Assembly (NCBI RefSeq): GCF_000092405.1
Contig: NC_014220.1
Coordinates: forward strand, 248,001-312,000
DNA length: 64,000 bases
Reading direction: 5' to 3'
DNA from: Syntrophothermus lipocalidus DSM 12680
GTDB taxonomy: Bacteria; Bacillota; Syntrophomonadia; Syntrophomonadales; Syntrophothermaceae
Positions 1-64,000 of this stretch are shown here, one piece after another (positions within the stretch are counted from its first letter, which is position 1; every line of letters starts with the position of its first letter). Under the pieces are notes generated by a model. That model had not been told where the DNA came from. It did not search any database and saw nothing but the letters and a program-made list of their open reading frames with translations. A program made the position numbers and the translations under genes.

Positions 1-88
1 TAGCGATAACGGTGCGGTGTACTTTCTCCAGCATGATCATGGCATAGGCGGCAAGAAATATGCCGATGGACAACCAGAATTCCATCAT
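1..88 (-). CDS. Ion permease, ArsB/NhaD-like (N-terminal fragment, cut by window edge)
   Basis: Only the first 29 codons are present; the rest lies left of the window. The start is an ATG at 88 (a second ATG follows directly) behind a strong GGAGGT site at 93-98. The peptide begins MMEFWLSIGIFLAAYAMIML and continues EKVHRTVIA. A first membrane helix followed by a short EK-(V/I)-HRT segment is characteristic of the ArsB/NhaD/citrate-transporter superfamily, whose members move sodium, arsenite or dicarboxylates across the inner membrane. The substrate cannot be told from this fragment. Confidence 0.55.
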   Translation of the reverse strand, partial: MMEFWLSIGIFLAAYAMIMLEKVHRTVIA

Positions 89-137
89 ACCCACCTCCAA
101 ACCAACCACTATGATAGCTAGACTGGAGCATTTTGTC

Positions 138-275
138 AAATCAACCATAGGGACGGTTCTTCTGGTTGACTTTTGCTGACTGCAGGTTCCCGGAGGCCAG
201 CAAGCTCCGCGAAGCCGGAACCGAGACTTAGCACCCTAAAATAAACCGCAGGAACCGTCCCCCTGGTTTGTCTAT
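138..275. repeat. REP-like inverted repeat pair
   Basis: The segment around 141-176 (core AGGGACGGTTCTTCTGGTT) and the reverse complement of about 241-270 (core GGGGACGGTTCCTGCGGTT) match at most positions over about 35 bases, in opposite orientation with about 70 bases between. Paired inverted elements with a GGGACGGTTC core are seen in Firmicute genomes next to IS200-like TnpA_REP transposases; that link is from memory and no transposase gene is in this window. Confidence 0.55.
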
Positions 276-368
276 GCAAGCCTGTTTTCCCGAAGCCGCC
301 AACACGGTATGATATATATAATGTGAAAGTGCTAAACCTGAATACCTCGGGACGAAGGAGGAGTGTTC

Positions 369-854
369 GTGGTAGGGTTTTCCGGCTTCACTTCTGGTTC
401 GACTAAAACTTACAAAAACCGGGCTTACGGGATAAGCCTGGAATACCCCAGGGAGTGGAAGAAGAAGGAAGGGGATAAAGGGGTAATAGTGATGTTTCTG
501 GCCCCCAAGGATGCAGGCAGCAGCATGTTTCAGCCTAATTTCAACATTACCGTGCAGGAGTTGTCGGGGACGGAGACTGACCTGGACCAGTACGTGCAGT
601 CTATGACCGAAAAGGAAAAAGAGATAATCCCTTCCTACCGGCTGGAGACCATAGAAGCGGCCGAGCTGGCTGGGCAGCCCGCCCGCCGGATAGTTTTTAC
701 CAGCAAACAAGGGTATGTGAATCTAAAGGTCGTTCAATTGTGTACTCTGCTGGGAACCAGGGCTTATGCCCTCACTTTCGCGGCTGAGGAAAACGGGTTC
801 GACGAGTTATGGCCAGCAGCAGAAGGGATGATAGGTTCTTTCGCCGTTTCGTAA
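369..854 (+). CDS. Conserved hypothetical protein, PsbP/DcrB-like fold
   Basis: A protein of 161 residues. Near the start it has the pattern YKNRAYGISLEYPREW, the usual opening of PsbP/DcrB-type domains, which are small beta-rich domains in secreted or membrane-attached bacterial proteins of unclear role. A GTG at 363 directly abuts the GAAGGAGGA site (354-362), so the GTG at 369 has the better spacing and is chosen. No signal peptide or lipobox is visible, which is odd for this family; the N-terminus may be eroded or a more distant start used. The gene stands alone between the REP-like pair and the nuo operon. Function unknown. Confidence 0.6.
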   Translation: MVGFSGFTSGSTKTYKNRAYGISLEYPREWKKKEGDKGVIVMFLAPKDAGSSMFQPNFNITVQELSGTETDLDQYVQSMTEKEKEIIPSYRLETIEAAELAGQPARRIVFTSKQGYVNLKVVQLCTLLGTRAYALTFAAEENGFDELWPAAEGMIGSFAVS

Positions 855-946
855 CAGAGGGAGTGGTTGGAGTGAAACTCTACAGAGCCTGGGCTATGGT
901 AGATAACGACATTGTCTAATGCTCCCGGAGAGGCAAGGGGGATTAT

Positions 947-1078
947 ATGGCTAAACTGATAGTTAGACAGGCGGTGTTTCGCACCCGGTCCAGTTCCTAC
1001 CGGGCAGTGATAAAGAGAAACAAACAACTTGAGATAATAAACGAGATCGCGCAAAACATAACCCTAGAAATGTTGTGA
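947..1078 (+). CDS. Small ORF, 43 aa, possible GAF-sensor fragment
   Basis: An ATG at 947 sits behind a good ribosome site (AAGGGGGAT, 935-942) and the frame runs 43 codons to TGA. The peptide ends RNKQLEIINEIAQNITLEML, which resembles the helix that leads into GAF domains of sensor kinases (typically ELxILNEIAQxI). The frame then stops where a GAF domain would begin, so this may be the stub of a lost sensor gene; it may also be a genuine small protein. Just upstream a 15-codon frame (871-918, VKLYRAWAMVDNDIV) is also open. The rest of the gap to the next gene holds a possible promoter. Confidence 0.35.
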   Translation: MAKLIVRQAVFRTRSSSYRAVIKRNKQLEIINEIAQNITLEML

Positions 1079-1098
1079 TGTATTATTAGTTTAACGGC

Positions 1099-1127
1099 TT
1101 GCAGGTAATGATAGTATTTGTTATCAT
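1099..1127 (+). promoter_or_regulatory. Possible sigma-A promoter for the nuo operon
   Basis: TTGCAG (1099-1104), a 17-base spacer and TATCAT (1122-1127) lie about 140 bases before nuoA in an AT-rich stretch. Each hexamer has two mismatches to consensus, but the spacing is optimal and this is the best candidate in the gap. Confidence 0.35.
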
Positions 1128-1266
1128 AATGGCCAATGAGGACTTACATAAGAGATCATTATAATTATAATTACAATATGTTGGATTTTGCTGCGCTCGG
1201 TAGTAGATGATAAAGTAACGGGGATACCGAGAATATTCAGACGTTTGGGCAAGGGGGAAATGGAGG

Positions 1267-1629
1267 TTGTCTGATTCTGCGACCTTGGGGGTATTCTTTT
1301 TCCTGGCTGCGGCTTTTCCGATCGCGGCCCTAGCGGCGGCGTGGGTGTTTCGCAGGAAGCCTAAAGTAAAAAAAGGAGACGAAAAGCTGCTTCCCTACGA
1401 GTGTGGGGTTGATAGTATCGGCCCGACTTGGGGGCGTTTCCGGGTTAACTATTTCCTGTATGCCCTGGTATTTCTGGCGTTCGACGTGGAAATCGTGTTT
1501 CTTTTGCCGTGGGCGGTAAAATTCGGCCGGCTCGGCTTGTTCGCTTTGATCGAGATGCTCGTTTTCATTATAATACTGGTTGCCGGGCTCTGGTACGCGT
1601 GGAAGGAGGGGGCTCTGCGGTGGTACTAG
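1267..1629 (+). CDS. nuoA: NADH-quinone oxidoreductase subunit A
   Basis: A small membrane subunit of complex I, 120 residues, the usual length. It has three hydrophobic segments and the conserved loop after helix 1 with [14 protein letters not shown], followed by [19 protein letters not shown], the ND3/NuoA signature in which the Cys-bearing loop contacts the quinone site. The start is a TTG at 1267; the upstream ATG at 1260 runs into a stop after four codons, and AAGGGGG at 1251-1257 gives suitable spacing. First gene of an eleven-gene operon; its 3' end overlaps nuoB by 10 bases. Confidence 0.93.
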
Positions 1630-2102
1630 ACACGGGTCCGAACATTATCGTAACTACTCTCGAGAAGATCTGGAACTGGGGACGTTCCCGTTCTTTTTGG
1701 CCTTTGACCTACGGCTGCAACTGCTGTCCGATCGAGATGATGGCCGCCGGAGCGGCCCGGTTTGACATCGCCCGTTACGGCTACGAAGTCTTCCGCGCTT
1801 CGCCCCGCCAGGCCGACCTTTTAATCGTGGCCGGCCCGGTTACCTTGAAGATGAAGCCGGTAGTAGAGCGGGTATGGGCCCAAATGCCGGAGCCGAAGTG
1901 GGTTCTGGCCATGGGCAACTGCGCCACCAGCGGGGGACCGTTCAAGGACGGGTACAGCGTTCTTCCCGGTTGTGATTCTTTTCTTCCGGTCGACGTGTAC
2001 GTGCCCGGTTGCCCGCCCCGGCCTGAGGCCTTGTTTCATGGGCTTTTGGAGCTCAAGAAAAAGGTAGAATCCGGACAGTCTGGGCGGGGGTATAAGGGAT
2101 GA
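1620..2102 (+). CDS. nuoB: NADH-quinone oxidoreductase subunit B
   Basis: Peripheral-arm subunit that carries the terminal [4Fe-4S] cluster N2, which reduces quinone; 160 residues. The cluster ligands are visible in [11 protein letters not shown] (about residues 31-41), MGNCATSGG and [12 protein letters not shown]. The GTG at 1620 is chosen because AAGGAGG (1603-1609) lies about ten bases before it and the protein then begins like other NuoB proteins; the frame is open further upstream but only inside nuoA. It overlaps nuoC by the ATGA arrangement, indicating translational coupling. Confidence 0.95.
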
Positions 2103-2539
2103 AGGTTTTGAAGGGAGTAGTAGAAGACATCAGTCAGGTGTTCGGGGACCAGGTTCTGATAGAAGAGGGGGCGGGTTTTACTGTTATAAGGGTCATTTGC
2201 CCGCAGGTTTCGTTACTCATGAGACGGTTGAAAGAGATTCATGGGTTTAATTACCTGGCCAATCTCACGGCAGTTGATTACCGGGACAGGTTCGAACTGG
2301 TTTATCATGTCTACGCGGTGCCCGAAAACCGCGGGCTCGTGGTTAAAACCAGCGTTTCGAGAGAAGAGCCGGTTGTGCCCTCGGTAGTGTCGGTGTGGCC
2401 GGCTGCGGACTGGCAGGAGAGGGAAGTGTTCGATCTCTTAGGGATAAGCTTTGAAGGGCACTCCAACCTGAGAAGGATACTCCTGCCCGAGGGTTTCGAA
2501 GGGCATCCCTTGCGCAAAGATTTTCCGGCTGAGAGGTGA
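2099..2539 (+). CDS. nuoC: NADH-quinone oxidoreductase subunit C
   Basis: The 30-kDa subunit of the hydrophilic arm, 146 residues, near the minimum size for a stand-alone NuoC. The C-terminal signature is clear: [17 protein letters not shown] followed by [20 protein letters not shown], which packs against NuoD. NuoC and NuoD are separate genes here, unlike the fused NuoCD of enterobacteria. The ATG at 2099 overlaps the nuoB stop by four bases, and the stop overlaps the nuoD start. Confidence 0.94.
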
Positions 2540-3645
2540 TGAGAGTGCTCAGTGCCGAAAGAATGGTCATAAATATAGGTCCTCAACACCCGAGCACCCA
2601 TGGGGGACTGCACGCCGAAACCGTACTGGAAGGTGAACTAGTAGTGGACATGGCGGTGCACGTGGGCTACGTACACCGTTCGTTTGAGAAGATAGCCGAA
2701 AGCCGCACTTACAGCCAGTACATACCTTATACATCGCGCCTGGATTACCTGGCCAGCCACCTGCCCACCCTGGGCTATGTTCAGGCAGTGGAAAAGCTGG
2801 CCGGCATCGCGGTCCCGGAAAGGGCGGAGTACATCCGGGTGATTATGGCGGAGCTTTCGCGGATAGCCTCTCATCTGCTGTATATCGGCAGCCTGGCCAT
2901 TGACCTGGGGGCTACCACCGGGCTCATTTACTGTTTCCGGGACCGGGAACGTATCATGGACATGTTCGAGATGACGAGCGGGCAGCGGCTGATAGCTTCT
3001 TACATGCGACTGGGCGGAGTGGCAGAGGACCTGCCGGACGAGTTTTTCCCAGCGGTGAAAAGTTTCCTCGCTGACCTGCCGCAGATGCTGGAGGAATATG
3101 ACCGGCTGCTCTTCGGAAACGAGCTTTTTCAGGCCCGGCTGAAAGGTGTGGGCCGGCTCTCAGCCCAAGATGCCATAGCCTACGGTACCAGCGGGCCCAA
3201 CTTGAGGGCCTGCGGCGTCGCCTACGATATTCGCAAGGCCGAGCCTTACGGCATATACGAGCGTTTCGAATTCGAGATCCCGGTGGGAACCGAAGGAGAC
3301 TGCTGGGACCGGACGATGGTGAGGGTAGAAGAGATAAAACAGAGCGCTCGCATCATAGAGCAGGCCCTGAGGGGGCTTCCCAGGGGCGATATTCGGGGCA
3401 AGGTTCCCAGGGTCTTGAAGGTGGAAAAAGGGCGCGAGGTGTACCACCGGATCGAATCGTCCAAAGGGGAACTCGGCTACTATATAGTGGCCGATGGGGG
3501 AGAAAAACCTTACCGGCTGCATATAAGGGCCCCGTCTTTCGTGAACCTGATGGTTCTGCCTCTGATCTCGAAGGGCGGGCTGGTGCAGGACGTTATTGCC
3601 AATATCGCTACCTTGGACCCGGTTTTGGGAGAAGCTGACCGCTGA
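2539..3645 (+). CDS. nuoD: NADH-quinone oxidoreductase subunit D
   Basis: The 49-kDa subunit, 368 residues, homologous to the large subunit of [NiFe] hydrogenases; with NuoB it forms the quinone-reducing site. NIGPQHPSTHGGLHAETVLEGE at the N-terminus contains the conserved quinone-site histidine. The Ni-binding cysteines of hydrogenases are absent, as expected for a true complex I subunit rather than an Ech-type hydrogenase. The ATG at 2539 is preferred over the adjoining GTG at 2536, with GAGAGG in front. Followed by a 27-base gap before nuoH. Confidence 0.95.
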   Translation: MRVLSAERMVINIGPQHPSTHGGLHAETVLEGELVVDMAVHVGYVHRSFEKIAESRTYSQYIPYTSRLDYLASHLPTLGYVQAVEKLAGIAVPERAEYIRVIMAELSRIASHLLYIGSLAIDLGATTGLIYCFRDRERIMDMFEMTSGQRLIASYMRLGGVAEDLPDEFFPAVKSFLADLPQMLEEYDRLLFGNELFQARLKGVGRLSAQDAIAYGTSGPNLRACGVAYDIRKAEPYGIYERFEFEIPVGTEGDCWDRTMVRVEEIKQSARIIEQALRGLPRGDIRGKVPRVLKVEKGREVYHRIESSKGELGYYIVADGGEKPYRLHIRAPSFVNLMVLPLISKGGLVQDVIANIATLDPVLGEADR

Positions 3646-3672
3646 AGAAGAGGACGAGTAGGAGGGGTAGGG

Positions 3673-4719
3673 GTGGCTCAGATAGAAACCTTGTTTGTCG
3701 ACACGGCGCATATACTGCTGGCTTGGCTCACGCGGTGGGGTTTAAGCCGAGAGGCTGCTGATCTCGTGTTGCTGTTCGTACAGTTTGCCTGCCTGGCGGG
3801 GATCATAACCGTGAACGTCATCGTCTTAGTGTGGCTGGAGCGTAGGGTTTCGGGATTCATCCAGCTGCGGCTGGGACCTAACCGGGTGGGGCCTTTCGGA
3901 ACCCTGCAGACCGTAGCCGACGCCCTGAAGCTGCTTACAAAGGAGGATATCGTACCTTCTGGGGCAGACCGGCCTTTGTTCAAGCTAGCGCCGGTGCTTT
4001 TCATGACCGTGGCGGTAATGCTTTACGCAGTACTGCCGTTCGGCCGCGGCATGCAAGTGGTGGACTTGAACATAGGCCTGTTCTATTTCCTTTCCCTCGG
4101 TTCTCTGGCTACCATCGCTCTCCTCATGGCGGGTTGGGGGTCCAACAACAAGTGGTCGCTTTTAGGAGCGATGCGCTCGGTGGCCCAGATAATCAGCTAT
4201 GAGATACCCCTCGTGCTTTCGCTTCTCGGCGTGGTGATGATAGCCGGGTCGCTTCGCCTTTCGGATATCGTGGCTGCTCAGGAGAAGGTCTGGTTCATAC
4301 TGCTGCAGCCGGTGGCATTTATCACCTATTTCATCGCTGCCACCGCCGAGCTGAACCGGGCTCCTTTCGACATGCCGGAAGCAGAGCAGGAACTGACTGC
4401 CGGAGCTTACACCGAATACAGCGGTATGCGCTGGGCTTTGTTCTTCCTGGCGGAGTACACGAACCTGTTTGCGGTTTCGGCTCTGGCTGCGACCATGTTT
4501 TTAGGCGGGTGGCATGGGCCGGGGCTGCCCTCCTGGCTCTGGATCGTGATCAAGACCTACGGGTTGATGCTGGTGTTTATGTGGATCAGGTGGACTTTCC
4601 CCCGCATCCGCATGGACCAGCTCATGGCCTTTAACTGGAAGGTGCTGATACCGGTGACCCTCGCCAACCTCATGCTGACCGGGGTAGGGGTCTACCTGGC
4701 AAAGGGGGTTGCTGGGTGA
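3673..4719 (+). CDS. nuoH: NADH-quinone oxidoreductase subunit H
   Basis: Membrane subunit that links the quinone site to the ion-pumping arm; 348 residues with eight or so hydrophobic helices. ND1/NuoH signatures are present: [24 protein letters not shown] near residues 55-80 and the acidic loop [27 protein letters not shown]. The GTG start at 3673 follows AGGAGGGGT (3660-3667). The stop overlaps the nuoI start by one base (TGATG). Confidence 0.95.
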
Positions 4720-5465
4720 TGCGGGTTTACGGAACCGGTCTTTTGAAAGGATTAAAGGTTACCTTTAAACACTTCTTCGATCGCAAGCTGACCGAGCAGT
4801 ACCCGGAAGAGCGGCCCAAGCTGTACCCGCGTTTTCGCGGGCGGCTGTACATAGAGCCGGAAAAATGTATCGTGTGCAGCATCTGCGTTCGGACATGCCC
4901 CAACGGGGTTTTGAGCCTAGAAGAGGGTCGGGACGAAACCGCGAAGAAGAAGAGGCTGCTCAGCTATGAGATTGACCACCAGTACTGCATGTTCTGCAAC
5001 CTGTGCGTGGAGAACTGCCCGGCCCAATGTCTTCATTTCAACCACGAGTTCGAGTGGGCGACGTTCAGCCGGGACCAGTTAAAGGTGGTATACCAGGGCC
5101 CGGCGCCCGTGGAAGGGAAGGAAACACCAGCCCCGACTGCAGTCCAAAGCCAGCCCCAAAAAGCTGTAACGGGGATGGGGGAGAAGGAGGCCGACTCGCC
5201 TGGCCCGGATGACAAGCGGGAGAAAAAGAAGGAAGCCCTGAAAACCGCCTTGGCCAAAAATCCGGCGAAGGTGTTGGGCCGTTACCTCGAGAACCAAGAG
5301 GAGGCCCCGATTCTGGCAGCATTTCTTCAGAACCAGCCGCAGAGGGCGGATAAGCTGGTGGAGCTGATGGCCGAAGACGAAGACAAGGCCCGCAAGGTTG
5401 CGGAAGCCTTGCTCAAACAGGCGAAGAAACAAGGCTTGGGCGAGACAGGGGGCGAAAGCCGGTGA
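4719..5465 (+). CDS. nuoI: NADH-quinone oxidoreductase subunit I with long C-terminal extension
   Basis: Ferredoxin-like subunit of the peripheral arm. Two CxxCxxCxxxCP motifs (Cys 50/53/56/60 and 90/93/96/100) bind two [4Fe-4S] clusters that pass electrons to NuoB. The family core ends near residue 125, and most members have 130-180 residues; this protein has 248. The extra part of about 120 residues begins with a Pro/Gln/Thr-rich linker and continues as highly charged segments rich in Glu, Lys and Ala (for example LVELMAEDEDKARKVAEAL), predicted helical. Such a tail might dock an electron donor in place of the missing NuoEFG, which is inference. The start is ATG 4719, with GTG 4716 as an alternative. 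Confidence 0.92.
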   Translation: MRVYGTGLLKGLKVTFKHFFDRKLTEQYPEERPKLYPRFRGRLYIEPEKCIVCSICVRTCPNGVLSLEEGRDETAKKKRLLSYEIDHQYCMFCNLCVENCPAQCLHFNHEFEWATFSRDQLKVVYQGPAPVEGKETPAPTAVQSQPQKAVTGMGEKEADSPGPDDKREKKKEALKTALAKNPAKVLGRYLENQEEAPILAAFLQNQPQRADKLVELMAEDEDKARKVAEALLKQAKKQGLGETGGESR

Positions 5466-5962
5466 CGTGGGAAGCAGTAACGTTTTATATCCTGGCAGTA
5501 GTGACCGTGACCGGGGCGGCCGGGGTAGTGTTTTCATCCAATATCGTCCGGGCAGCTTTCTTTCTCGTAGCTTCGTTTCTAGGGGTGGCGGCATTGTACT
5601 TCCTTCTAGGAGCGGACTTTCTGGGGTTGGTGCAGATTATGATTTATGCCGGCGCTGTTTCGGTCCTGGTCATCTTTGCGGTGATGCTGGTCATCAAAGA
5701 CGATATCAGGCGGACCAGTTTATTCCATCCGGTTAGCCGCTGGTGGGGAGCGGCTATAGCCGTGCTTTTGACCACCGCCTTGGGAAAGGCCGTTTGGCAG
5801 ACGAGCTTTCCCGCGAAAGGGTTGGCTGTTGAAACCGATCGGGTAGGACAGATGGCGAAGCTGCTCTTGGGTGACTACGTGGTGGCTTTCGAGGTAGCGG
5901 CCGTTTTGCTCTTGGTTGCAATAGTCGGGGCCATTATACTGGCCAAAGGGGGAGAGGAATGA
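5462..5962 (+). CDS. nuoJ: NADH-quinone oxidoreductase subunit J
   Basis: Membrane subunit of 166 residues with five hydrophobic helices. The ND6/NuoJ signature [22 protein letters not shown], with the flexible pi-bulge helix, is plain around residues 55-78. It starts at a GTG that overlaps the nuoI stop by four bases and ends four bases into nuoK, so translation of I, J and K is coupled. Confidence 0.94.
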
Positions 5963-6267
5963 TAGGGCTTCAGCATTACCTTTTGTTGGGCACTCTGCTG
6001 TTCGGCATAGGGGCATATGGGGTTTTGGCTAAAAGAAACGCGGTGGCGGTTTTAATGTCGGTGGAGCTCATGCTCAATGCCGTTAACGTAAACTTTATCG
6101 CCGTCAACCGGTACGTAACCCCGCACGAGGCCATAGGCCAGCTTATCGCGCTCTTCGTCATCGTAGTGGCAGCAGCCGAAGTAGCGGTGGGATTGGCTTT
6201 GATAATCACCGTTTTCCGCCAGAGAAGGTCGGTAAACCTCGATGAATTCAACCTACTTAAGTGGTAA
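5959..6267 (+). CDS. nuoK: NADH-quinone oxidoreductase subunit K
   Basis: Small membrane subunit of 102 residues, three hydrophobic helices, the usual size. NuoK hallmarks are the [15 protein letters not shown] helix with the essential glutamate and the later [20 protein letters not shown] segment with the second buried glutamate. The ATG overlaps the nuoJ stop (ATGA); GGAGAGG directly upstream serves as ribosome site. Confidence 0.95.
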
Positions 6268-6281
6268 GGCAGGTGGTTCAG

Positions 6282-8156
6282 GTGCTGGAAGCTAGCCTTG
6301 GCTGGTCGTGGTTGATAGCGGTTATCCCTGTCTTGGCCTTTGCCCTCATCGGGCTCTATTTCCACCGGTGGCCGCGGGTGGCGGCTGCGGTTTCGATTGC
6401 GGCTATCGCTTTATCTCTGTTCCTGTCGGCGGCGGTAGCGGTTCACGTCTTGGCCCAGGGCGAGGGGTTCAGTTACAAACTGGCCGTACCCTGGTTGTCT
6501 ATGCCCGGTCTGCATGTAGACATGGGGGTAATGATCGACGGGTTGGCCGCGGTGATGCTCTTGGTGGTGACCATAGTGGCTTTCTTGGTTCAGGTCTATT
6601 CTCTCGGGTACATGCGCGGTGACCCGGGTTTTGCCAGTTACTTCGCTTACCAGTCCCTTTTCGCCGGGGCCATGCTGGGATTGGTCCTGTCGAGCAACTT
6701 CGGCCAGATCTACGTGTTCTGGGAACTGGTAGGATTGGCTTCTTATTTACTTATCGGTTTCTGGTTCGAGCGGGTCTCGGCCAGGGAAGCGGCGAAAAAG
6801 GCTTTCATAACCAACCGCATCGGAGATTTCGGGTTTCTCTTGGGCATCCTGTTTTTGCAGATCGTATTCGGCACCCTGGACTTCGAAGGGTTAGCCGGGC
6901 AAATCGCCGGATACACCAACACTGCCGTGTTGATAGTCATATCACTGCTGCTCTTTGCAGGACCAGTTGGCAAATCGGCCCAGTTCCCGCTGCACGTGTG
7001 GCTTCCGGATGCGATGGAAGGCCCGACACCGGTCAGCGCTCTTATCCACGCCGCTACTATGGTTGCGGTCGGGGTGTACTTGATCGCCAGGGCGTTTTTC
7101 ATATTCAAGGCTAGCCCGGAAACCATGGCAGTAATCGCGGTCGTAGGCGGGTTCACGGCCTTGTTTGCCGCTACCATAGCCGTGGCCCAGAACGATATCA
7201 AACGCATCCTGGCCTACTCTACTTTGAGCCAGTTGGGATACATGGTAATGGCTATGGGTATAGGGGCCATGACTGCGGGGATGTTCCACCTGATGACCCA
7301 TGCCTTCTTCAAAGGATTGCTGTTTTTAGCGGCAGGCAGTGTCATCCATGCTTTGGCCGGTGAACAGGACATATGGAAAATGGGGCGGCTTTCTAAGAAA
7401 CTGCCTGTAACCGCCTGGACGTTTATCATAGGAGCCCTGGCCTTGGCCGGAATTCCGCCCCTGTCAGGGTTCTGGAGCAAAGACGAGATACTGCTTTCAG
7501 CCTGGGCTCAAGGATTCACGGGGATGTATCTCTTGGGTACCCTGGTGGCCTTCCTGACCGCTTTTTACATGTTCCGCCTGGTGTTCGTGGTCTTTTTCGG
7601 GCGGCAAGATGCCGAAGGCCATCCCCACGAGTCTCCAGCCGTGATAACGGTGCCGCTTATCGTACTTGCTTTTCTTAGCATCTTCGCGGGCTTTTTGGGA
7701 TCCCCCGCGGCGGGGAACGCTTTTGCCCGCTGGGTGACGTACCCTGGAGCCCCCCACCATGAGGCTTCGATGGCTATTATGTTGGTATCTTCAGGGGTGG
7801 CTTTGGCCGGTATAGCCCTGGCCTGGGCTGTGTACCAAAAAGGCTGGATCGACCCAGACCAGGTAAAAGAGCGGCTGCCCGGAGTGTATCGGCTGCTCGC
7901 CAACAAGTACTACATCGATGAGATCTATCTCTGGCTTACCAGGTGCCTGGTGGACGGGACGGGGAAGCTTTTGTTCTGGATCGATATATACGTGGTCAAT
8001 GGCCTGGTAAACGGGGTGGCGGCCCTGACCGGAAAGGGTGGACGAGTTTTGAGCTATACCGAAACCGGGCAGGTGCAGACTTATGCCGGGTACATGCTGG
8101 CCGGAGCCGTAACCTTGATCGGCCTGGTGCTGGTTTTCGGCTGGGCCCGGCTGTAA
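6282..8156 (+). CDS. nuoL: NADH-quinone oxidoreductase subunit L
   Basis: Largest antiporter-like subunit of the membrane arm, about 624 residues with some 16 hydrophobic helices. Typical motifs are VFWELVGLASYLLIGFW, the ion-path lysine in AGPVGKSAQFPLHVWLPDAMEGPTPVSALIHAATMV, and the long C-terminal lateral helix region followed by a last membrane span. Several GTG codons (6261, 6273, 6282) could start it; 6282 is chosen because AGGTGG at 6270-6275 is well spaced, but 6261 would simply overlap nuoK and cannot be excluded. Confidence 0.94.
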   Translation: MLEASLGWSWLIAVIPVLAFALIGLYFHRWPRVAAAVSIAAIALSLFLSAAVAVHVLAQGEGFSYKLAVPWLSMPGLHVDMGVMIDGLAAVMLLVVTIVAFLVQVYSLGYMRGDPGFASYFAYQSLFAGAMLGLVLSSNFGQIYVFWELVGLASYLLIGFWFERVSAREAAKKAFITNRIGDFGFLLGILFLQIVFGTLDFEGLAGQIAGYTNTAVLIVISLLLFAGPVGKSAQFPLHVWLPDAMEGPTPVSALIHAATMVAVGVYLIARAFFIFKASPETMAVIAVVGGFTALFAATIAVAQNDIKRILAYSTLSQLGYMVMAMGIGAMTAGMFHLMTHAFFKGLLFLAAGSVIHALAGEQDIWKMGRLSKKLPVTAWTFIIGALALAGIPPLSGFWSKDEILLSAWAQGFTGMYLLGTLVAFLTAFYMFRLVFVVFFGRQDAEGHPHESPAVITVPLIVLAFLSIFAGFLGSPAAGNAFARWVTYPGAPHHEASMAIMLVSSGVALAGIALAWAVYQKGWIDPDQVKERLPGVYRLLANKYYIDEIYLWLTRCLVDGTGKLLFWIDIYVVNGLVNGVAALTGKGGRVLSYTETGQVQTYAGYMLAGAVTLIGLVLVFGWARL

Positions 8157-8178
8157 GTTGAAGAAGGAGGGGCGGTAG

Positions 8179-9696
8179 GTGAGCGGTTGGCCGATATTGA
8201 CGACTATACTGCTGGCTCCGGTAGCCGGGGCCATCCTCATAATGCTGGTGCCGCGGGAGAAAGAAGAGCTTGCGAAAACGATAGCCGCGACAACGACTCT
8301 GGTGAGCATGGCTTTGTCCTTGTGGGTGTGGGGAACCTACGACCGGAGTACGGGCGGTTTTCAGTTTGTGGAGCACGTTCCCTGGATACCTGACCTGGGG
8401 GTAAGCTATTCCCTAGGGGTAGACGGCATCAGCGTTCCCATGCTGGTTCTTACAACCCTGATCGGGTTCAGCGCCGTCTTCGCTTCCTGGCGGGTAGCGC
8501 ACAGGGTAAAGGAGTTTTTCAGCCTCTTTCTGCTCCTTTTAACCGGGGTAATGGGTACTTTTGTAACCACTGACCTCTTCATATTTTTCCTGTTTTATGA
8601 GGTGGTGGTAATACCCATCTACCTCCTCATCATCATGTACGGCAGCAGCAAGCGGGTGACGAAGGAATACGCCGGGATGAAGCTGACCATTTACCTGCTC
8701 GTGGGCAGTGCCTTTCTCCTGGTAGGCATGATTTCCCTTTTCGTGAAGTCCGGTGAAATCTTGGGTTACCCGAGTATGGACGTTTTGACCCTGGCTGCTC
8801 TCGATTTTCCGGTCGGGTTTCAGGTGTTTGTTTTTGCCCTGATGGCTTTCGGGTTCGGAACCCTGCTCTCCATGTTCCCGTTTCACGCCTGGTCACCTGA
8901 CGGGTACGCTGGGGCTCCGACTGCTGTCAGCATGGTTCATGCTGGGGTTTTGAAAAAAATAGGGGGTTACGCTCTCATCCGGTTCGGGATTTGGCTCCTG
9001 CCGCAGGGAGCAGCTTACGTCGCGCCCCTCATCGCCGTCCTGGCTATTGGCAACGTGGTATACGCGGCCTTCATCTGCCTGGCCCAAAAAGACCTGAAGT
9101 ACATCGTGGGTTATTCCAGCGTGAGCCACATGGGTTACGTGCTCCTGGGCTTGGCGGCCTTGAACCTGGTAAGCGTGAACGGAGCGGTAATGATGATGTT
9201 CGGCCACGGGGTTATGGCTGCGCTCTTCTTCGCCATGGTCGGGAACCTTTACGACAAGAGCCATACCCGGAACGTTGACGATTTCGGAGGCCTGGCCCAC
9301 CGGATGCCGCGCTTGGCTTTCGGGTTCATGTTGGCCGGGCTCGCTTCGCTGGGACTGCCGGGCCTGGTAAACTTCATCGGAGAGTTCACGATTTTCGTCG
9401 GGAGTTTTGGGGTTTACCGGGTGTTCACCGTTCTAGCCGTATCGGGTATCATTCTCACTGCCCTCTATGTCTTGCGGGCTCTCGGTAATATACTTTTCGG
9501 GCCTTTGCGAGAGGAATGGTCTCACTTGGAAGACTTAAAAGGGGTGGAGATGGTGCCCTTGGTGGTTCTAGGAGCGGCCATTATCGTCGGTGGGCTGGCG
9601 CCGTTTAGCTTGATGGACATAATCAACCTGGGAGTGGGAGACATCGTGGCCCACATCGGACCGCTGCAGTTAGGAGGGATAGGATGGTTCCGCTAG
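8179..9696 (+). CDS. nuoM: NADH-quinone oxidoreductase subunit M
   Basis: Antiporter-like membrane subunit of 505 residues with about 14 helices. The conserved FFLFYEVVVIPIYLLI helix with its buried glutamate and the FPFHAWSPDGYAGAPTAVSMVHAGVLKKIGGY segment with the channel lysines identify NuoM. The GTG at 8179 has a perfect AAGGAGG (8164-8170) in front. The 3' end overlaps nuoN by 13 bases. Confidence 0.95.
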   Translation: MSGWPILTTILLAPVAGAILIMLVPREKEELAKTIAATTTLVSMALSLWVWGTYDRSTGGFQFVEHVPWIPDLGVSYSLGVDGISVPMLVLTTLIGFSAVFASWRVAHRVKEFFSLFLLLLTGVMGTFVTTDLFIFFLFYEVVVIPIYLLIIMYGSSKRVTKEYAGMKLTIYLLVGSAFLLVGMISLFVKSGEILGYPSMDVLTLAALDFPVGFQVFVFALMAFGFGTLLSMFPFHAWSPDGYAGAPTAVSMVHAGVLKKIGGYALIRFGIWLLPQGAAYVAPLIAVLAIGNVVYAAFICLAQKDLKYIVGYSSVSHMGYVLLGLAALNLVSVNGAVMMMFGHGVMAALFFAMVGNLYDKSHTRNVDDFGGLAHRMPRLAFGFMLAGLASLGLPGLVNFIGEFTIFVGSFGVYRVFTVLAVSGIILTALYVLRALGNILFGPLREEWSHLEDLKGVEMVPLVVLGAAIIVGGLAPFSLMDIINLGVGDIVAHIGPLQLGGIGWFR

Positions 9697-11084
9697 AGTT
9701 GCTGTCAACCGAGATCGGTCTGGTTGTCTTGGGCTTGATACTGCTGGGGTGGGGAGTGTTGGTTCCCGTAAGGGCGAGGAGGGTTCAGGGAGTGATAACC
9801 TCTGTAGCCCTGGGAGCCATCCTGGCGATGACGCTTCATCTTTATCGAGGGGATACCGTCCTGTTCGGTGGTATATACCATCTAGATGCCTGGAGCACCT
9901 TTTTCAAGACCCTGTTCCTGATAGCGGGAATACTGGTGGTTCTGAGCTCAGACTTGTATGCCCGCCGGTTTGGGCGGCGCACAGACGAGTTCTACGGGCT
10001 TATGGTCCTGGCGCTTCTAGGAATGACGGTCATGGTGACCGCGGGAGAACTCCTCACCCTTTATGTGGGGATGGAACTGATGACCATAAGTTTTTACATC
10101 CTGGCAGCGTATTGTGTTCGGGATGAGCGTTCAGGAGAGGCGGGTTTGAAATACTTAATCCTGGGGGCGGTTTCATCAGCGGTCATGCTCTTCGGTATAA
10201 GCCTTGTGTATGCCGTGACCGGCAGTACAGTACTTGCGGAGATCGCCGCGAATCTCCTTACCCAACCGGTACTGGCGGCAGGGGTGCTGCTTATCTTGGC
10301 CGGATTCGGCTTTAAACTGGCCCTGGTGCCGTTTCACATGTGGGCTCCAGACATTTACCAGGGCTCGCCTATCACCGTAACCGCTTTTTTGGCCGTGGGA
10401 TCGAAGGCGGCGGCCCTGGGCGCGATGTTAAGGGTTTTCACGACCGCCTTGCCTGAGACGGCGGTAGACTGGCGGCTGGTGGTAGCTGTACTGGCCGGCT
10501 TGACCATGGTAGTCGGCAATCTGATTGCCTTGGTACAGGTTGACATCAAGCGGCTGCTCGCGTATTCCAGTATCGCGCAGGCAGGGTATATGCTGACCGG
10601 ACTTGCGGCTATGAACGATTACGGGCTAAAAGGAGCGGCCTTCTATGCCATGATTTACGTCTTCGCCAACGTCGGCGCTTTTGCGGTGGCGACTGCTGTT
10701 GAGGTTGATACCGGCAGCACCGAGATCAAGGCCATGAACGGCTTGGCCGAGCGTTCGCCGTTCATGGCGGCGGTGATGACGGTTTGTCTCTTGTCCCTGG
10801 CCGGGATTCCTCCCCTGGCAGGCTTTGTCGGTAAATTTTACCTGTTCACGGGTGCGGTGCAAGCAGGGTGGTTGTGGCTGGCGTTTGTTGGCCTTGTCAT
10901 GAGCATGGTTTCCGTTTACTACTACCTGTCGGTGGCTAAAGCCATGTATATCGGTGAGGCAGGGACAGTCACCAGGTTGAACCCGGGAACGGCCACAGGC
11001 CTGACCCTCTGGGTGTGCCTCGTGGCCACCGTTCTCATCGGCATCTATCCCGCGCCGCTTTCCCTGATTACCCCGCTTCCATAA
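9684..11084 (+). CDS. nuoN: NADH-quinone oxidoreductase subunit N
   Basis: Third antiporter-like subunit, 466 residues, about 14 helices. Signatures include LLTLYVGMELMTISFYILAAY with the conserved glutamate and GFKLALVPFHMWAPDIYQGSPITVTAFLAVGSKAAAL with the lysine path. The ATG at 9684 lies inside the end of nuoM after TAGGAGGGAT. It closes the operon; no nuoE, nuoF or nuoG follows, and the next transcription unit has its own promoter about 140 bases downstream. Confidence 0.95.
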   Translation: MVPLELLSTEIGLVVLGLILLGWGVLVPVRARRVQGVITSVALGAILAMTLHLYRGDTVLFGGIYHLDAWSTFFKTLFLIAGILVVLSSDLYARRFGRRTDEFYGLMVLALLGMTVMVTAGELLTLYVGMELMTISFYILAAYCVRDERSGEAGLKYLILGAVSSAVMLFGISLVYAVTGSTVLAEIAANLLTQPVLAAGVLLILAGFGFKLALVPFHMWAPDIYQGSPITVTAFLAVGSKAAALGAMLRVFTTALPETAVDWRLVVAVLAGLTMVVGNLIALVQVDIKRLLAYSSIAQAGYMLTGLAAMNDYGLKGAAFYAMIYVFANVGAFAVATAVEVDTGSTEIKAMNGLAERSPFMAAVMTVCLLSLAGIPPLAGFVGKFYLFTGAVQAGWLWLAFVGLVMSMVSVYYYLSVAKAMYIGEAGTVTRLNPGTATGLTLWVCLVATVLIGIYPAPLSLITPLP

Positions 11085-11220
11085 CACAATTGTGTCTGAA
11101 TTCAATCAGCGAACGGTTTCTGCATTTGAAAATTAAGTCTTGAAAAGAGTAGTGGCGAAAACAATGCTTGTGAAATATGTAACACTGATTTTGCGCCGGG
11201 AGGAAAAGAAGACTTTGTTC

Positions 11221-11249
11221 TTGACACGAGGAACGGGTACCAGTACAAT
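11221..11249 (+). promoter_or_regulatory. Strong sigma-A promoter of the cobT leader
   Basis: TTGACA (11221-11226), exactly 17 bases, then TACAAT (11244-11249): a near-consensus vegetative promoter. The expected start of transcription near 11256 lies just before the cobalamin riboswitch. The stretch from the end of nuoN to here (11085-11220) shows nothing else recognisable. Confidence 0.85.
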
Positions 11250-11278
11250 TTGAAATCAAAGAGCATAGTAGCAATCTC

Positions 11279-11460
11279 AGCCAGGTGCCCCTTAGGGGAT
11301 AATAGGGAATCGGGTGAAAAGCCCGAGCGGTCCCGCCACTGTGACCGGGGAGCGAGCCTGCGATTGGCCACTGTTTCTCAACCCGAGAGACGTCTCGGGA
11401 AAGGGGGATGGGAAGGCGCAGGTAGCGGTGATCCGGGAGCCAGGAGACCTGCCTGGTATG
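11279..11460 (+). promoter_or_regulatory. Cobalamin riboswitch
   Basis: The conserved elements come in order: AGGTGCCCC, the GGGAATCGGGTGAAAAGCCCG arm (11306-11326), GAGCGGTCCCGCCACTGTGA with the core GACCGGGGAGC, and the B12 box AGCCAGGAGACCTGCC at 11438-11453. Binding of adenosyl- or related cobalamin to this leader normally lowers expression of the gene behind it, here cobT. Confidence 0.95.
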
Positions 11461-11510
11461 AGCTCTTCGTCTTCTCGCGGTGAGGAAGACGACGTGCTCG
11501 AGGACGATGG

Positions 11511-11546
11511 TAAAGTTCTCGGCTTAAGCCGGGGACTTTTTTATTT
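11511..11546 (+). terminator. Intrinsic terminator, expression platform of the riboswitch
   Basis: AAAGTTCTCGGC, loop TTAA, GCCGGGGACTTT followed by a T-rich run. A second hairpin with CGTCTTC/GAAGACG arms lies just before it at 11468-11491. Together they form the likely ligand-controlled attenuator. From here to the cobT start there are a further 190 bases without a recognisable element. Confidence 0.85.
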
Positions 11547-11737
11547 TGGCTGATTTGTTTAAGGGGGAGGGGGTAGATGATCTTGTTACTGGGGGTATTT
11601 TGATAGCTTGGGCCGGGCCGGGTTTGTGTCGTGGCATGTCACATTGGCAGAGGTACTGGACACACGGCTGAAGTGGTACTCATGTTGAGGACAGTTGGAA
11701 GGTCGCTATTAGCGAGAACCAAGGAGGGGGAATTACT

Positions 11738-12865
11738 GTGGTTTTAACTCTGGACAAGGTTATTCAAGGCATCGAACCGTTGAAGGATGAATGGCGCAAA
11801 AAGGCGCGGAGTCATATCGACAACTTGACCATGCCCCGCGGGAGCCTGGGGGAAGTTCTAGTCATTGCCGAACGCCTGGCAGCCATTAAAGAGACCCTAA
11901 AACCGAGCGTTAACCGTAAAGCTATTGTTACCATGGCCGGAGACCATGGCGTAGTGGAAGAAGGCGTCAGTGCCTATCCTCAAGAAGTGACACCGCAGAT
12001 GGTCGCCAACTTCGTAGCCGGGGGAGCGGCTATAAACGTGCTGGCTTCGGTAGCAGGTGCCAGGGTTATAGTAGTCGATATGGGGGTGGCCCAGGATCTC
12101 GGCGAACTCGTGCAGCAGGGGGAGATCCTTTCGTACAAGGTAGACTACGGGACTAAAAATATGTGCAAAGGACCGGCCATGACCAGAGAGCAGGCTGTTC
12201 AATCCCTAGAGGCCGGCATCCGCATCGCGGGCCATCTGGTCGAAGAAGGAGTGGACCTTCTCGGCACCGGGGATATGGGTATAGGAAATACGACTCCGAG
12301 CAGCGCGATACTGGCTGCTCTTTCGGGGCTTTCCGTGGCTGAGATTACGGGTCGGGGCACCGGAGTGGATGATGTTGGATTGAGCAAGAAAATCCAGGCC
12401 ATCAAGAAAGCGCTCGAGATAAATAAGCCGGATCCAAACGATGCGGTGGATGTGCTGGCTAAGGTAGGCGGGTTTGAAATCGGCGGTATTGCCGGGCTGA
12501 TCCTGGGGGCGGCTTACTGCCGGGTGCCGGTCGTCGTAGACGGGCTTATATCTACGGCCGGCGCTCTTCTGGCCCACGCGCTGGCACCGGCTAGCGCAGA
12601 CTACATGTTTGCCGGACACGTTTCGCGCGAGCCCGGGCACAGGCACATGCTGAGACGCCTCGGTCTGCGCCCGTTACTTGACCTCGACCTGCGTCTGGGA
12701 GAAGGCACGGGTGCCGCCCTGGCTATGCCTATCATCGAAGGGGCTGCCCAAGTGATAGGGAAAATGGCTACCTTCGAACAGGCCAGCGTTTCCCGGAGCG
12801 TGGAAGAGCGCCAGAGCGAGCAGGATTTAATAGGAGAGGGAACTAAGGCAGTCTCTATTCCATGA
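11738..12865 (+). CDS. cobT: Nicotinate-nucleotide--dimethylbenzimidazole phosphoribosyltransferase
   Basis: Makes alpha-ribazole phosphate from nicotinate mononucleotide and dimethylbenzimidazole (or another lower base) for the nucleotide loop of cobamides. 375 residues, slightly longer than the usual 350. Family hallmarks: NLTMPRGSLGEVLVIAERLA at the N-terminus, TMAGDHGVVEEGVSAYPQEVT, GTGDMGIGNTTPSSAILAA, and LDLDLRLGEGTGAALAMPI with the catalytic glutamate. The GTG start follows AAGGAGGGGG (11721-11730). Expression is governed by the upstream cobalamin riboswitch, so the gene is probably repressed when cobamide is plentiful. It stands alone; other cobalamin genes are not in the window. Confidence 0.96.
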   Translation: MVLTLDKVIQGIEPLKDEWRKKARSHIDNLTMPRGSLGEVLVIAERLAAIKETLKPSVNRKAIVTMAGDHGVVEEGVSAYPQEVTPQMVANFVAGGAAINVLASVAGARVIVVDMGVAQDLGELVQQGEILSYKVDYGTKNMCKGPAMTREQAVQSLEAGIRIAGHLVEEGVDLLGTGDMGIGNTTPSSAILAALSGLSVAEITGRGTGVDDVGLSKKIQAIKKALEINKPDPNDAVDVLAKVGGFEIGGIAGLILGAAYCRVPVVVDGLISTAGALLAHALAPASADYMFAGHVSREPGHRHMLRRLGLRPLLDLDLRLGEGTGAALAMPIIEGAAQVIGKMATFEQASVSRSVEERQSEQDLIGEGTKAVSIP

Positions 12866-12998
12866 AGCCGACAAGAAAGCGTCTCAAAGGAATAAGCCTG
12901 CGTGCAGCATATTGTTTTTGCCTCCACCACAGGAAAACCGCGGTGACTGCAATAATGTTTGCCCGCAATTTTCATGGACAAAGGTTATCACATGAGCT

Positions 12999-13038
12999 AA
13001 TAAACCGACAGGAAATACCCCCTGTCGGTTTATTCGTC
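12999..13038. terminator. Bidirectional intrinsic terminator
   Basis: A perfect 14-base stem AATAAACCGACAGG / CCTGTCGGTTTATT around an 8-base loop. It has A-rich and T-rich flanks on both strands, so it can end cobT transcription from the left and galE transcription from the right. Confidence 0.85.
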
Positions 13039-13103
13039 CGTTATTCAAGCTAGTATTCACTTAGCCATGGGGCCAAATAAAGTTAATTTGGGTTAATCAG
13101 GTC

Positions 13104-14096
<993 letters not shown>

Positions 14097-14171
14097 CTAC
14101 CACTCCTTACCAGAATAGTTCTGCTCAGTGCTTACACACTACGACGTAGAAACCCGTTATCTTGCCGGTTA

Positions 14172-15317
14172 TTAATCTTTCTTGATGGGTTCGGCTTCTG
14201 CCACCGGTGGCCGCATCGGAGTAACGGTTGCCGGCGTTTCAAAGTAAAGGCTACGGCTGGGGAAGGCCACGCTAAGGCCTTGTTCCTCCATAAGAGCCAT
14301 TATTTCGAGGTTGATATCCTCTCTTACCCGAGCGTAATCGGCCAAAGCCGTTGGCTTCACGAAGAACTGTATTAAGATGTCGAGGCTGCTTTCTCCGAAA
14401 CCGTCGAAGCGCACCACTATCGTTTCTTGGTCAACCTCAGGGTGGGATGTGAGCAGTCTTTCAACAGCCGAAACAAACTCCCGGATCTGGGTACGAGAGG
14501 TGCCGTAGGTCAGCCCCAGCTTGAACATGACTCGCCGCTTGCCCATGCGGGACCAGTTGGTTATCGGTTCGGATGCCAGGGTTGAATTAGGCACTGTCAC
14601 CAGGGCCTGGGTGAAGGTCCGGACCTTGGTGCTGCGAAAGCTTATGTCTTCGACCGTGCCTTCAACGCTGGGGGTTTGGATCCAGTCACCGATGGAGAAG
14701 GGTTTGTCAGTGATTATGACGATTCCGCCGAAAACGTTGGCTAAAGCATCTTTTGCCGCCAGGGAGATTGCTAGTCCGCCCAATCCCAGCCCGGCTATCA
14801 GCCCGTCTATTTTATAGTCCCATTCCTGGGCGATGACGGTTACGGCCAGGGCGATTATGACGAATTTGAGCACCTTGGAGAGAAAAGGAACCAGTATCTT
14901 GTCAACCTTGGCCCCAAACAGCTCTTCGTATTCTTCGCTCAAGGCCTCGAAACTGCCAGCGAAGTTGTACAAACCGGCGCTGATCAGGAGAATAACACCG
15001 GTTCGAAACACGTTGGAAATAAAAGCGTCAGCCGCAGGTTTCAAGGAAAGGTAATTCAAGGCCAGGTAGAGGCCCAGAAGGGCAAAAAACCACTCCAGGG
15101 GCTTGGTAAATGCTTCGATTAGGTGATTGTCCAAGCTGGTTTTGGTTCGGGAGGCCATCTTGTAGCAGACAGCAGTAATGAGGCGGGTCAGAAGCCTACG
15201 CAGAACCCAAAACCCGATGAGGAGGGTTCCAGCTACGCCGATAGTTATCCAGCCTTGTTTGCTTGTGGCCTGGACCATGGCACTTGCTACTCCAACTGTC
15301 CTTTCGAAAAAACCCAC
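14172..15317 (-). CDS. Mechanosensitive ion channel, MscS family
   Basis: Membrane channel that opens under membrane tension and protects against osmotic downshock. About 381 residues: one helix near the start, two or three more by residue 165, then the pore-lining helix GLGLGGLAISLAAKDALANVFGG and the cytoplasmic beta domain (FSIGDWIQTPSVEGTVEDISFRSTKVRT, VPNSTLASEPITNWSRM). The size and the extra N-terminal helices fit the YnaI/YbdG type. The GTG at 15317 is preferred since AAGAGGAGAT precedes it; the frame is open to a TTG at 15344 but lacks a ribosome site there. The C-terminal tail is charged and Pro-rich. Confidence 0.9.
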   Translation of the reverse strand: MGFFERTVGVASAMVQATSKQGWITIGVAGTLLIGFWVLRRLLTRLITAVCYKMASRTKTSLDNHLIEAFTKPLEWFFALLGLYLALNYLSLKPAADAFISNVFRTGVILLISAGLYNFAGSFEALSEEYEELFGAKVDKILVPFLSKVLKFVIIALAVTVIAQEWDYKIDGLIAGLGLGGLAISLAAKDALANVFGGIVIITDKPFSIGDWIQTPSVEGTVEDISFRSTKVRTFTQALVTVPNSTLASEPITNWSRMGKRRVMFKLGLTYGTSRTQIREFVSAVERLLTSHPEVDQETIVVRFDGFGESSLDILIQFFVKPTALADYARVREDINLEIMALMEEQGLSVAFPSRSLYFETPATVTPMRPPVAEAEPIKKD

Positions 15318-15391
15318 GATCTCAATATCTCCTCTTCCGACCAATTTCTATGAGAACTTTAACAGATCCGGAAGGAGGAAACAAGGACGTG

Positions 15392-16474
15392 TCAGCGGCA
15401 GCGATCAGGGTGATCGCCTGGGCAAGCGTTCGCGGGCGGTACGCACTTCGAGAGTTCATCAATTCGTTGGAGAACCGAGCCTTTCCACTGCCCAGCAAGC
15501 AAACTTGGCTGGCAGTTACTGATATAAACCGGAAGTAATTCATAGTTCGGTACCCCTCGGGGGGTAAGGGTGCATTTCACTATCATGCTGGTTTTGGTTT
15601 TTTCCCGTTTAAGGTCGAAAACAAAGTTGCCCAGGCTATAGAAGATCAGACCGGACTTGTATTTTTCTATTCCATGAAGACAGTGGGGGTGGTGTCCCAG
15701 CACCAGGTCGGCGCCGCTGTCCACTGCCAGCCGGGCGGCTTCTACCTGAGATGGCGTAGGGCAATCCGTGTATTCCTGACCGAAGTGCAGGGAAACCACC
15801 ACCACGTTTGCCATTTTGCAGGCTTTGGGAATGTCTTCGACTAGGTATTTCTTTTCTAACGGAGCTATTCCGGGCTCGGTACCAGCCCGGAACAAGGAGT
15901 GCTGTTTACTCCAGATGAATGAAAAATCACAGTAGGATAAGAACGCTACTCGCAGTCCGTTCTCGGTTATTATGACCGGTCTCCTCGCTTCGGCAAGGTT
16001 GGCTCCGGCCCCGCAGTACAGGATACGATTTTGTTTGAGATTGGTAAGGGTGTCTAACAAGGCCGCTTTTCCGCAGTCACAGGCGTGGTTGTTAGCCAGT
16101 GATACGATGTCGATGCCCGCTTGCCTTAGGCCCTCTATCGCCGACGGGTTTGGTTTGAACAGGCCATACTGAGGATAATTCTTGTTCGGCAATCCCAGTG
16201 GAGATTCCAGGTTGGCAAAGGTTATATCGCCTTTGGTTAGAATGCCCGCCGTTTGGGCGAAAGGATAACCAGGTCCGAGAATTCTCATGGCCTCGGCCAC
16301 ACGCCTTCCCACCATCACGTCTCCGACCGCGACCAGCGATACTTCGTTGTTACGGGACAGGCGTGATATAAGGCTCATTCCCAAGGCAGGGTAGAGTACT
16401 CCGGTAACTAATGCGACGATGACTGCCAGCCCGAAAAGTTGCAGGTAGATTTTGGGTATGAATAACACTCTCAC
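15392..16474 (-). CDS. CapA-family metallophosphatase-like protein (membrane anchored)
   Basis: About 360 residues with one N-terminal membrane helix (roughly residues 10-32) and an outside domain of the poly-gamma-glutamate synthesis protein CapA / calcineurin-like family. Motifs: VAVGDVMVGRRV, FANLESPLG, SLANNHACDCG, VVSLHFGQEYTD and VLGHHPHCLHGIEKY with FYSLGNFVFD, matching the metal-ligand pattern (D-x..N..H..HxH). CapA proteins take part in making or exporting surface polymers, but many members are orphan. The frame is open far upstream to 16804; the GTG at 16474 is chosen because it places the anchor helix at the start and has GGAG upstream. The true start is uncertain. Confidence 0.82.
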   Translation of the reverse strand: MRVLFIPKIYLQLFGLAVIVALVTGVLYPALGMSLISRLSRNNEVSLVAVGDVMVGRRVAEAMRILGPGYPFAQTAGILTKGDITFANLESPLGLPNKNYPQYGLFKPNPSAIEGLRQAGIDIVSLANNHACDCGKAALLDTLTNLKQNRILYCGAGANLAEARRPVIITENGLRVAFLSYCDFSFIWSKQHSLFRAGTEPGIAPLEKKYLVEDIPKACKMANVVVVSLHFGQEYTDCPTPSQVEAARLAVDSGADLVLGHHPHCLHGIEKYKSGLIFYSLGNFVFDLKREKTKTSMIVKCTLTPRGVPNYELLPVYISNCQPSLLAGQWKGSVLQRIDELSKCVPPANACPGDHPDRCR

Positions 16475-16622
16475 CTTACCAACTCCGGAAACGTCTTGGT
16501 TAATTGTATTTGCCGGGAGAGGCGAGTATGAAAGCTGTTTTCTCTCACGGCGCCGTTGGATTTTCGAGGACGGTTTTTGCCTCGTTAGAGCAGATTTCTC
16601 TCTGGTGTCGATTTTTCGTGAA

Positions 16623-16633
16623 ATTTCGACAAA
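16623..16633. promoter_or_regulatory. Possible Spo0A box
   Basis: TTTCGACAAAG is the reverse complement of CTTTGTCGAAA and contains the full TGTCGAA core of the sporulation regulator Spo0A. It sits in the 286-base gap between the divergent capA-like and secretion genes. A TGTCGAT variant lies a few bases before it at 16606. The rest of the gap shows no clear promoter. Confidence 0.3.
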
Positions 16634-16760
16634 GGAACGATAAATTTGGTGTCGTAATGAATTACCGTAATGGACTGGGCGGTGTAGGAAGAGGAAGGAA
16701 CGGGTTAATTCGACTAGACCCAGGGCAATCAGGCCGTTTAGTTGTACCGGAGTGAGAAAA

Positions 16761-17972
16761 GTGGCGAAGTCGTATCGATTTCGGGCCCGGAACTGGCAAA
16801 GCAAACAGGTAACCGGGCAAATTGAGGCAGAAAGCGAAGACGTAGCAATAAGAGAGCTGACCTACCAGGGGTTATTCGTAGTGGAGTTAAAGGAGATCCG
16901 CCATCCCGAGGAATGGCTGGGGCGGCTGCCCTTAAAATTGGTAAGGACCGGGGAAATAGTACTGTTTACCCGTCAATTTGCCACCATGATAAAGTCAGGG
17001 CTGCCTCTGCTCCATTGTTTACAGGTACTGCAGTTGCAAGCTCGCAACCGGCACCTCCGCCAGGCTACGACTGGCATCATGCGGTCCGTGCGGCGGGGAT
17101 TGCCGTTATGGGAAGCTTTAGCGGAGTACCCGAGCATCTTTTCTGACTTGTACGTGCAGATGGTAAAGGCGGGGGAGACAGGGGGCAGATTGGATGAGGT
17201 CTTGGAGAGGCTGGCTGCTCATTTAGAAAAGGAACATGAAGTAAAACAGAGGATCAAGAACGCCCTTATTTACCCCTGTACAGTAGCGATTCTTACTTTG
17301 GCGGTGGTTGCTTTTCTGACCAGTTTTGTGGTCCCGGCTTTTGCCTCGGTTTTCAACGGAGCTGGTGTGAGCCTTCCGACCGCTACCCGGTTGTTGTTAG
17401 GGTTTACGAGATTGATCCGTAACCATTTCTGGGGGCTCGCCGCCTCGTTTTTGTCGGTGGCGGTGGTACTGAAAACCTGGAGCGGGACGCCGAGGGGCAG
17501 GCAGGTCTGGGACCACTTTTGCTTGCGTTTGCCCATAGTTGGGAGGCTGAGCACCAGGATAGCTTCGGCACGGTTTACTAGAATTCTAGGGCTTCTGGCA
17601 GGTTCCGGAGTGCCTGTGGTGGTTGCTTTGCCCATTGCGGGCCAGGCTGCGGGTAACCGGGTGATAGCTAGCCGCATGGAGACAGTCGTGCGCAGCATCG
17701 AACACGGTAGCAGCATGTCTCAGTCCTTGGGCCTTGCCGGGGTTTTTGAACCGATGGTGATACAGATGGTCAACGTGGGTGAGGAAACCGGGACTCTAGA
17801 CCAGATGCTCGTGAAGGTGGCCGAGTACTATGAGGGAGAAACCGGGCGAGCGGTGGACGCTCTGATTGCTCTGTTCGAGCCGGCGCTCATCCTATTTATG
17901 GCCGGGGTGGTGGGCATGGTGGTAATCGGGACTTTGCTCCCGGTGTTTGAGATGATCACGGTTGTGAAGTGA
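16761..17972 (+). CDS. Type II secretion / type IV pilus inner-membrane protein (GspF/PilC/ComGB family)
   Basis: Polytopic platform protein around which pseudopilin or competence pilin fibres are assembled, about 403 residues, the normal length. Two copies of the T2SF domain are seen: FTRQFATMIKSGLPLLHCLQVLQ with YVQMVKAGETGGRLDEVLERLA in the first half, and FTRILGLLAGSGVPVVVALPIA with VIQMVNVGEETGTLDQMLVKVAEYYE in the second, each followed by long hydrophobic helices. The GTG at 16761 has GGAG (16749-16752) at normal distance; the GTG at 16752 would overlap it. Three prepilin genes follow in the same direction, but no GspE/ComGA ATPase or prepilin peptidase is nearby. Confidence 0.92.
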   Translation: MAKSYRFRARNWQSKQVTGQIEAESEDVAIRELTYQGLFVVELKEIRHPEEWLGRLPLKLVRTGEIVLFTRQFATMIKSGLPLLHCLQVLQLQARNRHLRQATTGIMRSVRRGLPLWEALAEYPSIFSDLYVQMVKAGETGGRLDEVLERLAAHLEKEHEVKQRIKNALIYPCTVAILTLAVVAFLTSFVVPAFASVFNGAGVSLPTATRLLLGFTRLIRNHFWGLAASFLSVAVVLKTWSGTPRGRQVWDHFCLRLPIVGRLSTRIASARFTRILGLLAGSGVPVVVALPIAGQAAGNRVIASRMETVVRSIEHGSSMSQSLGLAGVFEPMVIQMVNVGEETGTLDQMLVKVAEYYEGETGRAVDALIALFEPALILFMAGVVGMVVIGTLLPVFEMITVVK

Positions 17973-18094
17973 GAAACGGGCGGCCCGGATTTACGATGTT
18001 TTGAAGGATAGAGGTTAAGGCGCAAAAGGTGCGGCCTAAGGATTCTGGCCCGATCCACAAAGGTGAATAAAGACAGTGGAAGGAGCGGGGAAGT

Positions 18095-18502
18095 GTGAGG
18101 AGAGGAAAAGGGGATGCAAGAGAAAAGTATCAGAGGAAACACCGGCGGGTACGAGCTAAAGCAAACGGTTTCACGCTGATAGAGCTGGTGGCGGTGGTAG
18201 CGGTATTGGCTCTTTTGGCAAGTCTGGCCGCTCCCCAGGTGGTGAAAGCACTTAATTTGTCCAAGGAAAAGGCCTGCATGGCCAACGTCAAGCTCATAGA
18301 AGACGCTGCCAACCTCTATGCTGCCAACGAACCTAATCCGGTTACCCTTACCGCGGAAAACATCATAACAACCCTGAAAAGTGCCGGATACCTTCAGCGC
18401 GGCGAGTTCAAATGTCCAGTAGACGGGGAGTCGTATACTCTTTCCGGTGATGCTACCAACGGGTACACGGTTTCGTGTAACAACAACTGTGACGGAAAAT
18501 GA
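18095..18502 (+). CDS. Prepilin, type IV pilin-like (ComGC/PilA type)
   Basis: 135 residues. A positively charged leader of 25 residues ends in Gly, followed by the class III signal FTLIELVAVVAVLALLASLAAP, which the prepilin peptidase cuts after Gly and whose helix polymerises. The C-terminal half has four cysteines (CMAN, KCPVDG, SCNNNCDGK) that could form disulfides in the exported form. GTG start behind AAGGAGCGGGG (18080-18090). It is the first of three prepilins after the GspF-like gene and, by position, the probable major (pseudo)pilin. Confidence 0.9.
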   Translation: MRRGKGDAREKYQRKHRRVRAKANGFTLIELVAVVAVLALLASLAAPQVVKALNLSKEKACMANVKLIEDAANLYAANEPNPVTLTAENIITTLKSAGYLQRGEFKCPVDGESYTLSGDATNGYTVSCNNNCDGK

Positions 18503-18508
18503 TGAGCA

Positions 18509-18970
18509 ATGCAAAACGAGAATGCAAATCAAGAACCGTCTCCAATTTGCACAATTTGGAAGAGGGGGATGAGTTTAATAGAGGTGTTGGCAGCTTTGGC
18601 CTTGATTGCGGTGGTTGCCGTAAGCGTTTCAGCGGCTTTGGTAAGTGCTTCTGCGTGGAATGTTTTGGCAGCTGACCAGTCGCGGGCGACAGCTTACGCT
18701 ACCGAGATCATGGAGCAGGTCAAGGCATCTGCGGAAAACCTTCCCGCCTTGAGCCAAGAGACTTACAGCCCGGTACGCGGGAATTGGGAAGAACTAGGAT
18801 TGGCGGTCGAGGGCCAGCGGGAGGAAATGACGGCTCAGGTGAGGATAGATGATTACGACGAGGCTCTAGACCTTTACCGGGTGGAGGTCGAAGTATCATG
18901 GGAGACAAGGGGCAGGCTTCGTCGGGTCGATTTGATGAGCGTTGTTTGGGGGAGAGGGTTTGCTGAGTGA
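18509..18970 (+). CDS. Minor prepilin
   Basis: 153 residues with a 20-residue leader and the prepilin cleavage motif KRG/MSLIEVLAALALIAVVAVSV. Position 5 of the mature form is the expected glutamate. The rest is a variable, acidic pilin head without cysteines. It starts six bases after the previous gene with only a weak ribosome site, implying coupled translation, and ends by overlapping the next prepilin by four bases. Comparable to ComGD/GspI/PilV-type minor pilins. Confidence 0.85.
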   Translation: MQNENANQEPSPICTIWKRGMSLIEVLAALALIAVVAVSVSAALVSASAWNVLAADQSRATAYATEIMEQVKASAENLPALSQETYSPVRGNWEELGLAVEGQREEMTAQVRIDDYDEALDLYRVEVEVSWETRGRLRRVDLMSVVWGRGFAE

Positions 18971-19491
18971 AGCCGTGTCCGGGATGGGCCTCAAAAGACG
19001 CTGCGAAGGATTTTCGCTGCAGTGGAGTAACTTTAATAGAGCTGTTAGTAGCCCTAGCCCTGACCGGGATCATAGCCCTGGCCTGGGTTAGTTTTTATCT
19101 AACCGGGTACAAGAGTTTTGACAATTCTGACAACCGGACTGAGGTTCAGGACCAGGCCCGGGTGGCGGTGGACTACCTATACCGGAGCTTGATACAAGCA
19201 CAGAAAGTGGTCAAACTAACCGACGACGAAGTGGTGTTCCTGGACAGCACAGGGCAAAAGCTCGGATTCCGGTATTACAACGGGGTTCTATATCGGGACT
19301 TTTATCAAACCGTGACATCTACTATTCCTGCTGCTTCTAACCCCGTGGCTAACCTGGTGGAGGAACTGAGATTTACTTCGCCTCAGTCCGGGGTGATTAA
19401 AGTATCTATAGTAACTGCCAGCCATGGATACTCCTACCGTCTTCAGACCTCAATGACTCCGCGTTGCCGCACCGGCGTTTTTTCCAAGTAG
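18967..19491 (+). CDS. Minor prepilin, ComGF/PilW-like
   Basis: 174 residues. The leader ends in a Gly before VTLIELLVALALTGIIALAW, a class III signal segment. The head region has the pattern seen in PilW/ComGF/GspJ proteins: QDQARVAVDYLYRSLIQAQKV followed by a DDEVVFLDSTGQKLGFRYYNGVLYR beta segment. The GTG start overlaps the preceding stop. Last gene of the pilin operon. The 354-base gap behind it (19492-19845) has no ORF of note. Confidence 0.82.
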   Translation: MKPCPGWASKDAAKDFRCSGVTLIELLVALALTGIIALAWVSFYLTGYKSFDNSDNRTEVQDQARVAVDYLYRSLIQAQKVVKLTDDEVVFLDSTGQKLGFRYYNGVLYRDFYQTVTSTIPAASNPVANLVEELRFTSPQSGVIKVSIVTASHGYSYRLQTSMTPRCRTGVFSK

Positions 19492-19604
19492 GTATGAGAT
19501 TAAGAGGTTCTGGATGCCGACGCTTGCGACTGTGTTTAACGTGGGTAGCCGAGTTTGCGATTGCGGAACAATTTTACAGTGGCTGCCGGAAGGACCCAGG
19601 GACA

Positions 19605-19614
19605 TTTTGTCGAA
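19605..19614. promoter_or_regulatory. Possible Spo0A box before the amidase gene
   Basis: TTTTGTCGAAA contains the TGTCGAA core and lies about 235 bases before the amidase start, inside a 354-base gene-free stretch (19492-19845). The stretch also contains a weak promoter-like pair (TTGCAA near 19690 and CTATTT 17 bases on). Nothing else was recognised. Confidence 0.3.
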
Positions 19615-19845
19615 ACAGGAAAATACATGAGTTATGAGTGTAAGTTTTAACGATAAACGATCGTATTAACAAGTCAGAGACATTTTTGTTGCAAAGGTAC
19701 CGTAACAGTCGCTATTTTGTGTTCAGAAGCTGGATTGGGTGGTCCGGCGCCCGTCTGAAGCTAAGTTTACGAAAAGAAGCAGTAGGACCAACGGATAGCG
19801 GTCAGTTTATCGCATTAAACATGGCTGAAAGGGGGCTATTACATA

Positions 19846-21750
19846 ATGAGGCGGATTAATACGAGAACCGCGCGTCTCATTTCAGTATTGGTATTGGTGA
19901 CTTTTGTGCTGTCTTTTCTGGTGGTAGCGAGCGCCGCCTGGGCTGCTACAGGAACTATCACCGGCTCGGTGGTAAATATCAGGTCAGGGCCGGGAACCAA
20001 CTATACCAAGGTGGGGGCCATTACCAAAGGGGCTCAGGTTGAGGTGATAAAACAGGCCGGTGATTGGTGTCAGATAAGGTTCGCCGGGAACAAGACCGGT
20101 TGGGTGTCCTCTTCTCTCATCTCCGTCAAAGCCACTAGTCAGTCCCAGCCGGTGGTTTCGACTACGTCCTCTAGCACCGTCTCAGCTACCGGTTCGGGAA
20201 CAACCACGGTTGAAGTGACCGGAACCACGGTCAATTTGCGCCAAGGGCCGGGCACTTCTTATAAGGTAGTCGGAAAGGTAAGCAAAGGGACTGTTCTTAC
20301 GGTGGTAGATAAAAGCGGCGATTGGTATAAGATAACCGGACAAGGGATCCCTGTCGGATACATAAGTTCCTCGCTCGTCAAGATAAGGAACAATGTTGCA
20401 ACTACCGGATCCAGCAGCACGCAGGGTTCGGTTGCCCAGGGGACTCAAAACAAAGCGGCCTTGGTTACAGGGCAGGTGGTTAACCTTCGCTCTGGTCCCG
20501 GTACCAGCTACAGCAAAGTTGGACAACTGGTAAAGGGCGATACGGTGCAGGTGCTGAAGAGTTCATCCGATTGGTATCTGGTTAAGACCGAGAGCGGGGC
20601 CCAGGGCTGGGTGGCCGGCTGGCTGGTGCAGGTGGTTACCAGCGGTTCGACTCCGAATATGAACCAAAATACAAACCAGACAGCAGATCCCCCTTCGAAT
20701 TCGGCTAGCGGCGGGACAACACCGAATGCGCCGTCAAACTCCCAGGAACCTGAAGCCTCTCTTCCCTCCAGGGGCAGCGAGCGCTATGAGCCTCAGCCGG
20801 AACCGGAACCCTCGCCTCCTGAAACCGTACCGGTGGTGGAAGGGGAACTAACTGGCATAACCGAAATAGTGGCAGGTAACATACAGATAGTTACCGTGAG
20901 CCTGTCGGTAGGCACCGCCTACGAGACAAAAAGCGAAAGCGGGCACTTTGTGCTGACTTTGAAAGGCATCCGCAAAAACTCGGTCGGCGACGTTATAGGG
21001 TTGGACGGTAAAGGAGCCACCCAGGTACAGGTGGAAGAAAGAATGGAACAGTATCCCATCACCCTATTGACCTTCGCTACTATAGGTAAACCGGTTTTCG
21101 GTGTGACGCCCAGCCAGGGAGGAAAGGAGCTAAAAGTCTTCATAAAGGCTGACCTTTCTGCTAGGAGGACAGGCCAGGTGCGGGTCGTGCTTGACCCCGG
21201 TCACGGAGGAAAAGATCCCGGTGCCATTGGCCCGGCCGGAACTCAGGAAAAAGACATCAATCTTCCTATTGCCCTTGAGGTGGGGAGGATCCTGTCTCTA
21301 GACGGCATTGACGTGGCTTACACACGCACCGCCGATGTCTATTTGAGCCTGGCAGAAAGGAGCCAGGTGGCCAATAACGCCGATGCTGACTTATTCGTGT
21401 CTATTCACTGCAACGGCTCGACTAGCCCGGACAAGCAGGGGATATCAACCTATTATTACGCACCTGCCGATAACCAGGTTCTTTACAGCCAAGAAGGAGA
21501 TCGGCGGTTGCTGGCTTCGTCTATCCAGAAGGCTCTTCTGAGTGAGTTAGCCCGCGGTGATATGGGGGTCCGGCAGGGGAATTTTGCGGTTCTGCGGGAA
21601 ACAGTCATACCTTGCGCGCTGGTGGAAACGCTCTTCATCACTAATCCGGAGGAGGAAACGCTTTTGGCTCAAACCTCTATCCAGCTCAGGGCCGCGGCCG
21701 CCATTGCCCAGGGCATCAAAGATTATCTGGTGAGCATCGGGCGCAAGTAG
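19846..21750 (+). CDS. N-acetylmuramoyl-L-alanine amidase with three SH3b domains and an AMIN domain
   Basis: Secreted cell-wall hydrolase, 634 residues, that cuts the bond between muramic acid and L-Ala. A signal peptide spans residues 1-34 (ends ASAAWA). Three bacterial SH3 repeats follow at about 36-95, 125-180 and 205-265, each with VN(I/L)RxGPGTxYxKVG and a DWxxI/V segment, for wall binding. A Pro/Ser/Asn-rich linker (270-330) leads to an AMIN-type domain (about 335-435). The catalytic Amidase_3 domain comes last: VVLDPGHGGKDPGA with zinc His, a Glu in EKDINL, FVSIHCNG with second zinc His and CALVETLFITNPEE with the catalytic Glu. AAAGGGGG lies ten bases before the ATG. Possibly a sporulation or germination amidase. 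Confidence 0.93.
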   Translation: MRRINTRTARLISVLVLVTFVLSFLVVASAAWAATGTITGSVVNIRSGPGTNYTKVGAITKGAQVEVIKQAGDWCQIRFAGNKTGWVSSSLISVKATSQSQPVVSTTSSSTVSATGSGTTTVEVTGTTVNLRQGPGTSYKVVGKVSKGTVLTVVDKSGDWYKITGQGIPVGYISSSLVKIRNNVATTGSSSTQGSVAQGTQNKAALVTGQVVNLRSGPGTSYSKVGQLVKGDTVQVLKSSSDWYLVKTESGAQGWVAGWLVQVVTSGSTPNMNQNTNQTADPPSNSASGGTTPNAPSNSQEPEASLPSRGSERYEPQPEPEPSPPETVPVVEGELTGITEIVAGNIQIVTVSLSVGTAYETKSESGHFVLTLKGIRKNSVGDVIGLDGKGATQVQVEERMEQYPITLLTFATIGKPVFGVTPSQGGKELKVFIKADLSARRTGQVRVVLDPGHGGKDPGAIGPAGTQEKDINLPIALEVGRILSLDGIDVAYTRTADVYLSLAERSQVANNADADLFVSIHCNGSTSPDKQGISTYYYAPADNQVLYSQEGDRRLLASSIQKALLSELARGDMGVRQGNFAVLRETVIPCALVETLFITNPEEETLLAQTSIQLRAAAAIAQGIKDYLVSIGRK

Positions 21751-21778
21751 ATATCATGATTTACTTGGGTTAGATACA

Positions 21779-21833
21779 AGAGGGTTTACGACCTTTATTC
21801 CTTCGTAACTGGTACCGTTGCTCAGGGCTACCT
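21779..21833 (-). pseudogene. Remnant of a PIN-type toxin C-terminus
   Basis: Right after the antitoxin gene, on the same strand and in another frame, the DNA reads KVALSNGTSYEGIKVVNPL. The SYEGIKVVNPL part resembles the last strand of PIN-domain (VapC) toxins, which often end GIKIVTPxEFL. The rest of the toxin is missing, as the amidase gene ends at 21750. This is a short match and is offered with caution. Confidence 0.3.
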
Positions 21834-22070
21834 TTCATGGAGTTCGTCCCTCTTCCAGGATATAAGGCCTTGGGTGCCAAGATCAAGACCTTTTTCCATT
21901 AGCGCCAGCTGCCTATCCCTTGCCCGGTCGTACTCGTCGCCGGCCAGAACGGCTTCTTCCAGTGCTTCGATAAGCAAAGCCGACACGGACGTATCTCGCT
22001 CTACGGCAAGGTGTTTTACCCGGCGAAGAAGTTCCTTGGGCAACGAAAGAGTAATATTCTGATGGTCCAT
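21828..22070 (-). CDS. Ribbon-helix-helix antitoxin-like protein
   Basis: 80 residues. NITLSLPKELLRRVKHLAVERDTSVSALLIEALEEAV is a clear CopG/Arc-type ribbon-helix-helix: a short DNA-contacting strand and two helices. The C-terminal part (YDRARDRQLALMEKGLDLG) is the usual toxin-binding tail of antitoxins paired with PIN toxins. The ATG at 22070 has GAAGGTGAG four bases upstream; the frame is open to 22106 without support. No intact toxin follows, so this is an orphan. It probably binds its own promoter region, which it shares with the divergent subtilase gene. Confidence 0.8.
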   Translation of the reverse strand: MDHQNITLSLPKELLRRVKHLAVERDTSVSALLIEALEEAVLAGDEYDRARDRQLALMEKGLDLGTQGLISWKRDELHER

Positions 22071-22200
22071 GTTACTCACCTTCACTAAATAAATTCTAGC
22101 ACGCATTTACGTGTTGATACACATGAAAGCCTTTTGGCGACTTGGCAGTCGGGTCAATTCCGGCGGTAAGATCTATCTAGACTTCGAGGAGACGAAATGT

Positions 22201-25200
22201 ATGTGGAAGAAGATACGCTCTTTGATAGCTCTGGTCTTATCCACTTGTTTGCTCTCCGGTTTTTTACTTTACATAGATACTGCTTACGTACCGGCAGTTT
22301 GGGTTAGCAGTAGGGCTCGCGAGGTCAGTTTTCTGAACGACCGCACGGCGGATCTTATTGGGTGCACTCCCATCACTGCCCGGGACCTGGCGGTGCCCGG
22401 AGGATTGACCGGGCGCGGGCAGGTCGTGGGCTTGGCAGACAGTGGCCTTGACAAAGGAAACCTTCTCGACATGCACCCTGATCTCACCAGCGTACCGGGT
22501 GAAATACCGAAGATAGTTTCCCTGGGATCCTGGGCCGGCAGGGCGGTACCCGATGATCCGGTTGGGCACGGGACTCACATGGCAGCGACCATTGCCGGGA
22601 CTGGCAAGGCTTCAGGCGGTAAGTACAAAGGTATCGCGCCGAACGCCAGCCTTTATTTTCAAGCCCTGCTCGACCCTTCAGGCAAGCTGCAGGTTCCCCA
22701 GGATGTTGCCGGAATGTTTCTGGCTGCCTATCGGGCAGGGGTAAGGGTACATGTGAATGGGTGGGGAACGAGCGGCAACACATACAGCCGGACTGCGCAA
22801 CAGGTAGATGCGTTTGTGCGGGCTTATCCCGAGTTCCTGCCTGTATTCGGGGCTGGCAACAGCGGCCCTGGTAAAGGAACTTTAACAGAAGAGGCCAACA
22901 GCAAGAATGCCTTGGTGGTTGGTGCTGCCCAAACGCCTAGGCCTTCGTTCGGGCCCGATGCCCGGGACGCAGAAGAACCCGCTTCGTTTTCCAGCCGGGG
23001 CCCGACTGCGGATGGGAGAATCAAGCCTGACCTTATGGTGCCGGCTTCGGCCGTCATTTCTGCCTGTTCCCGTTTGACCGAGAGCAACCTTGCAGCTGAC
23101 TCGGATTACACCCGAATGGGTGGTACCAGCATGGCGGCTGCTATCACCGGCGGGGCGGTCGCTTTGTTGACCGAGTATTTAGAGAAGGAGGGGGTAGCCA
23201 ACCCTTCGGCTGCTCTGCTCAAAGCCTTGTTGATCGACGGTAGCCGCCCGAGCCAGCAAAACGTTATGAGGTTGGGGTTTGGTACTCTGGACCTGGCTCA
23301 GACGATACTGATGCTGGAAGAAGAGCTTACCCGGTTCGAGGATGACCGGCAGGGGCTGGCAACTGGCCAGGAAAGGGCCTGGAAGGTTCGGGTGCGTGAA
23401 CCACAGCTTCCTTTGATAGTTACTTTGGTTTGGACAGATGCTGTGGGGCAGGGGGGAGCAGGAAACCTGGTGAACGACCTCGACCTTGTAGTTGAGGGAC
23501 CGGATGGCAAGGTTTACACTGGGAACCATTTTCTAGGGCTGAGTGGACCTGACAACAGCAATAACGTGGAGCAGGTGCGGATTGAGCACCCGGTTACTGG
23601 TGAGTACACGGTACGGGTGAAGGCCGCGTCCGTGCGAGTTGGAGCGACAGGGAGCGGGGGACTGTTCCAAGACTACGCCCTGGTCTACGGGCAACAGCCG
23701 GCACGTGATGTTCTGATCGAGAGCGACCACGGTTCTCTTCGGCTGGCAGGTCTGGGGACGGTATCACTGGACACTCGACAGCCGGTGATGGTGGTAAACG
23801 GGGAAACAGTACCCTTCACTTCTGGGCGGGTTCTGCCGGGAAGCGATGTTTACTTGGGGGCCGAGCGGGCATACATATTCGGGCGTACGTACCAAGCAGG
23901 AGGGGTTCAGGTCTTATCTAGTCCGCAAGGTGAGCAGTTGATGGAGGTTAACCCCCAGGTTAGAGCGGGGGGATATCTAATAGATGATCGGGCCAAACGG
24001 GAGATTGAAGGGGTTTACACCCTGAATGGGGAATCGGTGTCTTCTAGCGAGCTTCCAGCGGGGATCGAGGTGTGGGCTACGGTAAATCCGAGCACCCAAA
24101 GGGCTTGGCTGATCAAAGCCAGCTATCGGAAAGAAACCGGAGTGGTGCAGGCGGTAGACTATGAGTCACGGACGGTGAAGCTCCTGGAGGAAGCAACGAC
24201 CTATAAGGTTCGAACGGACACGCTTGTCACCTTCCTGGACGAGTGCGTGGATTCCGGCTTGAACGATAGACCTTACGGGACGTCCCAGGCTTCGGGGTTG
24301 GAAGGGTTACTGCCAGGCATGCCGGTGGAACTGTACGTGTCAGCTGTTAGCGGAGATGTTATGTATGTTGCGGTAAAACGAGAGGTGGTTCAGGGGCGGG
24401 TAACACAAGTTGATCCAGACACCGGGAGGTTGATACTGGAGACTGGAAAGGAATACTCTTGTTTCCCCGGGCTTCCCGTAACCAGGGACGGGGAAAAGAC
24501 CCAGTTGAGTGGTGTAAAACTGGGAGACTATGCCAAACTGGTGCTGGTTCCTAAGAGCAACCGGGTTCTGGCCCTAGAAGCATACTCAAAGGTGCTTTAC
24601 GGTCAGGTCATTTACCTGGTAGAAAAACAAAAGAAACTGTACCTCACCGGTCAGGACAACGTGATGCGCGAACTGAACCTGGATCAAGAAACGCAGGTTT
24701 TCAGGTGGGATCTTCCGGTCGATGTGGCGGGAGTTCAGCCTGGGAGTTGGGTAAGAGCTGTGATCGATGGAAATCGGAACACGGTGCTGAGGATGGACGT
24801 GGCTGAAGTGGCAGAAGACACGACCGGTAGGTTTGACGCGTACCGGGAGGCAACACCGAAAACCGTAACTGTTGGGGGAAACAGCTACCTCATAGCGGAC
24901 AACTGCCTGGTCACGAAAGGGGGCTACTGGATTGAACCCCAGGATTTGGTCTCAGGGGATGAGGTGAGGCTGGTAGCTTTATCTCTTCAGGGGTCGGGAC
25001 AGAAACTGGCAGCTCTGGTGGCAGCGCAGGTAAAGTCAAGCCTATCGAAGCCGTTCTTGATGGCTTCGGTCAAGGAATTGAACGGAGTGCTGGTGGTAGA
25101 CGGTCAAACCTCAGGTTATGCGGTCTACGTTTACCGCGCAGACGGTAGCCGAACCAGACTGAAGGCAGACCAAGGTGGTAGATTCAGTGCTTTGCTTGCT

Positions 25201-25851
25201 GTACACTCGGGAGAACATGAAGTAGAACTGGTTACCTTGGATAAAAACGGGGGACTGGCTTTTCTAAGGGTTGGCATCGAGCCTTTTAGCCCATCAAGGG
25301 GTGAGACGAGAACTTTTGCGGATATATCTGGAAAGCCGGACAATGAGTCCATAGCCAGATTAGCTGAAAGCTCAGTGGTAGCCGGGTACCCGGATGGGAC
25401 CTATCGCCCGAACAAGCCAATAACACGGCTCGAGTTCTTGCTGATACTGGTCAGAGCGGGAGGAGGGCGCGAGAGGTCGGCTGTGGCAAAGGAATTTCTA
25501 GATCAAAAAGAGGTACCTGCTTGGGCTCGCCAGGATCTGGCCGAAGCTGTAAGAAGAGGACTGGTAGCGGGTTATCCAGACGGTACGCTTCGCCCTAACC
25601 AGCCGGTCACGAGAGCCGAGATGGCAGCCATGCTGGTGAGGGCCTTCGGAGCCGGATTCGGAGGAAAACCGCCTTACACTGACCTGAAGCGTACGCCATC
25701 CTGGGCCCGTCCAGCAGTAGTGCAGGCCTGGAGCCGGGGATTGCTAGACGGACTACGGACTTTGCTTTATCGACAGTTCTACCCGTACCGATACGTAACC
25801 CGGTTTGAAGCGGCTTTATGTGTAGCCCGTGGCTTTGGCATTAAGGGTTAG
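22201..25851 (+). CDS. Subtilisin-like serine protease with three SLH domains
   Basis: Large exported protease of 1216 residues. A signal segment lies at about 5-25. The S8 peptidase domain carries the triad Asp80 (GLADSGLD), His123 (VGHGTH) and Ser near 311 (GGTSMAA), plus the oxyanion Asn in GAGNSGPG. A proprotein-convertase-like beta domain follows (VTLVWTD...NDLDLVVEGPDGKVYTGN). A long middle part (about 500-1030) of repeated beta segments has no recognised family. Three S-layer homology domains end the protein (about 1035-1216; GYPDGTYRPNKPITRLE, GYPDGTLRPNQPVTRAE, and a diverged third), anchoring it to the wall. ATG 22201 follows GAGGAG (22185-22190). The stop overlaps that of the convergent hydrolase gene. 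Confidence 0.93.
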   Translation: MWKKIRSLIALVLSTCLLSGFLLYIDTAYVPAVWVSSRAREVSFLNDRTADLIGCTPITARDLAVPGGLTGRGQVVGLADSGLDKGNLLDMHPDLTSVPGEIPKIVSLGSWAGRAVPDDPVGHGTHMAATIAGTGKASGGKYKGIAPNASLYFQALLDPSGKLQVPQDVAGMFLAAYRAGVRVHVNGWGTSGNTYSRTAQQVDAFVRAYPEFLPVFGAGNSGPGKGTLTEEANSKNALVVGAAQTPRPSFGPDARDAEEPASFSSRGPTADGRIKPDLMVPASAVISACSRLTESNLAADSDYTRMGGTSMAAAITGGAVALLTEYLEKEGVANPSAALLKALLIDGSRPSQQNVMRLGFGTLDLAQTILMLEEELTRFEDDRQGLATGQERAWKVRVREPQLPLIVTLVWTDAVGQGGAGNLVNDLDLVVEGPDGKVYTGNHFLGLSGPDNSNNVEQVRIEHPVTGEYTVRVKAASVRVGATGSGGLFQDYALVYGQQPARDVLIESDHGSLRLAGLGTVSLDTRQPVMVVNGETVPFTSGRVLPGSDVYLGAERAYIFGRTYQAGGVQVLSSPQGEQLMEVNPQVRAGGYLIDDRAKREIEGVYTLNGESVSSSELPAGIEVWATVNPSTQRAWLIKASYRKETGVVQAVDYESRTVKLLEEATTYKVRTDTLVTFLDECVDSGLNDRPYGTSQASGLEGLLPGMPVELYVSAVSGDVMYVAVKREVVQGRVTQVDPDTGRLILETGKEYSCFPGLPVTRDGEKTQLSGVKLGDYAKLVLVPKSNRVLALEAYSKVLYGQVIYLVEKQKKLYLTGQDNVMRELNLDQETQVFRWDLPVDVAGVQPGSWVRAVIDGNRNTVLRMDVAEVAEDTTGRFDAYREATPKTVTVGGNSYLIADNCLVTKGGYWIEPQDLVSGDEVRLVALSLQGSGQKLAALVAAQVKSSLSKPFLMASVKELNGVLVVDGQTSGYAVYVYRADGSRTRLKADQGGRFSALLAVHSGEHEVELVTLDKNGGLAFLRVGIEPFSPSRGETRTFADISGKPDNESIARLAESSVVAGYPDGTYRPNKPITRLEFLLILVRAGGGRERSAVAKEFLDQKEVPAWARQDLAEAVRRGLVAGYPDGTLRPNQPVTRAEMAAMLVRAFGAGFGGKPPYTDLKRTPSWARPAVVQAWSRGLLDGLRTLLYRQFYPYRYVTRFEAALCVARGFGIKG

Positions 25852-26717
25852 GTCAAGTTGAGACCAATGAAACGCTCGGCCCCGACCAGATGGACGGCCG
25901 TTCGCCAGCACACGTTTTCAGCACTTTCCCTGTCAGGGCAGACATTGTAGATAGCTTGGTAAACCGAGCTAACCGGATAAGCCGCACTCATAGGGAAGTC
26001 GCTTCCGGCCAGCATACGGTGACTGTAGCGGGCGATAAAGGAGCGGAGCATTTCAGACTGGCCAGGGTGTTCCTGCACCAAACATGCGGTGTTTGTGATA
26101 TCCAGATAAAGACTGGGATAAGCCTCCAGGTAATCCTTGCAAAACTCTATTTCTCGATCAGGCCACAGCATGTGGACCAGGACCACTTTCATTCGCGGGT
26201 ATCTTTTTAGGAAAGTATCTACTTGCTCTGCCATGGAAGGAAGCCCGTAAAAACGGGCAAACCCGCTGTGGATAAGCAGTGGGCACTGGCGGGCTTCAAT
26301 ATAGCTGTAGACTTCCTCCATGCGCGGGTCCAGGAGGTCGAACTCCTGCACGTAAGGATGGATCTTCACGCCGGCCATACCTAAGACATCAAGGGCCTCG
26401 GTTAGAATACCGATTTTGTCTTCATCCGCCGGGTGAATCGACGCAAAAGGTATGACTTCGGGATGTTTAGTGGCGAATTGGTATTGCCACTGGTGAATGG
26501 TTCGAGTTTCGCCAGCCCGCAACGGATAGAACAGGTTGAACAGGTAATCTGCTCCGCAAGAAGTGGCGTGGGATAACAGTTTTTCAGGATCTGTTTCCTG
26601 TGGGGACTGAAAATCTTTTATCATTCTGTGTGCCCACCTCAGCCCACCACGATTTCTCTTCTCTGTCATTATATGAGCGTGCGCGTCAATAAAGTAGCGC
26701 GTGACACCGATGCTCAC
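25848..26717 (-). CDS. Amidohydrolase family protein (TIM-barrel metal-dependent hydrolase)
   Basis: 289 residues. The N-terminal YFIDAHAHIM gives the HxH metal pair of the amidohydrolase superfamily; later GVKIHPYVQEFD, LLIHSGFA, VVLVHMLW and the C-terminal GSDFPMS supply further metal ligands, with the Asp as catalytic base. The layout is that of the amidohydrolase-2 group, which includes decarboxylases and lactonases; the substrate is unknown. The GTG at 26717 is chosen because GAAGGAGGAAA precedes it; a TTG at 26744 is the only in-frame alternative. Alone on the minus strand between two plus-strand units. Confidence 0.85.
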   Translation of the reverse strand: MSIGVTRYFIDAHAHIMTEKRNRGGLRWAHRMIKDFQSPQETDPEKLLSHATSCGADYLFNLFYPLRAGETRTIHQWQYQFATKHPEVIPFASIHPADEDKIGILTEALDVLGMAGVKIHPYVQEFDLLDPRMEEVYSYIEARQCPLLIHSGFARFYGLPSMAEQVDTFLKRYPRMKVVLVHMLWPDREIEFCKDYLEAYPSLYLDITNTACLVQEHPGQSEMLRSFIARYSHRMLAGSDFPMSAAYPVSSVYQAIYNVCPDRESAENVCWRTAVHLVGAERFIGLNLT

Positions 26718-26862
26718 TATTCTGTTTCCTCCTTCATGTAGCAATTTTGCAACCGTTTTCTCTCAATTATATACCAATGAACCAAGAGGTAGATTATCTA
26801 GGCTTGATTGGAAGCATATTTTGGAAAGGCGCGGGCCGAGGCGTGGCCAAAACCATAACCCA

Positions 26863-26874
26863 TAGTTATAACTA
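26863..26874. promoter_or_regulatory. Perfect 12-bp palindrome, possible operator
   Basis: TAGTTATAACTA is a perfect palindrome in the 374-base gap before the reductase operon, and a shorter related motif AAGTTATAAG follows at 26948-26957. Between them lies a TATGATACAAT stretch (26902-26912) that could be a -10 region. Two similar dyads around a possible promoter suggest a regulator site; the regulator is unknown. Confidence 0.3.
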
Positions 26875-26980
26875 AAACGAGCTATCGACGCCAGTGAAAG
26901 ACTTATGATACAATTGTGCAAAAGTCCGGGCGTCATATCGATAACAAAAAGTTATAAGCCAGAACAAAAGGATGCCAAAT

Positions 26981-27033
26981 CCGTCACTCGTGTCAGTGTT
27001 CATCTGGGAACATCAGTGTACATCTGTGGCTAC
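26981..27033 (+). repeat. Copy of the ATCTGTG-type dispersed repeat
   Basis: The sequence contains GTCAGTGTTCATCTGGG and CATCAGTGTACATCTGTGGCT, the same family as found at 32561, 32745, 47845, 50446, 51743 and 61671. It lies about 60 bases before the activator gene. Confidence 0.6.
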
Positions 27034-27091
27034 GTATTTGGAGCGAGACATCAGAAAGCTGCGATGAAGATGAAGAAAGGAGGAAGTACCT

Positions 27092-27880
27092 GTGTTGGTA
27101 GCAGGAGTCGACGTCGGTTCCGTAGCCACAAAGGTTGCGGTAATCGACGGAGACAAAACCTACTGCCGCTTGGCGCCTACAGGTTGGAGTCCACGGGATG
27201 CAGGTTTAAGGACTTTTCGCGAGCTAATGGCTGACCTGGGAGTTAGCGAAAAGCAAGTGGATTTTGTAGTGGGCACCGGGTACGGGCGCATATCCTTGTC
27301 GTTCGTTCACAAAGCAGTTACAGAAATCACATGCCACGCTCGGGGTGCTGCTCATATGGTGCCAGGAAGCGCGGCTGTGATAGATGTGGGAGGACAGGAC
27401 AGTAAAGTTATTAAAATCGATCACCGAGGAAGGGTCCTCGATTTCATTATGAACGATAAGTGCGCTGCTGGGACCGGGCGATTTCTTCAGGTTACGGCGG
27501 CGGCTTTGGGAGCAGATGTTAGCGAATTAGCCGATCTCGCTCGGGGCAAGAAACCCGTACATCTGAGCAGCATGTGCGCCGTCTTTGCCGAAAGTGAGGT
27601 CATAGGGCTTTTGGCGGCAGGAAGAGACAAGGGAGAAATCGTGGCCGGGCTGCACCGGTCGATTGCCCGGCGTATAGCCAGCATGGTTCAACGTTTGGGA
27701 CTCGTCGATAGGATCACCTTTACAGGAGGGGTAGCCCGAAACGAGGACTTGCGTTTGTGCCTGGAAGCGGAGTTAGGGGCTGAGGTGGTGGTTCCCGAGC
27801 AGTGCCAGATGGCCGGAGCAGTAGGAGCGGCCCTGATCGCCCGGGACCAGGTAGAGGGGAAGGCCCAGTGGCTTTCGTGA
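27092..27880 (+). CDS. Activator ATPase of a 2-hydroxyacyl-CoA dehydratase-type reductase (BadF/HgdC family)
   Basis: Homodimeric iron-sulfur ATPase, 262 residues, that injects one low-potential electron into its partner enzyme at the cost of ATP. The ASKHA fold is evident: phosphate-1 loop GVDVGSVATKVAV, GTGYGR, phosphate-2 loop AVIDVGGQDSKVI and adenosine loop FTGGVARN. The two cysteines that hold the bridging [4Fe-4S] cluster are in NDKCAAGTGRFLQ and SSMCAVFAESEV. GTG start after AAAGGAGGA (27077-27084). The partner gene lies 130 bases downstream, so the pair corresponds to the reductase and reductase-activator arrangement of double-cubane proteins. Confidence 0.92.
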   Translation: MLVAGVDVGSVATKVAVIDGDKTYCRLAPTGWSPRDAGLRTFRELMADLGVSEKQVDFVVGTGYGRISLSFVHKAVTEITCHARGAAHMVPGSAAVIDVGGQDSKVIKIDHRGRVLDFIMNDKCAAGTGRFLQVTAAALGADVSELADLARGKKPVHLSSMCAVFAESEVIGLLAAGRDKGEIVAGLHRSIARRIASMVQRLGLVDRITFTGGVARNEDLRLCLEAELGAEVVVPEQCQMAGAVGAALIARDQVEGKAQWLS

Positions 27881-28010
27881 TATCGAAACGGGCCTGCGAG
27901 GGGTCCGGAGGGAGTTCTGACCGAGAATCGTGGCGATTCCGTTCAAAACAGTTCGCAACTGTGGTCCGGGTTTTAATATTATACTAACGGGGTAAGGAGG
28001 ATGAACTAAA

Positions 28011-29285
28011 ATGGCTGATTACCGCAAGATGTGGGAAGACCTGGGGATGAATGTCGATAAGCACGATTTGTTGTGCGAAGCCCTGCCCGATGCCTTTGGA
28101 GGGATTTACCTTTCCCAGGAGAAACGACCGGAAGGGATGAATTACTTCAACTTCGTGGTAGCCGAGATCCACGGGGTGCGCCCGACTGAGCTCCTGGAAC
28201 ACCAGGCCCGGGGAGGAAAAGTCTTCGGCACTTTTTGCGTTTACGTACCTGATGAGGTGGTTTTTGCGGCCGGGGGAATCGCTACCGGTTTGTGCGGAGG
28301 TTCGCAGTTCTGGGTACCGGCAGGGGAAAGCGTGCTCCCCGTGAACACCTGCCCGCTAATCAAGGCCTCCGTAGGTGCCAGGCTTGACCGTACCTGTCCG
28401 TTTTTCCGGATAGCAGACATGTACGTGGGTGAAACGACCTGCGATGGCAAAAAGAAAGCGTGGGAAATACTGGCGGGCGAGGTTCCGTTCCACGTAATGG
28501 ATGTTCCACAGATGAAAAGGCCCCAAGACATCGGCCGCTGGGCCGACGAAATCAAGGGTTTTATAAAGGTGGTAGAGGAGTTTACCGGTAACCGGGTTAC
28601 GCCTGAAGCGCTTCACCAGAGCATTGTTATGCTCAACAACAAACGCAGGGCTTTGAAGCGCTTGTACGAAACCAGGAAAGCCGACCCGGTGCCCATCAGC
28701 GGTAAAGACGCTCTGCTGGCTACCGAGATCGCGTTTTACGATGATCCAAGCAGGTTCACAGAAATGACCAACAATCTCTGTGAGGAACTCGAACAGCGCG
28801 TGAAACGGGGTGAAGGGGTTTTCCCAGCGGGAGCCCCCAGGATTATGATAACCGGTACGCCTATGGCTATCCCCAACTGGAAGCTGCACCATCTGGTCGA
28901 GTCGGCCGGGGCTCCGGTGGTGGTGGAAGAATCCTGCACCGGCACCAGGTATTTTGAGCATTTGGTCGAAGAGGAGCCCAGGGACTTGGACGGGCAGATT
29001 ATAGCTCTGGCTGAAAGGTATATGAAGACAAACTGCGCCTGTTTTACGCCCAACTCTAACCGGATCCAGGATATTTTGAGGTTAGCCCAAGAATACCGGG
29101 TCGACGGGATCATAGACTACAATCTCCAATTCTGTGGGCTATATTCCACTGAGAGCTACTTGGTGAAGCAGGCGTTAGACGCCCAAGGAATTCCTTACCT
29201 GCATATAGAGACCGATTACAGCGAGCAGGACTTCGAGCAGCTCCGGACCAGGGTGGAGGCTTTTTTGGAAAGGCTCAGGAAGTAG
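28011..29285 (+). CDS. Double-cubane-cluster-type anaerobic reductase (2-hydroxyacyl-CoA dehydratase D-component family)
   Basis: 424 residues, in the HgdB/FldB/BcrC family. Only one such subunit is encoded, where true dehydratases need two different ones, and the length and order fit the homodimeric double-cubane cluster proteins (DCCP) described from Carboxydothermus, which reduce small molecules such as azide and acetylene in vitro; the natural substrate is unknown. Cysteines suited to cluster binding are in FGTFCVYVPDE, NTCPLIKAS, DRTCPFFRIAD, GETTCDGKKK, EESCTGTRYF and QFCGLYSTES. ATG after TAAGGAGGATGA. The three genes behind it are all linked to sulfur or selenium transfer. Confidence 0.85.
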   Translation: MADYRKMWEDLGMNVDKHDLLCEALPDAFGGIYLSQEKRPEGMNYFNFVVAEIHGVRPTELLEHQARGGKVFGTFCVYVPDEVVFAAGGIATGLCGGSQFWVPAGESVLPVNTCPLIKASVGARLDRTCPFFRIADMYVGETTCDGKKKAWEILAGEVPFHVMDVPQMKRPQDIGRWADEIKGFIKVVEEFTGNRVTPEALHQSIVMLNNKRRALKRLYETRKADPVPISGKDALLATEIAFYDDPSRFTEMTNNLCEELEQRVKRGEGVFPAGAPRIMITGTPMAIPNWKLHHLVESAGAPVVVEESCTGTRYFEHLVEEEPRDLDGQIIALAERYMKTNCACFTPNSNRIQDILRLAQEYRVDGIIDYNLQFCGLYSTESYLVKQALDAQGIPYLHIETDYSEQDFEQLRTRVEAFLERLRK

Positions 29286-29294
29286 GGGGATGTT

Positions 29295-29552
29295 ATGGAA
29301 GAGGTTGACTGGTACGTGCTCTTTCCTAACCATCACGAAGGGCTGCGGCTTTACCGTAAACTGCAGGTACACGGGATCAGCTGTACTATAGCGCCTACCC
29401 CGAGGGCAGTCAGTTGTTGCTGTGGGATATCTCTGGTAGTCCCTGCCGAGGCGGTAGACGAGGTGAAGGCGGTAGCGGAAACGGTACAAGTTAAAGTAGA
29501 AGGAATTGTCCCTGTAGCCAAGAGGAAACAATGGAAATACAGGAGTTCCTAA
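29295..29552 (+). CDS. DUF3343 protein, putative Se/S carrier
   Basis: 85 residues, nine bases after the reductase gene. The fold is the small alpha-beta one of DUF3343, with the pattern FPNHHEGLRLYRKLQVHGISCTIAPTPRAVS followed by the redox-type Cys run CCCGISLVV. In relatives one Cys before GI is conserved and is thought to carry sulfur or selenium; three in a row are seen here. DUF3343 genes are typically neighbours of YedF and of class V aminotransferases, as in this operon. AGGGGGA lies just before the ATG. Confidence 0.8.
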   Translation: MEEVDWYVLFPNHHEGLRLYRKLQVHGISCTIAPTPRAVSCCCGISLVVPAEAVDEVKAVAETVQVKVEGIVPVAKRKQWKYRSS

Positions 29553-29622
29553 GGGTACAAGGCGTTAGTGCTGTATGTGGCCTGGTGGCTGCAGGGCAAG
29601 AGGAGGGAAAGGACAGGACGAG

Positions 29623-30774
29623 ATGAGGGTGATTTATCTCGATAACGCGGCCACTTCGTATCCTAAACCCGAGTCGGTTTATGAGGCGGTGGATCGTTTC
29701 AACCGCTATCAGGGTGGCAACCCGGGACGGGGAGCCAGCAGCAAGACCCTAGCCGCGGGGTCGGTGCTCATGGAGGCAAGGGAGGCCTTGGCCAAGTTGT
29801 TCAATGTGAAGGAAAGCTCCCATATCGCCTTCACTTTGAATGTGACCGAGGCCTTAAACGTAGGCCTCAAGGGTATACTGGAACCGGGAGACCACGTGAT
29901 CACTACCAGTATGGAGCACAATGCAGTAGCCCGTCCCCTGCACGTACTCCGGAAAAAGGGGGTTGAATGGACCGCGGTTCCCTGCCATCCGGACGGGTCG
30001 CTGGATCCTGAGGAGGTAAAGAAGGCCATACAACCAAACACCCGGATGATCTGTGTTCTCCACGCTTCTAATTTGACAGGGACAATAATGCCCATCGATG
30101 AACTCGGAAGGATTGCTAAAAATAACGGGATTATCTTTTTGGTCGATTCGGCTCAGACGGCAGGGGTCTTGTCTATCGACGTTGAAGCGCAGAACATCGA
30201 CATTCTTTGTTTTACCGGGCATAAGGCTCTTTTAGGACCGCAGGGAACTGGCGGGATTTACGTTCGTCCCGGGCTTTTGATCACTCCTTTGAAGGAAGGG
30301 GGGACGGGGTCAAAATCGGAGTTTCTCGAACAACCGGAAATGATGCCGGACCTTTTGGAAAGCGGGACCCCAAATACCCCAGGCACAGCCGGCCTCTTGG
30401 CCGGAGTCAACTTCGTGATGTCCCAAGGCCTCGAGCGTATCCGCGAACACGAACAGAAATTGACCGAGATGCTGATATCGGGATTGAAAGAGATACCTGG
30501 AGTTGAGCTTTACGGACCGGAGCACGCCGCCAGCCGGACGGCGGTCGTCCCTTTCAACATCGAGAACGTCGACTGCGGGGAAGTCAGCCTAATCCTGGAT
30601 CAGAAGTACGGAATAGTGACCAGATCCGGGCTCCACTGCGCTCCTCTTGCTCACGGGACGGTTGGAACGCTGAAGAAGGGGGCGGTTAGGATGAGCCTCG
30701 GGTATTTTACGAGTGTTGATGACGTAGAAACTGTGATCAAGGCAGTGTACGAGATTGCCAGAGAACGATACTAA
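29623..30774 (+). CDS. Class V aminotransferase, cysteine desulfurase / selenocysteine lyase type
   Basis: PLP enzyme of 383 residues that probably takes sulfur or selenium from cysteine or selenocysteine. YLDNAATSYPKPESV opens the protein; the PLP lysine is in FTGHKALLGPQGTGG; the mobile loop cysteine is in RSGLHCAPLAHGTVGT near residue 343. The sequence matches the cysteine desulfurase family protein subgroup (EF2568-like) that co-occurs with YedF and orphan SelD in Firmicutes. ATG 29623 is chosen for homology and AAAGGA upstream; the frame is open to 29575. Confidence 0.88.
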   Translation: MRVIYLDNAATSYPKPESVYEAVDRFNRYQGGNPGRGASSKTLAAGSVLMEAREALAKLFNVKESSHIAFTLNVTEALNVGLKGILEPGDHVITTSMEHNAVARPLHVLRKKGVEWTAVPCHPDGSLDPEEVKKAIQPNTRMICVLHASNLTGTIMPIDELGRIAKNNGIIFLVDSAQTAGVLSIDVEAQNIDILCFTGHKALLGPQGTGGIYVRPGLLITPLKEGGTGSKSEFLEQPEMMPDLLESGTPNTPGTAGLLAGVNFVMSQGLERIREHEQKLTEMLISGLKEIPGVELYGPEHAASRTAVVPFNIENVDCGEVSLILDQKYGIVTRSGLHCAPLAHGTVGTLKKGAVRMSLGYFTSVDDVETVIKAVYEIARERY

Positions 30775-30801
30775 TGGATTACTAGGGGGTGTGGCAAGGA
30801 G

Positions 30802-31389
30802 ATGAAGGGTGAAAACATCGTTGATGCCAGGGGGTTAACCTGTCCCCAGCCGGTCATTTTGACCAAGAAGGTTATGGACAGGGGAGAAGCGGAACGTATC
30901 ACGACACTGGTGGACAACACAGCAGCTTTGGAAAATGTGAGCAAACTTGCCCAGAGCCAGGGGTATGCGGTGGAAGTGGAGGATAGAGAAGGGACGTACT
31001 ATATTCACATGACTAAAGCCAAGCAGTCGGAAACCGCCCTAGGAGAGGAAGAGCGGCAGGTAGCAATCCTGGTCAAGAGTAACCGTTTCGGAGTCGGCGC
31101 AGACGAGCTGGGCGAGGTGTTAATGAAGAGCTTTCTCTACGCCCTGACCGAGCTTGAGCCCAGCATCTCCCATCTGATATTCATGAACAGCGGGGTATTT
31201 ATGACTACCGAAGGTTCGCCCGTGCTGGAGCACTTGCAAGCCCTGGCCGCCAAAGGAGTTCAAATTCTTTCGTGTGGCACGTGTCTGGACTACTACCAGC
31301 TGAAAGATAAACTCAAGGTGGGTGAGGTCACCAACATGTATGCTGCTATGGAAATACTGACTCGTGCTCCCAAGGCTTTGACTTTCTGA
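30802..31389 (+). CDS. yedF: Sulfurtransferase-like selenium metabolism protein YedF
   Basis: 195 residues in two domains. The first (about 1-75) is TusA-like with the active-site motif ARGLTCPQPVI, where the Cys accepts persulfide or perselenide. The second (about 85-195) is DsrE/DsrF-like, ending with ILSCGTCLDYYQLKDKLKVGEVTNMYAAMEIL with a CxxC pair. This fusion is the YedF family linked to labile selenium in molybdenum hydroxylases. Last gene of the operon, 27 bases after the aminotransferase, followed by a clear terminator. Confidence 0.92.
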   Translation: MKGENIVDARGLTCPQPVILTKKVMDRGEAERITTLVDNTAALENVSKLAQSQGYAVEVEDREGTYYIHMTKAKQSETALGEEERQVAILVKSNRFGVGADELGEVLMKSFLYALTELEPSISHLIFMNSGVFMTTEGSPVLEHLQALAAKGVQILSCGTCLDYYQLKDKLKVGEVTNMYAAMEILTRAPKALTF

Positions 31390-31412
31390 GCGGTTCTTGC
31401 CTGAATCCAGGG

Positions 31413-31437
31413 AAGCGGGCGAAAGCCCGCTTTTTTA
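31413..31437 (+). terminator. Intrinsic terminator after yedF
   Basis: Stem AGCGGGC / GCCCGCT with a GAAA tetraloop and a run of six T, directly behind the yedF stop. Confidence 0.9.
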
Positions 31438-31574
31438 TCATGGAAATCTTTTTACCACGAGGTAATTGGGGTAAAATGAATTCAAAGTAGATGCTGGGCA
31501 CGGGGAAGAGGTACGTGTTTCCGATGAGAATAAATTCGGGTTCGGGGGATTTTTACCATAATCAGAGGAACCTG

Positions 31575-32081
31575 ATGACGAGGCTACAGGCTAAAGATAG
31601 TCAAGGTGCAAATCCTGTTCATTCTCGCCTCGAAGCTGGAGGATCCACGGACGCGGGCGGTACCCGGTTGCCCGAGGAGGTTAGAAAAGACAATCGGGGC
31701 AGTCCCGAACCTACCGTTGACCGGGTTACTGAGAAGCAGCTTAAACGATTGGGGATCATACCATGTAAGACCTGCCAGAACCGGAGGTATCAGGATCAAT
31801 CGAGCGACCCTGGGGTTTCGATGAAAGCGCCCACCGCTCTTTCGCCAGCTGTGGCCGGGGTGACGGTGGCCGCCCACGAGAACGAGCACGTGCAGCGGGA
31901 ACGAGCCCAGGCGGCCAGAGAGGGTAAAGAGGTGATCTACCAGTACGTGCAGCTCTATATGGCAACTTGCCCCGAATGCGGGCGGGTCTACGTAGCTGGA
32001 GGCAAGACCGTGACCGTTGCCGGGCCAGCCAAATCTGAGGGGAATAAAGAGCCAGGGAAGCTGGTTAACATATATGCGTAG
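31575..32081 (+). CDS. Conserved hypothetical protein with CxxC pairs and HExEH motif
   Basis: 168 residues when started at ATG 31575, which has AGAGGA at normal distance; the frame is open to ATG 31491, which lacks a ribosome site. After a low-complexity, polar N-terminal part come CKTCQNRRYQDQSSDPGVSF-like and AVAGVTVAAHENEHVQRE, then CPECGRVYVAGG. The two Cys pairs and the HENEH box suggest bound zinc, and HExxH-like boxes next to zinc ribbons hint at a metallopeptidase-type fold, but no activity is known to me. Similar proteins occur in other Clostridia, sometimes beside flagellar or spore genes. It stands alone between two terminators. Confidence 0.65.
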   Translation: MTRLQAKDSQGANPVHSRLEAGGSTDAGGTRLPEEVRKDNRGSPEPTVDRVTEKQLKRLGIIPCKTCQNRRYQDQSSDPGVSMKAPTALSPAVAGVTVAAHENEHVQRERAQAAREGKEVIYQYVQLYMATCPECGRVYVAGGKTVTVAGPAKSEGNKEPGKLVNIYA

Positions 32082-32103
32082 GAGCAATCTGAATAAAGCA
32101 GAT

Positions 32104-32128
32104 AAAGGGCCGGAATCCCGGCTTTTTT
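32104..32128 (+). terminator. Intrinsic terminator
   Basis: Stem GCCGG / CCGGC with loop AATC followed by six T, 27 bases behind the previous stop codon. Confidence 0.8.
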
Positions 32129-32145
32129 GCTGGGGGAAACCCGGC

Positions 32146-32519
32146 CACAGACCCTCACGACTCCTATTCGGTGTCACCACTAGAGAATGAAAATGCGGCT
32201 GTGGAGGAGTGTTAGCCAGCTCGCTCCAAGACTCCTCGCCTGCAACACATCGGCTCACTTCGGTGCGATCCGGCACTCAGGGCAAACGCGTCATGCAAAT
32301 TAGCCAGTTAAAGGAAGGTGTTCCTAATGCAGATGGGTCCTGAGTGCCGGACGAAACCTCCTGTTTCTCGCTCCGCTTCGCAGCCCTCAGTTTCGCCGTG
32401 TGTTGCAACGGCTCGTCATACGTCGCTCGCCCGGCTAACACTCCCCCTTCGACTCTATTTTCGGGGCAGACCCTCACGACACCTATCAGGTGTCACCACT
32501 AGACAACGGAAATTCGCGG
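32146..32519. repeat. Composite repeat: direct repeats enclosing a large inverted repeat
   Basis: Two direct repeats of about 52 bases (32148-32198 and 32467-32519; both read CAGACCCTCACGAC then GGTGTCACCACTAGA) flank an inverted structure. Its outer arms match at GGAGTGTTAGCC (32206) and GGCTAACACTCC (about 32434), further inside at TGCAACAC/GTGTTGCA, and the inner arms TCCGGCACTCAGG (32269-32281) and CCTGAGTGCCGGA (32339-32351) are perfect over 13 bases. No ORF of note is inside. It may be a non-autonomous mobile element or its decayed remains, or a structured RNA. The 732-base gap (32082-32813) otherwise holds two ATCTGTG-type repeats and one mini-ORF. Confidence 0.7.
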
Positions 32520-32560
32520 AGGCTTCCTAATGACGCGGCAATCAAATCAAAGGTACAAAT

Positions 32561-32613
32561 TACATAAATCATCTGTGGACATCTGGCAAAATCTGTGTGC
32601 ATCTGTGGCTTAT
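32561..32613 (+). repeat. Copy of the ATCTGTG-type dispersed repeat
   Basis: Contains ATCATCTGTGGACATCTGGC and AATCTGTGTGCATCTGTGGCT in tandem. Same family as at 26981 and in the ger cluster. Confidence 0.7.
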
Positions 32614-32708
32614 TTTCGGGGCAGTTGTGTGAAAATACTGAGCCGAGGCAAGTCTCTCGGTTAAAATGGTATTGAGCAAAATAACCAAGACTGAGGAGGT
32701 ACCTTACA

Positions 32709-32795
32709 ATGGCTCGTTACCATGTGACTGGTGATTCCTCTAAAAAATCAGTGAAAATCTGCATTAATCTGTGTTTGTCTGTGGATTCATTTTAG
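32709..32795 (+). CDS. Mini-ORF of 28 aa with a strong ribosome site, 3' part made of repeat
   Basis: GAGGAGGT (32693-32700) lies eight bases before the ATG, better than for most genes here. The frame starts MARYHVTGDSSKKSV and then runs into a copy of the ATCTGTG-type repeat (from about 32745), which encodes the last 15 residues before a TAG. Most likely the 5' end of a gene cut off by the repeat; a real micro-protein is possible. Codes for nothing I recognise. Confidence 0.3.
   Translation: MARYHVTGDSSKKSVKICINLCLSVDSF
32745..32790 (+). repeat. Copy of the ATCTGTG-type dispersed repeat
   Basis: AATCAGTGAAAATCTGC, ATTAATCTGTGTTTGTCTGTGGATTC. It ends 24 bases before the inositol monophosphatase start and interrupts the mini-ORF at 32709. 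Confidence 0.65.
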
Positions 32796-32813
32796 TAATG
32801 AGGAGTGTAACGA

Positions 32814-33632
32814 ATGAACGTCGATTTTTCGGATAGGACTCTGGTGGCTTTGAAGGCGGCCGAGGCAGCGGCTGAGGTGATTACCGAAGCCAGAGGAAAC
32901 ATCAATCCGGATTTGATCCGAACCAAGGGCATCAACGATTTCGTAACCGATGTGGACGAAAGAGCGGAAGAGGCTATCGTTCAGACCATTAAAGGGATGT
33001 TTGCCGAAGATGCTATTCTGGCCGAAGAGAGGGGTACGTTGAAAGGAAATGAGCACTCAGGTGTTTGCTGGTATATAGACCCGCTTGACGGAACGACCAA
33101 CTTTATTCACGGGGTACCCGTCTATTGTATAAGCATCGCCTACGAGATAGACGGAGTCCTTTGGGGCGGCGTGGTTCATGACCCCAACTTCCGGGAAGTT
33201 TTTGTGGCTGAAAAAGGGAAGGGCGCATATTTAAATGGAGAGCGGATACAGGTTACAAGGAATGACTTGCCCGGCGATTGCCTCTTAACCACCGGGTTCC
33301 CTTTCAGGAGTTTCCGGTTTTTGCAAAGCTATTTCCAGCTTTTTGCCCATATAATACCTAGTATTCACGGTTTGAGAAGGCCTGGATCCGCGGCCTTAGA
33401 CCTGTGCTGGACTGCTTGCGGCCGTTTCGACGGTTTCTTGGAACTGAATCTCTGCCCGTGGGATATCGCGGCAGGAACCGTAATTGTCAGGGAAGCGGGC
33501 GGTAGAGTCACTGACTGGAAGGGCAAAGAAAGGTTCATGGAAACCGGGCACATAATAGCTACCAACGGGCTGATCCATGACTGGCTGTTGGAACAGATCG
33601 GGCTTTATTTCCCGGAACAGGAATTGCTGTGA
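32814..33632 (+). CDS. Inositol monophosphatase family protein
   Basis: Mg-dependent sugar or inositol phosphatase, 272 residues. All metal motifs are present: DFVTDVDERAEE, the glutamate pair in ILAEERG, WYIDPLDGTTNFIHGVP (about 84-99) and LCPWDIAAGTVIVREAGG. The set matches SuhB/IMPase; activity on inositol-1-phosphate, fructose-1,6-bisphosphate or NADP cannot be separated from sequence. ATG after ATGAGGAGTG. Convergent with the next gene, six bases apart, with no visible terminator between them. Confidence 0.9.
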   Translation: MNVDFSDRTLVALKAAEAAAEVITEARGNINPDLIRTKGINDFVTDVDERAEEAIVQTIKGMFAEDAILAEERGTLKGNEHSGVCWYIDPLDGTTNFIHGVPVYCISIAYEIDGVLWGGVVHDPNFREVFVAEKGKGAYLNGERIQVTRNDLPGDCLLTTGFPFRSFRFLQSYFQLFAHIIPSIHGLRRPGSAALDLCWTACGRFDGFLELNLCPWDIAAGTVIVREAGGRVTDWKGKERFMETGHIIATNGLIHDWLLEQIGLYFPEQELL

Positions 33633-33638
33633 TTCTAA

Positions 33639-34133
33639 TCAGTCCATGATAGATGTTCGATACTTCTCTTCGAACTCTCGTTCAATGTCTGCCAGGCGCG
33701 ATGGGGCAGACATCATGCTTTTGAGTTCTCGCAGCTTTAATGCCGCTTCACCGCATGATCGCGGGGGAATGGGTAGCCTGCCACTGTCCGCAGCAGTGTT
33801 TGCATCCAGGGATTGTAACAGGCGCTCGGCTTCTTCCATGATGATGTCATCCTTGATTTCCCTCATCATGTCAATGATTTCAGAGGGGAGAGGGGGAGCT
33901 ACTTCTATTTCCAGTTTTTCATAGGGAAGAAGAGCTTCGGCTTCCTTGATTATGAGGTCACAGCTTTTGAGACACTCCTCGAAATCGTCGGAGCCTTGTA
34001 CAGTACGGTAATGAAGGTAAATGGTGTCTAATCGGGTTGCCACTTCCAAAGTAGCGGCGGCCCGGCACTCGCCGCAGAGGCCTTTTTGGTCGACCATAAG
34101 CACCTTGCGCCGGCATATAATGCATTCCGGCAT
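33639..34133 (-). CDS. Hypothetical protein with N-terminal zinc ribbon
   Basis: 164 residues. The start has MPECIICRRK and, 15 residues later, GLCGECR: four cysteines that can hold one zinc. The rest is helical and acidic, with a coiled-coil-like end (LADIEREFEEKYRTSI). No family recognised. ATG 34133 is preceded by AAAGGAGG six bases away; an in-frame start at 34151 lacks one. Convergent with the phosphatase gene. Confidence 0.65.
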   Translation of the reverse strand: MPECIICRRKVLMVDQKGLCGECRAAATLEVATRLDTIYLHYRTVQGSDDFEECLKSCDLIIKEAEALLPYEKLEIEVAPPLPSEIIDMMREIKDDIIMEEAERLLQSLDANTAADSGRLPIPPRSCGEAALKLRELKSMMSAPSRLADIEREFEEKYRTSIMD

Positions 34134-34301
34134 CGAATTCCTCCTTTCCAACGAGTTAAGCTACTTTAGAGGATACTTGTCCCCGGACCTCTTTGCAACA
34201 TCGACCCTGGGGAAACTTTGCTGGACAGGTGTGGGGCACGATGGTTAAATTGAAGGTAGACTGTGGCGTAATGATTATGGCAAGACATGGAGGGATGCTT
34301 G

Positions 34302-35693
34302 TTGCTAACTGAAGAGCAACGATTCACATTAATAGCTGTCTGCATAACTTCTTTTTTGACCCCTTTTACGGGTAGTGCCATAAACATCGCTATTCCAGCA
34401 ATAGGTAAAGATATTGGGGCGAACATAGTTGCTTTGACTTGGATATCTACCAGTTTCATGTTAGCTTCGGCAGCTTTGTTATTACCGGTCGGAAGCATGG
34501 CAGATATAAAAGGGCGCAAACCCATTTTTATGGCTGGTATTGCTATTTTTGGGTTGACCGGTTTAGTGGGCGGGCTAGCCCGGACGTCTTCGTTGTTGCT
34601 GGCGATGCGGGTGTTGCAAGGGATGGGAGGAGCTTTGATTTTCAGCACAGGGATGGCGATACTCACAGCCGTTACCCCCCCAGGAATGAGAGGCAAGTTT
34701 TTGGGCATTAACTCAGCAGTAGTGTACGTAGGAGTATCGGTAGGACCTGTCTTGGGAGGATTTATCACACATTATTTGGGTTGGCGTTATATCTTTTTCT
34801 TTATCACCTTCTTAACTTTGGTGGCCTTGCTGGCTGCAACCAGGATCAAGACGGACGTAGCTCCCGGAAAGATGACCGGATTTGACTTGGCTGGGGCTGC
34901 CTTTTACACTTCCGGGCTGGTGGCATTGATGTACGGCCTTTCCATAATTGCGACCGCGGCGATGGGTAAATGGCTGTTAGGGCTGGGGGTAGTGCTTCTG
35001 GCTCTTTTCGTTTACCGCGAGCTGAACTCGGAATCGCCTTTGATCGAATTGAGAGTGTTACTGCGAAACCGTTCCTTTGCCTTCTCCAACCTGGCAGCTT
35101 TTATCAATTACATGGCAACCTCTGGGGTAACGTTCTTGTTATCGATTTACCTGCAAATGGTGAAAGGGCTAAGCGCTCAAGCGGCGGGGATGGTCATGCT
35201 TTCACAGCCTGTTATCATGGCTTTAGTTTCACCATACTCGGGCCGGATGTCAGATAAAGTTGAACCCCAGATAGTGGCGACTTGGGGTATGGCTCTAACT
35301 ATGGTAGGGCTTATCATGTACCAGTTTGTGAACCGCGACACCTCTCTTATATATGTCGCTATTACTTTAGTGGTAATGGGATTAGGATTCGGGCTTTTTG
35401 CCTCCCCTAACAACAACGCGGTTATGAGCTCAGTCCCAGCGCATCAGTATGGCATAGCTTCGTCGACCCTGAGTACTATGAGGTTGGTAGGACAAAGCTT
35501 CAGCATGACAGTGGTGGCTCTCATCATCGGTGCGGTGATGGGGAAAGTAAAAATAGACGCCGCCGAGATCGGGCCTTTCTTGCTAAGTATGAGGTTGATA
35601 CTTGGGCTGTTTGCGGTTACTTGTGTGGGGGGAATATTCGCTTCACTGGCTCGAGGCACCATTCATGCTGAACCGGACAGATTGAAGGGATAG
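34302..35693 (+). CDS. MFS transporter, DHA2 (EmrB/QacA) drug-export type
   Basis: Proton-driven exporter of about 463 residues with 14 predicted helices. Motif A between helices 2 and 3 reads GSMADIKGRKPIFMAG; motif B is RVLQGMGGALIF; motif C at helix 5 has GPVLGGFI, typical of antiporters. The likely start is TTG 34302, seven bases behind TGGAGGG; ATG 34287 overlaps that site and is the alternative. It sits just before the sigma-54 activator gene (22 bases), so the two may be co-transcribed. Substrate unknown. Confidence 0.88.
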   Translation: MLTEEQRFTLIAVCITSFLTPFTGSAINIAIPAIGKDIGANIVALTWISTSFMLASAALLLPVGSMADIKGRKPIFMAGIAIFGLTGLVGGLARTSSLLLAMRVLQGMGGALIFSTGMAILTAVTPPGMRGKFLGINSAVVYVGVSVGPVLGGFITHYLGWRYIFFFITFLTLVALLAATRIKTDVAPGKMTGFDLAGAAFYTSGLVALMYGLSIIATAAMGKWLLGLGVVLLALFVYRELNSESPLIELRVLLRNRSFAFSNLAAFINYMATSGVTFLLSIYLQMVKGLSAQAAGMVMLSQPVIMALVSPYSGRMSDKVEPQIVATWGMALTMVGLIMYQFVNRDTSLIYVAITLVVMGLGFGLFASPNNNAVMSSVPAHQYGIASSTLSTMRLVGQSFSMTVVALIIGAVMGKVKIDAAEIGPFLLSMRLILGLFAVTCVGGIFASLARGTIHAEPDRLKG

Positions 35694-35714
35694 AGGTTCT
35701 GAGGGGAAGGTGAG

Positions 35715-37817
35715 GTGGTTAAGTTGAGGCTTGAGGACATCATGACTCCCAACCCGGTTCTCTTACATCCCGAAATGCCTGTTTCCGAGGCGGCCAAAGT
35801 CTTTGTCGAACATGGAATAGATGGGGCGCCGGTAGTCGATGAACGCCGCCGGGTTATCGGGTTGCTGACCAAGAGCCATATCTTGAGGCTGGTAAGCCAG
35901 GAGCAGGACATGTCTATTCCGGTGAGTGAGGTGATGACAAGACGGGTCTTGGTTGGCCATCCGAGGGACGAGCTTTCTCAGTATTTCCGCACTACAGTGA
36001 AACGAATTCCAGTAGTACGAGAAGACGAAATTGTAGGGATTGTGACTAATTCCGATTTCCTAGAGGCTTTTTTTGATTCTTACTACCGGATGAGTACCGA
36101 ATTGAAAGCGGTAATAAACGCTACTCATAACGTGATTATTGCTGTTAATGAAAAGGGAATCATCAAGCTTATCAACCAAGCGGCAGAGAAGGCTTTGCAG
36201 GTTACGGCCGAGGAGGCGCTGGGTAGGCACGTAGCTGAAATCATACCTAACACGGGGTTACTGGAGGTCTTGAAAGAGGGTAAAACCCAAACCGCTCAAA
36301 AAATATGGCTCAATAGCCGTTGTTTTATTTCTAACCGTACGCCTATCTGGAAAGGCGAGACCCTTATTGGCGCCGTAGCCGTGCTTCAGGACGTATCAGA
36401 ACTGGAGGCCGTGTCCCAGGAGCTACAGTTTGTCAAGGATCTCAATGAAGTACTCAATGCTATTATCGAGTCTTCGTTTGACGGTCTGTTCATCACTGAT
36501 CGAAACGGCTACATTCTGCGGGCCAACCAAGCTTTGGAAAGAATTACCGGGTTTGAACCAGGAACCTTGGTGGGGCAGAACATTGAAGTTTTGGTTAAAA
36601 AGGGCATAGTTGCTCAAGAAGCTGCTAGCCTGGGGATCAGTACCGACCAACCTTGTACTTCGATGCAGACAACCCCCGAGGGTAAGGCCATCCTGTGGAC
36701 AGGCAGCCCGGTGTTCGATGAAGACGGGCGGGTCACAAGGATTGTCTACAATGTGAGGGATATGACGGAACTGACCCGGCTTGAACAGAAACTGGAACAG
36801 GCCCGCAGTCTGAGCCAACACTATGAAAGCCAGCTGAAGACTTTGAAGCTGCAGTACGTGGGTTCGGATAGATTGGTTGTCGGTTCGGCTGCCATGCGTA
36901 AGCTCATAGAAATGGTGGTAAGGGTGGGACAGGTAGACTCAACCGTGTTAATCACGGGAGAATCGGGGACCGGGAAAGAGTTGATAGCGGAGACGATTCA
37001 TAACAACAGCCGAAGGCGAGAAGGACCTTTTATCAAAGTAAACTGCGGCGCTATTCCTGAGCATTTATTGGAATCAGAACTTTTCGGTTATGAGGCTGGA
37101 GCTTTTACAGGAGCCAGGCGAGAAGGAAAAGCCGGTTACTTTGAAATGGCAGATGGGGGCACGCTTTTTTTAGATGAGATTGGAGAACTGCCCTTGAACC
37201 TCCAGGTAAAACTATTGCGGGTGTTGCAGAGTAAAGAGGTAACGCGGGTTGGTAGCACCCGGCCCACACGAGTTGACGCCAGGATTCTCGCGGGGACAAA
37301 CCGCAATCTCGAGGAAATGGTTCAAAACAAGCAGTTCCGTGAAGACCTTTACTACCGTTTAAACGTGATACCGCTTTACGTACCGCCGCTGAGAGAGCGA
37401 AAAGAGGAGATTCCGTTGTTAGTTGTGCATTTTGTAAAATTGATAAATCAAAAATACGAGATGAACAAGCGTTTTTCTCCGGAAGCTATCGAGGTTTTAA
37501 TGAAGTATGATTGGCCCGGCAATGTAAGGGAATTGGAGAACCTGGTAGAAAGGTTGCTGGTCACGTGTAGCGGTGACATAGTGAAGGTGGAAGATCTCCC
37601 ACCACAGTTTGGTGGAGGAACAACGGGGGCCGCGGAAGTAAGGGTTTCGGGCATTCTTCCCTTAAAAGACGCGGTGGAGAGCGTGGAAAGGCAGATATTA
37701 GAAAAAGCCTATGCTGAATACCGTACAACCAGGCAAATAGCTAGCAAACTAAGAGTCGATGCTTCGACTATAGTGAGAAAGGCTGCCAAATACGGGCTGA
37801 TAAATAAACTGAATTAG
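35715..37817 (+). CDS. Sigma-54-dependent activator with CBS pair and two PAS domains
   Basis: 700 residues. Two CBS motifs (about 5-115; IMTPNPVLL, DGAPVVDERRRVIGLLT, VMTRRVLVG, RIPVVREDEIVGIVT) bind an adenosyl ligand such as AMP or ATP. PAS domains follow at about 125-235 and 250-365, then a short coiled coil. The AAA+ core (about 385-620) has Walker A GESGTGKE, the sigma-54 contact loop GAFTGA, Walker B LFLDEIGEL and the arginine finger region. The end (RTTRQIASKLRVDASTIVRKAAKYG) is a helix-turn-helix. GTG start after GGAAGG. A perfect sigma-54 promoter lies 180 bases downstream, so it very probably drives the beta-oxidation operon in response to energy charge. Confidence 0.93.
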   Translation: MVKLRLEDIMTPNPVLLHPEMPVSEAAKVFVEHGIDGAPVVDERRRVIGLLTKSHILRLVSQEQDMSIPVSEVMTRRVLVGHPRDELSQYFRTTVKRIPVVREDEIVGIVTNSDFLEAFFDSYYRMSTELKAVINATHNVIIAVNEKGIIKLINQAAEKALQVTAEEALGRHVAEIIPNTGLLEVLKEGKTQTAQKIWLNSRCFISNRTPIWKGETLIGAVAVLQDVSELEAVSQELQFVKDLNEVLNAIIESSFDGLFITDRNGYILRANQALERITGFEPGTLVGQNIEVLVKKGIVAQEAASLGISTDQPCTSMQTTPEGKAILWTGSPVFDEDGRVTRIVYNVRDMTELTRLEQKLEQARSLSQHYESQLKTLKLQYVGSDRLVVGSAAMRKLIEMVVRVGQVDSTVLITGESGTGKELIAETIHNNSRRREGPFIKVNCGAIPEHLLESELFGYEAGAFTGARREGKAGYFEMADGGTLFLDEIGELPLNLQVKLLRVLQSKEVTRVGSTRPTRVDARILAGTNRNLEEMVQNKQFREDLYYRLNVIPLYVPPLRERKEEIPLLVVHFVKLINQKYEMNKRFSPEAIEVLMKYDWPGNVRELENLVERLLVTCSGDIVKVEDLPPQFGGGTTGAAEVRVSGILPLKDAVESVERQILEKAYAEYRTTRQIASKLRVDASTIVRKAAKYGLINKLN

Positions 37818-37832
37818 TTGCGGTATCGCAAC
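37817..37832. promoter_or_regulatory. Candidate activator site (inverted repeat)
   Basis: GTTGCG, four bases, CGCAAC: a perfect six-base-arm dyad that begins in the stop codon of the activator gene and lies 165-180 bases before the sigma-54 promoter, a normal distance for an enhancer-type site. A further TTGTTGCAATTATACAA stretch near 37879 shares the GTTGC/GCAA element. Confidence 0.4.
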
Positions 37833-37898
37833 GTGCCCGGCAAATATGCAACAGCAGGGCACACGGTTTTAGCCATATATTGTTGCAATTATACAATA

Positions 37899-37935
37899 AA
37901 TGTGAAAGAGGGGATTTGCTCTTTCACATTTTTTG
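37899..37935 (+). terminator. Intrinsic terminator after the activator gene
   Basis: Stem AATGTGAAAGAG / CTCTTTCACATT, 12 perfect pairs with an eight-base loop, then TTTT. Confidence 0.9.
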
Positions 37936-37996
37936 TTTTCAGAACTTTGTCGGATTTGACCGGGGTTTATGGACGTTTTTTCTTTTCCAGCTTGGG

Positions 37997-38013
37997 TGGC
38001 ACGCAACTTGCAC
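37997..38013 (+). promoter_or_regulatory. Sigma-54 promoter
   Basis: TGGCAC, GCAAC, TTGCAC: the -24 GG (37998-37999) and -12 GC (38010-38011) are ten bases apart and every consensus position is met. It points towards the Com-like gene and the thl operon, and follows the sigma-54 activator gene. Confidence 0.92.
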
Positions 38014-38094
38014 TTTAATAAAGCGGTTGCCGGGAAGCTCCTATCGGAAGCACGCGTCACGTAAGTTTTCCGAATTACTTCCCTCACTAGTTGC

Positions 38095-38132
38095 CCGCGC
38101 CGTGACTTGTACGGCGACACGGCGCGGAGGCA
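38095..38132 (+). other. Strong GC-rich hairpin in the operon leader
   Basis: CCGCGCCGTG (38095-38104) pairs perfectly with CACGGCGCGG (38118-38127), followed by AGGCATTTTTC. It is near-terminator in form and lies about 80 bases after the sigma-54 promoter. A second imperfect hairpin (AGCCCCG...ACCTGACGGGGCT, 38207-38234) follows. Confidence 0.6.
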
Positions 38133-38279
38133 TTTTTCTTTGAGACGTGAGGCATGATGAAGGCGAAGAACTTAATAGAATTGAGATAGCTGGAAGAGAG
38201 CCCCTGAGCCCCGCCAGGTAGACCTGACGGGGCTAATCTGTTCTTCTATATTGAGTGGCGGTGAAGGGGTGAAGACAGA

Positions 38280-38432
38280 TTGAAAGAATTCAGGTGCCAG
38301 AAGTGCAATAAACTGTTAGGAAAGTACAGGGAATGCCAGGAACTGGAAATCAAATGCCCCCGTTGCGGTTACAAGAATTATTTAAAAGAAGAGCCGGTGG
38401 TGACCGTGGCGAGCAGTGATCAGAAGAAGTAA
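38280..38432 (+). CDS. Com-like small zinc-finger protein
   Basis: 50 residues from a TTG start behind AAGGGGTG. FRCQKCNKLLGKYRECQELEIKCPRCGYKN has two Cys pairs (CQKC, CPRC) with a fifth Cys between, in the pattern of the phage Mu Com family: a small zinc-bound RNA-binding protein that in Mu frees the ribosome site of mom. Com-like mini-genes also occur outside phages. Here it lies alone in the leader between the sigma-54 promoter and the beta-oxidation genes, flanked by two similar hairpins; no phage genes are near. Confidence 0.75.
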   Translation: MKEFRCQKCNKLLGKYRECQELEIKCPRCGYKNYLKEEPVVTVASSDQKK

Positions 38433-38477
38433 ACCGCTAGTCGTTAAAGTGTAATGGACAGCCTGGTGGTAGTTTGT

Positions 38478-38568
38478 GGGATACCCTCCCTACCCCGGGG
38501 TCTTCCGGACCTCAGTTTGCTGAGAGCCGCTGAGCTCCTCGGGGGACCTTTAAAAGGCAGGGTTATCT
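38478..38568 (+). ncRNA. Candidate structured RNA in the thl leader
   Basis: GATACCCT-C-CCT near 38480-38492 pairs with AGG-C-AGGGTTATC near 38556-38568 to close a long stem with one bulge and one mismatch. Inside, GGTC/GACC (38499-38511), CTCAG/CTGAG around TTTG (38511-38524) and GAGC/GCTC (38524-38537) can form further hairpins. An intrinsic terminator follows at 38640. The layout is that of a riboswitch or attenuator, but the core matches no class known to me. It is proposed from pairing alone. Confidence 0.4.
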
Positions 38569-38639
38569 TGAAATAGGGGTACTTGCCGCGCAGGATGGAT
38601 CAAAAAGTGGATACTGTGAGTGAATTTAGAGAGCCTTTG

Positions 38640-38672
38640 AGCCCCGTCACTTTTGTTGGCGGGGCTTTTTTG
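38640..38672 (+). terminator. Intrinsic terminator before the thiolase gene
   Basis: AGCCCCGTC pairs with GGCGGGGCT (one G-T pair) and is followed by six T. It lies 125 bases upstream of the thiolase start and downstream of the sigma-54 promoter, with no obvious second promoter between, so it is likely a regulated attenuator. The sequence before it (AGAGAGCC...GAGCCCCG) repeats the one at 38197-38213. Confidence 0.85.
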
Positions 38673-38797
38673 CTGATGAAGGGCAGGGTTTGTCCTCGAC
38701 CAAAAGAATTGCTTGGGTTTTAGCCCAGAAAGGGGGATGGTGAAGGAGGTCGATAAGTTTGCAGCTGTTTACAACACTTGAAAGGGAGGAATGGAAC

Positions 38798-39994
38798 GTG
38801 AGAGAGGTTGTCATCGTAGGAGCAGCAAGAACACCTTTTGGTAGATTCGGCGGCGCCTTAAAGTCGTTCAAGGCGGTAGAGTTGGGAGCCATCGCCATTA
38901 AAGAGGCCGTCAACCGGGCAGGCATAAAGCCGGAACAGGTCGATTACGTTTACTATGGTCAGGTAGTACAAGCCGGTTGCGGGCAGGTTCCAGGGCGGCA
39001 GGCAGCTATCAAGGCGGGAATCCCCGTGGAGGTACCTTCCATCACGGTGAATAAAGTCTGTTCATCCGGTATTATTACCTGCGGGCTAGCCTACAAGATG
39101 ATCGCTGCCGGGTATATAGACATTGCTGTCGGTGGTGGGATGGAGAGCATGTCCAATATCCCGTTCGGGCTGTTCGACATGCGCTGGGGGGCTCGGATGG
39201 GCGTTCCGAACAAGAACTGTACCGACTTGATGGTATGGGACGGTTTGTGGTGTGCTTTCTACAACCGGCACATGGCTATTCACGGGTCGGAAGTCGCAAG
39301 AGAGTTCGGGTTGGATCGCGAGCCTCAGGACCGCTGGGCAGTGCGCAGCCAGAACCGGGCCGAAGCGGCTATTAAAGCGGGAAGGCTGAAGGACGAGATC
39401 GTACCGGTAACGGTACCAGGAAAGAAGCCGGTTGTGGTGGACACTGACGAGCAGCCTCGATTTGGGTGCACCTATGAAGACATCGCAAAACTACCTCCGG
39501 TATTCGACCCGCAGGGAACCATAACTGCAGGGAACGCTCCGGGAACCAATGACGGGGCCAGTGCGCTGGTTCTGATGGCCAAAGAAAAAGCCGAGGAACT
39601 GGGAATCAAGCCGCTGGCAACCGTATTGGGTTACGCTGAAGTCTCGCAGGAGCCTAGGTATATAGCTACTGTGCCCGGACTGTCGATTAAGAAGTTGTTA
39701 GACGAGAAGGGCATGTCGATCAAAGATATGGACCTCATCGAGATCAACGAAGCCTTTGCCGCAGTAGTTCTGACCAGTGGGAAAGCCATCCTCGGGCTGA
39801 CCGACGAGGAGCTGGATGAGAAGGTCAACGTCAACGGTAGCGCCATAGCCTTCGGACATCCCATCGGAGCCTCTGGCGGCCGTATACTGATGACCCTGGC
39901 CTACGAGCTCAAGCGGCGCGGCGGCGGACTCGGAGTATGCGGGATCTGCAGCGGTGCAGCTCAGGGCGATGCGATGATGATCAAGGTCGAGTAG
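38798..39994 (+). CDS. Acetyl-CoA acetyltransferase (thiolase)
   Basis: Cleaves acetoacetyl-CoA (or a 3-ketoacyl-CoA) with CoA to acetyl-CoA, the last step of butyrate oxidation; works in reverse in butyrate synthesis. 398 residues, standard. The acylated Cys is in VNKVCSSGI (near residue 88); NEAFAAV and GHPIGASGGR carry the catalytic His; the second Cys sits in GVCGICSGAAQGDA, where most thiolases have CIGGGQG, a clostridial variation. GTG start behind GGGAGG. First gene of the set thl-hbd-acd; no enoyl-CoA hydratase is nearby, so crotonase must come from elsewhere. Confidence 0.93.
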   Translation: MREVVIVGAARTPFGRFGGALKSFKAVELGAIAIKEAVNRAGIKPEQVDYVYYGQVVQAGCGQVPGRQAAIKAGIPVEVPSITVNKVCSSGIITCGLAYKMIAAGYIDIAVGGGMESMSNIPFGLFDMRWGARMGVPNKNCTDLMVWDGLWCAFYNRHMAIHGSEVAREFGLDREPQDRWAVRSQNRAEAAIKAGRLKDEIVPVTVPGKKPVVVDTDEQPRFGCTYEDIAKLPPVFDPQGTITAGNAPGTNDGASALVLMAKEKAEELGIKPLATVLGYAEVSQEPRYIATVPGLSIKKLLDEKGMSIKDMDLIEINEAFAAVVLTSGKAILGLTDEELDEKVNVNGSAIAFGHPIGASGGRILMTLAYELKRRGGGLGVCGICSGAAQGDAMMIKVE

Positions 39995-40044
39995 ACAGTA
40001 AGCCCTTAAGGGATTCAAGGTAATGCATGGAGGGGGTTATAAAG

Positions 40045-40899
40045 GTGGAAGTCAAAAAGATATTCGTGGTGGGTGCTGGCCAGATGGGTGGAGGCATCAC
40101 CCAGGTTGCAGCGCAAGCAGGATATGAAGTGGTCCAGTATGACATTACCATGGAACTGGTAGAAAAAGGGCTAGGAGTAATTACCAAGAACCTTTCCAAG
40201 GATGTGGAGAAAGGCAAGAGGACCGCAGAAGAGAAGGACGCCATCCTGGGGCGTATCAGCAAATCGGTAAGCCTCGAAGACGCGAAAGATGCTGACCTGG
40301 TAATTGAAGCAGTCGTCGAAAATTTTGACATTAAGAAGAATATATTCAGCGAATTGGACAGGATTTGCCCTGAGCACACCATTCTTGCTACTAACACCTC
40401 ATCTCTGCCGATAACTCAGATTGCAGCTTGCACCAAGCGTCCAGAGAAGGTTATCGGAATGCACTTCATGAACCCGGTGCCGGTCATGAAACTGGTCGAA
40501 ATCATCCGGGGCCTGGCTACTACCGATGAAGTCTACCAGGTTGTAGAAGAGGCCTCAATAAAGATGGGTAAAGTACCTGTTTGGTGTAAAGATGTACCCG
40601 GGTTTGTATCGAACCGGGTTCTTCAGGTAATGATTAACGAGGCTTTGTGGGAGCTGTATGAAGGGGTGGCCCCGGCCGAGAATATCGACAACATCATGAA
40701 ACTGGGGATGAACCATCCTATGGGACCGCTGGCTCTGGCTGACTTGATTGGTCTCGATACGGTACTGGCTATTCTCAATGTAATGTACCAAGGGTATGGA
40801 GATCCGAAGTACCGTCCGTCCCCGCTGTTGAAGCAGTATGTCCAGGCCGGCTGGTTGGGCAGAAAGACCGGCAAGGGTATCTACGACTACAGCAAGTAG
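40045..40899 (+). CDS. hbd: 3-hydroxybutyryl-CoA dehydrogenase
   Basis: NAD-dependent oxidation of 3-hydroxyacyl-CoA to 3-ketoacyl-CoA. 284 residues, the typical single-function size. Rossmann motif [16 protein letters not shown] at the start; [12 protein letters not shown], the catalytic His in [17 protein letters not shown] with its Glu, and [17 protein letters not shown] are all conserved. The GTG at 40045 is chosen because GGAGGGGG (40029-40036) fits it; the ATG at 40027 would overlap the site. Spaced 50 bases from the thiolase gene. Confidence 0.95.
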
Positions 40900-40941
40900 G
40901 TGGAGGATTGTCAAAGAAGTTGAATGCAAGGGGTGAGGATA

Positions 40942-42090
40942 TTGCATTTTCAATTGAGTGAAGAGTCTTTAATGTTAAGGGATATGGTCCGCAAGTTTGT
41001 CAAAAACGAAGTAGAACCGATCGCGGCCGAGATCGACCGCGAGCACCGGTTCCCCATGGAGACGTTCAAGAAGCTAGCTGATCTGGGACTTACCGGGATA
41101 CCGATTCCGGAAGAGTGGGGCGGAGCAGGCGGCACTTATCTCGACTTTGCCATGTTCATTGAGGAGCTAGCCAAGGCTTGTGCATCTACTGCCGTCATAA
41201 TGGCGGTTCATACCGGGTTAGGTTGCATGAGCACTTATCTCTATGGCACGGAGAAGGCAAAACAAAAATACCTCCGGGCGCTGGCCACCGGTGAAATTAT
41301 AGGGGCGTACGCTCTCACCGAGCCGAATGCCGGTTCAGATGCGGCTTCTATTCGGTGCAGGGCAGAGGATGCCGGGGACCATTTCATAGTGAACGGCAGC
41401 AAGATATTCATTACCAACGGCGGGTATGCTACTACGTATTGCACATTCGTAAAGACCGATCCCTCCCAGCCCCCTGGCAAAGGCATCACATGCCTCATCA
41501 TAGAGAAAGATACTCCTGGCTTCTCCATCAGCAAGCCGGTAGAGAAGATGGGCATGAACGGGTCTCCTACCTGCGAGCTCTACTTTGACAATGTCAAGGT
41601 ACCAAAAGAAAACGTGTTGGGTGAGGTCAATAATGGGTTCGAAGTGGCGATGGGATTGCTGGACGGCGGGCGTATAACAATCGCGGCTCAGGGGCTTGGC
41701 ATAGGTGAGGGCGCTCTTGAATATACAGTTAATTATATAAAAGAAAGAAAGCAGTTCGGCCGTCCCTTAGCAGCAAACCAGGGTGTGCAGTTCATGGTGG
41801 CCGATATGGCTACTGCCCTGGAAGCGGCTCAGCTTCTGGTATACCGGGCAGCATGGCTGAAGGACAACAAGCTTCCCCACAGCAAGGAAGCTTCTATGGC
41901 CAAGAAGTTTGCTACCGACACATCTATGGAAGTTTGCACCAACTGTGTACAGTTGATGGGCGGGTACGGCTACTGCAAAGAGTTCCCGGTCGAACGCATG
42001 ATGAGAGACGTGAAAGTGACCCAGATTTACGAGGGCTCTAACCAAATTCAAAGGATGATAATTGGCAGGCACGTTATCGGTCGTTTCTAG
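40942..42090 (+). CDS. Acyl-CoA dehydrogenase (short chain, butyryl-CoA type)
   Basis: FAD enzyme of about 382 residues that oxidises acyl-CoA to enoyl-CoA and passes electrons to electron-transfer flavoprotein. Family signatures: YALTEPNAGSDAASIR, FITNGGYATTY, GMNGSPTCELYFDNVKVP, LMGGYGYCKEFPVERMMRDVKV and the catalytic glutamate in QIYEGSNQIQRMIIGRH. TTG 40942 is the likely start, after GGGGTGAGG; ATG 40924 lacks a ribosome site. Together with the preceding two genes it covers most of butyrate beta-oxidation. etfAB is not in the window. A terminator follows. Confidence 0.93.
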   Translation: MHFQLSEESLMLRDMVRKFVKNEVEPIAAEIDREHRFPMETFKKLADLGLTGIPIPEEWGGAGGTYLDFAMFIEELAKACASTAVIMAVHTGLGCMSTYLYGTEKAKQKYLRALATGEIIGAYALTEPNAGSDAASIRCRAEDAGDHFIVNGSKIFITNGGYATTYCTFVKTDPSQPPGKGITCLIIEKDTPGFSISKPVEKMGMNGSPTCELYFDNVKVPKENVLGEVNNGFEVAMGLLDGGRITIAAQGLGIGEGALEYTVNYIKERKQFGRPLAANQGVQFMVADMATALEAAQLLVYRAAWLKDNKLPHSKEASMAKKFATDTSMEVCTNCVQLMGGYGYCKEFPVERMMRDVKVTQIYEGSNQIQRMIIGRHVIGRF

Positions 42091-42105
42091 TTGTGGTGGT
42101 TGTGG

Positions 42106-42144
42106 AAAATCCCGTTACCCCTTTACAGGGGTAACGGATTTTCA
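42106..42144 (+). terminator. Intrinsic terminator after acyl-CoA dehydrogenase
   Basis: CCGTTACCCC / GGGGTAACGG with loop TTTACA, flanked by AAAAT and ATTTT so it can act in both directions. The CoA-transferase genes behind it are therefore read-through or have their own start. Confidence 0.8.
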
Positions 42145-42182
42145 TACTTGTTTTTTAGATTTGAGGAGGAGGAGGTAGAGTA

Positions 42183-43160
42183 ATGGGTAAACCGGAAAAA
42201 ATTACGCTGCAAGAGGCGGCCAGTCTCATTAAGGACGGCGACCTGTTGACCTTCAGCGGGTTCACTATCTGGCGCCGGCCGATGGCTTTGGTTTACGAAC
42301 TGGCACGCCAGGGCAAGAAAAACCTGCATCTTTTCGAGGTCAACGGTGGAACCCACACTGAAGTCCTGGCCGGGGCAGGATGCGTGAAGATATGGGAATC
42401 CTGCTGGGTCGGGCACGAGTTGTATGGAAAGTTGGGCGAGATGGTAGCAGCTGGCCAGGTGAAAGGGTCAATCATTACCGAGGACTACAGCCACGCTCAG
42501 TGTGTGGCCAGGCTTTTGGCCGGAGCATATGGAATTCCCTTCATGCCTACTGCTCACAGCATGGGCACCGACATTTTAAACCCCGAATTCGACATGCTGA
42601 GTAGAGCCGGACTGAGAGACGGCTCCAATCCGAAGATTCCTCTGAAGAAGTATGACATTATTCATGACCCCTTCTACAACATGGGTGAAATACTGCTGAT
42701 GCCGGCGGTTAACCCCGACTGGGCTCTCATCTACGCTTCTCAGGTAGGAGACGAAGGAACGGTTCGCGTCAATGCCCAGACCTATACCGATGCGGAGGCT
42801 ATCAAGGCTGCGGACAAGGTAATCGTTTTGGCAGAAGAGATAGTACCCGACAGTTACCTGCGTCAGGAACCTAAGCTTAATCTCGCGACCGGTTATGCCG
42901 TCGATTACGTGGTCGAGCTTCCCTGGGCGGCGCATCCCACGGGCTCTCAAGGGTACTATGACGTCGACGCCGATTTCATAAGAGCGTTCTATTCCGCTTC
43001 CAAGTCCCAGGAAAGCTTTGACAAGTGGGCGGATGAGTGGGTATTCGGGGTCAAGAACCACGACGAGTACTTAGCGAAATTGGGAATTACTCGGTTGGAA
43101 AAATTGAGAGCCAACGCAGCTCTGGGCTATTCAACACGGGTGAAAAGGGGGAAGAGATAA
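42183..43160 (+). CDS. CoA-transferase subunit A (glutaconate CoA-transferase GctA-like)
   Basis: 325 residues, class I CoA-transferase alpha subunit. It has the GctA-type opening (ITLQEAASLIKDGDLLTFSGFTIWRRPMALVYELARQG) and the later GIPFMPTAHSMGTDI and PAVNPDWALIYASQVGDEGTVR. With the B subunit it would move CoA between a short-chain acid and an acyl-CoA, for instance activating butyrate at the expense of acetyl-CoA; the true pair of acids cannot be read from sequence. ATG after AGGAGGAGGTAG. The B gene begins directly at the next base. Confidence 0.88.
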   Translation: MGKPEKITLQEAASLIKDGDLLTFSGFTIWRRPMALVYELARQGKKNLHLFEVNGGTHTEVLAGAGCVKIWESCWVGHELYGKLGEMVAAGQVKGSIITEDYSHAQCVARLLAGAYGIPFMPTAHSMGTDILNPEFDMLSRAGLRDGSNPKIPLKKYDIIHDPFYNMGEILLMPAVNPDWALIYASQVGDEGTVRVNAQTYTDAEAIKAADKVIVLAEEIVPDSYLRQEPKLNLATGYAVDYVVELPWAAHPTGSQGYYDVDADFIRAFYSASKSQESFDKWADEWVFGVKNHDEYLAKLGITRLEKLRANAALGYSTRVKRGKR

Positions 43161-43973
43161 ATGTCGGCCAAGAACGAATACGCCAAGCCGGGTGAATACA
43201 AACCCATTGACCTGTTGGCAGTATCTGCTGCCCGGGAGGTACGGGACGGTGACGTGGTGTTTGCCGGAACTGGCCTGCCTATGCTGGCCATAATGCTGGC
43301 CCAACTTTCGCACGCCCCGAACGCGGTCTGCATCTATGAAGCAGGGTCTGTTGACGGCCGGGCTATTGACCTGCCGACCTCAGTCGGAGATGCCCGCTGC
43401 GCTTACCAGGCAGCCATCGCAGCTGGACTTACAGAGGCATTCTTCGGGCAGCTCCACTGCGGCTATGTTGACCTTGGCTTCTTGGGAGGAGCCGAGATAG
43501 ACAAATATGGCAATGTGAATACTACTGTCGTCGGTAATTACGCCAAACCCAAGAAGCGCTTCACCGGGAGTGGCGGTAACCCCGACATCAACTCTTTGGC
43601 CAGGAGATCAGTCTATATCATGGTCCAAGAGAAAAGAAGATTCAAAGAACACGTCGATTACATTACTGCTCCTGGATGGCGCATAAAGAAATGGCCGAGC
43701 GGTGAGTGGGCGCCGAGGAAAGAGGTATACGGGAAGTTCTTCCGCGGAGGCATAGACACGGTTATCACTGATATGGGGGTCTTCCGTTTTGACGAAGAAG
43801 GTATTATGTACCTAGACACGGTTCACCCCGGGTTCTCGGTGGAAGATGTGAAGAACAACGTAGATTTCGACCTCAATATTTCCAGGGTAAGCGGGGAGAC
43901 ACACCCTCCTACCTACCTGGATATTGAGCTCCTTTACACCAAAGTAGACCCCGAAGGAATATTCCTGCCTTAA
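43161..43973 (+). CDS. CoA-transferase subunit B (GctB-like)
   Basis: 270 residues. The catalytic glutamate that forms the CoA thioester is in CIYEAGSVDGRAI, matching GctB; GFLGGAEIDKYGNVNTTVVG and GSGGNPDINSLA are further family marks. It follows subunit A with no gap, so the two form one heteromeric enzyme. Its place after thl-hbd-acd suggests acid activation for beta-oxidation. The following 333 bases (43974-44306) hold a promoter and no secure gene. Confidence 0.88.
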   Translation: MSAKNEYAKPGEYKPIDLLAVSAAREVRDGDVVFAGTGLPMLAIMLAQLSHAPNAVCIYEAGSVDGRAIDLPTSVGDARCAYQAAIAAGLTEAFFGQLHCGYVDLGFLGGAEIDKYGNVNTTVVGNYAKPKKRFTGSGGNPDINSLARRSVYIMVQEKRRFKEHVDYITAPGWRIKKWPSGEWAPRKEVYGKFFRGGIDTVITDMGVFRFDEEGIMYLDTVHPGFSVEDVKNNVDFDLNISRVSGETHPPTYLDIELLYTKVDPEGIFLP

Positions 43974-44129
43974 TGGCGAGGGTATGACCCTTATCTAGTA
44001 CTTTGGATTAAAGAAACAGGAGCCCGGTGCTCAGCCTGAAGTTGGTAAAGGGCTGGGCGTCGGGCCATTCTCTTGCTGGGTTGGTTGAATAAACAGGAAT
44101 ATAAGGAACTTGCGTTAATGCTTGGCCGA

Positions 44130-44158
44130 TTGACGGGTAGCAGCGCCGCCTTTATGAT
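44130..44158 (+). promoter_or_regulatory. Possible sigma-A promoter
   Basis: TTGACG (44130-44135), 17 bases, TATGAT (44153-44158), about 150 bases before the next gene. It also lies within a short open frame (about 44085-44204, ending GGEREN) that has no clear ribosome site and is not listed as a gene. Confidence 0.55.
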
Positions 44159-44306
44159 TAAAGATGAGGAATGCTTTCTTAGTGGAGGGGAAAGAGAGAA
44201 TTAGGGAGGTGGGGTTCGTTCGTTACTGAAGTGACTCGCATTTCCGAATAGCGGAAGGGTTGCTCGATTGGTACGAGCAAGAAATCTTAATATGGGAGGG
44301 ATTGGT

Positions 44307-45098
44307 GTGGGCGAGGGAGTAGCCCTGCAGGAAGAGAGGGCCGTAGAAAGAGCAGAAATCGAGAGGCCCGAGGACATGAGCCAAGAACAATTGGCACGGT
44401 TTTTGGTTGATCTCGTGCATCGGGTTATGGTACACCATACCCTTTGGTTCAGGGAGGTCGAATACCAGCTCGGTATGCCGCAGGCTTTGGACATTCTGCA
44501 AATAGCCCTGACCGATGCATACAACGTTCAGATGAGGAGATTCTCCAAAGTATTTGGGTTTGAAATGGAAAAAGGAATACCCAAGCCGCTATTAGAAATG
44601 CCCAGGGAAAAACTGATAGAAGTTATTGATAACCTTGCCCTCAACTGGTTGGCGGTAGATGGTGTCTGGTTTCAAGCGGTGGAAAGAACCGTGGGTATGT
44701 TCGACGCCAAGCGCTGCAACGACACCTGCTGGACCAGGTTTTCACCGTTTGAGGCCTGGTCAATCAAAAGGCTTTTGGGTTTGCCGGACCAGGCGGGATT
44801 GGAAGGCCTGAAAAAAGCTTTGAGGTTCAGACTGTATTCCAGGATTAATGTACAGACGATTATCGACGAATCGCCTAACAGCATAATATTCCAGATGAAC
44901 GACTGCCGGGTTCAGAGCGCTCGTAAGAGCAAGGGGCTGGAAGACTACCCGTGTAAATCGGCAGGGGTCGTGGAGTACCGGACATTTGCCAGCACTATCG
45001 ATTCCCGGATAAAGACCGAGTGTATAGGCTGCCCTCCGGACGAGCATCCAGAGGAATGGTGGTGTGCTTGGCGCTTTTATATACCCAGTGATGACTGA
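44307..45098 (+). CDS. DUF6125-like protein of unknown function
   Basis: 263 residues, soluble. An N-terminal helical part is followed by SPFEAWSIKRLLGLP and the Cys-rich end: FQMNDCRVQSARKSKGLEDYPCKSAG, IDSRIKTECIGCPPDEHPEEWWCAW. The pattern of five or more conserved cysteines with CPPDxHP fits the DUF6125 family of anaerobes, for which no function is known to me. GTG 44307 follows GGAGGG; the frame is open upstream. Alone between the CoA-transferase genes and a tRNA. Confidence 0.7.
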   Translation: MGEGVALQEERAVERAEIERPEDMSQEQLARFLVDLVHRVMVHHTLWFREVEYQLGMPQALDILQIALTDAYNVQMRRFSKVFGFEMEKGIPKPLLEMPREKLIEVIDNLALNWLAVDGVWFQAVERTVGMFDAKRCNDTCWTRFSPFEAWSIKRLLGLPDQAGLEGLKKALRFRLYSRINVQTIIDESPNSIIFQMNDCRVQSARKSKGLEDYPCKSAGVVEYRTFASTIDSRIKTECIGCPPDEHPEEWWCAWRFYIPSDD

Positions 45099-45188
45099 TT
45101 AGGGTAGTGGGCCGCGGCTTTTGGACTAACGGACCAGCGGCCTTGAAAAACGGAAATGGCTCATATATAATAAGTGACAGTCATAGAG

Positions 45189-45273
45189 GCGGCAGTGGCG
45201 GAATTGGCAGACGCAGTAGACTTAGGATCTACCGGGTAACACCGTGGGGGTTCGAGTCCCTTCTGCCGCACCA
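45189..45273 (+). tRNA. tRNA-Leu (anticodon UAG)
   Basis: 85 bases including an encoded CCA end. Acceptor arms GCGGCAG and CTGCCGC pair fully; the anticodon loop is CTTAGGA with TAG at 45223-45225; a long variable arm (class II) and GGTTCGAGTCC T-arm follow. It reads CUA and other CUN codons. Confidence 0.97.
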
Positions 45274-45282
45274 AAGGAAAAT

Positions 45283-45305
45283 AGGGGGCGAAAGCCCCCT
45301 TTTTC
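45283..45305 (+). terminator. Intrinsic terminator after tRNA-Leu
   Basis: AGGGGGC, GAAA loop, GCCCCCT and TTTT directly behind the tRNA; also abuts the 3' end of the convergent apgM gene. Confidence 0.9.
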
Positions 45306-46513
45306 TATCCCTTGATGAAATAGTCCATCAGTTCATGTCCTTTTTCAAAGCGAAGGCCGGTGCTTCGGGCCGACGCTTCGTCGTAGGTGCTGACTTTATT
45401 GGGATAATGCTGCCGACTGTCGAATATCACAAAGGGTACTTCTTCGGCGGTATGGGTGCGCACGCTTAAAGGCGTGGGGTGGTCCGGCAGTACCATAAGA
45501 CGATATTCCCCGAACTTTGGCAGTCCGGATAGCAATTCCCCTATTACCTTTTCGTCAATCTCCTCTATAGCCTTAATCTTAATCTCCAGTTCTCCGCGAT
45601 GCCCGGCCTCGTCCGGGGCCTCGATGTGGATGTAGACAAAATCCTGCCCGTCGTCCAGTTCCTTTAGAGCAGCCCGAGTCTTGCCTCGAAAATCTGTAGT
45701 TATGTTTCCGGTTGCTCCCGGGACATTTACCGCCCTAAGACCGGCGCACAGTCCCAAGCCTTTGGTAAGATCAACGGCGGCGATGACCGAGCCGACAAGG
45801 CCGTATTTTTCTGCAAAAAGGGGTAATGCCGGTTTAACTCCCTGTCCCCAGAACCAGAGGGAGGTGGCTGGCCGGAGCCCGCGGTGAACCCGGAACTGGT
45901 TGACCGGGTGACAGGGTAGAAAACGGTTGCTCTCCAGCATTAAACCGAGCAGAACCTCGCTACCTTTTCCCCGAGGCAGGTATTCAGCAATTACCCGGTC
46001 GGAAATATCGTGGGGCGGAGTCAGTTCTACTTCTAAAGGCCCATTTGTCCATACCATGAGGTGGCGGTAGCTTACCCCCGGATAGAAACGGATGTCTTCG
46101 TCGTCAAACCGCTCTTTAACCGCGGCTATGAGTTGGGCCGACTCGGCGCTGGTTATCTCGTCTGAGCTGTAGTCAATCATTCTTTTCTGCGTAAACTCGG
46201 GCTCGTCAGAAAGGGTTACCAAGTTGCAGCGAAAGGCAACATCGCCCGGCTTAAGTTCGACTCCCATGGCAATCGCCTCCAAGGGCGAGCGTCCTGTGTA
46301 GTAACGGGTCGGGTCATACCCCATTACCGAAAGATTGGCTACGTCACTGCCGGGCGGCATTCCGTCAGGTACGGTTTTGACCATACCCATTCTACCCCTG
46401 GAAGCTAAGAAATCTAAGTTTGGGGTTCTGGCATGAGCCAGCGGGGTTTTGTAATCGAGTTCGGGTATAGGGTAGTCAGCCATGCCATCGCCCAGCACCA
46501 CCACGTATTTCAA
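45305..46513 (-). CDS. apgM: Cofactor-independent phosphoglycerate mutase, archaeal type
   Basis: Interconverts 3- and 2-phosphoglycerate in gluconeogenesis and glycolysis without bisphosphoglycerate. 402 residues, the ApgM size (true iPGM has about 510). Alkaline-phosphatase fold: VVVLGDGMADYP with metal Asp, MPPGSDVANLSVMGYDP with the phosphorylated Ser, FVYIHIEAPDEAGHRG, and LPDHPTPLSVRTHTAEEVPF near the end. TTG start behind AGAAAGGAG. Convergent with tRNA-Leu. Confidence 0.93.
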   Translation of the reverse strand: MKYVVVLGDGMADYPIPELDYKTPLAHARTPNLDFLASRGRMGMVKTVPDGMPPGSDVANLSVMGYDPTRYYTGRSPLEAIAMGVELKPGDVAFRCNLVTLSDEPEFTQKRMIDYSSDEITSAESAQLIAAVKERFDDEDIRFYPGVSYRHLMVWTNGPLEVELTPPHDISDRVIAEYLPRGKGSEVLLGLMLESNRFLPCHPVNQFRVHRGLRPATSLWFWGQGVKPALPLFAEKYGLVGSVIAAVDLTKGLGLCAGLRAVNVPGATGNITTDFRGKTRAALKELDDGQDFVYIHIEAPDEAGHRGELEIKIKAIEEIDEKVIGELLSGLPKFGEYRLMVLPDHPTPLSVRTHTAEEVPFVIFDSRQHYPNKVSTYDEASARSTGLRFEKGHELMDYFIKG

Positions 46514-46611
46514 GGCTTTTTCTCCTTTCTAAGGGAGTCTCGTGGTCTGATTATACAACAAACAGTTCCGATTTTACCAGCTAGTAAGAACCCGAGGGAG
46601 GGGAGACGCGA

Positions 46612-47814
46612 TTAATTTTGGTAAGGAGTTGAAGGCGTAACCACGGAGTAGTAAGCCTGTTTGACAGTGCTTGCGAACAGGAAAAGGCTGAGCTTGATCT
46701 CCGTGCAAGCCTGCTTGAGGGAATCCCGGGAAGAAACCCCTTGGCACCGGATAACCGAAGCTGTCCAGACCAGTATGGGAAGACCAAAGAATATGAGCGG
46801 ATGATACCAACAAAGGACGCATGAGAGAAAATCGATTACGTCGAAAATGCTGGGAAAAAGCTTGAGGGAAAGTGTCCCCGTAAGCAGGGCTAAAGGCAAA
46901 GAAACCACCTGGTGGCGTTTTAAGCGGAGGGTTTGAGCAAGGGTGGAGGCTGACAGATAGTGGATGAAGGCCAGCTTGACAAACCCCCCAAGAATCCAGA
47001 TGGTTAAGACCAGGGCTTCTATACGGTTGAGAAACTTGCCGAGCACGATGCCGCGGGCCAAACTGAGAAAAGGCGCGGTTAGAGCCGCGCTGTACTCGAC
47101 AGAAAGAACGGAGACGACGGCTATGGTGAGCCCGATACTGGTCAAACCCAGAAACAAAAGACACCCCAAACTGATCTTGAAGGCGGATGAGGGGAGGTTA
47201 AGGTGATGCATGACGAAAGCGATGGTTCCGAATTCGGCCAGGTAAGTGAGGATGGGTGGAATGGCGGTCAGCACGGGTTTCCAGCCGTGGGCCAGCACCG
47301 GCAGCAGGTTAGAAAAATCGGCTTCCCTCAGAGCCAGAAAGACAGTTACCCCCATCAAGGCGAACACCATAGGTCCGGCGAGCCCAGCCAACCGTCCGAG
47401 GACCCTAATTCCGTTGTTAACCAGATAGACGGAAACCGCCAGAGTGGTCGCGATGAAAACCACAGGCGGGGTTCTAGGTAGAATCGCGACAATCAAAATA
47501 TCGACAAAACCCCGGACTACTGTGGCGGCCAGGAGAAGGTAGCTGAAGAAAAACAGCAGGTTGAGGAACACCCCTAAGGGTTTGCCCAAGGCTGCTTCTA
47601 CTATTTCGACAAAACTGTGCTCGGGATAACGCATACCGGCTAAGACCACCAGCAAGATTAAGGGCAAGCAAAGGACGAGGGCCAGTATTTCTGCTAACCA
47701 GAAGTCCGGACCCGATAGCTGAACTATGCGGGATGGTAGGTAGAGAGCGTAGGTAGTAAAAACAGAGGTTGAGATCAACCAGAAAGCCTGTGATGCTAAG
47801 ATTTTTTCTTTCAT
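46612..47814 (-). CDS. Spore germination permease, GerAB family (third copy)
   Basis: 400 residues with about ten membrane helices, related to amino-acid permeases. The GerB subunit of germinant receptors binds the nutrient in the inner spore membrane. Features: AFWLISTSVFTTYALYLPSRIVQ at the start and LAEFGTIAFVMHHLNLP, followed by LNRIEALVLTIWILGGFVKLAFIHY, the usual helix-8 motif. Extra residues (about 30) follow the last helix. It lies at the end of the minus-strand ger run and its partner gerC lies upstream. Confidence 0.88.
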   Translation of the reverse strand: MKEKILASQAFWLISTSVFTTYALYLPSRIVQLSGPDFWLAEILALVLCLPLILLVVLAGMRYPEHSFVEIVEAALGKPLGVFLNLLFFFSYLLLAATVVRGFVDILIVAILPRTPPVVFIATTLAVSVYLVNNGIRVLGRLAGLAGPMVFALMGVTVFLALREADFSNLLPVLAHGWKPVLTAIPPILTYLAEFGTIAFVMHHLNLPSSAFKISLGCLLFLGLTSIGLTIAVVSVLSVEYSAALTAPFLSLARGIVLGKFLNRIEALVLTIWILGGFVKLAFIHYLSASTLAQTLRLKRHQVVSLPLALLTGTLSLKLFPSIFDVIDFLSCVLCWYHPLIFFGLPILVWTASVIRCQGVSSRDSLKQACTEIKLSLFLFASTVKQAYYSVVTPSTPYQN

Positions 47815-47844
47815 AGAGGCTCCTCCTTTTTTGATTCAGGCACT

Positions 47845-47872
47845 AAAAAATCTGCGTCAATCTGCGTCTTTT
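47845..47872. repeat. Copy of the ATCTGTG-type dispersed repeat (variant)
   Basis: AAAAATCTGCGTCAATCTGCGTC, a diverged unit with TGCG in place of TGTG. It abuts the stop codon of the gerC-type gene at 47876 and separates it from the permease gene. Confidence 0.6.
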
Positions 47873-47875
47873 AGC

Positions 47876-49030
47876 CTAGTACCGGATTACTGCGGTACGG
47901 CGAGTTAGGTGAGTACGGCGAATCTTGGACTCCACGTCAACTTCGACCCTAACTGCAGGGAACACTTCCTCCCAACTGCTACCAACACGGTCCCATGTTT
48001 GCGGATAATGCTGTTTCAATGCTAGCCCAAAGCCGAAAACGTCGGAACCCAGTTCTTGGGCTTTCTTTACCGAATCCAGAACCTGTTGGCGGATGAGTTG
48101 GGCGGATTCTCTTTCCAGGGTCTTAAGCATGGCAGGGGTGACCAGAGGGTGAGTACAGGTCTGTTCGTAAAAGAAGCCCTCTTGCTTTATCTTTACCCGC
48201 ATGATAATCTCTTGTCCTTGGAGTGCAGGGGTGATGCGGCATTGTGAGCGCAAAGACTGGAGCACGACCGGGCTGCCGCAGTATGGACACCGAACTGTCA
48301 TTATACCACCCAAGACCGTTTTCGGTTGTAACCACCGGTACCCGCGCGATTCCTCCTCGTTCATCCATCCAACCAGTTTCCCCTTCATAAAAAGCGCGGT
48401 GCCGGAGATCTGGAGAAAACACCGGCCGCTGGGGTCTTTGACCACGCTGATGCCGGGCACCGCAGGCTCGATGCCAGGCTTGATGGAGCGGATGATAAAG
48501 TCGCGCAAAAGACAGCGCGTGTATATTCCCGCGTACAGATCCTCGCTTTTTATCATCGAAGTCAAGGCTACTCCGGGTATCCTTTCTACTTCTGTAGGAA
48601 CCGACAAAACTTCGGCGGCGGTCGTGTCGCGGGCGATGAAGACATCTCCGGTTTTTCTCACGTTGCGGTTACGCGCAAACTCATCGACCAGGCCGGCCAG
48701 TCCGCGCCGGGCCAGGCTTTCACCCCAAACATTGGCCGACCAGTGCTGCCAGAGGATGCTGCGCGGGTTCTTCAACATGATGTTTCGGCCCGCAGTAGTG
48801 AAGGTTTCACCTGTAGTAGAGACCACCACAAAAGGAGGTGATGGTGGAGTTTGGCCCGGTGTTTTCTGAGAGACCGGAATCTGTACAGTAAAACGCAAGC
48901 GGTCCCCGGGAAGATCATCTAAGCCTACAGCGATGGCTAAATTAGTTTGGTTCAATTCAGTCCGGTCCCAGCAACCGCCGGTGATTATCATGACCGGGAT
49001 AAAGAGCACAAGAAGCCAATTCTTTTTCAC
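47876..49030 (-). CDS. Germination lipoprotein, Ger(x)C family (third copy)
   Basis: 384 residues. A lipoprotein signal ends in ITGGC (Cys 20), followed by WDRTELNQTNLAIAVGLD, the family start. Typical middle: FVVVSTTGETFTTAGRN, SILWQHWSANVWGE, FIARDTTAAEVL, GTALFMKGKLVGWMNEEESRGYRWLQP. The C-terminal helix-strand part (AQELGSDVFGFGLALKQHYPQ) is complete. GerC subunits are anchored in the spore inner membrane and complete the receptor. A pair CPYC in the middle is shared by the copy at 51891 but not by that at 50575. Confidence 0.9.
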   Translation of the reverse strand: MKKNWLLVLFIPVMIITGGCWDRTELNQTNLAIAVGLDDLPGDRLRFTVQIPVSQKTPGQTPPSPPFVVVSTTGETFTTAGRNIMLKNPRSILWQHWSANVWGESLARRGLAGLVDEFARNRNVRKTGDVFIARDTTAAEVLSVPTEVERIPGVALTSMIKSEDLYAGIYTRCLLRDFIIRSIKPGIEPAVPGISVVKDPSGRCFLQISGTALFMKGKLVGWMNEEESRGYRWLQPKTVLGGIMTVRCPYCGSPVVLQSLRSQCRITPALQGQEIIMRVKIKQEGFFYEQTCTHPLVTPAMLKTLERESAQLIRQQVLDSVKKAQELGSDVFGFGLALKQHYPQTWDRVGSSWEEVFPAVRVEVDVESKIRRTHLTRRTAVIRY

Positions 49031-49045
49031 AGCATCACTCCAGGG

Positions 49046-50152
49046 TCAGGTTTGTGTTTCCGGCGGCGACTTTATTGCGGGGCGCTTTATCCGTGCCACC
49101 AGCAACAGCAGCGAGGGTATGACAAGGGAAAAAGTAAAGCCGTACGGCCCGAAAAAGGTGGGGTCGAACAGAGCAGTGTACTCAAGCGTGTTTTCACCTA
49201 AAAGCAGGGCCACCAAGCCGACCAAAACCGACAAAGGAAGTACCAGGGGTTTATAGCACCGCAGGTTAAAGCCTTGGGCCATGGCCTGGGAAGCCCACAT
49301 CAGGTTGAGAGTAACCTGCACGAAAACGCCCCCCAGCCAAACAGTCAGTAACGCCGGCTCCACCCTTTGCACAAACTCGCCGAATGCGATGCGCCTGGCT
49401 ACACTTAACCCCGGGTAGGTAGCCAAAGCAGCGTTGTCAATCCCTAAGCTTGATATAACTACCAGAACGATGGCCATAAGGTGCAATGCACCCAGGGGGA
49501 CTCCCCACTTAACTACCCGGGAGGCATGGGCAGGGTTATCCATAAAAGGTATGACCATCGCCAAGTTAACTATATCTGAACACACGGCCATGGGGGTTAC
49601 GGCATTGGTCAACAAGTTGCCTAGACCGCCGGCCATGAACGGCGAGAGGTTGGACGGCCGCAGCCGGTTCAAGGACAGGAAAATGAGCATCCAGATCAAC
49701 CCTAGCATTACCGGTCCTAGAACCTGGTTGACGAGGGCAATGGTTGTTAATCCCCGGCGGGCGGCGATGACGCTGGTCAAGAGGGTTAAACCCATCAAGA
49801 CGCTGACGGGTGTAAAGATCATGACCGAATTCAGAAAAAAATCGCTCGATATGCGCACCCCCAGGGCCGCAAAAAAAATGAACCACCAGGCATACAAAAG
49901 AGCGAGTATCGAACCGAAAACGGGTCCCAGAAGAGTACGACTGTACTGAATAATAGTCTTATCGGGAAAAATGCTGCCCAGTTTGATGACGATGGCCCCA
50001 ACTAGCCAGGCTACCGGGATGACGAGCAGCGGAACCAACCATACGTCCCGGTTGGGACTGGGGGCGGCACTGACAGGCAACACCATTACTAAGTCAAAAG
50101 CTATGCGAATGGAGAAGCACAGAAGCAACACCTGTAGCCAGTTCACCGTCAT
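49046..50152 (-). CDS. Spore germination permease, GerAB family (second copy)
   Basis: 368 residues with ten predicted helices. The opening MTVNWLQVLLLCFSIRIAFDLVMVLP and later RVEPALLTVWLGGVFVQVTLNLM correspond to GerAB motifs; the middle contains PMAVCSDIVNLAMVIPFMD. It diverges more from typical members than the other two copies. Upstream at 50220 is a small membrane protein gene. The ATG at 50152 has no strong ribosome site (GCAGGCG), so coupling to the upstream gene is probable. Confidence 0.86.
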   Translation of the reverse strand: MTVNWLQVLLLCFSIRIAFDLVMVLPVSAAPSPNRDVWLVPLLVIPVAWLVGAIVIKLGSIFPDKTIIQYSRTLLGPVFGSILALLYAWWFIFFAALGVRISSDFFLNSVMIFTPVSVLMGLTLLTSVIAARRGLTTIALVNQVLGPVMLGLIWMLIFLSLNRLRPSNLSPFMAGGLGNLLTNAVTPMAVCSDIVNLAMVIPFMDNPAHASRVVKWGVPLGALHLMAIVLVVISSLGIDNAALATYPGLSVARRIAFGEFVQRVEPALLTVWLGGVFVQVTLNLMWASQAMAQGFNLRCYKPLVLPLSVLVGLVALLLGENTLEYTALFDPTFFGPYGFTFSLVIPSLLLLVARIKRPAIKSPPETQT

Positions 50153-50219
50153 TCGAAGATTGACGCCTGCGGATCTAATCAGAGGGACCCCCTTTACTTT
50201 CGCCTGCCTTTTTTGGGCG

Positions 50220-50423
50220 TTATGGCTGGAAACGAAATACGGTCTCTAAAGCTCTGACCGGGTTGGGAAGGGGCCAGTTGTAAAACTGGCCCAGGCTGTA
50301 CAATACGGCGATAGCCATCAAAACCGAAAACACCGCCAATTCCCGGTACATCTTGTCCCTCAAAAGCGGGGGGACATCGATAAGGATGATGACAAGGAAC
50401 AGCAGAATCAGCAAAGCCAGCAT
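50220..50423 (-). CDS. Small membrane protein in the ger cluster
   Basis: 67 residues with two hydrophobic segments (about 1-18 and 28-48) and a polar C-terminus NWPLPNPVRALETVF. ATG behind TAGGAGGG at normal distance. Similar mini-proteins lie in germination operons of many Bacilli and Clostridia (GerD-like or unnamed); here it could modulate the receptor. No homology is claimed. Confidence 0.7.
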   Translation of the reverse strand: MLALLILLFLVIILIDVPPLLRDKMYRELAVFSVLMAIAVLYSLGQFYNWPLPNPVRALETVFRFQP

Positions 50424-50445
50424 AACTCACCCTCCTAGCAGTCTA

Positions 50446-50566
50446 GAGCCACAGATTTACACAGATGGAGCACAGATTATCACTGATAACTATTATCTAC
50501 ATTACCCCATTTCAACAGCAATCTGTGTACATCTATGCAAATTCGTGTTTATCTGTGGCTCATCAA
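50446..50566. repeat. Inverted pair of ATCTGTG-type repeats
   Basis: GAGCCACAGATTTACACAGA at 50446-50465 and, after a 50-base spacer, ATCTGTGTACATCTATGC... ATCTGTGGCTC at 50521-50562 in inverted orientation. It fills the gap between the small membrane protein gene and gerC. The right end lies about ten bases from the gerC stop codon. Confidence 0.75.
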
Positions 50567-50574
50567 TCTTCGGC

Positions 50575-51711
50575 TCATCGCAGATACAGGATTTTCGTCA
50601 AGAAGTTGCTCCTTCTGATATTGACATCGACCTGCACGGAGACGGGCACGGTAGGGAATATGGTTTCCCAGTTCTTCTCCATGGATTGCCATGCGCGAGG
50701 GTATCTCCGGCTCACAGCCAGCCCTAGACCGAATATGTCAGACTCTAGAGATTGGGCTTTGTAAATTGCCGCCAAGACTTCGTCTTCAATCTGGCGCTCG
50801 CCTTCGGCTTCTAGTTGGGAAATTGTGGGACTAGTCAATAAATCATGGGTGCATTTTTGTTCGTAAAACATTGCGTCGTCCCTAATCTTGATGCTGAACG
50901 CCACTCTGCCGTTTTCCAACCGGGGTATGATTTCTGATCTCGTTCTAAGCATCTCCAACAAGACTGGTTTGCCGTCGAAAGGGCAGGTGACGGTAACCGT
51001 CCCTCCTCTTACCTGTTTGGGGCGCAGCCAGCGGTAACCCCGCGATTCACGGGTATCTAACCATCCTACCAGGTGCCCTTTTCTAAAAACCGCAGTGCCG
51101 GAAAGCCTCAGCGTCTTTTTCCCTGAAGCGTCCGATATAACTTCCACTCCAGGAATTACAGGCTCGATACCGGGAGCCGCGAGCTTGGAAAGCACTTCAT
51201 TGATCCTCACTTCTGTATACACTCCTGTGGTCGGGTCTTGCGATCTTATCATGGCTTTGAGGGCCTGGACAGAAGATTTTTCAATGACCGGAGCGGTTTC
51301 AAGCACCTGGCGAGCTTCTGAACCTCGTGCCACAAAAATATCGGTGTTTTCTCGAAGGTGAGGACTTCGTAACATGAGATCGACCATGTCTACCAGGTTT
51401 CTTGCCATAGCTTCTCCAACAACGAAGGCGGCTATGTGTTCGATAATCTGAACTCTGGGGGATTCTAGGGTTATTCTCCGGCGTCCCACGGACACCGTTT
51501 GGCCGGGGGCAGAAACAACGACGAAAGATGGACCCCTGCTGATGTCAGGCGGTAGCATGAGCTGGAAAGAGGTTAATATATTTTGGTCTGGTAAGAGATC
51601 CATACCCGCCCCACCTATGACAACGGCCTGGGGAAACTCTACACGCCCCCAGCAGCCTGATGTTGCCAAGAGGGAAAAGATAAGAATGAGCAAACATATC
51701 CTTCGCCGCAT
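50575..51711 (-). CDS. Germination lipoprotein, Ger(x)C family (second copy)
   Basis: 378 residues with a lipobox ATSGC (Cys 20) followed by WGRVEFPQAVVIGGAGMD. The central pieces FVVVSAPGQTVSVGRR, FVVGEAMARNLVDMVDLM, FVARGSEARQVL and GTAVFRKGHLVGWLDTRESRGYRWLRP match the other copies. The Cys pair in the middle of the other GerC proteins is replaced by CPFDGKP. The C-terminal domain (QSLESDIFGLGLAVSRRYPR) is intact. RBS AGGGAG lies before the ATG. Confidence 0.9.
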   Translation of the reverse strand: MRRRICLLILIFSLLATSGCWGRVEFPQAVVIGGAGMDLLPDQNILTSFQLMLPPDISRGPSFVVVSAPGQTVSVGRRRITLESPRVQIIEHIAAFVVGEAMARNLVDMVDLMLRSPHLRENTDIFVARGSEARQVLETAPVIEKSSVQALKAMIRSQDPTTGVYTEVRINEVLSKLAAPGIEPVIPGVEVISDASGKKTLRLSGTAVFRKGHLVGWLDTRESRGYRWLRPKQVRGGTVTVTCPFDGKPVLLEMLRTRSEIIPRLENGRVAFSIKIRDDAMFYEQKCTHDLLTSPTISQLEAEGERQIEDEVLAAIYKAQSLESDIFGLGLAVSRRYPRAWQSMEKNWETIFPTVPVSVQVDVNIRRSNFLTKILYLR

Positions 51712-51742
51712 GTTTCAACTCCCTGCTGTGAGGATTCGAGCC

Positions 51743-51890
51743 ACAGACGGACACAGATACTTAGACGCAGATTAACCCAGATTTATAATTATGATTACAA
51801 ATAATAATTAATAATTCATCTGCGTCAATCAGCGTCTAATTAAAAATAGAATCCGTGATCATCTGTGCTAATCTGTGTATATCTGTGGCT
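51743..51890. repeat. Inverted pair of ATCTGTG-type repeats
   Basis: GAGCCACAGACGGACACAGA at 51739-51758 and, inverted, GTGCTAATCTGTGTATATCTGTGGCTC at about 51866-51892, with further ATCTGCGTC-type units (51770-51835) between. The right end reaches the stop codon of the gerC gene at 51891. Nothing else is seen in this 180-base gap. Confidence 0.75.
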
Positions 51891-53072
51891 CTAAAATCTG
51901 TACTGCAACGTTTCAGTGGTGAGGTAACTCCGCCTGATCTCGGATTTGACATGGATCTCGACCTCGAGTGTTGGGAATACCTGGGCCCACTTGCTCTCAA
52001 GGCTGGCCCATTCTTTGGGGTAGCTCTCAAAAACGGCCTGGCCGAAGCCAAAGATATCTGAGTCGAGACTTTGGGCTTTATTGACTGCCGCGCGCACTTG
52101 GCGCGTTATTAATTGGGCGGCTTGCTGCTCGAGTTGAGGGAGTGTTTTAGGAGTCAGGAGCTGGTGAGAACAAGTTTGTTCGTAAAAATTGCCTTCTTCC
52201 TTTATGTCGATGGTTATGATAATTCTTCCATCGCTTATCCGGGGCTTTATCCGGCACTGTGAACGCGTGGTATCGAGCAGTACCGGTTTGCCGCAAAACG
52301 GGCATTTGACAAGTTTGGTGCCTCCAGCCAGGGGGGTCGGACGGAGCCACCTGTATCCCCGCGATTCTTCTTCGTCAAGCCACCCGACCAGGCGGCCTTC
52401 TTTGAAAACCGCCATGCCAGAGAGATGCAGGGCCTTCTTACCGTTCTCGTTGACTATCTCTACTCCTGGAACAGCAGGTTCTATCCCTGGCGTTATGGTT
52501 TTGGTAAGGAAGTCACCCATGTCAGTAGGGGTGTATATACCTATATGCAGATCCTGGTTCTTGATCATGGAAACCAGGGCTGGGCCGGGCAGCTTTTCCA
52601 CCTCCGTCGGCACTTGAAGAACCTGGGCGGCGGTTGAGTTTCGGGCTACAAAGAGGTAGCCGGTTTTACGTATATTACGGTTACGCAGAAAGTAGTCGAC
52701 GGCTCCGCTCAGTCCTTGGCGGCAGAGGTCTTCGCCTAGTAAGTAACAGTAAGCGTGCTGCCAGAGGGGGCTGCGGGGTTGTCTTAAATGCACGTTGCGC
52801 GGTCCTTCGGTGAGGGACCTCCCATCTCTAGAGACTGTCACGAAGGTGGGCGAAGAGCGGGCTGTCTTTGCCCCTTTCTGCTTTCCCGCTTGGGGCGGCA
52901 TTTCAGCAATTTGTTCGGTAAACATGAGATGTCTTTTAGCGGCAGCGTCCCACCCGATTGCAACTACCACAAAATTGTCGTTAATCTCGCGGCTGTCCCA
53001 ACAGCCGGAAACCGAACCTAGGCTAACCAGCACTACTAGCAGAATCAGGTACTTTCTGGTCATTGCATTCAT
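51891..53072 (-). CDS. Germination lipoprotein, Ger(x)C family (first copy)
   Basis: 393 residues. A signal sequence ends at the lipobox SVSGC (Cys near 24), then WDSREINDNFVVVAIGWD. The family blocks are all present: FVTVSRDGRSLTEGPRNVHLRQPRSPLWQHA, FVARNSTAAQVL, GMAVFKEGRLVGWLDEEESRGYRWLRP, and the C-terminal SLDSDIFGFGQAVFESYPKEW. Its start overlaps the end of the gerB gene by 50 bases, so the first receptor set is gerA-gerB-gerC in order. Confidence 0.91.
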   Translation of the reverse strand: MNAMTRKYLILLVVLVSLGSVSGCWDSREINDNFVVVAIGWDAAAKRHLMFTEQIAEMPPQAGKQKGAKTARSSPTFVTVSRDGRSLTEGPRNVHLRQPRSPLWQHAYCYLLGEDLCRQGLSGAVDYFLRNRNIRKTGYLFVARNSTAAQVLQVPTEVEKLPGPALVSMIKNQDLHIGIYTPTDMGDFLTKTITPGIEPAVPGVEIVNENGKKALHLSGMAVFKEGRLVGWLDEEESRGYRWLRPTPLAGGTKLVKCPFCGKPVLLDTTRSQCRIKPRISDGRIIITIDIKEEGNFYEQTCSHQLLTPKTLPQLEQQAAQLITRQVRAAVNKAQSLDSDIFGFGQAVFESYPKEWASLESKWAQVFPTLEVEIHVKSEIRRSYLTTETLQYRF

Positions 53073-54144
53073 TTCTTCGCCACCACGATAGGATTAATAA
53101 AACCAACGGCAAGATTACGGCAAACACCAACATCACCCGGTAGAAAAAGAAATCGTAAAAGAACTTCAATTCAACTGTATTCCTGAACATTGCGATGCTC
53201 AAGGCGCCGATCAGAAGGGCGAACGGTAGCACCAGAAAGCGGTAATCACGCAAACGCACGGCCGCGGCGCTGGTATGGGCAATGACAAAAAGCAAGAGGC
53301 TGGTTTTGACAAAAGCGTTGGTTATCCAAATAGCGACAAACACCGCGTCTACCCTTTCTATAAAATCCCCTACCGAGATGTTCCTTACTACAGAATAAAT
53401 AGGATAAGAAAGAACTCCTGCCAGGTAGTGGTTGAAAACCCCGATGCTGAGCAGAGTAAAAACACATATCCAGAAGGCCGAGGACAGCACACTGCCGAGG
53501 ACGGAAAGGTACGTCCGGCTGCGATTGCTGACAAACGAGGATAAAAAAAACGCGATGTAAGATTCGGCAAAGACATGTGAATGTTTCCAGGCCCCCGGCG
53601 CCAGCGGTAGTATACCTCTTGGTACGAAGGGCAAGAAGTTATTCCAGTCAATGTTGAAGCAAGAAAGAGCTGCTGTGAGCAAAGCCCCAAAAGTGTTAGT
53701 CCAAAAAAAGACTTCGGCTAACCGGCCAATCGTGGCTAGTCCCCGGCGGGCAGCCCAAGCCGCGGCTGCGAGGAGAAAACCGGCAAACACGCTCACCGGT
53801 ACGACAAAAAGCACTACCGAGAGTGCAAACTCGAAAAACATCCGAAGGCCAAGCGCACAGGAAAAGATAAGGAAAAACAAATACGAGAGAATCAAGGCTT
53901 TGGCCAACCACTTTCCCAGGCTTGATTCGAAAAAAGGGACCAGGCCTATGTTTGCCTTGGATGCTAAAGCCGAATAGACCAAGGAATAAGGTAAGGCAAC
54001 CAGAGCACAAAACCAGGCCAGGATCCAGCCGTTGTTGCCGCCGGCTCTGATGAGGTGAGGAGGCTCAAAGATGGCAGTACTGGACATAATCATGAACATC
54101 AAAAGACAGTAGAGCTGAAAAGGGGAAATTCGATTACCCATCAT
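53023..54144 (-). CDS. Spore germination permease, GerAB family (first copy)
   Basis: 373 residues, about ten membrane helices. It begins MMGNRISPFQLYCLLMFMIMSS, the usual GerAB opening. Later ERVDAVFVAIWITNAFVKTSLLL is the helix-8 motif. The ATG at 54144 overlaps the gerA stop codon (TAATG-type coupling); the frame is open further upstream inside gerA but not used. The gene overlaps the gerC start. Confidence 0.9.
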   Translation of the reverse strand: MMGNRISPFQLYCLLMFMIMSSTAIFEPPHLIRAGGNNGWILAWFCALVALPYSLVYSALASKANIGLVPFFESSLGKWLAKALILSYLFFLIFSCALGLRMFFEFALSVVLFVVPVSVFAGFLLAAAAWAARRGLATIGRLAEVFFWTNTFGALLTAALSCFNIDWNNFLPFVPRGILPLAPGAWKHSHVFAESYIAFFLSSFVSNRSRTYLSVLGSVLSSAFWICVFTLLSIGVFNHYLAGVLSYPIYSVVRNISVGDFIERVDAVFVAIWITNAFVKTSLLLFVIAHTSAAAVRLRDYRFLVLPFALLIGALSIAMFRNTVELKFFYDFFFYRVMLVFAVILPLVLLILSWWRRNECNDQKVPDSASSAG

Positions 54145-55688
54145 TACGCCTGCCGCAGCCGGTTCCCTGGGGCCAGTGTTTGGGGACGCCGAACACTGCT
54201 CCACCAGGGACGCCGTACCAGGATGTCTCCCAGGTCTTCCCACCGCATAGGAGCCAAGGGAGCCAGGTAAGGCACTCCAAAGGAGCTGATGGAAGCCAAA
54301 TGAATTAGCAAGAAGATTATGCCTATCATTAAGCCGAAATAACCCAGGAAGGCGGCGGCTATGAGCATCAGGAAACGCACCATGCGAAGAGAAACCCCGG
54401 CGCTGTATACTGGGATGCTGAACGAGCAGATTCCGGTAAAAGCTACTACCACCACCATTGGCGTAGAAACCAGACCGGCGGAAACGGCTGCGTCTCCTAT
54501 GACCAGGGCCCCGACGATACTTATGGCGGGGCCGATGGCGCGAGGCATACGAAGCCCAGCCTCCCGCAGGATTTCGAAGGTGACCTCCATCAAGAAGGCT
54601 TCGAGAAAAGTGGGGAAAGGTATTCCCTCCCGGGCAGCGGCGATGGTCAGAAGCAATGGGGTAGGAATCATTTCCTGGTGATAGGTTATAGTAGCTACGT
54701 AAATCGACGGCAAAAGCAGGGTCGCCAAAAAGGCGATCTGTCGAAGTATCCGAGTCAGGGTCGAAGGTATGTACCGCATGTAGTAGTCTTCCGGTGAGTT
54801 CCAGAACTGGGGGAAGGTTGTGGGTACCACCATGGCCCAGGGGGAACCGTCTACCAGGACCGCGACCCGTCCTTCTAGAAGGTGCCCGACTACCCGGTCT
54901 GGCCGTTCAGTGTGTTCTACTTGAGGAAACAGCGAGAAGCGGTGGTCTTCGATGAGTTCCTCCAGATAACCGACGTCCAGCACCCCATCGATGTCGATTG
55001 TCTGAAGACGTTTTTTTACTTCGTTGACCAGGGAATCCTGAGCTATGTCCTGGATATAGCAGATGACGATGCTGGTGCGGGTAATCCTGCCCAGTACCAT
55101 GCTTTCTGTTTTAAACCGGTTGGTTTTCAGGCGACGGCGGAGGAGCGCGGTGTTGAATCTCAGGGTTTCGGTGAATCCTTCTTTCGGACCCCGGATCAAA
55201 ACTTCTTCATCCGGGCTTTCAACTTTTCGGCTTTCCCAGCTCTTAAAGTCGAGGATCAGGGCTTGAGCGTATCCGTCGATGAGCAGGGCCGCGTCTCCCG
55301 AGGCGGTGAACTCGACTACCTCTTGGAAGGTGGTTGCTTCCTGCAGTTCGGCTGCGGTAAGCAGGTAGTCGCGGACTGCAGTGTAGATGTCGAACGATTT
55401 TGTCTCGGGACTCCGTTTCAGTATATCAAAATCGATCATCAGAGGGCGAAGCACGGCGGTTTCAGCTTCGTTCTTCAGCATCAAGCCGTCGAAGTAAACC
55501 AGGGCTGCGTCTATGCTTAGCTCCCGGCCGAACTTGAACTTCCTCACCACGGCGTCGGAACAGCCTTGAAAAAGCTTCTGCAAATATTGCAGGTTGCTCT
55601 CGAGGGAGGTCGAAAGCTTGCTTGAGATTATTTCTTCATCGGTAGGTTGAATCTCAGGAGAACCGGGACTCCGCGTTATGTATCTCAT
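54144..55688 (-). CDS. gerAA: Spore germination protein GerA
   Basis: 514 residues, the A subunit of the nutrient germinant receptor, in the spore inner membrane. Two cytosolic N-terminal halves (about 1-290) with EGRVAVLVDGSPWAMVVPTTFPQFWNSPEDYYMRY at the junction, then four to five membrane helices (about 300-470) with REGIPFPTFLEAFLMEVTFEILREAGLRMPRAIGPAISIVGALVIGDAAVSAGLVS, the most conserved stretch, and a polar tail with PRRP-like PMRWEDLGDILVRRPWW. ATG 55688 has GAGGAGAT. Single gerA copy for three gerB and three gerC. The 342 bases before it (to 56034) hold no clear sigma-G or sigma-F promoter. Confidence 0.94.
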   Translation of the reverse strand: MRYITRSPGSPEIQPTDEEIISSKLSTSLESNLQYLQKLFQGCSDAVVRKFKFGRELSIDAALVYFDGLMLKNEAETAVLRPLMIDFDILKRSPETKSFDIYTAVRDYLLTAAELQEATTFQEVVEFTASGDAALLIDGYAQALILDFKSWESRKVESPDEEVLIRGPKEGFTETLRFNTALLRRRLKTNRFKTESMVLGRITRTSIVICYIQDIAQDSLVNEVKKRLQTIDIDGVLDVGYLEELIEDHRFSLFPQVEHTERPDRVVGHLLEGRVAVLVDGSPWAMVVPTTFPQFWNSPEDYYMRYIPSTLTRILRQIAFLATLLLPSIYVATITYHQEMIPTPLLLTIAAAREGIPFPTFLEAFLMEVTFEILREAGLRMPRAIGPAISIVGALVIGDAAVSAGLVSTPMVVVVAFTGICSFSIPVYSAGVSLRMVRFLMLIAAAFLGYFGLMIGIIFLLIHLASISSFGVPYLAPLAPMRWEDLGDILVRRPWWSSVRRPQTLAPGNRLRQA

Positions 55689-55931
55689 CGAGATCTCCTC
55701 GCTCTCACAGTTGCTGGTAGCATAGAAAGCTAGCGCCTTTGTTAGTCGGCTGCTTCCAGGCTTTACTTGAACAAAGACGATAATACCGCTTACTAAAGTC
55801 TGTATCAAACCTTGTCATTATATTCAAAAATTGATACTCCATCCAAACAGTGCATAGCGTTTTTTGTTCGACCCCTCAACATCTGGTACAGTTGCTGGAG
55901 GGCCTGCCTAAGTCTAAGCGAGGGGATTGGT

Positions 55932-55944
55932 GTCACGGTGTGAC
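55932..55944. promoter_or_regulatory. Inverted repeat upstream of the Hsp70 cluster
   Basis: GTCAC, GGT, GTGAC: a small perfect dyad about 90 bases before the first gene of the cluster, between it and the divergent gerA. It may be an operator. A TAGAAT at 55977-55982 is a possible -10 but no -35 is spaced for it. Confidence 0.25.
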
Positions 55945-56033
55945 GAGTTTTGGATGCGGCCAGATTCCCGTTGTTGTAGAATTAAGAGGTGAAGCGAAAT
56001 GAGGTTCAGGCTGGTAAGGCATGACAGCACTTG

Positions 56034-56735
56034 ATGGTGAAGAGGATGAGGGCGGTTTTACGCAAACTGGTTGACCGGATTCCTTTGGAAGAAGAGGAAT
56101 ACCGGCGTCTCCTTGCTTATACAGAAACTCTACGTTCCGGTAGCGAGGAATCGTACAGGGTATTCCGCGACAATTACGGTTCCCTGCTGATGGCTGACTA
56201 CGGAATCCGGTTGCCCCGGTTTGCCAGCGGGCGAGCCGAGTTTCTAGAGTACTTGTGTCAGAATTGGGAGGTAGTACAGGCTTTAAAGCTTGGCCCGTTG
56301 CCGGTAAGCACTATGCCGGTAAGCCTACAAGAATACCTGCGAACGGAGTACGGGTCCGAGATCAAGGCCGAACAGGTAAGGGATCTCGTCGAGTGGATTG
56401 AACGGAACCAAACTGCCGGGCACGGGTTGCCCCGGCCCAGGAAGAGGGACCCGGTGCTGGTTTATGAGGTGGGCAACGAAAATAAGGAGATCGGACTGGC
56501 GCAACATTTTAGAAGAATCGCCCGGCACCCGTTTGTCAGCAGGATAGTTAGCGTGCGCTACCTGTCGAGGGGCAAAGCGGCTCAAGACCGTTTCGAGGTG
56601 CGGGGAGAGGATGTCTTATCAGGTATTTTTACCAATAAGGAAAAGTCTATTTACTATTTGGTCTACCTTACCGAAGCTGATCTATGCAAAGCGGCCAATG
56701 CCTGCAATTTACTGAACCACGTTTTCTACGGATAG
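56034..56735 (+). CDS. Uncharacterised protein, first gene of the Hsp70-like cluster
   Basis: 233 residues, soluble, no family recognised. The N-terminal part is helical and charged (LRKLVDRIPLEEEEYRRLLAYTETL); the C-terminal part is more globular (LVYEVGNENKEIGLAQHFRRIARHPFVSRIVSVRYLSRG ... IYYLVYLTEADLCKAANACNLLNHVFYG). No membrane helix or signal. The ATG at 56034 overlaps the stop of an 11-codon leader frame (55999-56034) that has its own ribosome site, which would couple translation. It is divergent from gerA and 90 bases ahead of the next gene. Confidence 0.65.
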   Translation: MVKRMRAVLRKLVDRIPLEEEEYRRLLAYTETLRSGSEESYRVFRDNYGSLLMADYGIRLPRFASGRAEFLEYLCQNWEVVQALKLGPLPVSTMPVSLQEYLRTEYGSEIKAEQVRDLVEWIERNQTAGHGLPRPRKRDPVLVYEVGNENKEIGLAQHFRRIARHPFVSRIVSVRYLSRGKAAQDRFEVRGEDVLSGIFTNKEKSIYYLVYLTEADLCKAANACNLLNHVFYG

Positions 56736-56825
56736 CGTGTGTTATACATGGGATTCCTTAGCACGAGACTGGAACCGGCTTTTTAACCTGACAAACTCTT
56801 GACGGTTGATAGGAGTCAGAGGCTT

Positions 56826-58307
56826 ATGACCATTGGATTGAAGGACATCGTAAAAAGCGTAGCTTCCATAGGCCCGAACGAAGACATTTTCGCATACTGG
56901 AGCCGGGAACTGGAAGGCCGCAAGAGGGTAAGAAGCCTGATATCCAAGGGCGCGAGGCTAGAACTTGAGATTGACCGGGACGTGCTTGACTTTTTGTTTC
57001 GGGTGTTATGTCTGAGCCAGAGCCAGCGCCTCTTGTACCGTGTATTGTGGGATTACTCCGACCAGATGGCTGTTATCAGGTGGCTGGGCGATAGGTCCGA
57101 AGGGTTTAGGCTACGTTTCCTGCAACAACTAGCCGAGCTATGGCCGCAGAAAGACGGTCGAGGCCGACGGGACTTTTTAATAAACATATATACCCCGGCC
57201 CTAACCGATGCCTATCGCCGGTTATTGGCTGGCTTTGATAGTAAAGATATCGATTACCTAATTTCACGGACAGCTAATCCGGAGCTGCGCCGTCTCTTGC
57301 GGGAAGAGAAAGAAAAGATAGAGATTCGAGCGAGAGAATCCCGTCTGGGCGTGGCCATACACAAGGTCAGGGCCCGGGATTTGGACTGCATTTTCGGAAA
57401 TAAGACGGAACTTGCCAAATCGCTGTTGTCTAGCCTTGAGCAGGCCGAAGCCGAACTTTACGAGCATCCTTACCGGGTTGATAGGCTTTTGAAACTCTGT
57501 GAGTGTTGCGTAAGGTTATTTGAACTGGGTTGGATTGAGGACAGCCTGGTTTTGACCGTCGAGACTTACAGCGATTTCATGGAAAGAGGCAGGCTGCAGG
57601 GGAGAGAAGCGGTTCGAGTCTACCGCCGTTTAGATCGTTTGGCCCGGGCCGTCATCCCGGTTTATTGCTTGCTGGAGTTTGGTGAGAACCTGGGGAGGGA
57701 AGTAGAGAAGCTATACCGGTCTTGCCTCAGTCAACTGGTAGTCGAGAACGCATCGCTCGCTTATCTGGAACTTTATGAGCGTTTGCAGGAAGCGAGGAGC
57801 ACGCCTTCGGTGTATCCCCGGTCGGAGGTGGAGAGATTCTGTCTAAGACTAGCCAAGACCAGACCAGATGATGCAATAATCAAATGTCTTAAGGGCAGGG
57901 AACGAGAAGGTGTTGACATTGAGGGCTGTATGCAAGCAGTGGGAGAGCGGATGAAGAGCCGACCCCACGAGGCTTTCGTAATTATGGAGTTCGTACGCCT
58001 GGTGGTCATGCCCGGATTGGACGTTCGAAGGAAGTCTAAGGTGGGCGAATCTATGCTGACCCGTTATTTGGATTTGTGGGGCTGGGTCCCCAACGTTCGT
58101 TTTATGAACCGGGAAATAGCGGAGTCTCTGAGTGCGGTGGCAAAAGGCGAGACCCGGCGACAGGTGTTTGACGTCCTACGCTGGACAGAAGCTTTCGCCA
58201 ACAGAGATAACCAACTCTATTCTAATAAAAAAGAACTGGTTCGGGGCAAGGGCAGTAAAGCAGCTTTGCAGGCGTTTCTCGGCAGGGTTTTGGGGGTGAC
58301 GGATTAG
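56826..58307 (+). CDS. Uncharacterised helical protein, second gene of the Hsp70-like cluster
   Basis: 493 residues, Arg/Glu/Leu-rich, predicted almost wholly alpha-helical, no known motif. Segments such as YWSRELEGRKRVRSLISKGARLELE and a repeat-like middle (RLLKLCECCVRLFELGW, LELYERLQEARS) suggest a solenoid of the TPR or armadillo kind. No membrane helix. ATG 56826 follows AGGAG (56811-56815); the TTG at 56799 is the upstream alternative. The stop overlaps the start of the next gene by one base, so the two are coupled. Confidence 0.65.
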   Translation: MTIGLKDIVKSVASIGPNEDIFAYWSRELEGRKRVRSLISKGARLELEIDRDVLDFLFRVLCLSQSQRLLYRVLWDYSDQMAVIRWLGDRSEGFRLRFLQQLAELWPQKDGRGRRDFLINIYTPALTDAYRRLLAGFDSKDIDYLISRTANPELRRLLREEKEKIEIRARESRLGVAIHKVRARDLDCIFGNKTELAKSLLSSLEQAEAELYEHPYRVDRLLKLCECCVRLFELGWIEDSLVLTVETYSDFMERGRLQGREAVRVYRRLDRLARAVIPVYCLLEFGENLGREVEKLYRSCLSQLVVENASLAYLELYERLQEARSTPSVYPRSEVERFCLRLAKTRPDDAIIKCLKGREREGVDIEGCMQAVGERMKSRPHEAFVIMEFVRLVVMPGLDVRRKSKVGESMLTRYLDLWGWVPNVRFMNREIAESLSAVAKGETRRQVFDVLRWTEAFANRDNQLYSNKKELVRGKGSKAALQAFLGRVLGVTD

Positions 58308-59935
58308 TGGAACCAGAACTATCGAACCTAAAAGAGGCTTGTCAGGCGGTTTTGAACTCGCTCCTCGGCCAGCTCAGAAATGAGATCGAGGAACTGACCT
58401 CGGTTCAAAACCTGTTTTTGCCCTCAGGGACGGTCGATATCGAGGTTTTGGAGGATTATCTGTATCACGTCAACAGCTTTTACTACCGTACCTTCGACCA
58501 GAAGATGATACCTGTGTATATAGAAAAGGTTAACCGGATGATGGCCGAAATTTACCGGGTCAGCAGGCAGGGGGAGCAGGTAAAAAATGACCTTGTCAGC
58601 AACCTGGTGCGTTGTGCCGGGCTTTCCAACCTGCTTAAGCATTTTACTCAGGTCTTGAGCGATCTGGAGCAGGTAATTCAGCAGGAGTTGAAGGCTTTAA
58701 CCGACAACCGTATGAGGGTCAACCGGCAATTAATTGAAGTAGTAGAAGACTTAACCTCCGAGATCAGGTCCTTGGAACAGCAGTTCAACATCGTGGAGAA
58801 AATTCAGAGGGATGCCGAGTGGGCTGAGCTGATCAAAAGCGACGTTAACCTGTTGCCGGCGGTTTGTTGGTGGGAGGAAGGGTGGACAGGTGAACCCGGT
58901 GCCAGGATTCGAGACGAACTGGGGCGTTGGCTGGGACAAGCCGAAACGTTTGTACAAATGCTCGAGGATGTGGCCGCACCTCCTAGGGAGTCGAGGCTCG
59001 GTGATTCCTGGCCCGGCTTGCTTGAAAAGGCTCTAGCGCTGGGTCGGGCCTTGGAGTTCTCTTCGTCCCTACGAAACCTGATACGGGAGACAATAGGCGC
59101 CTGGCTGGAATTTGAAGCGGAGAGATTGGGCTTCTACCAGCGGCAGGTTTCAAGCAACAAGATGGCCGAACACACGGCGAGGTTTGCAGAAGAAGCGAGA
59201 CACCGCTTGGGACAGTGGGTAAAGATTTTTCGGTGCCTTCTTCGGTTTAGCCGCGAAGGCCTCGAACCGGAGATGTTAAGCGAATTCAGGTGGATGAGAT
59301 CACTTGCAGGAGATTATGCCGGATCGATAGCCCGTTTATTGCGAGAGTTTCAGAGGGAACTGGAGGCGCTGGCCGACAAGCTGCAGCGCTACCCGGACCT
59401 CAGTCCCTTGGAGTTGGAGAAGCTTTTCGAGGAAACTGTTTATCGATATGAACAGGAATTGCGCGAACGCTGGTCCAGGGCGAATCTTCCCTGGCCGAGC
59501 CGATTCGGGTACCGGGTCGAGTATACCTTAGAATACCTGGAGCTGATTGATGTCAAGCTCCGCTATCACCGGGAACGGCTGCAGATGTATCTGGAAGCAC
59601 AGGGGCGTTACCGTGAGGTCGCGGAGGGTCTGCGCAGGTGCCGCCAGCTGTTTTCCGGGTTTGGGGAGGATGTAGATAACCTGTTGTCTCCACGCACTCT
59701 GAAACGGGCATGGAAGGACCTGCCGGTAGAGGTCAGGCGCTATCCCATCAAAGTGGGAGAAAAACTGCCCCCGGAGTGCCTGCCGGTTTTGGACAAAGGA
59801 TATGTGGAACGCAAACCGGTTTCCGAAAAGGAGCATCTCGTGGTTCTAGAAGAAAAGGGAGACGTGTTTTGGATACAGGTTGATGGGATTGAGCGCTGGG
59901 AGGTACCTTATCTGGTGGTGGGTATGAAAAGGTAG
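58307..59935 (+). CDS. Uncharacterised coiled-coil protein, third gene of the Hsp70-like cluster
   Basis: 542 residues. The first 170 or so have heptad character (LEQVIQQELKALTDNRMRVNRQLIEVVEDLTSEIRSLEQQFNIVEKI), as do residues 330-430 (LLREFQRELEALADKL, LEKLFEETVYRYEQELRERW). The C-terminal 80 residues form a small beta-rich domain (PIKVGEKLPPECLPVLDKGYVERKPVSEKEHLVVLEEKGDVFWIQVDG), which could bind a ligand or protein. No known family. GTG start overlapping the previous stop; the Hsp70-like gene follows after three bases. Confidence 0.65.
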   Translation: MEPELSNLKEACQAVLNSLLGQLRNEIEELTSVQNLFLPSGTVDIEVLEDYLYHVNSFYYRTFDQKMIPVYIEKVNRMMAEIYRVSRQGEQVKNDLVSNLVRCAGLSNLLKHFTQVLSDLEQVIQQELKALTDNRMRVNRQLIEVVEDLTSEIRSLEQQFNIVEKIQRDAEWAELIKSDVNLLPAVCWWEEGWTGEPGARIRDELGRWLGQAETFVQMLEDVAAPPRESRLGDSWPGLLEKALALGRALEFSSSLRNLIRETIGAWLEFEAERLGFYQRQVSSNKMAEHTARFAEEARHRLGQWVKIFRCLLRFSREGLEPEMLSEFRWMRSLAGDYAGSIARLLREFQRELEALADKLQRYPDLSPLELEKLFEETVYRYEQELRERWSRANLPWPSRFGYRVEYTLEYLELIDVKLRYHRERLQMYLEAQGRYREVAEGLRRCRQLFSGFGEDVDNLLSPRTLKRAWKDLPVEVRRYPIKVGEKLPPECLPVLDKGYVERKPVSEKEHLVVLEEKGDVFWIQVDGIERWEVPYLVVGMKR

Positions 59936-59938
59936 GTA

Positions 59939-61669
59939 ATGCCGGTGAACCTGGGAATAGACTTCGGTACAAGCTACACCAAACTGGGTTATGTCGATGA
60001 AGACGGCCATTTCGTCAACCTGCTCGGGCCTGGGGGGATGCTGCCTTCGGTGGTTGCATTGGCACCAGAGGGAGGCAGGTTGTGCTTCGGTTCGGATAGC
60101 TTGTCTTTACCGAAAGAGGAAGCGGAAATCGTCCGGTTCTTCAAGATCGAGCTAAAGCGGAACCTGAATTTCAGGGTGGGAGACTTTGGCTTGAGTGAGA
60201 TATTGGGGTCGTACTTTTCCTATCTCCGTGACCAGTATGTTGCCGGAAGTCTGCCGCACCCGTTGCAGGCGGTTACGGTCGGTGTTCCCAATTACTTCGG
60301 TCTAAAAGCCCGGCGGATGTTGTTAGAGACGGTAAGAAGCGTTTTCCCCGGGGTCCGGGTGAGGCTGGCCTTGGAACCGGTAGCTGCTTTGGTCGGGTTG
60401 TTGGCCGAAGGGGGACCGGATGAGGCCCGGTTGTGGCAGGGCAACATTCTAATCCTTGACCTCGGCGGAGGGACGGCCGACGCCAGCTTCGTTCACGTGA
60501 GGCCAGACCGCAAGGTGAGAGTAGTATTAGAAGCCCAGCTGCACGCCGGCAGCGATGCTTTCAGCGGGGCGGAAATTGACAAGTCGGTTCTTCGCCAAAC
60601 TCTTTTCCCTTGCTTCGAGGCGAATACCGGAATAACGATTCCGCCGAGGTTCAAGAAGGAAAAAGGTTTGAACCGGGAGGAGCTGTACGAATACTCGAGA
60701 ATGTTGAAATGGGCAGAGGAAGTCAAACTCAGGATGCAAGGGCAGGAGGATATAGTTATCGATATACCGTCTTTTTACCGGGGACGGAGCCTATCAGCGG
60801 TTTTTGAAAAAAGGAATTTGTCTTTGGTTTTCGAACGCACTTTATCAAGATTGGAAGATTTCATAAACAACGTGGTGGGGCCTAGTGCCGAGCGCTTGGG
60901 GCTGTTCGGGGCCGGGAAATGGGATATCGACATCGTGGTGTTAACAGGTGGAGTTTCTAAGATGCAAGGGGTGGAAGAGGTCGTGTCTCGAATAGGATCG
61001 CGGGTGTATCGTCCTTACTCGCCCGAATTCAGCGTAATCCAAGGTTTGTGCCGGTGGCCGGGAGGAGAGTCTGCTTTAAACCTGGAAGTCAAGACCTTGC
61101 TTCCCTTTCGTTTCTATATTGAAAAGAAAGGGACAGAACCGGAATTGGACACTATCCCCTTCGACACCGCTAATCTGGAGTTGGATTCCGGCGGAGTCTA
61201 CCGGTTGTTTTCTGTGTTGCCAACCTCTCCCTACAACCTGTCCGAGGATAACGGTAGGGTTAAGATCCGTATTTACCAAGGGGGAGAAGCCCAGGAACCG
61301 CAAGAGATTAGAACTGACCCCGAAGGCTTGGTACTAGAGGAGTCACGCCCGGTGCAGGGGGATGAACCGCTTGAGGTCTGGTTAGACCTGGCGGAATCTT
61401 GTTTGAGGGTAGCCGAAGAACCGGAGCTTGAGGTCGAGGGTGCAATCGCGGGAGATGTCCCCTGCCTGTGGGAAGCGGGGTTGGACAGGCAACATGAGGT
61501 TTTGGCCCGGGTCCGCAGGTTACAGCTGTGCCGGCCAGAGGTAAGCGGGTATTATGCCGCAGTGCTGGAGGGACTTAAACGCGGCCGCCCGTTCCAGAAC
61601 TTCGACGAAGCCGTCAAAGCCAAGCTGCTACTCTTTTTAGACATGCTTTCGCAGTCAAACCATAGTTAA
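59939..61669 (+). CDS. Hsp70-like (DnaK/actin-superfamily) ATPase
   Basis: 576 residues. The N-terminal ATPase domain (about 1-370) is clear: GIDFGTSYTKLG (phosphate 1), VTVGVPNYFGLKARRMLLETV, LEPVAALVG, ILDLGGGTADASFV (phosphate 2) and VVLTGGVSKMQGVEEV (adenosine). The last 200 residues contain no typical substrate-binding domain of DnaK and end with helices (ALEGLKRGRPF...LLLFLDMLSQSN). So it is an ATP-driven switch, perhaps a specialised chaperone for the two unknown partners. It is the fourth gene of the unit and follows the coiled-coil gene by three bases. It resembles in principle, not sequence, the SrfB/SrfC pairing of an Hsp70-like and a coiled-coil protein. Confidence 0.85.
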   Translation: MPVNLGIDFGTSYTKLGYVDEDGHFVNLLGPGGMLPSVVALAPEGGRLCFGSDSLSLPKEEAEIVRFFKIELKRNLNFRVGDFGLSEILGSYFSYLRDQYVAGSLPHPLQAVTVGVPNYFGLKARRMLLETVRSVFPGVRVRLALEPVAALVGLLAEGGPDEARLWQGNILILDLGGGTADASFVHVRPDRKVRVVLEAQLHAGSDAFSGAEIDKSVLRQTLFPCFEANTGITIPPRFKKEKGLNREELYEYSRMLKWAEEVKLRMQGQEDIVIDIPSFYRGRSLSAVFEKRNLSLVFERTLSRLEDFINNVVGPSAERLGLFGAGKWDIDIVVLTGGVSKMQGVEEVVSRIGSRVYRPYSPEFSVIQGLCRWPGGESALNLEVKTLLPFRFYIEKKGTEPELDTIPFDTANLELDSGGVYRLFSVLPTSPYNLSEDNGRVKIRIYQGGEAQEPQEIRTDPEGLVLEESRPVQGDEPLEVWLDLAESCLRVAEEPELEVEGAIAGDVPCLWEAGLDRQHEVLARVRRLQLCRPEVSGYYAAVLEGLKRGRPFQNFDEAVKAKLLLFLDMLSQSNHS

Positions 61670-61670
61670 A

Positions 61671-61923
61671 GCCACAGATGGACACAGACCCGGCACTCAG
61701 CCCACCTAGCTTTCAACATGACATCCTGTCACAACAACGCTATACACTAATCAGGGCTTGAGCTGAGTGCCGGGCTGATGTACACAGATAGCTTGAAGTT
61801 AAAATATGTGTCAGCCAGACAAAACAAATTGACAGGAAGAGATGTCTCACGATACATAACTAACATCAGATAAAACTTATGCCATCAGTGTAAATCAGTG
61901 TTAAATCTGTGTGTATCTGTGGT
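61671..61923. repeat. Composite: ATCTGTG-type repeats with an inserted CCGGCACTCAG palindrome
   Basis: GCCACAGATGGACACAGAC begins two bases after the stop codon of the Hsp70-like gene. The unit is interrupted by a palindromic element with arms CCCGGCACTCAGC (61689-61701) and GCTGAGTGCCGGG (61762-61774), 60 bases apart, after which ATGTACACAGATAG resumes. On the far side, an inverted unit (ATCAGTGTAAATCAGTG, ATCTGTGTGTATCTGTGG, about 61884-61923) ends in the stop codon of the rhomboid gene. No gene is present. Confidence 0.75.
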
Positions 61924-62565
61924 TCAGTTTTCGACGGGTTCGAGAAAGAGCCGGTGCAAAATCATGCCGGCGCCAAAACCCCCGACGTGTGCCCAGAATG
62001 CGATCTGGGCGGCTCCTTCCGGGGCGAAGAGGGCGATGGTGCCGGAAGCCAGCTGGGTGAAAGCCCAAAAACCCAGGTAGACTACAGCCGGTATCTCAAC
62101 CAGGTAAAAGAAGAAAAATACCGGGATCAATGTAAGGACTCGAGCTTTGGGGAACATGAGGAAATAAGCGCCCATGACCCCGGCGAGGGCCCCGGAAGCG
62201 CCTACCGTAGGGACCGTGGACTGAGGGTAGATGTAGCAGTGGGTGGCTCCGGCGATAACCCCGCAGGCCAGGTAAAACAAGATAAAACGAACCGGGCCCA
62301 TCTTATCTTCTACATTGTTGCCGAACAGGAACAAGGCCCACATGTTGCCGATGATGTGCATCCAGCTTCCATGGAGAAAAGTGCAGGTGATGAAAGAGGA
62401 AAGCGAATGATTAGCCGGGACCAAACCATAGGTGTAAAAAAGCTTTTGCAGTTCTTCTGAGGGTAAAGACAGTTCATAGAAAAAAACCAAAAAGTTGAGG
62501 GCGATGATAAGCCACATGCTGAAAGGGAATTTTTCCCCAGGCACGTTGTCACGCAGAGGTATCAT
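61924..62565 (-). CDS. Rhomboid family intramembrane serine protease
   Basis: 213 residues, six helices. The catalytic Ser is in VGASGALAGVMGAYF (about residue 123) and the His in AHVGGFGAGM (about 194); FLHGSWMHIIGNMWALFLFGNNVEDKMG is the conserved helix-2/loop region. It cuts membrane-anchored substrates. Short and lacks extra domains; a start behind GCAGGC at 62575 is weak, but ATG 62565 is the only reasonable one. Followed by the Hsp70-like operon in convergent orientation. Confidence 0.93.
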   Translation of the reverse strand: MIPLRDNVPGEKFPFSMWLIIALNFLVFFYELSLPSEELQKLFYTYGLVPANHSLSSFITCTFLHGSWMHIIGNMWALFLFGNNVEDKMGPVRFILFYLACGVIAGATHCYIYPQSTVPTVGASGALAGVMGAYFLMFPKARVLTLIPVFFFFYLVEIPAVVYLGFWAFTQLASGTIALFAPEGAAQIAFWAHVGGFGAGMILHRLFLEPVEN

Positions 62566-62641
62566 GGTGTGGGCCTGCCTTTCGCGATTTTAATTACTTA
62601 ATTATGCCTATGTAGTCAATTCAACCGGGTTGCGGGGCTAA

Positions 62642-63091
62642 TCAAACCGTGCCTTGAGGATAAACATTGACCAAGTTGGTTCCGGGAACACGGTTGTAGA
62701 CCACCAGTTCATCCAGAATCGAAAAAACGGTTTCTACATACTCTTCATACTTTTCATCGGAGGAATCCACATTCAGAGCGACTTCGAACACGTACACCGG
62801 TATCTCCAGCCAGTTCATGTACTTGAGTTCGTCAAGCCCTTCTTGCTCCAGAAACCTCAGCTCTTCTACCGGAACCGAAAACGGGCCGTTGCCTTCTTTT
62901 TCCCGGGTCATGTGTCTCTTCAGCTTATCCAGAAACGTGTTCAGCAAGCGTTCCTTTTCCTCGTCTACTAGATACTGGTAAAGAACATCGTGTATCTCTT
63001 TCACGAGCACGAGCGAGGTAATGGTGGGCAAAGCGAGGTGGTTCTCTTGCCGTACGAGCTTGAGTGTGAACAGGTTATCTTTGGTTAACAC
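62642..63091 (-). CDS. Hypothetical protein
   Basis: 149 residues, acidic, no recognised family. It has a helical N-terminal half (EIHDVLYQYLVDEEKERLLNTFLDKLKRHM) and a C-terminal half with PVYVFEVALNVDSSDEKYEEYVETVFSILDELVVYNRVPG. GTG start after AAGGAG at 63100-63105. Not in an obvious operon; 76 bases before the rhomboid start on the same strand. Confidence 0.6.
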   Translation of the reverse strand: MLTKDNLFTLKLVRQENHLALPTITSLVLVKEIHDVLYQYLVDEEKERLLNTFLDKLKRHMTREKEGNGPFSVPVEELRFLEQEGLDELKYMNWLEIPVYVFEVALNVDSSDEKYEEYVETVFSILDELVVYNRVPGTNLVNVYPQGTV

Positions 63092-63356
63092 TCAAAATCA
63101 ACTCCTTTTGCTTTTTCAATGATAGTATCGGTGAAACCCTTCTCAATTATAGCAGATGAGTTCCGCCGAATAGATACCTATTGGCAGGGCTAAGCGCAAA
63201 AGTGGCAATACAAAACGAGAAACGTCCCAACTTTGCGGGCTAACAAGTCTATACCGTACAGGACTTTGGTAGACAGGGCAAATGACCGTCAGATACAGGA
63301 GGAGAAGCAGGCGGACATTTTTGATCTTACAACTGAGAATATCATGGATTTCATAA

Positions 63357-63410
63357 CAATCATAACAAGAAGAAGATTATGATTGACATTTAGAACATAT
63401 AACCTATAAT
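63357..63410 (+). promoter_or_regulatory. Sigma-A promoter of fdhD with an overlapping dyad
   Basis: TTGACA (63383-63388), 16 bases, TATAAT (63405-63410): both hexamers are perfect. A nine-base-arm dyad, CAATCATAA (63357-63365) and TTATGATTG (63377-63385), overlaps the first bases of the -35 box, as expected for a repressor or activator site. The remaining part of the 378-base gap (63092-63356) shows nothing notable. Confidence 0.75.
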
Positions 63411-63469
63411 ACATATCAGCTTAATAGGACATAGCTCCAATACTTGAGGTTGATTGGAGGTCAAGAGTA

Positions 63470-64000
63470 ATGGCCGAAGTATTCGATAGTCGCAGGATCC
63501 TGGTGTATTCTGATCATCAAGTTGTTGAAACCGAAGATCCAGTTGTGAATGAGGTTCCGCTCACCATAATGCTGAATGACTCTGAATTGGCAACGCTATT
63601 ATGCTCTCCGTATGCTTTGGAAGAATTGGTGGTAGGATTCCTTCTCAGTGAAGGCCTTGTAAATGGACCTGACGAGGTATTTAGCCTGCAGTTTCGCATG
63701 GAACAGGGCGTAGCTTGGGTCGATACCGTAAATCCGGTATCAAGGGTTGACAGCTTTCTTCGCAGGAATTTCGCCAGTTGCTGTGGCAAGGGGCGGCCGG
63801 CTCTTTATTTTGTCAATGATCGGGATCAGCTCAAGACTGTAGAGACTGATGCTTGTTTTAAGGCCCAACACCTCCTTAATCTGATGGCTGAACTCGATCG
63901 GCAATCGGAGAATTTTCACCTCACGGGAGGCGTACATGGTGCGGCGTTAGCTGACAACAATGGCATTGTGGTGAGATATGAGGATATTGGCCGACATAAT
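63470..64000 (+). CDS. fdhD: Formate dehydrogenase accessory sulfurtransferase FdhD (N-terminal part, cut by window edge)
   Basis: 177 codons are present and the frame is open to the end. FdhD moves sulfur from a desulfurase to the molybdenum or tungsten cofactor of formate dehydrogenase. The family blocks are YALEELVVGFLLSEGLV, NFASCCGKGRPALYF with the Cys pair (adjacent CC where E. coli has CxxC; common in Clostridia), LTGGVHGAAL and VRYEDIGRHN at the end. ATG behind TTGGAGG (63454-63460). It fits a lifestyle that disposes of electrons as formate. The remainder of the gene lies outside the window. Confidence 0.93.
   Translation, partial: MAEVFDSRRILVYSDHQVVETEDPVVNEVPLTIMLNDSELATLLCSPYALEELVVGFLLSEGLVNGPDEVFSLQFRMEQGVAWVDTVNPVSRVDSFLRRNFASCCGKGRPALYFVNDRDQLKTVETDACFKAQHLLNLMAELDRQSENFHLTGGVHGAALADNNGIVVRYEDIGRHN

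Follow-up and report, generated by a model that had tools for sequence, protein, structure and literature searches.

The leader of the beta-oxidation operon of Syntrophothermus lipocalidus is probably a protein-controlled transcription attenuator, in which a small zinc-ribbon protein of the Com family antiterminates the operon. Syntrophic fatty-acid oxidizers live together with methanogens. S. lipocalidus TGB-C1 is a syntrophic oxidizer of butyrate and isobutyrate (PMC3035303). The leader is part of a 64-kb stretch of S. lipocalidus DNA, here called the window, and all features described below lie on its + strand. According to a preliminary description of this DNA, either a Com-like protein or a metabolite might decide on read-through into thl, the first gene of the operon. 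The part of this idea that concerns the protein is supported by our analysis, but the part that concerns sensing of a metabolite is not.

The locus begins with the gene of a sigma-54 activator (35715..37817), an NtrC/PrdR-like protein with the architecture CBS-CBS-PAS-PAS-AAA+-HTH (Pfam Sigma54_activat, CBS, PAS, HTH). It is followed by the palindrome TTGCGGTATCGCAA (37818..37831), a candidate activator site, and TTGC..GCAA palindromes are likewise present between the NtrC gene and com in many relatives. The sigma-54 promoter TGGCACGCAACTTGCA is located at 37997..38012, and a sigma-54-type site lies between the two genes in 25 of the 26 loci having an upstream NtrC gene. Com element 1 (38196..38234; R2 E 8.7e-20 genome-wide) stands upstream of com and comprises GAGAGCC-CCT-GAGCCCC (38196-38212) and a hairpin (38206-38234) with a weak U tail. 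com itself starts with TTG and encodes 50 aa (38280..38432). It is followed by Com site 2, a pattern match with the sequence GAGAGCC-GCT-GAGCTCC (38522..38538) that is predicted to be able to form a complete 4-bp Com hairpin, and by Com element 3 (38629..38671; R2 E 5.8e-18 genome-wide, with covariation), in which GAGAGCC-TTT-GAGCCCC (38629-38645) overlaps an intrinsic terminator (38639-38667) that ends in a T-run. One element is present twice here, as the hairpins at 38206 and 38639, both with GAGAGCC on the 5' side. A Shine-Dalgarno-like AAGGAGG (38743..38749) separates the terminator from thl (acetyl-CoA C-acyltransferase, 38798..39994), for which an alternative in-frame TTG start exists at 38759. 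Further downstream are hbd (3-hydroxyacyl-CoA dehydrogenase, 40027..40899), acd (acyl-CoA dehydrogenase, 40924..42090) and ctfA and ctfB (CoA-transferase-like subunits, 42183..43973), the functions of which are assigned by sequence type and the order of which is conserved.

The sigma-54 promoter, two hairpins ahead of com (38091-38133 and 38206-38234), the 50-residue gene, a long closing stem and the intrinsic terminator had all been named in the preliminary description and were all recovered here. The first of the two hairpins (38091..38133) is strong, GC-rich and terminator-like, lies between the sigma-54 promoter and com and is followed by the T-rich tail TTTTCTTTG, without a Com site. A comparable feature was seen only at L082, a related locus of the same family, and the hairpin is thus probably lineage-specific. 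The likewise lineage-specific long stem-loop (38480..38567), formed by GATACCCT (38480-38487) and AGGGTTATC (38559-38567) according to folding, encloses Com site 2. Both structures are not general in relatives and, with the weak-tailed element 1, may tune the expression of com. It had also been stated that the leader has no second promoter, and indeed no strong one was detected in the 4-kb region scanned, where a single 9/12 sigma-70-like site (38224-38252) compares with 2.8 expected by chance. Promoter prediction from sequence likewise gave no convincing promoter 3' of the terminator, from which thl might be transcribed separately.

The 50-aa protein matches Pfam PF10122 (Zn_ribbon_Com) with 43.9 bits (E 1.6e-11), above the gathering threshold of 22.9. 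It shares 53% identity over 36 aa, including the block LEIKCPRC, with a Com of Haemophilus sputorum, and the zinc-ligand cysteines of the CxxC...CxxC pattern (C6, C9, C26 and C29) are invariant among 27 aligned members. Downstream of com there is no mom or phage gene; in its place stands thl-hbd-acd-ctfAB, conserved across the order. Tandem com pairs were observed at L065, L069, L072, L075, L077 and L090, and in the tandem loci of genus g8 the second copy is devoid of the near-invariant third cysteine (C19). At L100 (G018:C84), a second com stands after a perfect sigma-54 site and before acd-ctfAB-thl-hbd, and no Com site was found at this locus. Com-like genes also occur in Clostridium gasigenes, another Bacillota genome, Pelotomaculum and Anaerolineae (L171, L183, L187, L204), with no bipartite site within 1.5 kb.

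When 61 genomes were searched at the DNA level, matches fell chiefly on the start of com, and the loci obtained were then read for the element. In relatives, a hairpin with the constant 5' part GAGAGCC-N3-GAGCCCC is located 3' of com and at times also 5' of it; the consensus of S. lipocalidus and its relatives is GAGAGCC-N3-GAGCCCC…GGGGCU followed by a U-run. The covariance model was derived from an alignment of 34 copies and has an 11-pair stem that was set by hand, RNAalifold on the MAFFT columns giving 6 pairs only. Within the terminator stem, 56 double-changed cells were counted versus 13.6 after shuffling, and 21 further pair types versus 14.2. These pair counts exceed both the shuffles and the slid registers, which indicates that the stem is under selection. 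Both the sequence and the pairing, the conservation of which the preliminary description had left to an alignment with homologous leaders, are hence kept in related genomes.

For the Com finger of H. sputorum, SELEX has yielded the motif NGAGNNCC(N)2-3GAGNNCCNN, with a preference for hairpins that have a six-base loop (PMC6483171). Our element and its model were built from genome alignments before they were compared with this motif, and the leader element is identical to its consensus GAGNNCC-N2-3-GAGNNCC. Sites vary at the N positions of the SELEX motif, as in GAGGGCC, GAGTGCC and GAGCTCC. The pattern occurs three times in the window, always in this leader and on the + strand (38196, 38522 and 38629), with 0.0044 occurrences expected in the leader. 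Its N3 form is found six times in the 2.4-Mb genome, three of these in this leader, and the reversed control three times. In many phage-type or Mu-type loci of other bacteria (L160-L211), a Com site follows the com start at a distance of ~90-235 bases, and at these phage-type sites 39 of 40 N/N' combinations are able to pair, versus 23 after shuffling. This pairing is natural covariation support for the SELEX Com hairpin. We are highly confident that Com would bind the leader element.

com was found in 30 of the 63 genomes of the order Syntrophomonadales by a search independent of the element, and the same 30 genomes carry strong elements (scores above ~28 bits in the genome-wide covariance-model search), a co-occurrence that partly reflects one linked locus, since most elements adjoin com and related genomes are not independent. 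The class-level search covered the same 63 genomes. In several genera (g6, g16, g19, g23), com and the element both have a patchy distribution. The recurring order is NtrC gene, sigma-54 site, com, element, thl, hbd, acd, ctfA and ctfB, at times with a 260-aa ORF, probably a crotonase, between hbd and acd; the NtrC gene is the first of the conserved locus and stands 5' of com in most relatives. Com-less relatives that keep the activator, the sigma-54 promoter and the operon lack the element. In the Com-less single-contig genome G016, for example, NtrC gene, sigma-54 site and thl follow each other directly, without element, and in the likewise Com-less G035 the NtrC gene and a sigma-54 site are located directly 5' of CobA-mutase. 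The 30 neighbourhoods of NtrC genes scanned in Com-less genomes were free of Com sites.

We posit that transcription would be started at 37997-38012 by sigma-54 RNA polymerase together with the NtrC-type activator and that the Com-like protein would be produced early, from the leader. At most loci no terminator separates com from the promoter directly ahead of it, which would allow Com synthesis to precede that of the enzymes. Com would then bind bipartite GAGNNCC-N3-GAGNNCC sites in the nascent RNA (38196, 38522, 38629), and on site 3 it would prevent the terminator from folding, letting the polymerase continue into thl-hbd-acd-ctfAB. In some relatives, Com may also act in trans on operons with the same element. 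As in attenuators of the intrinsic-terminator type, a GC-rich hairpin with a U-run is found between promoter and genes. Half-site 2 of site 3 doubles as the terminator's 5' arm, and the Com-bound form and the terminator should therefore be mutually exclusive; across Syntrophomonadales, half-site 2 is placed within the 5' arm of the predicted terminator stem at 56 of 62 sites, the overlap being a computed one. At most operon sites the Com hairpin has little stability of its own (median +1.3 kcal/mol, mostly with an A x C mismatch), and the terminator should thus win unless Com is bound. The outer pair of this hairpin is without covariation in Syntrophomonadales (70 pairs versus 72 after shuffling). 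For the hairpin form we consequently rely on the phage sites and on SELEX, and Com may read the bipartite motif without a full hairpin, in which case the 5' arm of the terminator would be occupied regardless. We count the weak Com hairpin and its outer pair, the poor U tail of element 1, the site-less L100, the partial linkage behind the co-occurrence and the Com-free hairpin at 38091-38133 against the attenuator.

The same overlap bears on the reverse sign of regulation, namely that Com binds the element and represses, by stabilizing the terminator or blocking expression, with negative feedback as Com accumulates. Sites beside com would permit such autoregulation, and a Com hairpin that is weak on its own next to a strong terminator is compatible with it. 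However, Com would sit on the very segment that serves as the terminator's 5' arm and should thereby open it; the Com of phage Mu opens an inhibitory stem nearby and acts as an activator (PMC6483171), and operons with a Com site instead of a sigma-54 site suggest activation as well. Repression is therefore unlikely in our view, and we infer both that this Com binds its sites in the cell and that it antiterminates rather than stabilizes termination.

The translational activation exerted by Mu Com (PMC6483171) raises another option, in which Com acts post-transcriptionally by protecting or remodelling the leader RNA and so affects thl at the level of stability or translation, the hairpin and U-run being an ordinary stabilizer or processing site. 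A strong Shine-Dalgarno-like sequence 3' of the terminator at 46 of 62 elements, often distant from the annotated start (L062-L101), would agree with this; it is possibly a short leader ORF or an mRNA-stabilizing site. Yet a T-run directly follows the stem at 53 of the 62 Syntrophomonadales sites, compared with 1 of 20 phage-type Com sites, and in the window the terminator hairpin ends ~130 bases 5' of the thl start, leaving a post-transcriptional role quite unlikely. A TCTG-like sequence was also observed within 20 bases upstream of 17 of 62 Com sites, against a background of 6.5% (L062-L101), and could pair with the CAGA of the terminator arm.

A metabolite riboswitch, with the GATACCCT/AGGGTTATC segment governing the terminator and Com being incidental, is very improbable. 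This segment folds better than its shuffles (-42 kcal/mol, z -2.4), but it is absent from the relatives examined, which keep com, element and operon; an Rfam search of the window and seven relatives returned nothing relevant, and the segment was rejected as an aptamer. That the element is nothing but a recurrent intrinsic terminator, of which a GC-rich stem with a T-run would be a normal example, and resembles the Com motif by coincidence is hardly credible, as GAGAGCC is conserved although it is unpaired and outside the terminator stem, the SELEX pattern is matched at 10 fixed bases including the spacing, three sites occur in one leader and the element is present only in Com genomes.

Elements distant from com precede three types of operons, the genes of which are again named by sequence type: a CobA and isobutyryl-CoA-mutase-like operon, a CapA-like/CaiB-like pair, and a CoA-transferase-carboxylase-thiolase operon. 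The mutase operon (L248-L269) has a Com site without a sigma-54 site in 8 genomes, all of them com-positive, and a nearby sigma-54 site without a Com site in 8 genomes; the two were never found together. This either/or pattern would fit a Com that passes the signal of the activator on to distant operons, and the evidence for such a relay is suggestive, coming from few independent clades (the trans mutase site is found in two genera). At the S. lipocalidus mutase operon, neither site was found within 1.5 kb. Taken as a whole, we lean towards the view that a chromosomal Com family became, or always was, a transcription antiterminator in syntrophic bacteria, relaying the NtrC/sigma-54 signal in cis to the core beta-oxidation operon and in trans to further acyl-CoA operons.

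To our knowledge, the Com family has been met only in Mu-like phages. A Com antiterminator, or a Com in Syntrophomonas, was not found in the literature searched, which included few subscription papers. While the Com family and the principle of attenuation are known, their combination, with a Com-class antiterminator acting on a catabolic regulon of the chromosome, is new within that literature. If true, it would represent a previously undescribed class of antitermination protein, a zinc ribbon whose RNA code is known from phage already; it would give the Com family a non-phage role and add a zinc-ribbon protein to the RNA-binding antiterminators. Syntrophic butyrate oxidation, in which little is understood of how the many beta-oxidation paralogues are controlled, would also gain a regulator that can be tested, and the published SELEX motif makes a direct test possible.

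BglG, SacY and LicT are protein-dependent antiterminators with overlapping antiterminator and terminator structures, and so are the ANTAR antiterminators (PMC3369931). In common with them, the RNA-binding protein proposed here would hold on to a 5' structure sharing sequence with the terminator's 5' arm. The system differs from both in its 50-aa zinc ribbon, an unrelated protein with another RNA motif and no known phosphorylation input. Leaders targeted by ANTAR proteins carry tandem hexaloop hairpins with A1 and G4 and have the ANTAR protein nearby. In the Com hairpin, the first loop base is C according to the sequence.

With com-mom of phage Mu (PMC6483171), the leader has in common the PF10122 family, the zinc-finger residues, the bipartite RNA motif GAGNNCC-N2-3-GAGNNCC, the position of com next to its target and, as proposed here, the opening of an inhibitory RNA stem. 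In contrast to Mu, it is chromosomal and serves a catabolic operon under sigma-54, without prophage; its site is fused to an intrinsic terminator and so concerns transcription, whereas the stem in Mu inhibits translation; sites are also located in trans at other operons, and the hairpin stem is weaker owing to the A x C mismatch. As in NtrC/sigma-54 catabolic operons of the PrdR/AtoC type, the activator gene stands beside the -24/-12 promoter of a short-chain acyl-CoA operon. Com-less relatives have this plain version, to which the Com attenuator adds a further layer between promoter and enzymes.

Follow-up and report, generated by a model that had tools for sequence, protein, structure and literature searches.

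In the bacterial class that includes Syntrophomonas and Syntrophothermus, an Hsp70-family protein encoded by the last gene of a conserved four-gene cassette has been reduced stepwise, with loss first of the active site, then of subdomain IIB and then of lobe I, while the three partner genes g1, g2 and g3 have been retained; in one genus a 78-residue tail is all that remains of it. Since the ATPase has been lost in about four lineages that keep g1-g3, it is optional within the family of this fourth protein, g4, and the C-terminal end of g4, not its motor, appears to be the least dispensable part.

Hsp70s are usually treated as ATP-driven chaperones that are defined by their nucleotide cycle. 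The g4 family constitutes a natural series, from intact ATPase to 78-residue tail, within an otherwise constant four-gene set, and makes the contribution of an Hsp70 apart from ATP hydrolysis directly testable. The cassette also provides a near-universal marker, so far unannotated, for a class of syntrophic fatty-acid oxidisers that sustains methanogenesis, and is likely to be a component of their physiology. Judged by sequence comparison, g1, g2 and g3 are undescribed orphan families and g4 is a member of the known Hsp70 superfamily; g1 adds a new protein family without known fold, as compared with the PDB and a viral library. We give even chances to the proposal that the four proteins make up one soluble cytoplasmic complex specific to this class, with g4 as a docked subunit, g1 as effector and g2 and g3 as scaffold. 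A more far-reaching version, to which we assign somewhat less than an even chance, is that this is a new cytoplasmic machine, near-universal in the class, in which three new families are joined by an Hsp70 that is being dismantled in parallel to a nucleotide-free structural subunit, the docking tail being the last part to remain.

A four-gene cassette confined to one clade

The window is a stretch of 64,000 nucleotides, bases 248001-312000 of the single 2,405,559-bp chromosome of Syntrophothermus lipocalidus. The cassette and its immediate surroundings are composed as follows.

54144..55808, minus strand: GerA spore-germination protein, divergent neighbour outside the system (Pfam GerA, 1e-190)
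55999..56034, plus strand: open reading frame of 11 codons, MRFRLVRHDST, which has a good Shine-Dalgarno sequence and whose TGA (56032-56034) overlaps the ATG of g1 (TGATG)
56034..56735, plus strand: g1, open reading frame of 233 aa; the alternative start ATG 56046 is the family's usual one
56826..58307, plus strand: g2, open reading frame of 493 aa from ATG 56826, or 502 aa if TTG 56799 is the start
58307..59935, plus strand: g3, open reading frame of 542 aa
59939..61669, plus strand: g4, 576 aa, Hsp70 family (Pfam HSP70, 2.3e-10)

The four genes are real and form one tight operon in S. lipocalidus. An earlier, sequence-only reading of this DNA had described four genes on one strand, separated by 90 bases (g1/g2), a 1-base overlap (g2/g3) and 3 bases (g3/g4), and the open reading frame calls give precisely these junctions; the GC content and base composition of the cassette are the same as those of its surroundings. 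The same reading let g1 begin at 55999, which is incorrect. The ATG at this position is in another frame than g1 and opens the 11-codon open reading frame, and the start of g1 is ATG 56046 when it is taken from the alignment with 29 relatives (mostly with MRxILRKL at the N-terminus), and otherwise ATG 56034. With its strong Shine-Dalgarno sequence and its TGATG overlap with g1, the 11-codon frame is a possible translational-coupling leader; no such frame was seen upstream of g1 in L064 and L065, the closest two relatives. A short inverted repeat in the intergenic region between gerA and g1 (TGTCAC-GGT-GTGACG, 55931-55945) is a possible operator. The minus strand from 46612 to 55808 carries tandem germination genes, with GerA and with GerB- and GerC-type genes in repeated pairs, and these are present together with SpoIVA although the published description of S. 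lipocalidus is that of a non-sporulating species (PMC3035303).

Genes g1-g4 occur in order in about 80% of the class genomes examined. When g2 is used for the count, 50 of 63 genomes and 23 of 29 genera have it, and its absences are clustered by clade (all five genomes of family f2, and genera g9, g10 and g18). Relatives of g4 and g3 are found together among the 60 nearest genomes. In the 40 loci that were compared, gene order and strand are the same on all contigs that are sufficiently long and free of assembly breaks, with the exception of two loci of genus g23, and the junctions are across genera mostly overlapping or almost touching. That four genes recur in one order across dozens of genomes is more than chance. 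Neighbourhood analysis had been proposed beforehand as the check on the cluster, with scattered genes or membership in well-described separate families as the outcomes that would speak against it; what is found is that the genes are co-conserved and that g1-g3 fall into no described family, and both observations support the original notion of an anonymous operon for an Hsp70-based multi-protein machine. The main texts of publications on S. wolfei make no mention of the four genes, which in that species lie at positions 461169-467253 of the G005 contig.

Inserts separate the cassette genes in a few genomes (L065, L097 and the S. wolfei-like L075, where g3 and g4 lie 579 bp apart), so that not all carriers have the genes in a strict operon. 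Some gene absences or fragments may be assembly faults, since the genomes of several carriers are fragmented MAGs; the in-frame TAG in g2 of G003 is a possible example. An in-frame TAG within g2 of L065 is possibly a MAG error as well. The cassettes of L065 (13721-14974) and L097 (between g3 and g4) are interrupted by oppositely oriented open reading frames of some 325-329 residues, possibly insertion elements or, again, MAG errors. Many family f3 genomes have, as the next gene after g4 and in the same orientation, one for a cysteine-containing protein of about 270 residues (cluster c11; L083:6982-7785 and orthologues); this possible fifth operon member in f3 is absent from the window.

The genes that flank the cassette vary by family, from which follows that the cassette itself is the conserved unit. 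In family f1 it is flanked by the gerA germination operon in three genera, and the adjacency of GerA and g1 is found only there; in family f3 the flanks contain acyl-CoA dehydrogenase, acetate transporter and heterodisulphide-reductase-type genes (names read from sequence). The divergent placement beside a germination operon had been noted correctly, and it had suggested a link with sporulation. That the cassette is an accessory operon for sporulation or germination would agree with the gerA neighbourhood in f1, but is highly improbable when the other genomes are taken into account: SpoIVA is present in relatives without cassette (all five f2 genomes, G011, G014 and G015) as well as in carriers, the neighbours in the other family are unrelated, the orientation varies (same strand in L065), and S. 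lipocalidus is, as noted, described as non-sporulating (PMC3035303).

Each genome that carries the cassette has one copy of it, in stable neighbourhoods that are specific for the family. A profile search in 399 genomes of the phylum gave 10 matches for g1, 11 for g3 and 11 for the C-terminal domain of g4, all within the order, and none of the three was found in the 383 Bacillota genomes sampled outside it. Phyla beyond Bacillota were covered by a peptide-pattern scan of the whole GTDB with g4 only, which returned an ordinary DnaK, and distant relatives may exist there. No copies of g1 were found in collections of plasmids, phages and viral contigs. Since the cassette is present in about 80% of the class, while g1, g3 and the C-terminal domain of g4 are absent from the 383 other Bacillota genomes and g1 from the mobile collections, the system is specific to this clade and is inherited vertically.

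The same distribution bears on the suggestion, also made from the sequence, of a function in defence. With its Hsp70-like ATPase and its coiled coils the cassette could then be an anti-phage system, or a defence system of another kind, similar to those McrBC/CoCoNuT systems that bear an Hsp70. CoCoNuT systems indeed bring coiled coils and HEAT-like helices together with Hsp70 NBD/SBD units (PMC11090510), and fast-evolving orphan genes are compatible with such a role. However, a single copy in stable neighbourhoods of one class only is unlike mobile defence islands, g1 is not carried by plasmids, phages or viral contigs, PADLOC gives no match of note, no member contains a P-loop/Walker A motif, and McrB, McrC and nuclease matches are lacking. 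We therefore consider a defence function improbable.

The Hsp70 and its three partners

The g4 protein is divided into three parts.

59939-61069, plus strand: nucleotide-binding domain (NBD), residues ~1-377 (AlphaFold model, Pfam HSP70)
61082-61414, plus strand: SBD-beta-like sandwich, residues ~382-492 (predicted structure)
61457-61657, plus strand: three-helix C-terminal tail, residues ~507-573 (predicted structure)

By sequence the NBD matches Pfam HSP70 (2.3e-10) and DnaK in the PDB (1e-10). Its HH probability as an Hsp70 domain is 99.7, and its identity to DnaK is about 26-28%. The active site, DGTKEDGGGTDGG, has 13 of 13 catalytic positions intact in S. lipocalidus and in 19 other members. 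In DnaK numbering these positions are D8, G10 and T11 (phosphate-1), K70, E171, D194-GGGT199-D201 (phosphate-2) and G341-G342 (adenosine). The assignment of g4 as an ATP-binding protein of actin/Hsp70 fold is thereby confirmed. The housekeeping DnaK of S. lipocalidus is encoded by a separate gene elsewhere in the genome, and a second non-housekeeping Hsp70, of 542 residues, lies outside the cassette (G000:C1:1802559-1803755).

For what follows the NBD the evidence is of a different kind. In the AlphaFold2 model that was built from 35 family sequences (pLDDT 89.1), the NBD is followed by eight strands and then by three helices. The top Foldseek matches of the model are full-length DnaK and BiP (DnaK 5.1e-27), and two-domain entries reach a TM-score by query of 0.60-0.62 as against 0.53 for an NBD-only entry, which means that the C-terminal domain of g4 contributes aligned residues. 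The order of the strands and the motifs VKIRIYQGGE and LEVWLDL also parallel the SBD-beta of DnaK by eye. Sequence profiles detect nothing: with the C-terminal domain alone no Hsp70 was found in PDB or Pfam searches, and its HH alignment with the DnaK SBD was no better than alignments with shuffled columns. An SBD-beta identified by sequence was for this reason rejected, and what is retained is a claim at the level of the fold, according to which residues 382-492 are probably SBD-beta-like. The contention of the sequence-only reading that g4 has no DnaK-type substrate domain is, at this level, probably wrong.

The most conserved of the four proteins is g1 (alignment A1, n=30), with a helical N-terminal half, an alpha/beta C-terminal half and the invariant residues E145, N148, K151, E152, H158, R170, R175, K181, K204, S205, E214 and N228. 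It had been said to match nothing known, as had g2, and both statements hold in profile searches: neither has a significant match in Pfam, NCBIfam, PADLOC or PHROG, also when some 30 members of each family are scanned singly, and for g2 the same applies to PDB sequences. When the AlphaFold model of g1 (pLDDT 88.7) was used for a fold search, nothing was found at E <= 0.001 in the PDB (350,542 chains) or in the viral library, and weak PH/PTB-like matches were judged to be due to chance and not significant. As compared with these two collections, a new fold is a possibility for the predicted structure of g1.

The g2 protein appears alpha-helical by eye (alignment A2, n=28), and g3 is a long protein of helical or coiled-coil type (alignment A3, n=34). 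In agreement with the coiled coil that had been proposed for the third gene, g3 has coiled-coil-type profile matches only, and no described Pfam, NCBIfam, PADLOC, PHROG or PDB family is matched. Its C-terminal ~100 residues are conserved and end in GDxFxIxVDxxxxxEIP. By eye this motif suggested a GrpE-like exchange factor, a candidate that was rejected: the HH probability is 1.9% for the whole protein and 4.6% for the C-terminus, and the score of the C-terminus against GrpE is not convincingly above shuffles.

None of the four proteins has a transmembrane segment. This is of significance for the idea of a cytoskeletal or cell-envelope scaffold, in which a protein of actin/Hsp70 fold polymerises or anchors coiled-coil filaments. 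An actin-fold protein with a partner of coiled-coil type would fit such a scaffold, as would the atypical, Gram-negative-staining envelope of the group (PMC3035303). Against it stand the lack of membrane segments and the fact that the best matches of g4 are Hsp70s with an SBD-like domain, and not MreB, ParM or FtsA, which leaves the scaffold little chance of being correct. A flagellar link was rejected, too, since FliG does not track the cassette: it is found in genomes that have no cassette, and several carriers lack it.

Repeated loss of the ATPase

The site of g4 is damaged in 15 of 35 members, and in 14 of these subdomain IIB is missing as well. The remaining one, L084, retains IIB and has E-to-G and GGGT-to-GEAA replacements in the active site, and is thus an apparent intermediate. 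Forms without IIB have a length of about 465 aa, some, of about 420 aa, have also lost a large part of lobe I, and three proteins of about 350 aa start inside the NBD. When the g4 states are placed on the tree of g1+g2+g3, which carries long-branch warnings, 4 changes are required, as compared with 11.7 for shuffled labels, and strongly supported branches make at least 3 of the 4 unavoidable. Since regain of the site is implausible, this corresponds to about four independent losses of the ATPase.

The degenerate proteins are under purifying selection. Their omega is 0.24-0.26, near that of intact g4 (0.16-0.28), from which follows that the remnants are not pseudogenes. The reduction is most extensive in genus g23, where g1-g3 are complete and the slot after g3 is occupied by an open reading frame of 78 residues (L095:3236-3472, L099:8541-8777) with an omega of 0.39. 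It is homologous to the helical tail of g4 only, with a score of 14.7 bits for L099 (0 of 3000 shuffles) and 6.4 bits for L095 (15 of 3000). In the alignment of g4, residues 385-432 are occupied in 100% of the rows.

To see what these losses imply, consider a dedicated Hsp70 chaperone team, where g4 is an ATP-driven foldase or assembly chaperone for one client in syntrophic metabolism, and g1-g3 are either co-chaperones (analogues of J-protein and exchange factor) or the client. Dedicated gene pairs of Hsp70 and cochaperone are known, as in HscA-HscB and HscC-DjlC (PMC8215388), and the intact catalytic site and two-domain predicted fold in S. lipocalidus, together with the intact site in 19 other members, would fit such a team. 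But HPD and GrpE-like partners were sought and not found, the J-domain HPD motif occurring in at most 2 of 35-39 members in any of the four families, which argues against a team of DnaK type, and a foldase cycle would not tolerate that the ATPase is repeatedly lost with its partners kept. A chaperone team is, in consequence, rather unlikely. The idea of an ATP-driven machine, put forward in the first description of the cluster, may apply in some lineages at most, and it fails in the roughly four where the ATPase site is gone and g1-g3 persist.

The observations are consistent with the soluble complex proposed at the outset. Here, the helical tail at the C-terminus of the Hsp70-derived g4 would tether it to the complex, with g3, which is helical, of coiled-coil type and encoded just upstream, as the most likely docking partner and g2 as the other candidate. 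The most conserved subunit, g1, would be the likely effector, and g2 and g3 would provide the scaffold. In S. lipocalidus, where g4 combines an intact ATPase site with an SBD-beta-like domain, binding and hydrolysis of ATP would probably open and close the complex or aid its assembly. In the other lineages with an intact g4, too, assembly or activity would be gated by the nucleotide state. Since several lineages have dropped the ATPase and kept the other parts, the indispensable role of g4 would be structural or regulatory, and the nucleotide cycle a dispensable layer on top of it.

Comparison with known systems

In the SrfABC plan, the Hsp70-like ATPase SrfB has a coiled-coil partner, SrfC. 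The cassette, which had been likened to SrfB/SrfC, has this general plan of ATPase and coiled coil in common with it, but the families differ and the likeness goes no further: neither SrfB nor SrfC gives a Pfam match at E <= 1 among the four proteins. In CoCoNuT systems, coiled coils and helical repeats are joined to an Hsp70 NBD/SBD unit (PMC11090510). The cassette resembles them, and McrBC systems, in its Hsp70 unit and coiled coils. It differs in that it lacks the McrB GTPase and McrC, both of which CoCoNuT systems require, has no nuclease, is not mobile and belongs to one class.

The model of g4 is like DnaK, HscA and HscC in having an NBD with all catalytic motifs, an SBD-beta-like sandwich and C-terminal helices, and it is known that specialised Hsp70s can have partner genes of their own. 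Unlike these systems, the cassette has no J protein or GrpE, has three orphan partners and has lost its ATPase repeatedly; g4 is moreover distant from DnaK over the NBD, and has a C-terminal domain that escapes detection by sequence.

The known analogue is Ssz1 in the ribosome-associated complex (RAC) of yeast, a structural partner subunit derived from Hsp70, for which the nucleotide cycle is dispensable. The structure of Ssz1 (6sr6) is among the Foldseek matches of g4. On the ribosome the partner of Ssz1 is the J-protein Zuotin, whereas the cassette has no J-domain protein or known link to the ribosome, and in contrast to Ssz1 the ATPase of g4 is intact in many members. By analogy with Ssz1, g4 is probably a docked structural or regulatory subunit, a Hsp70-derived partner for which the genomic support is the repeated loss of the ATPase in cassettes that retain the partners.
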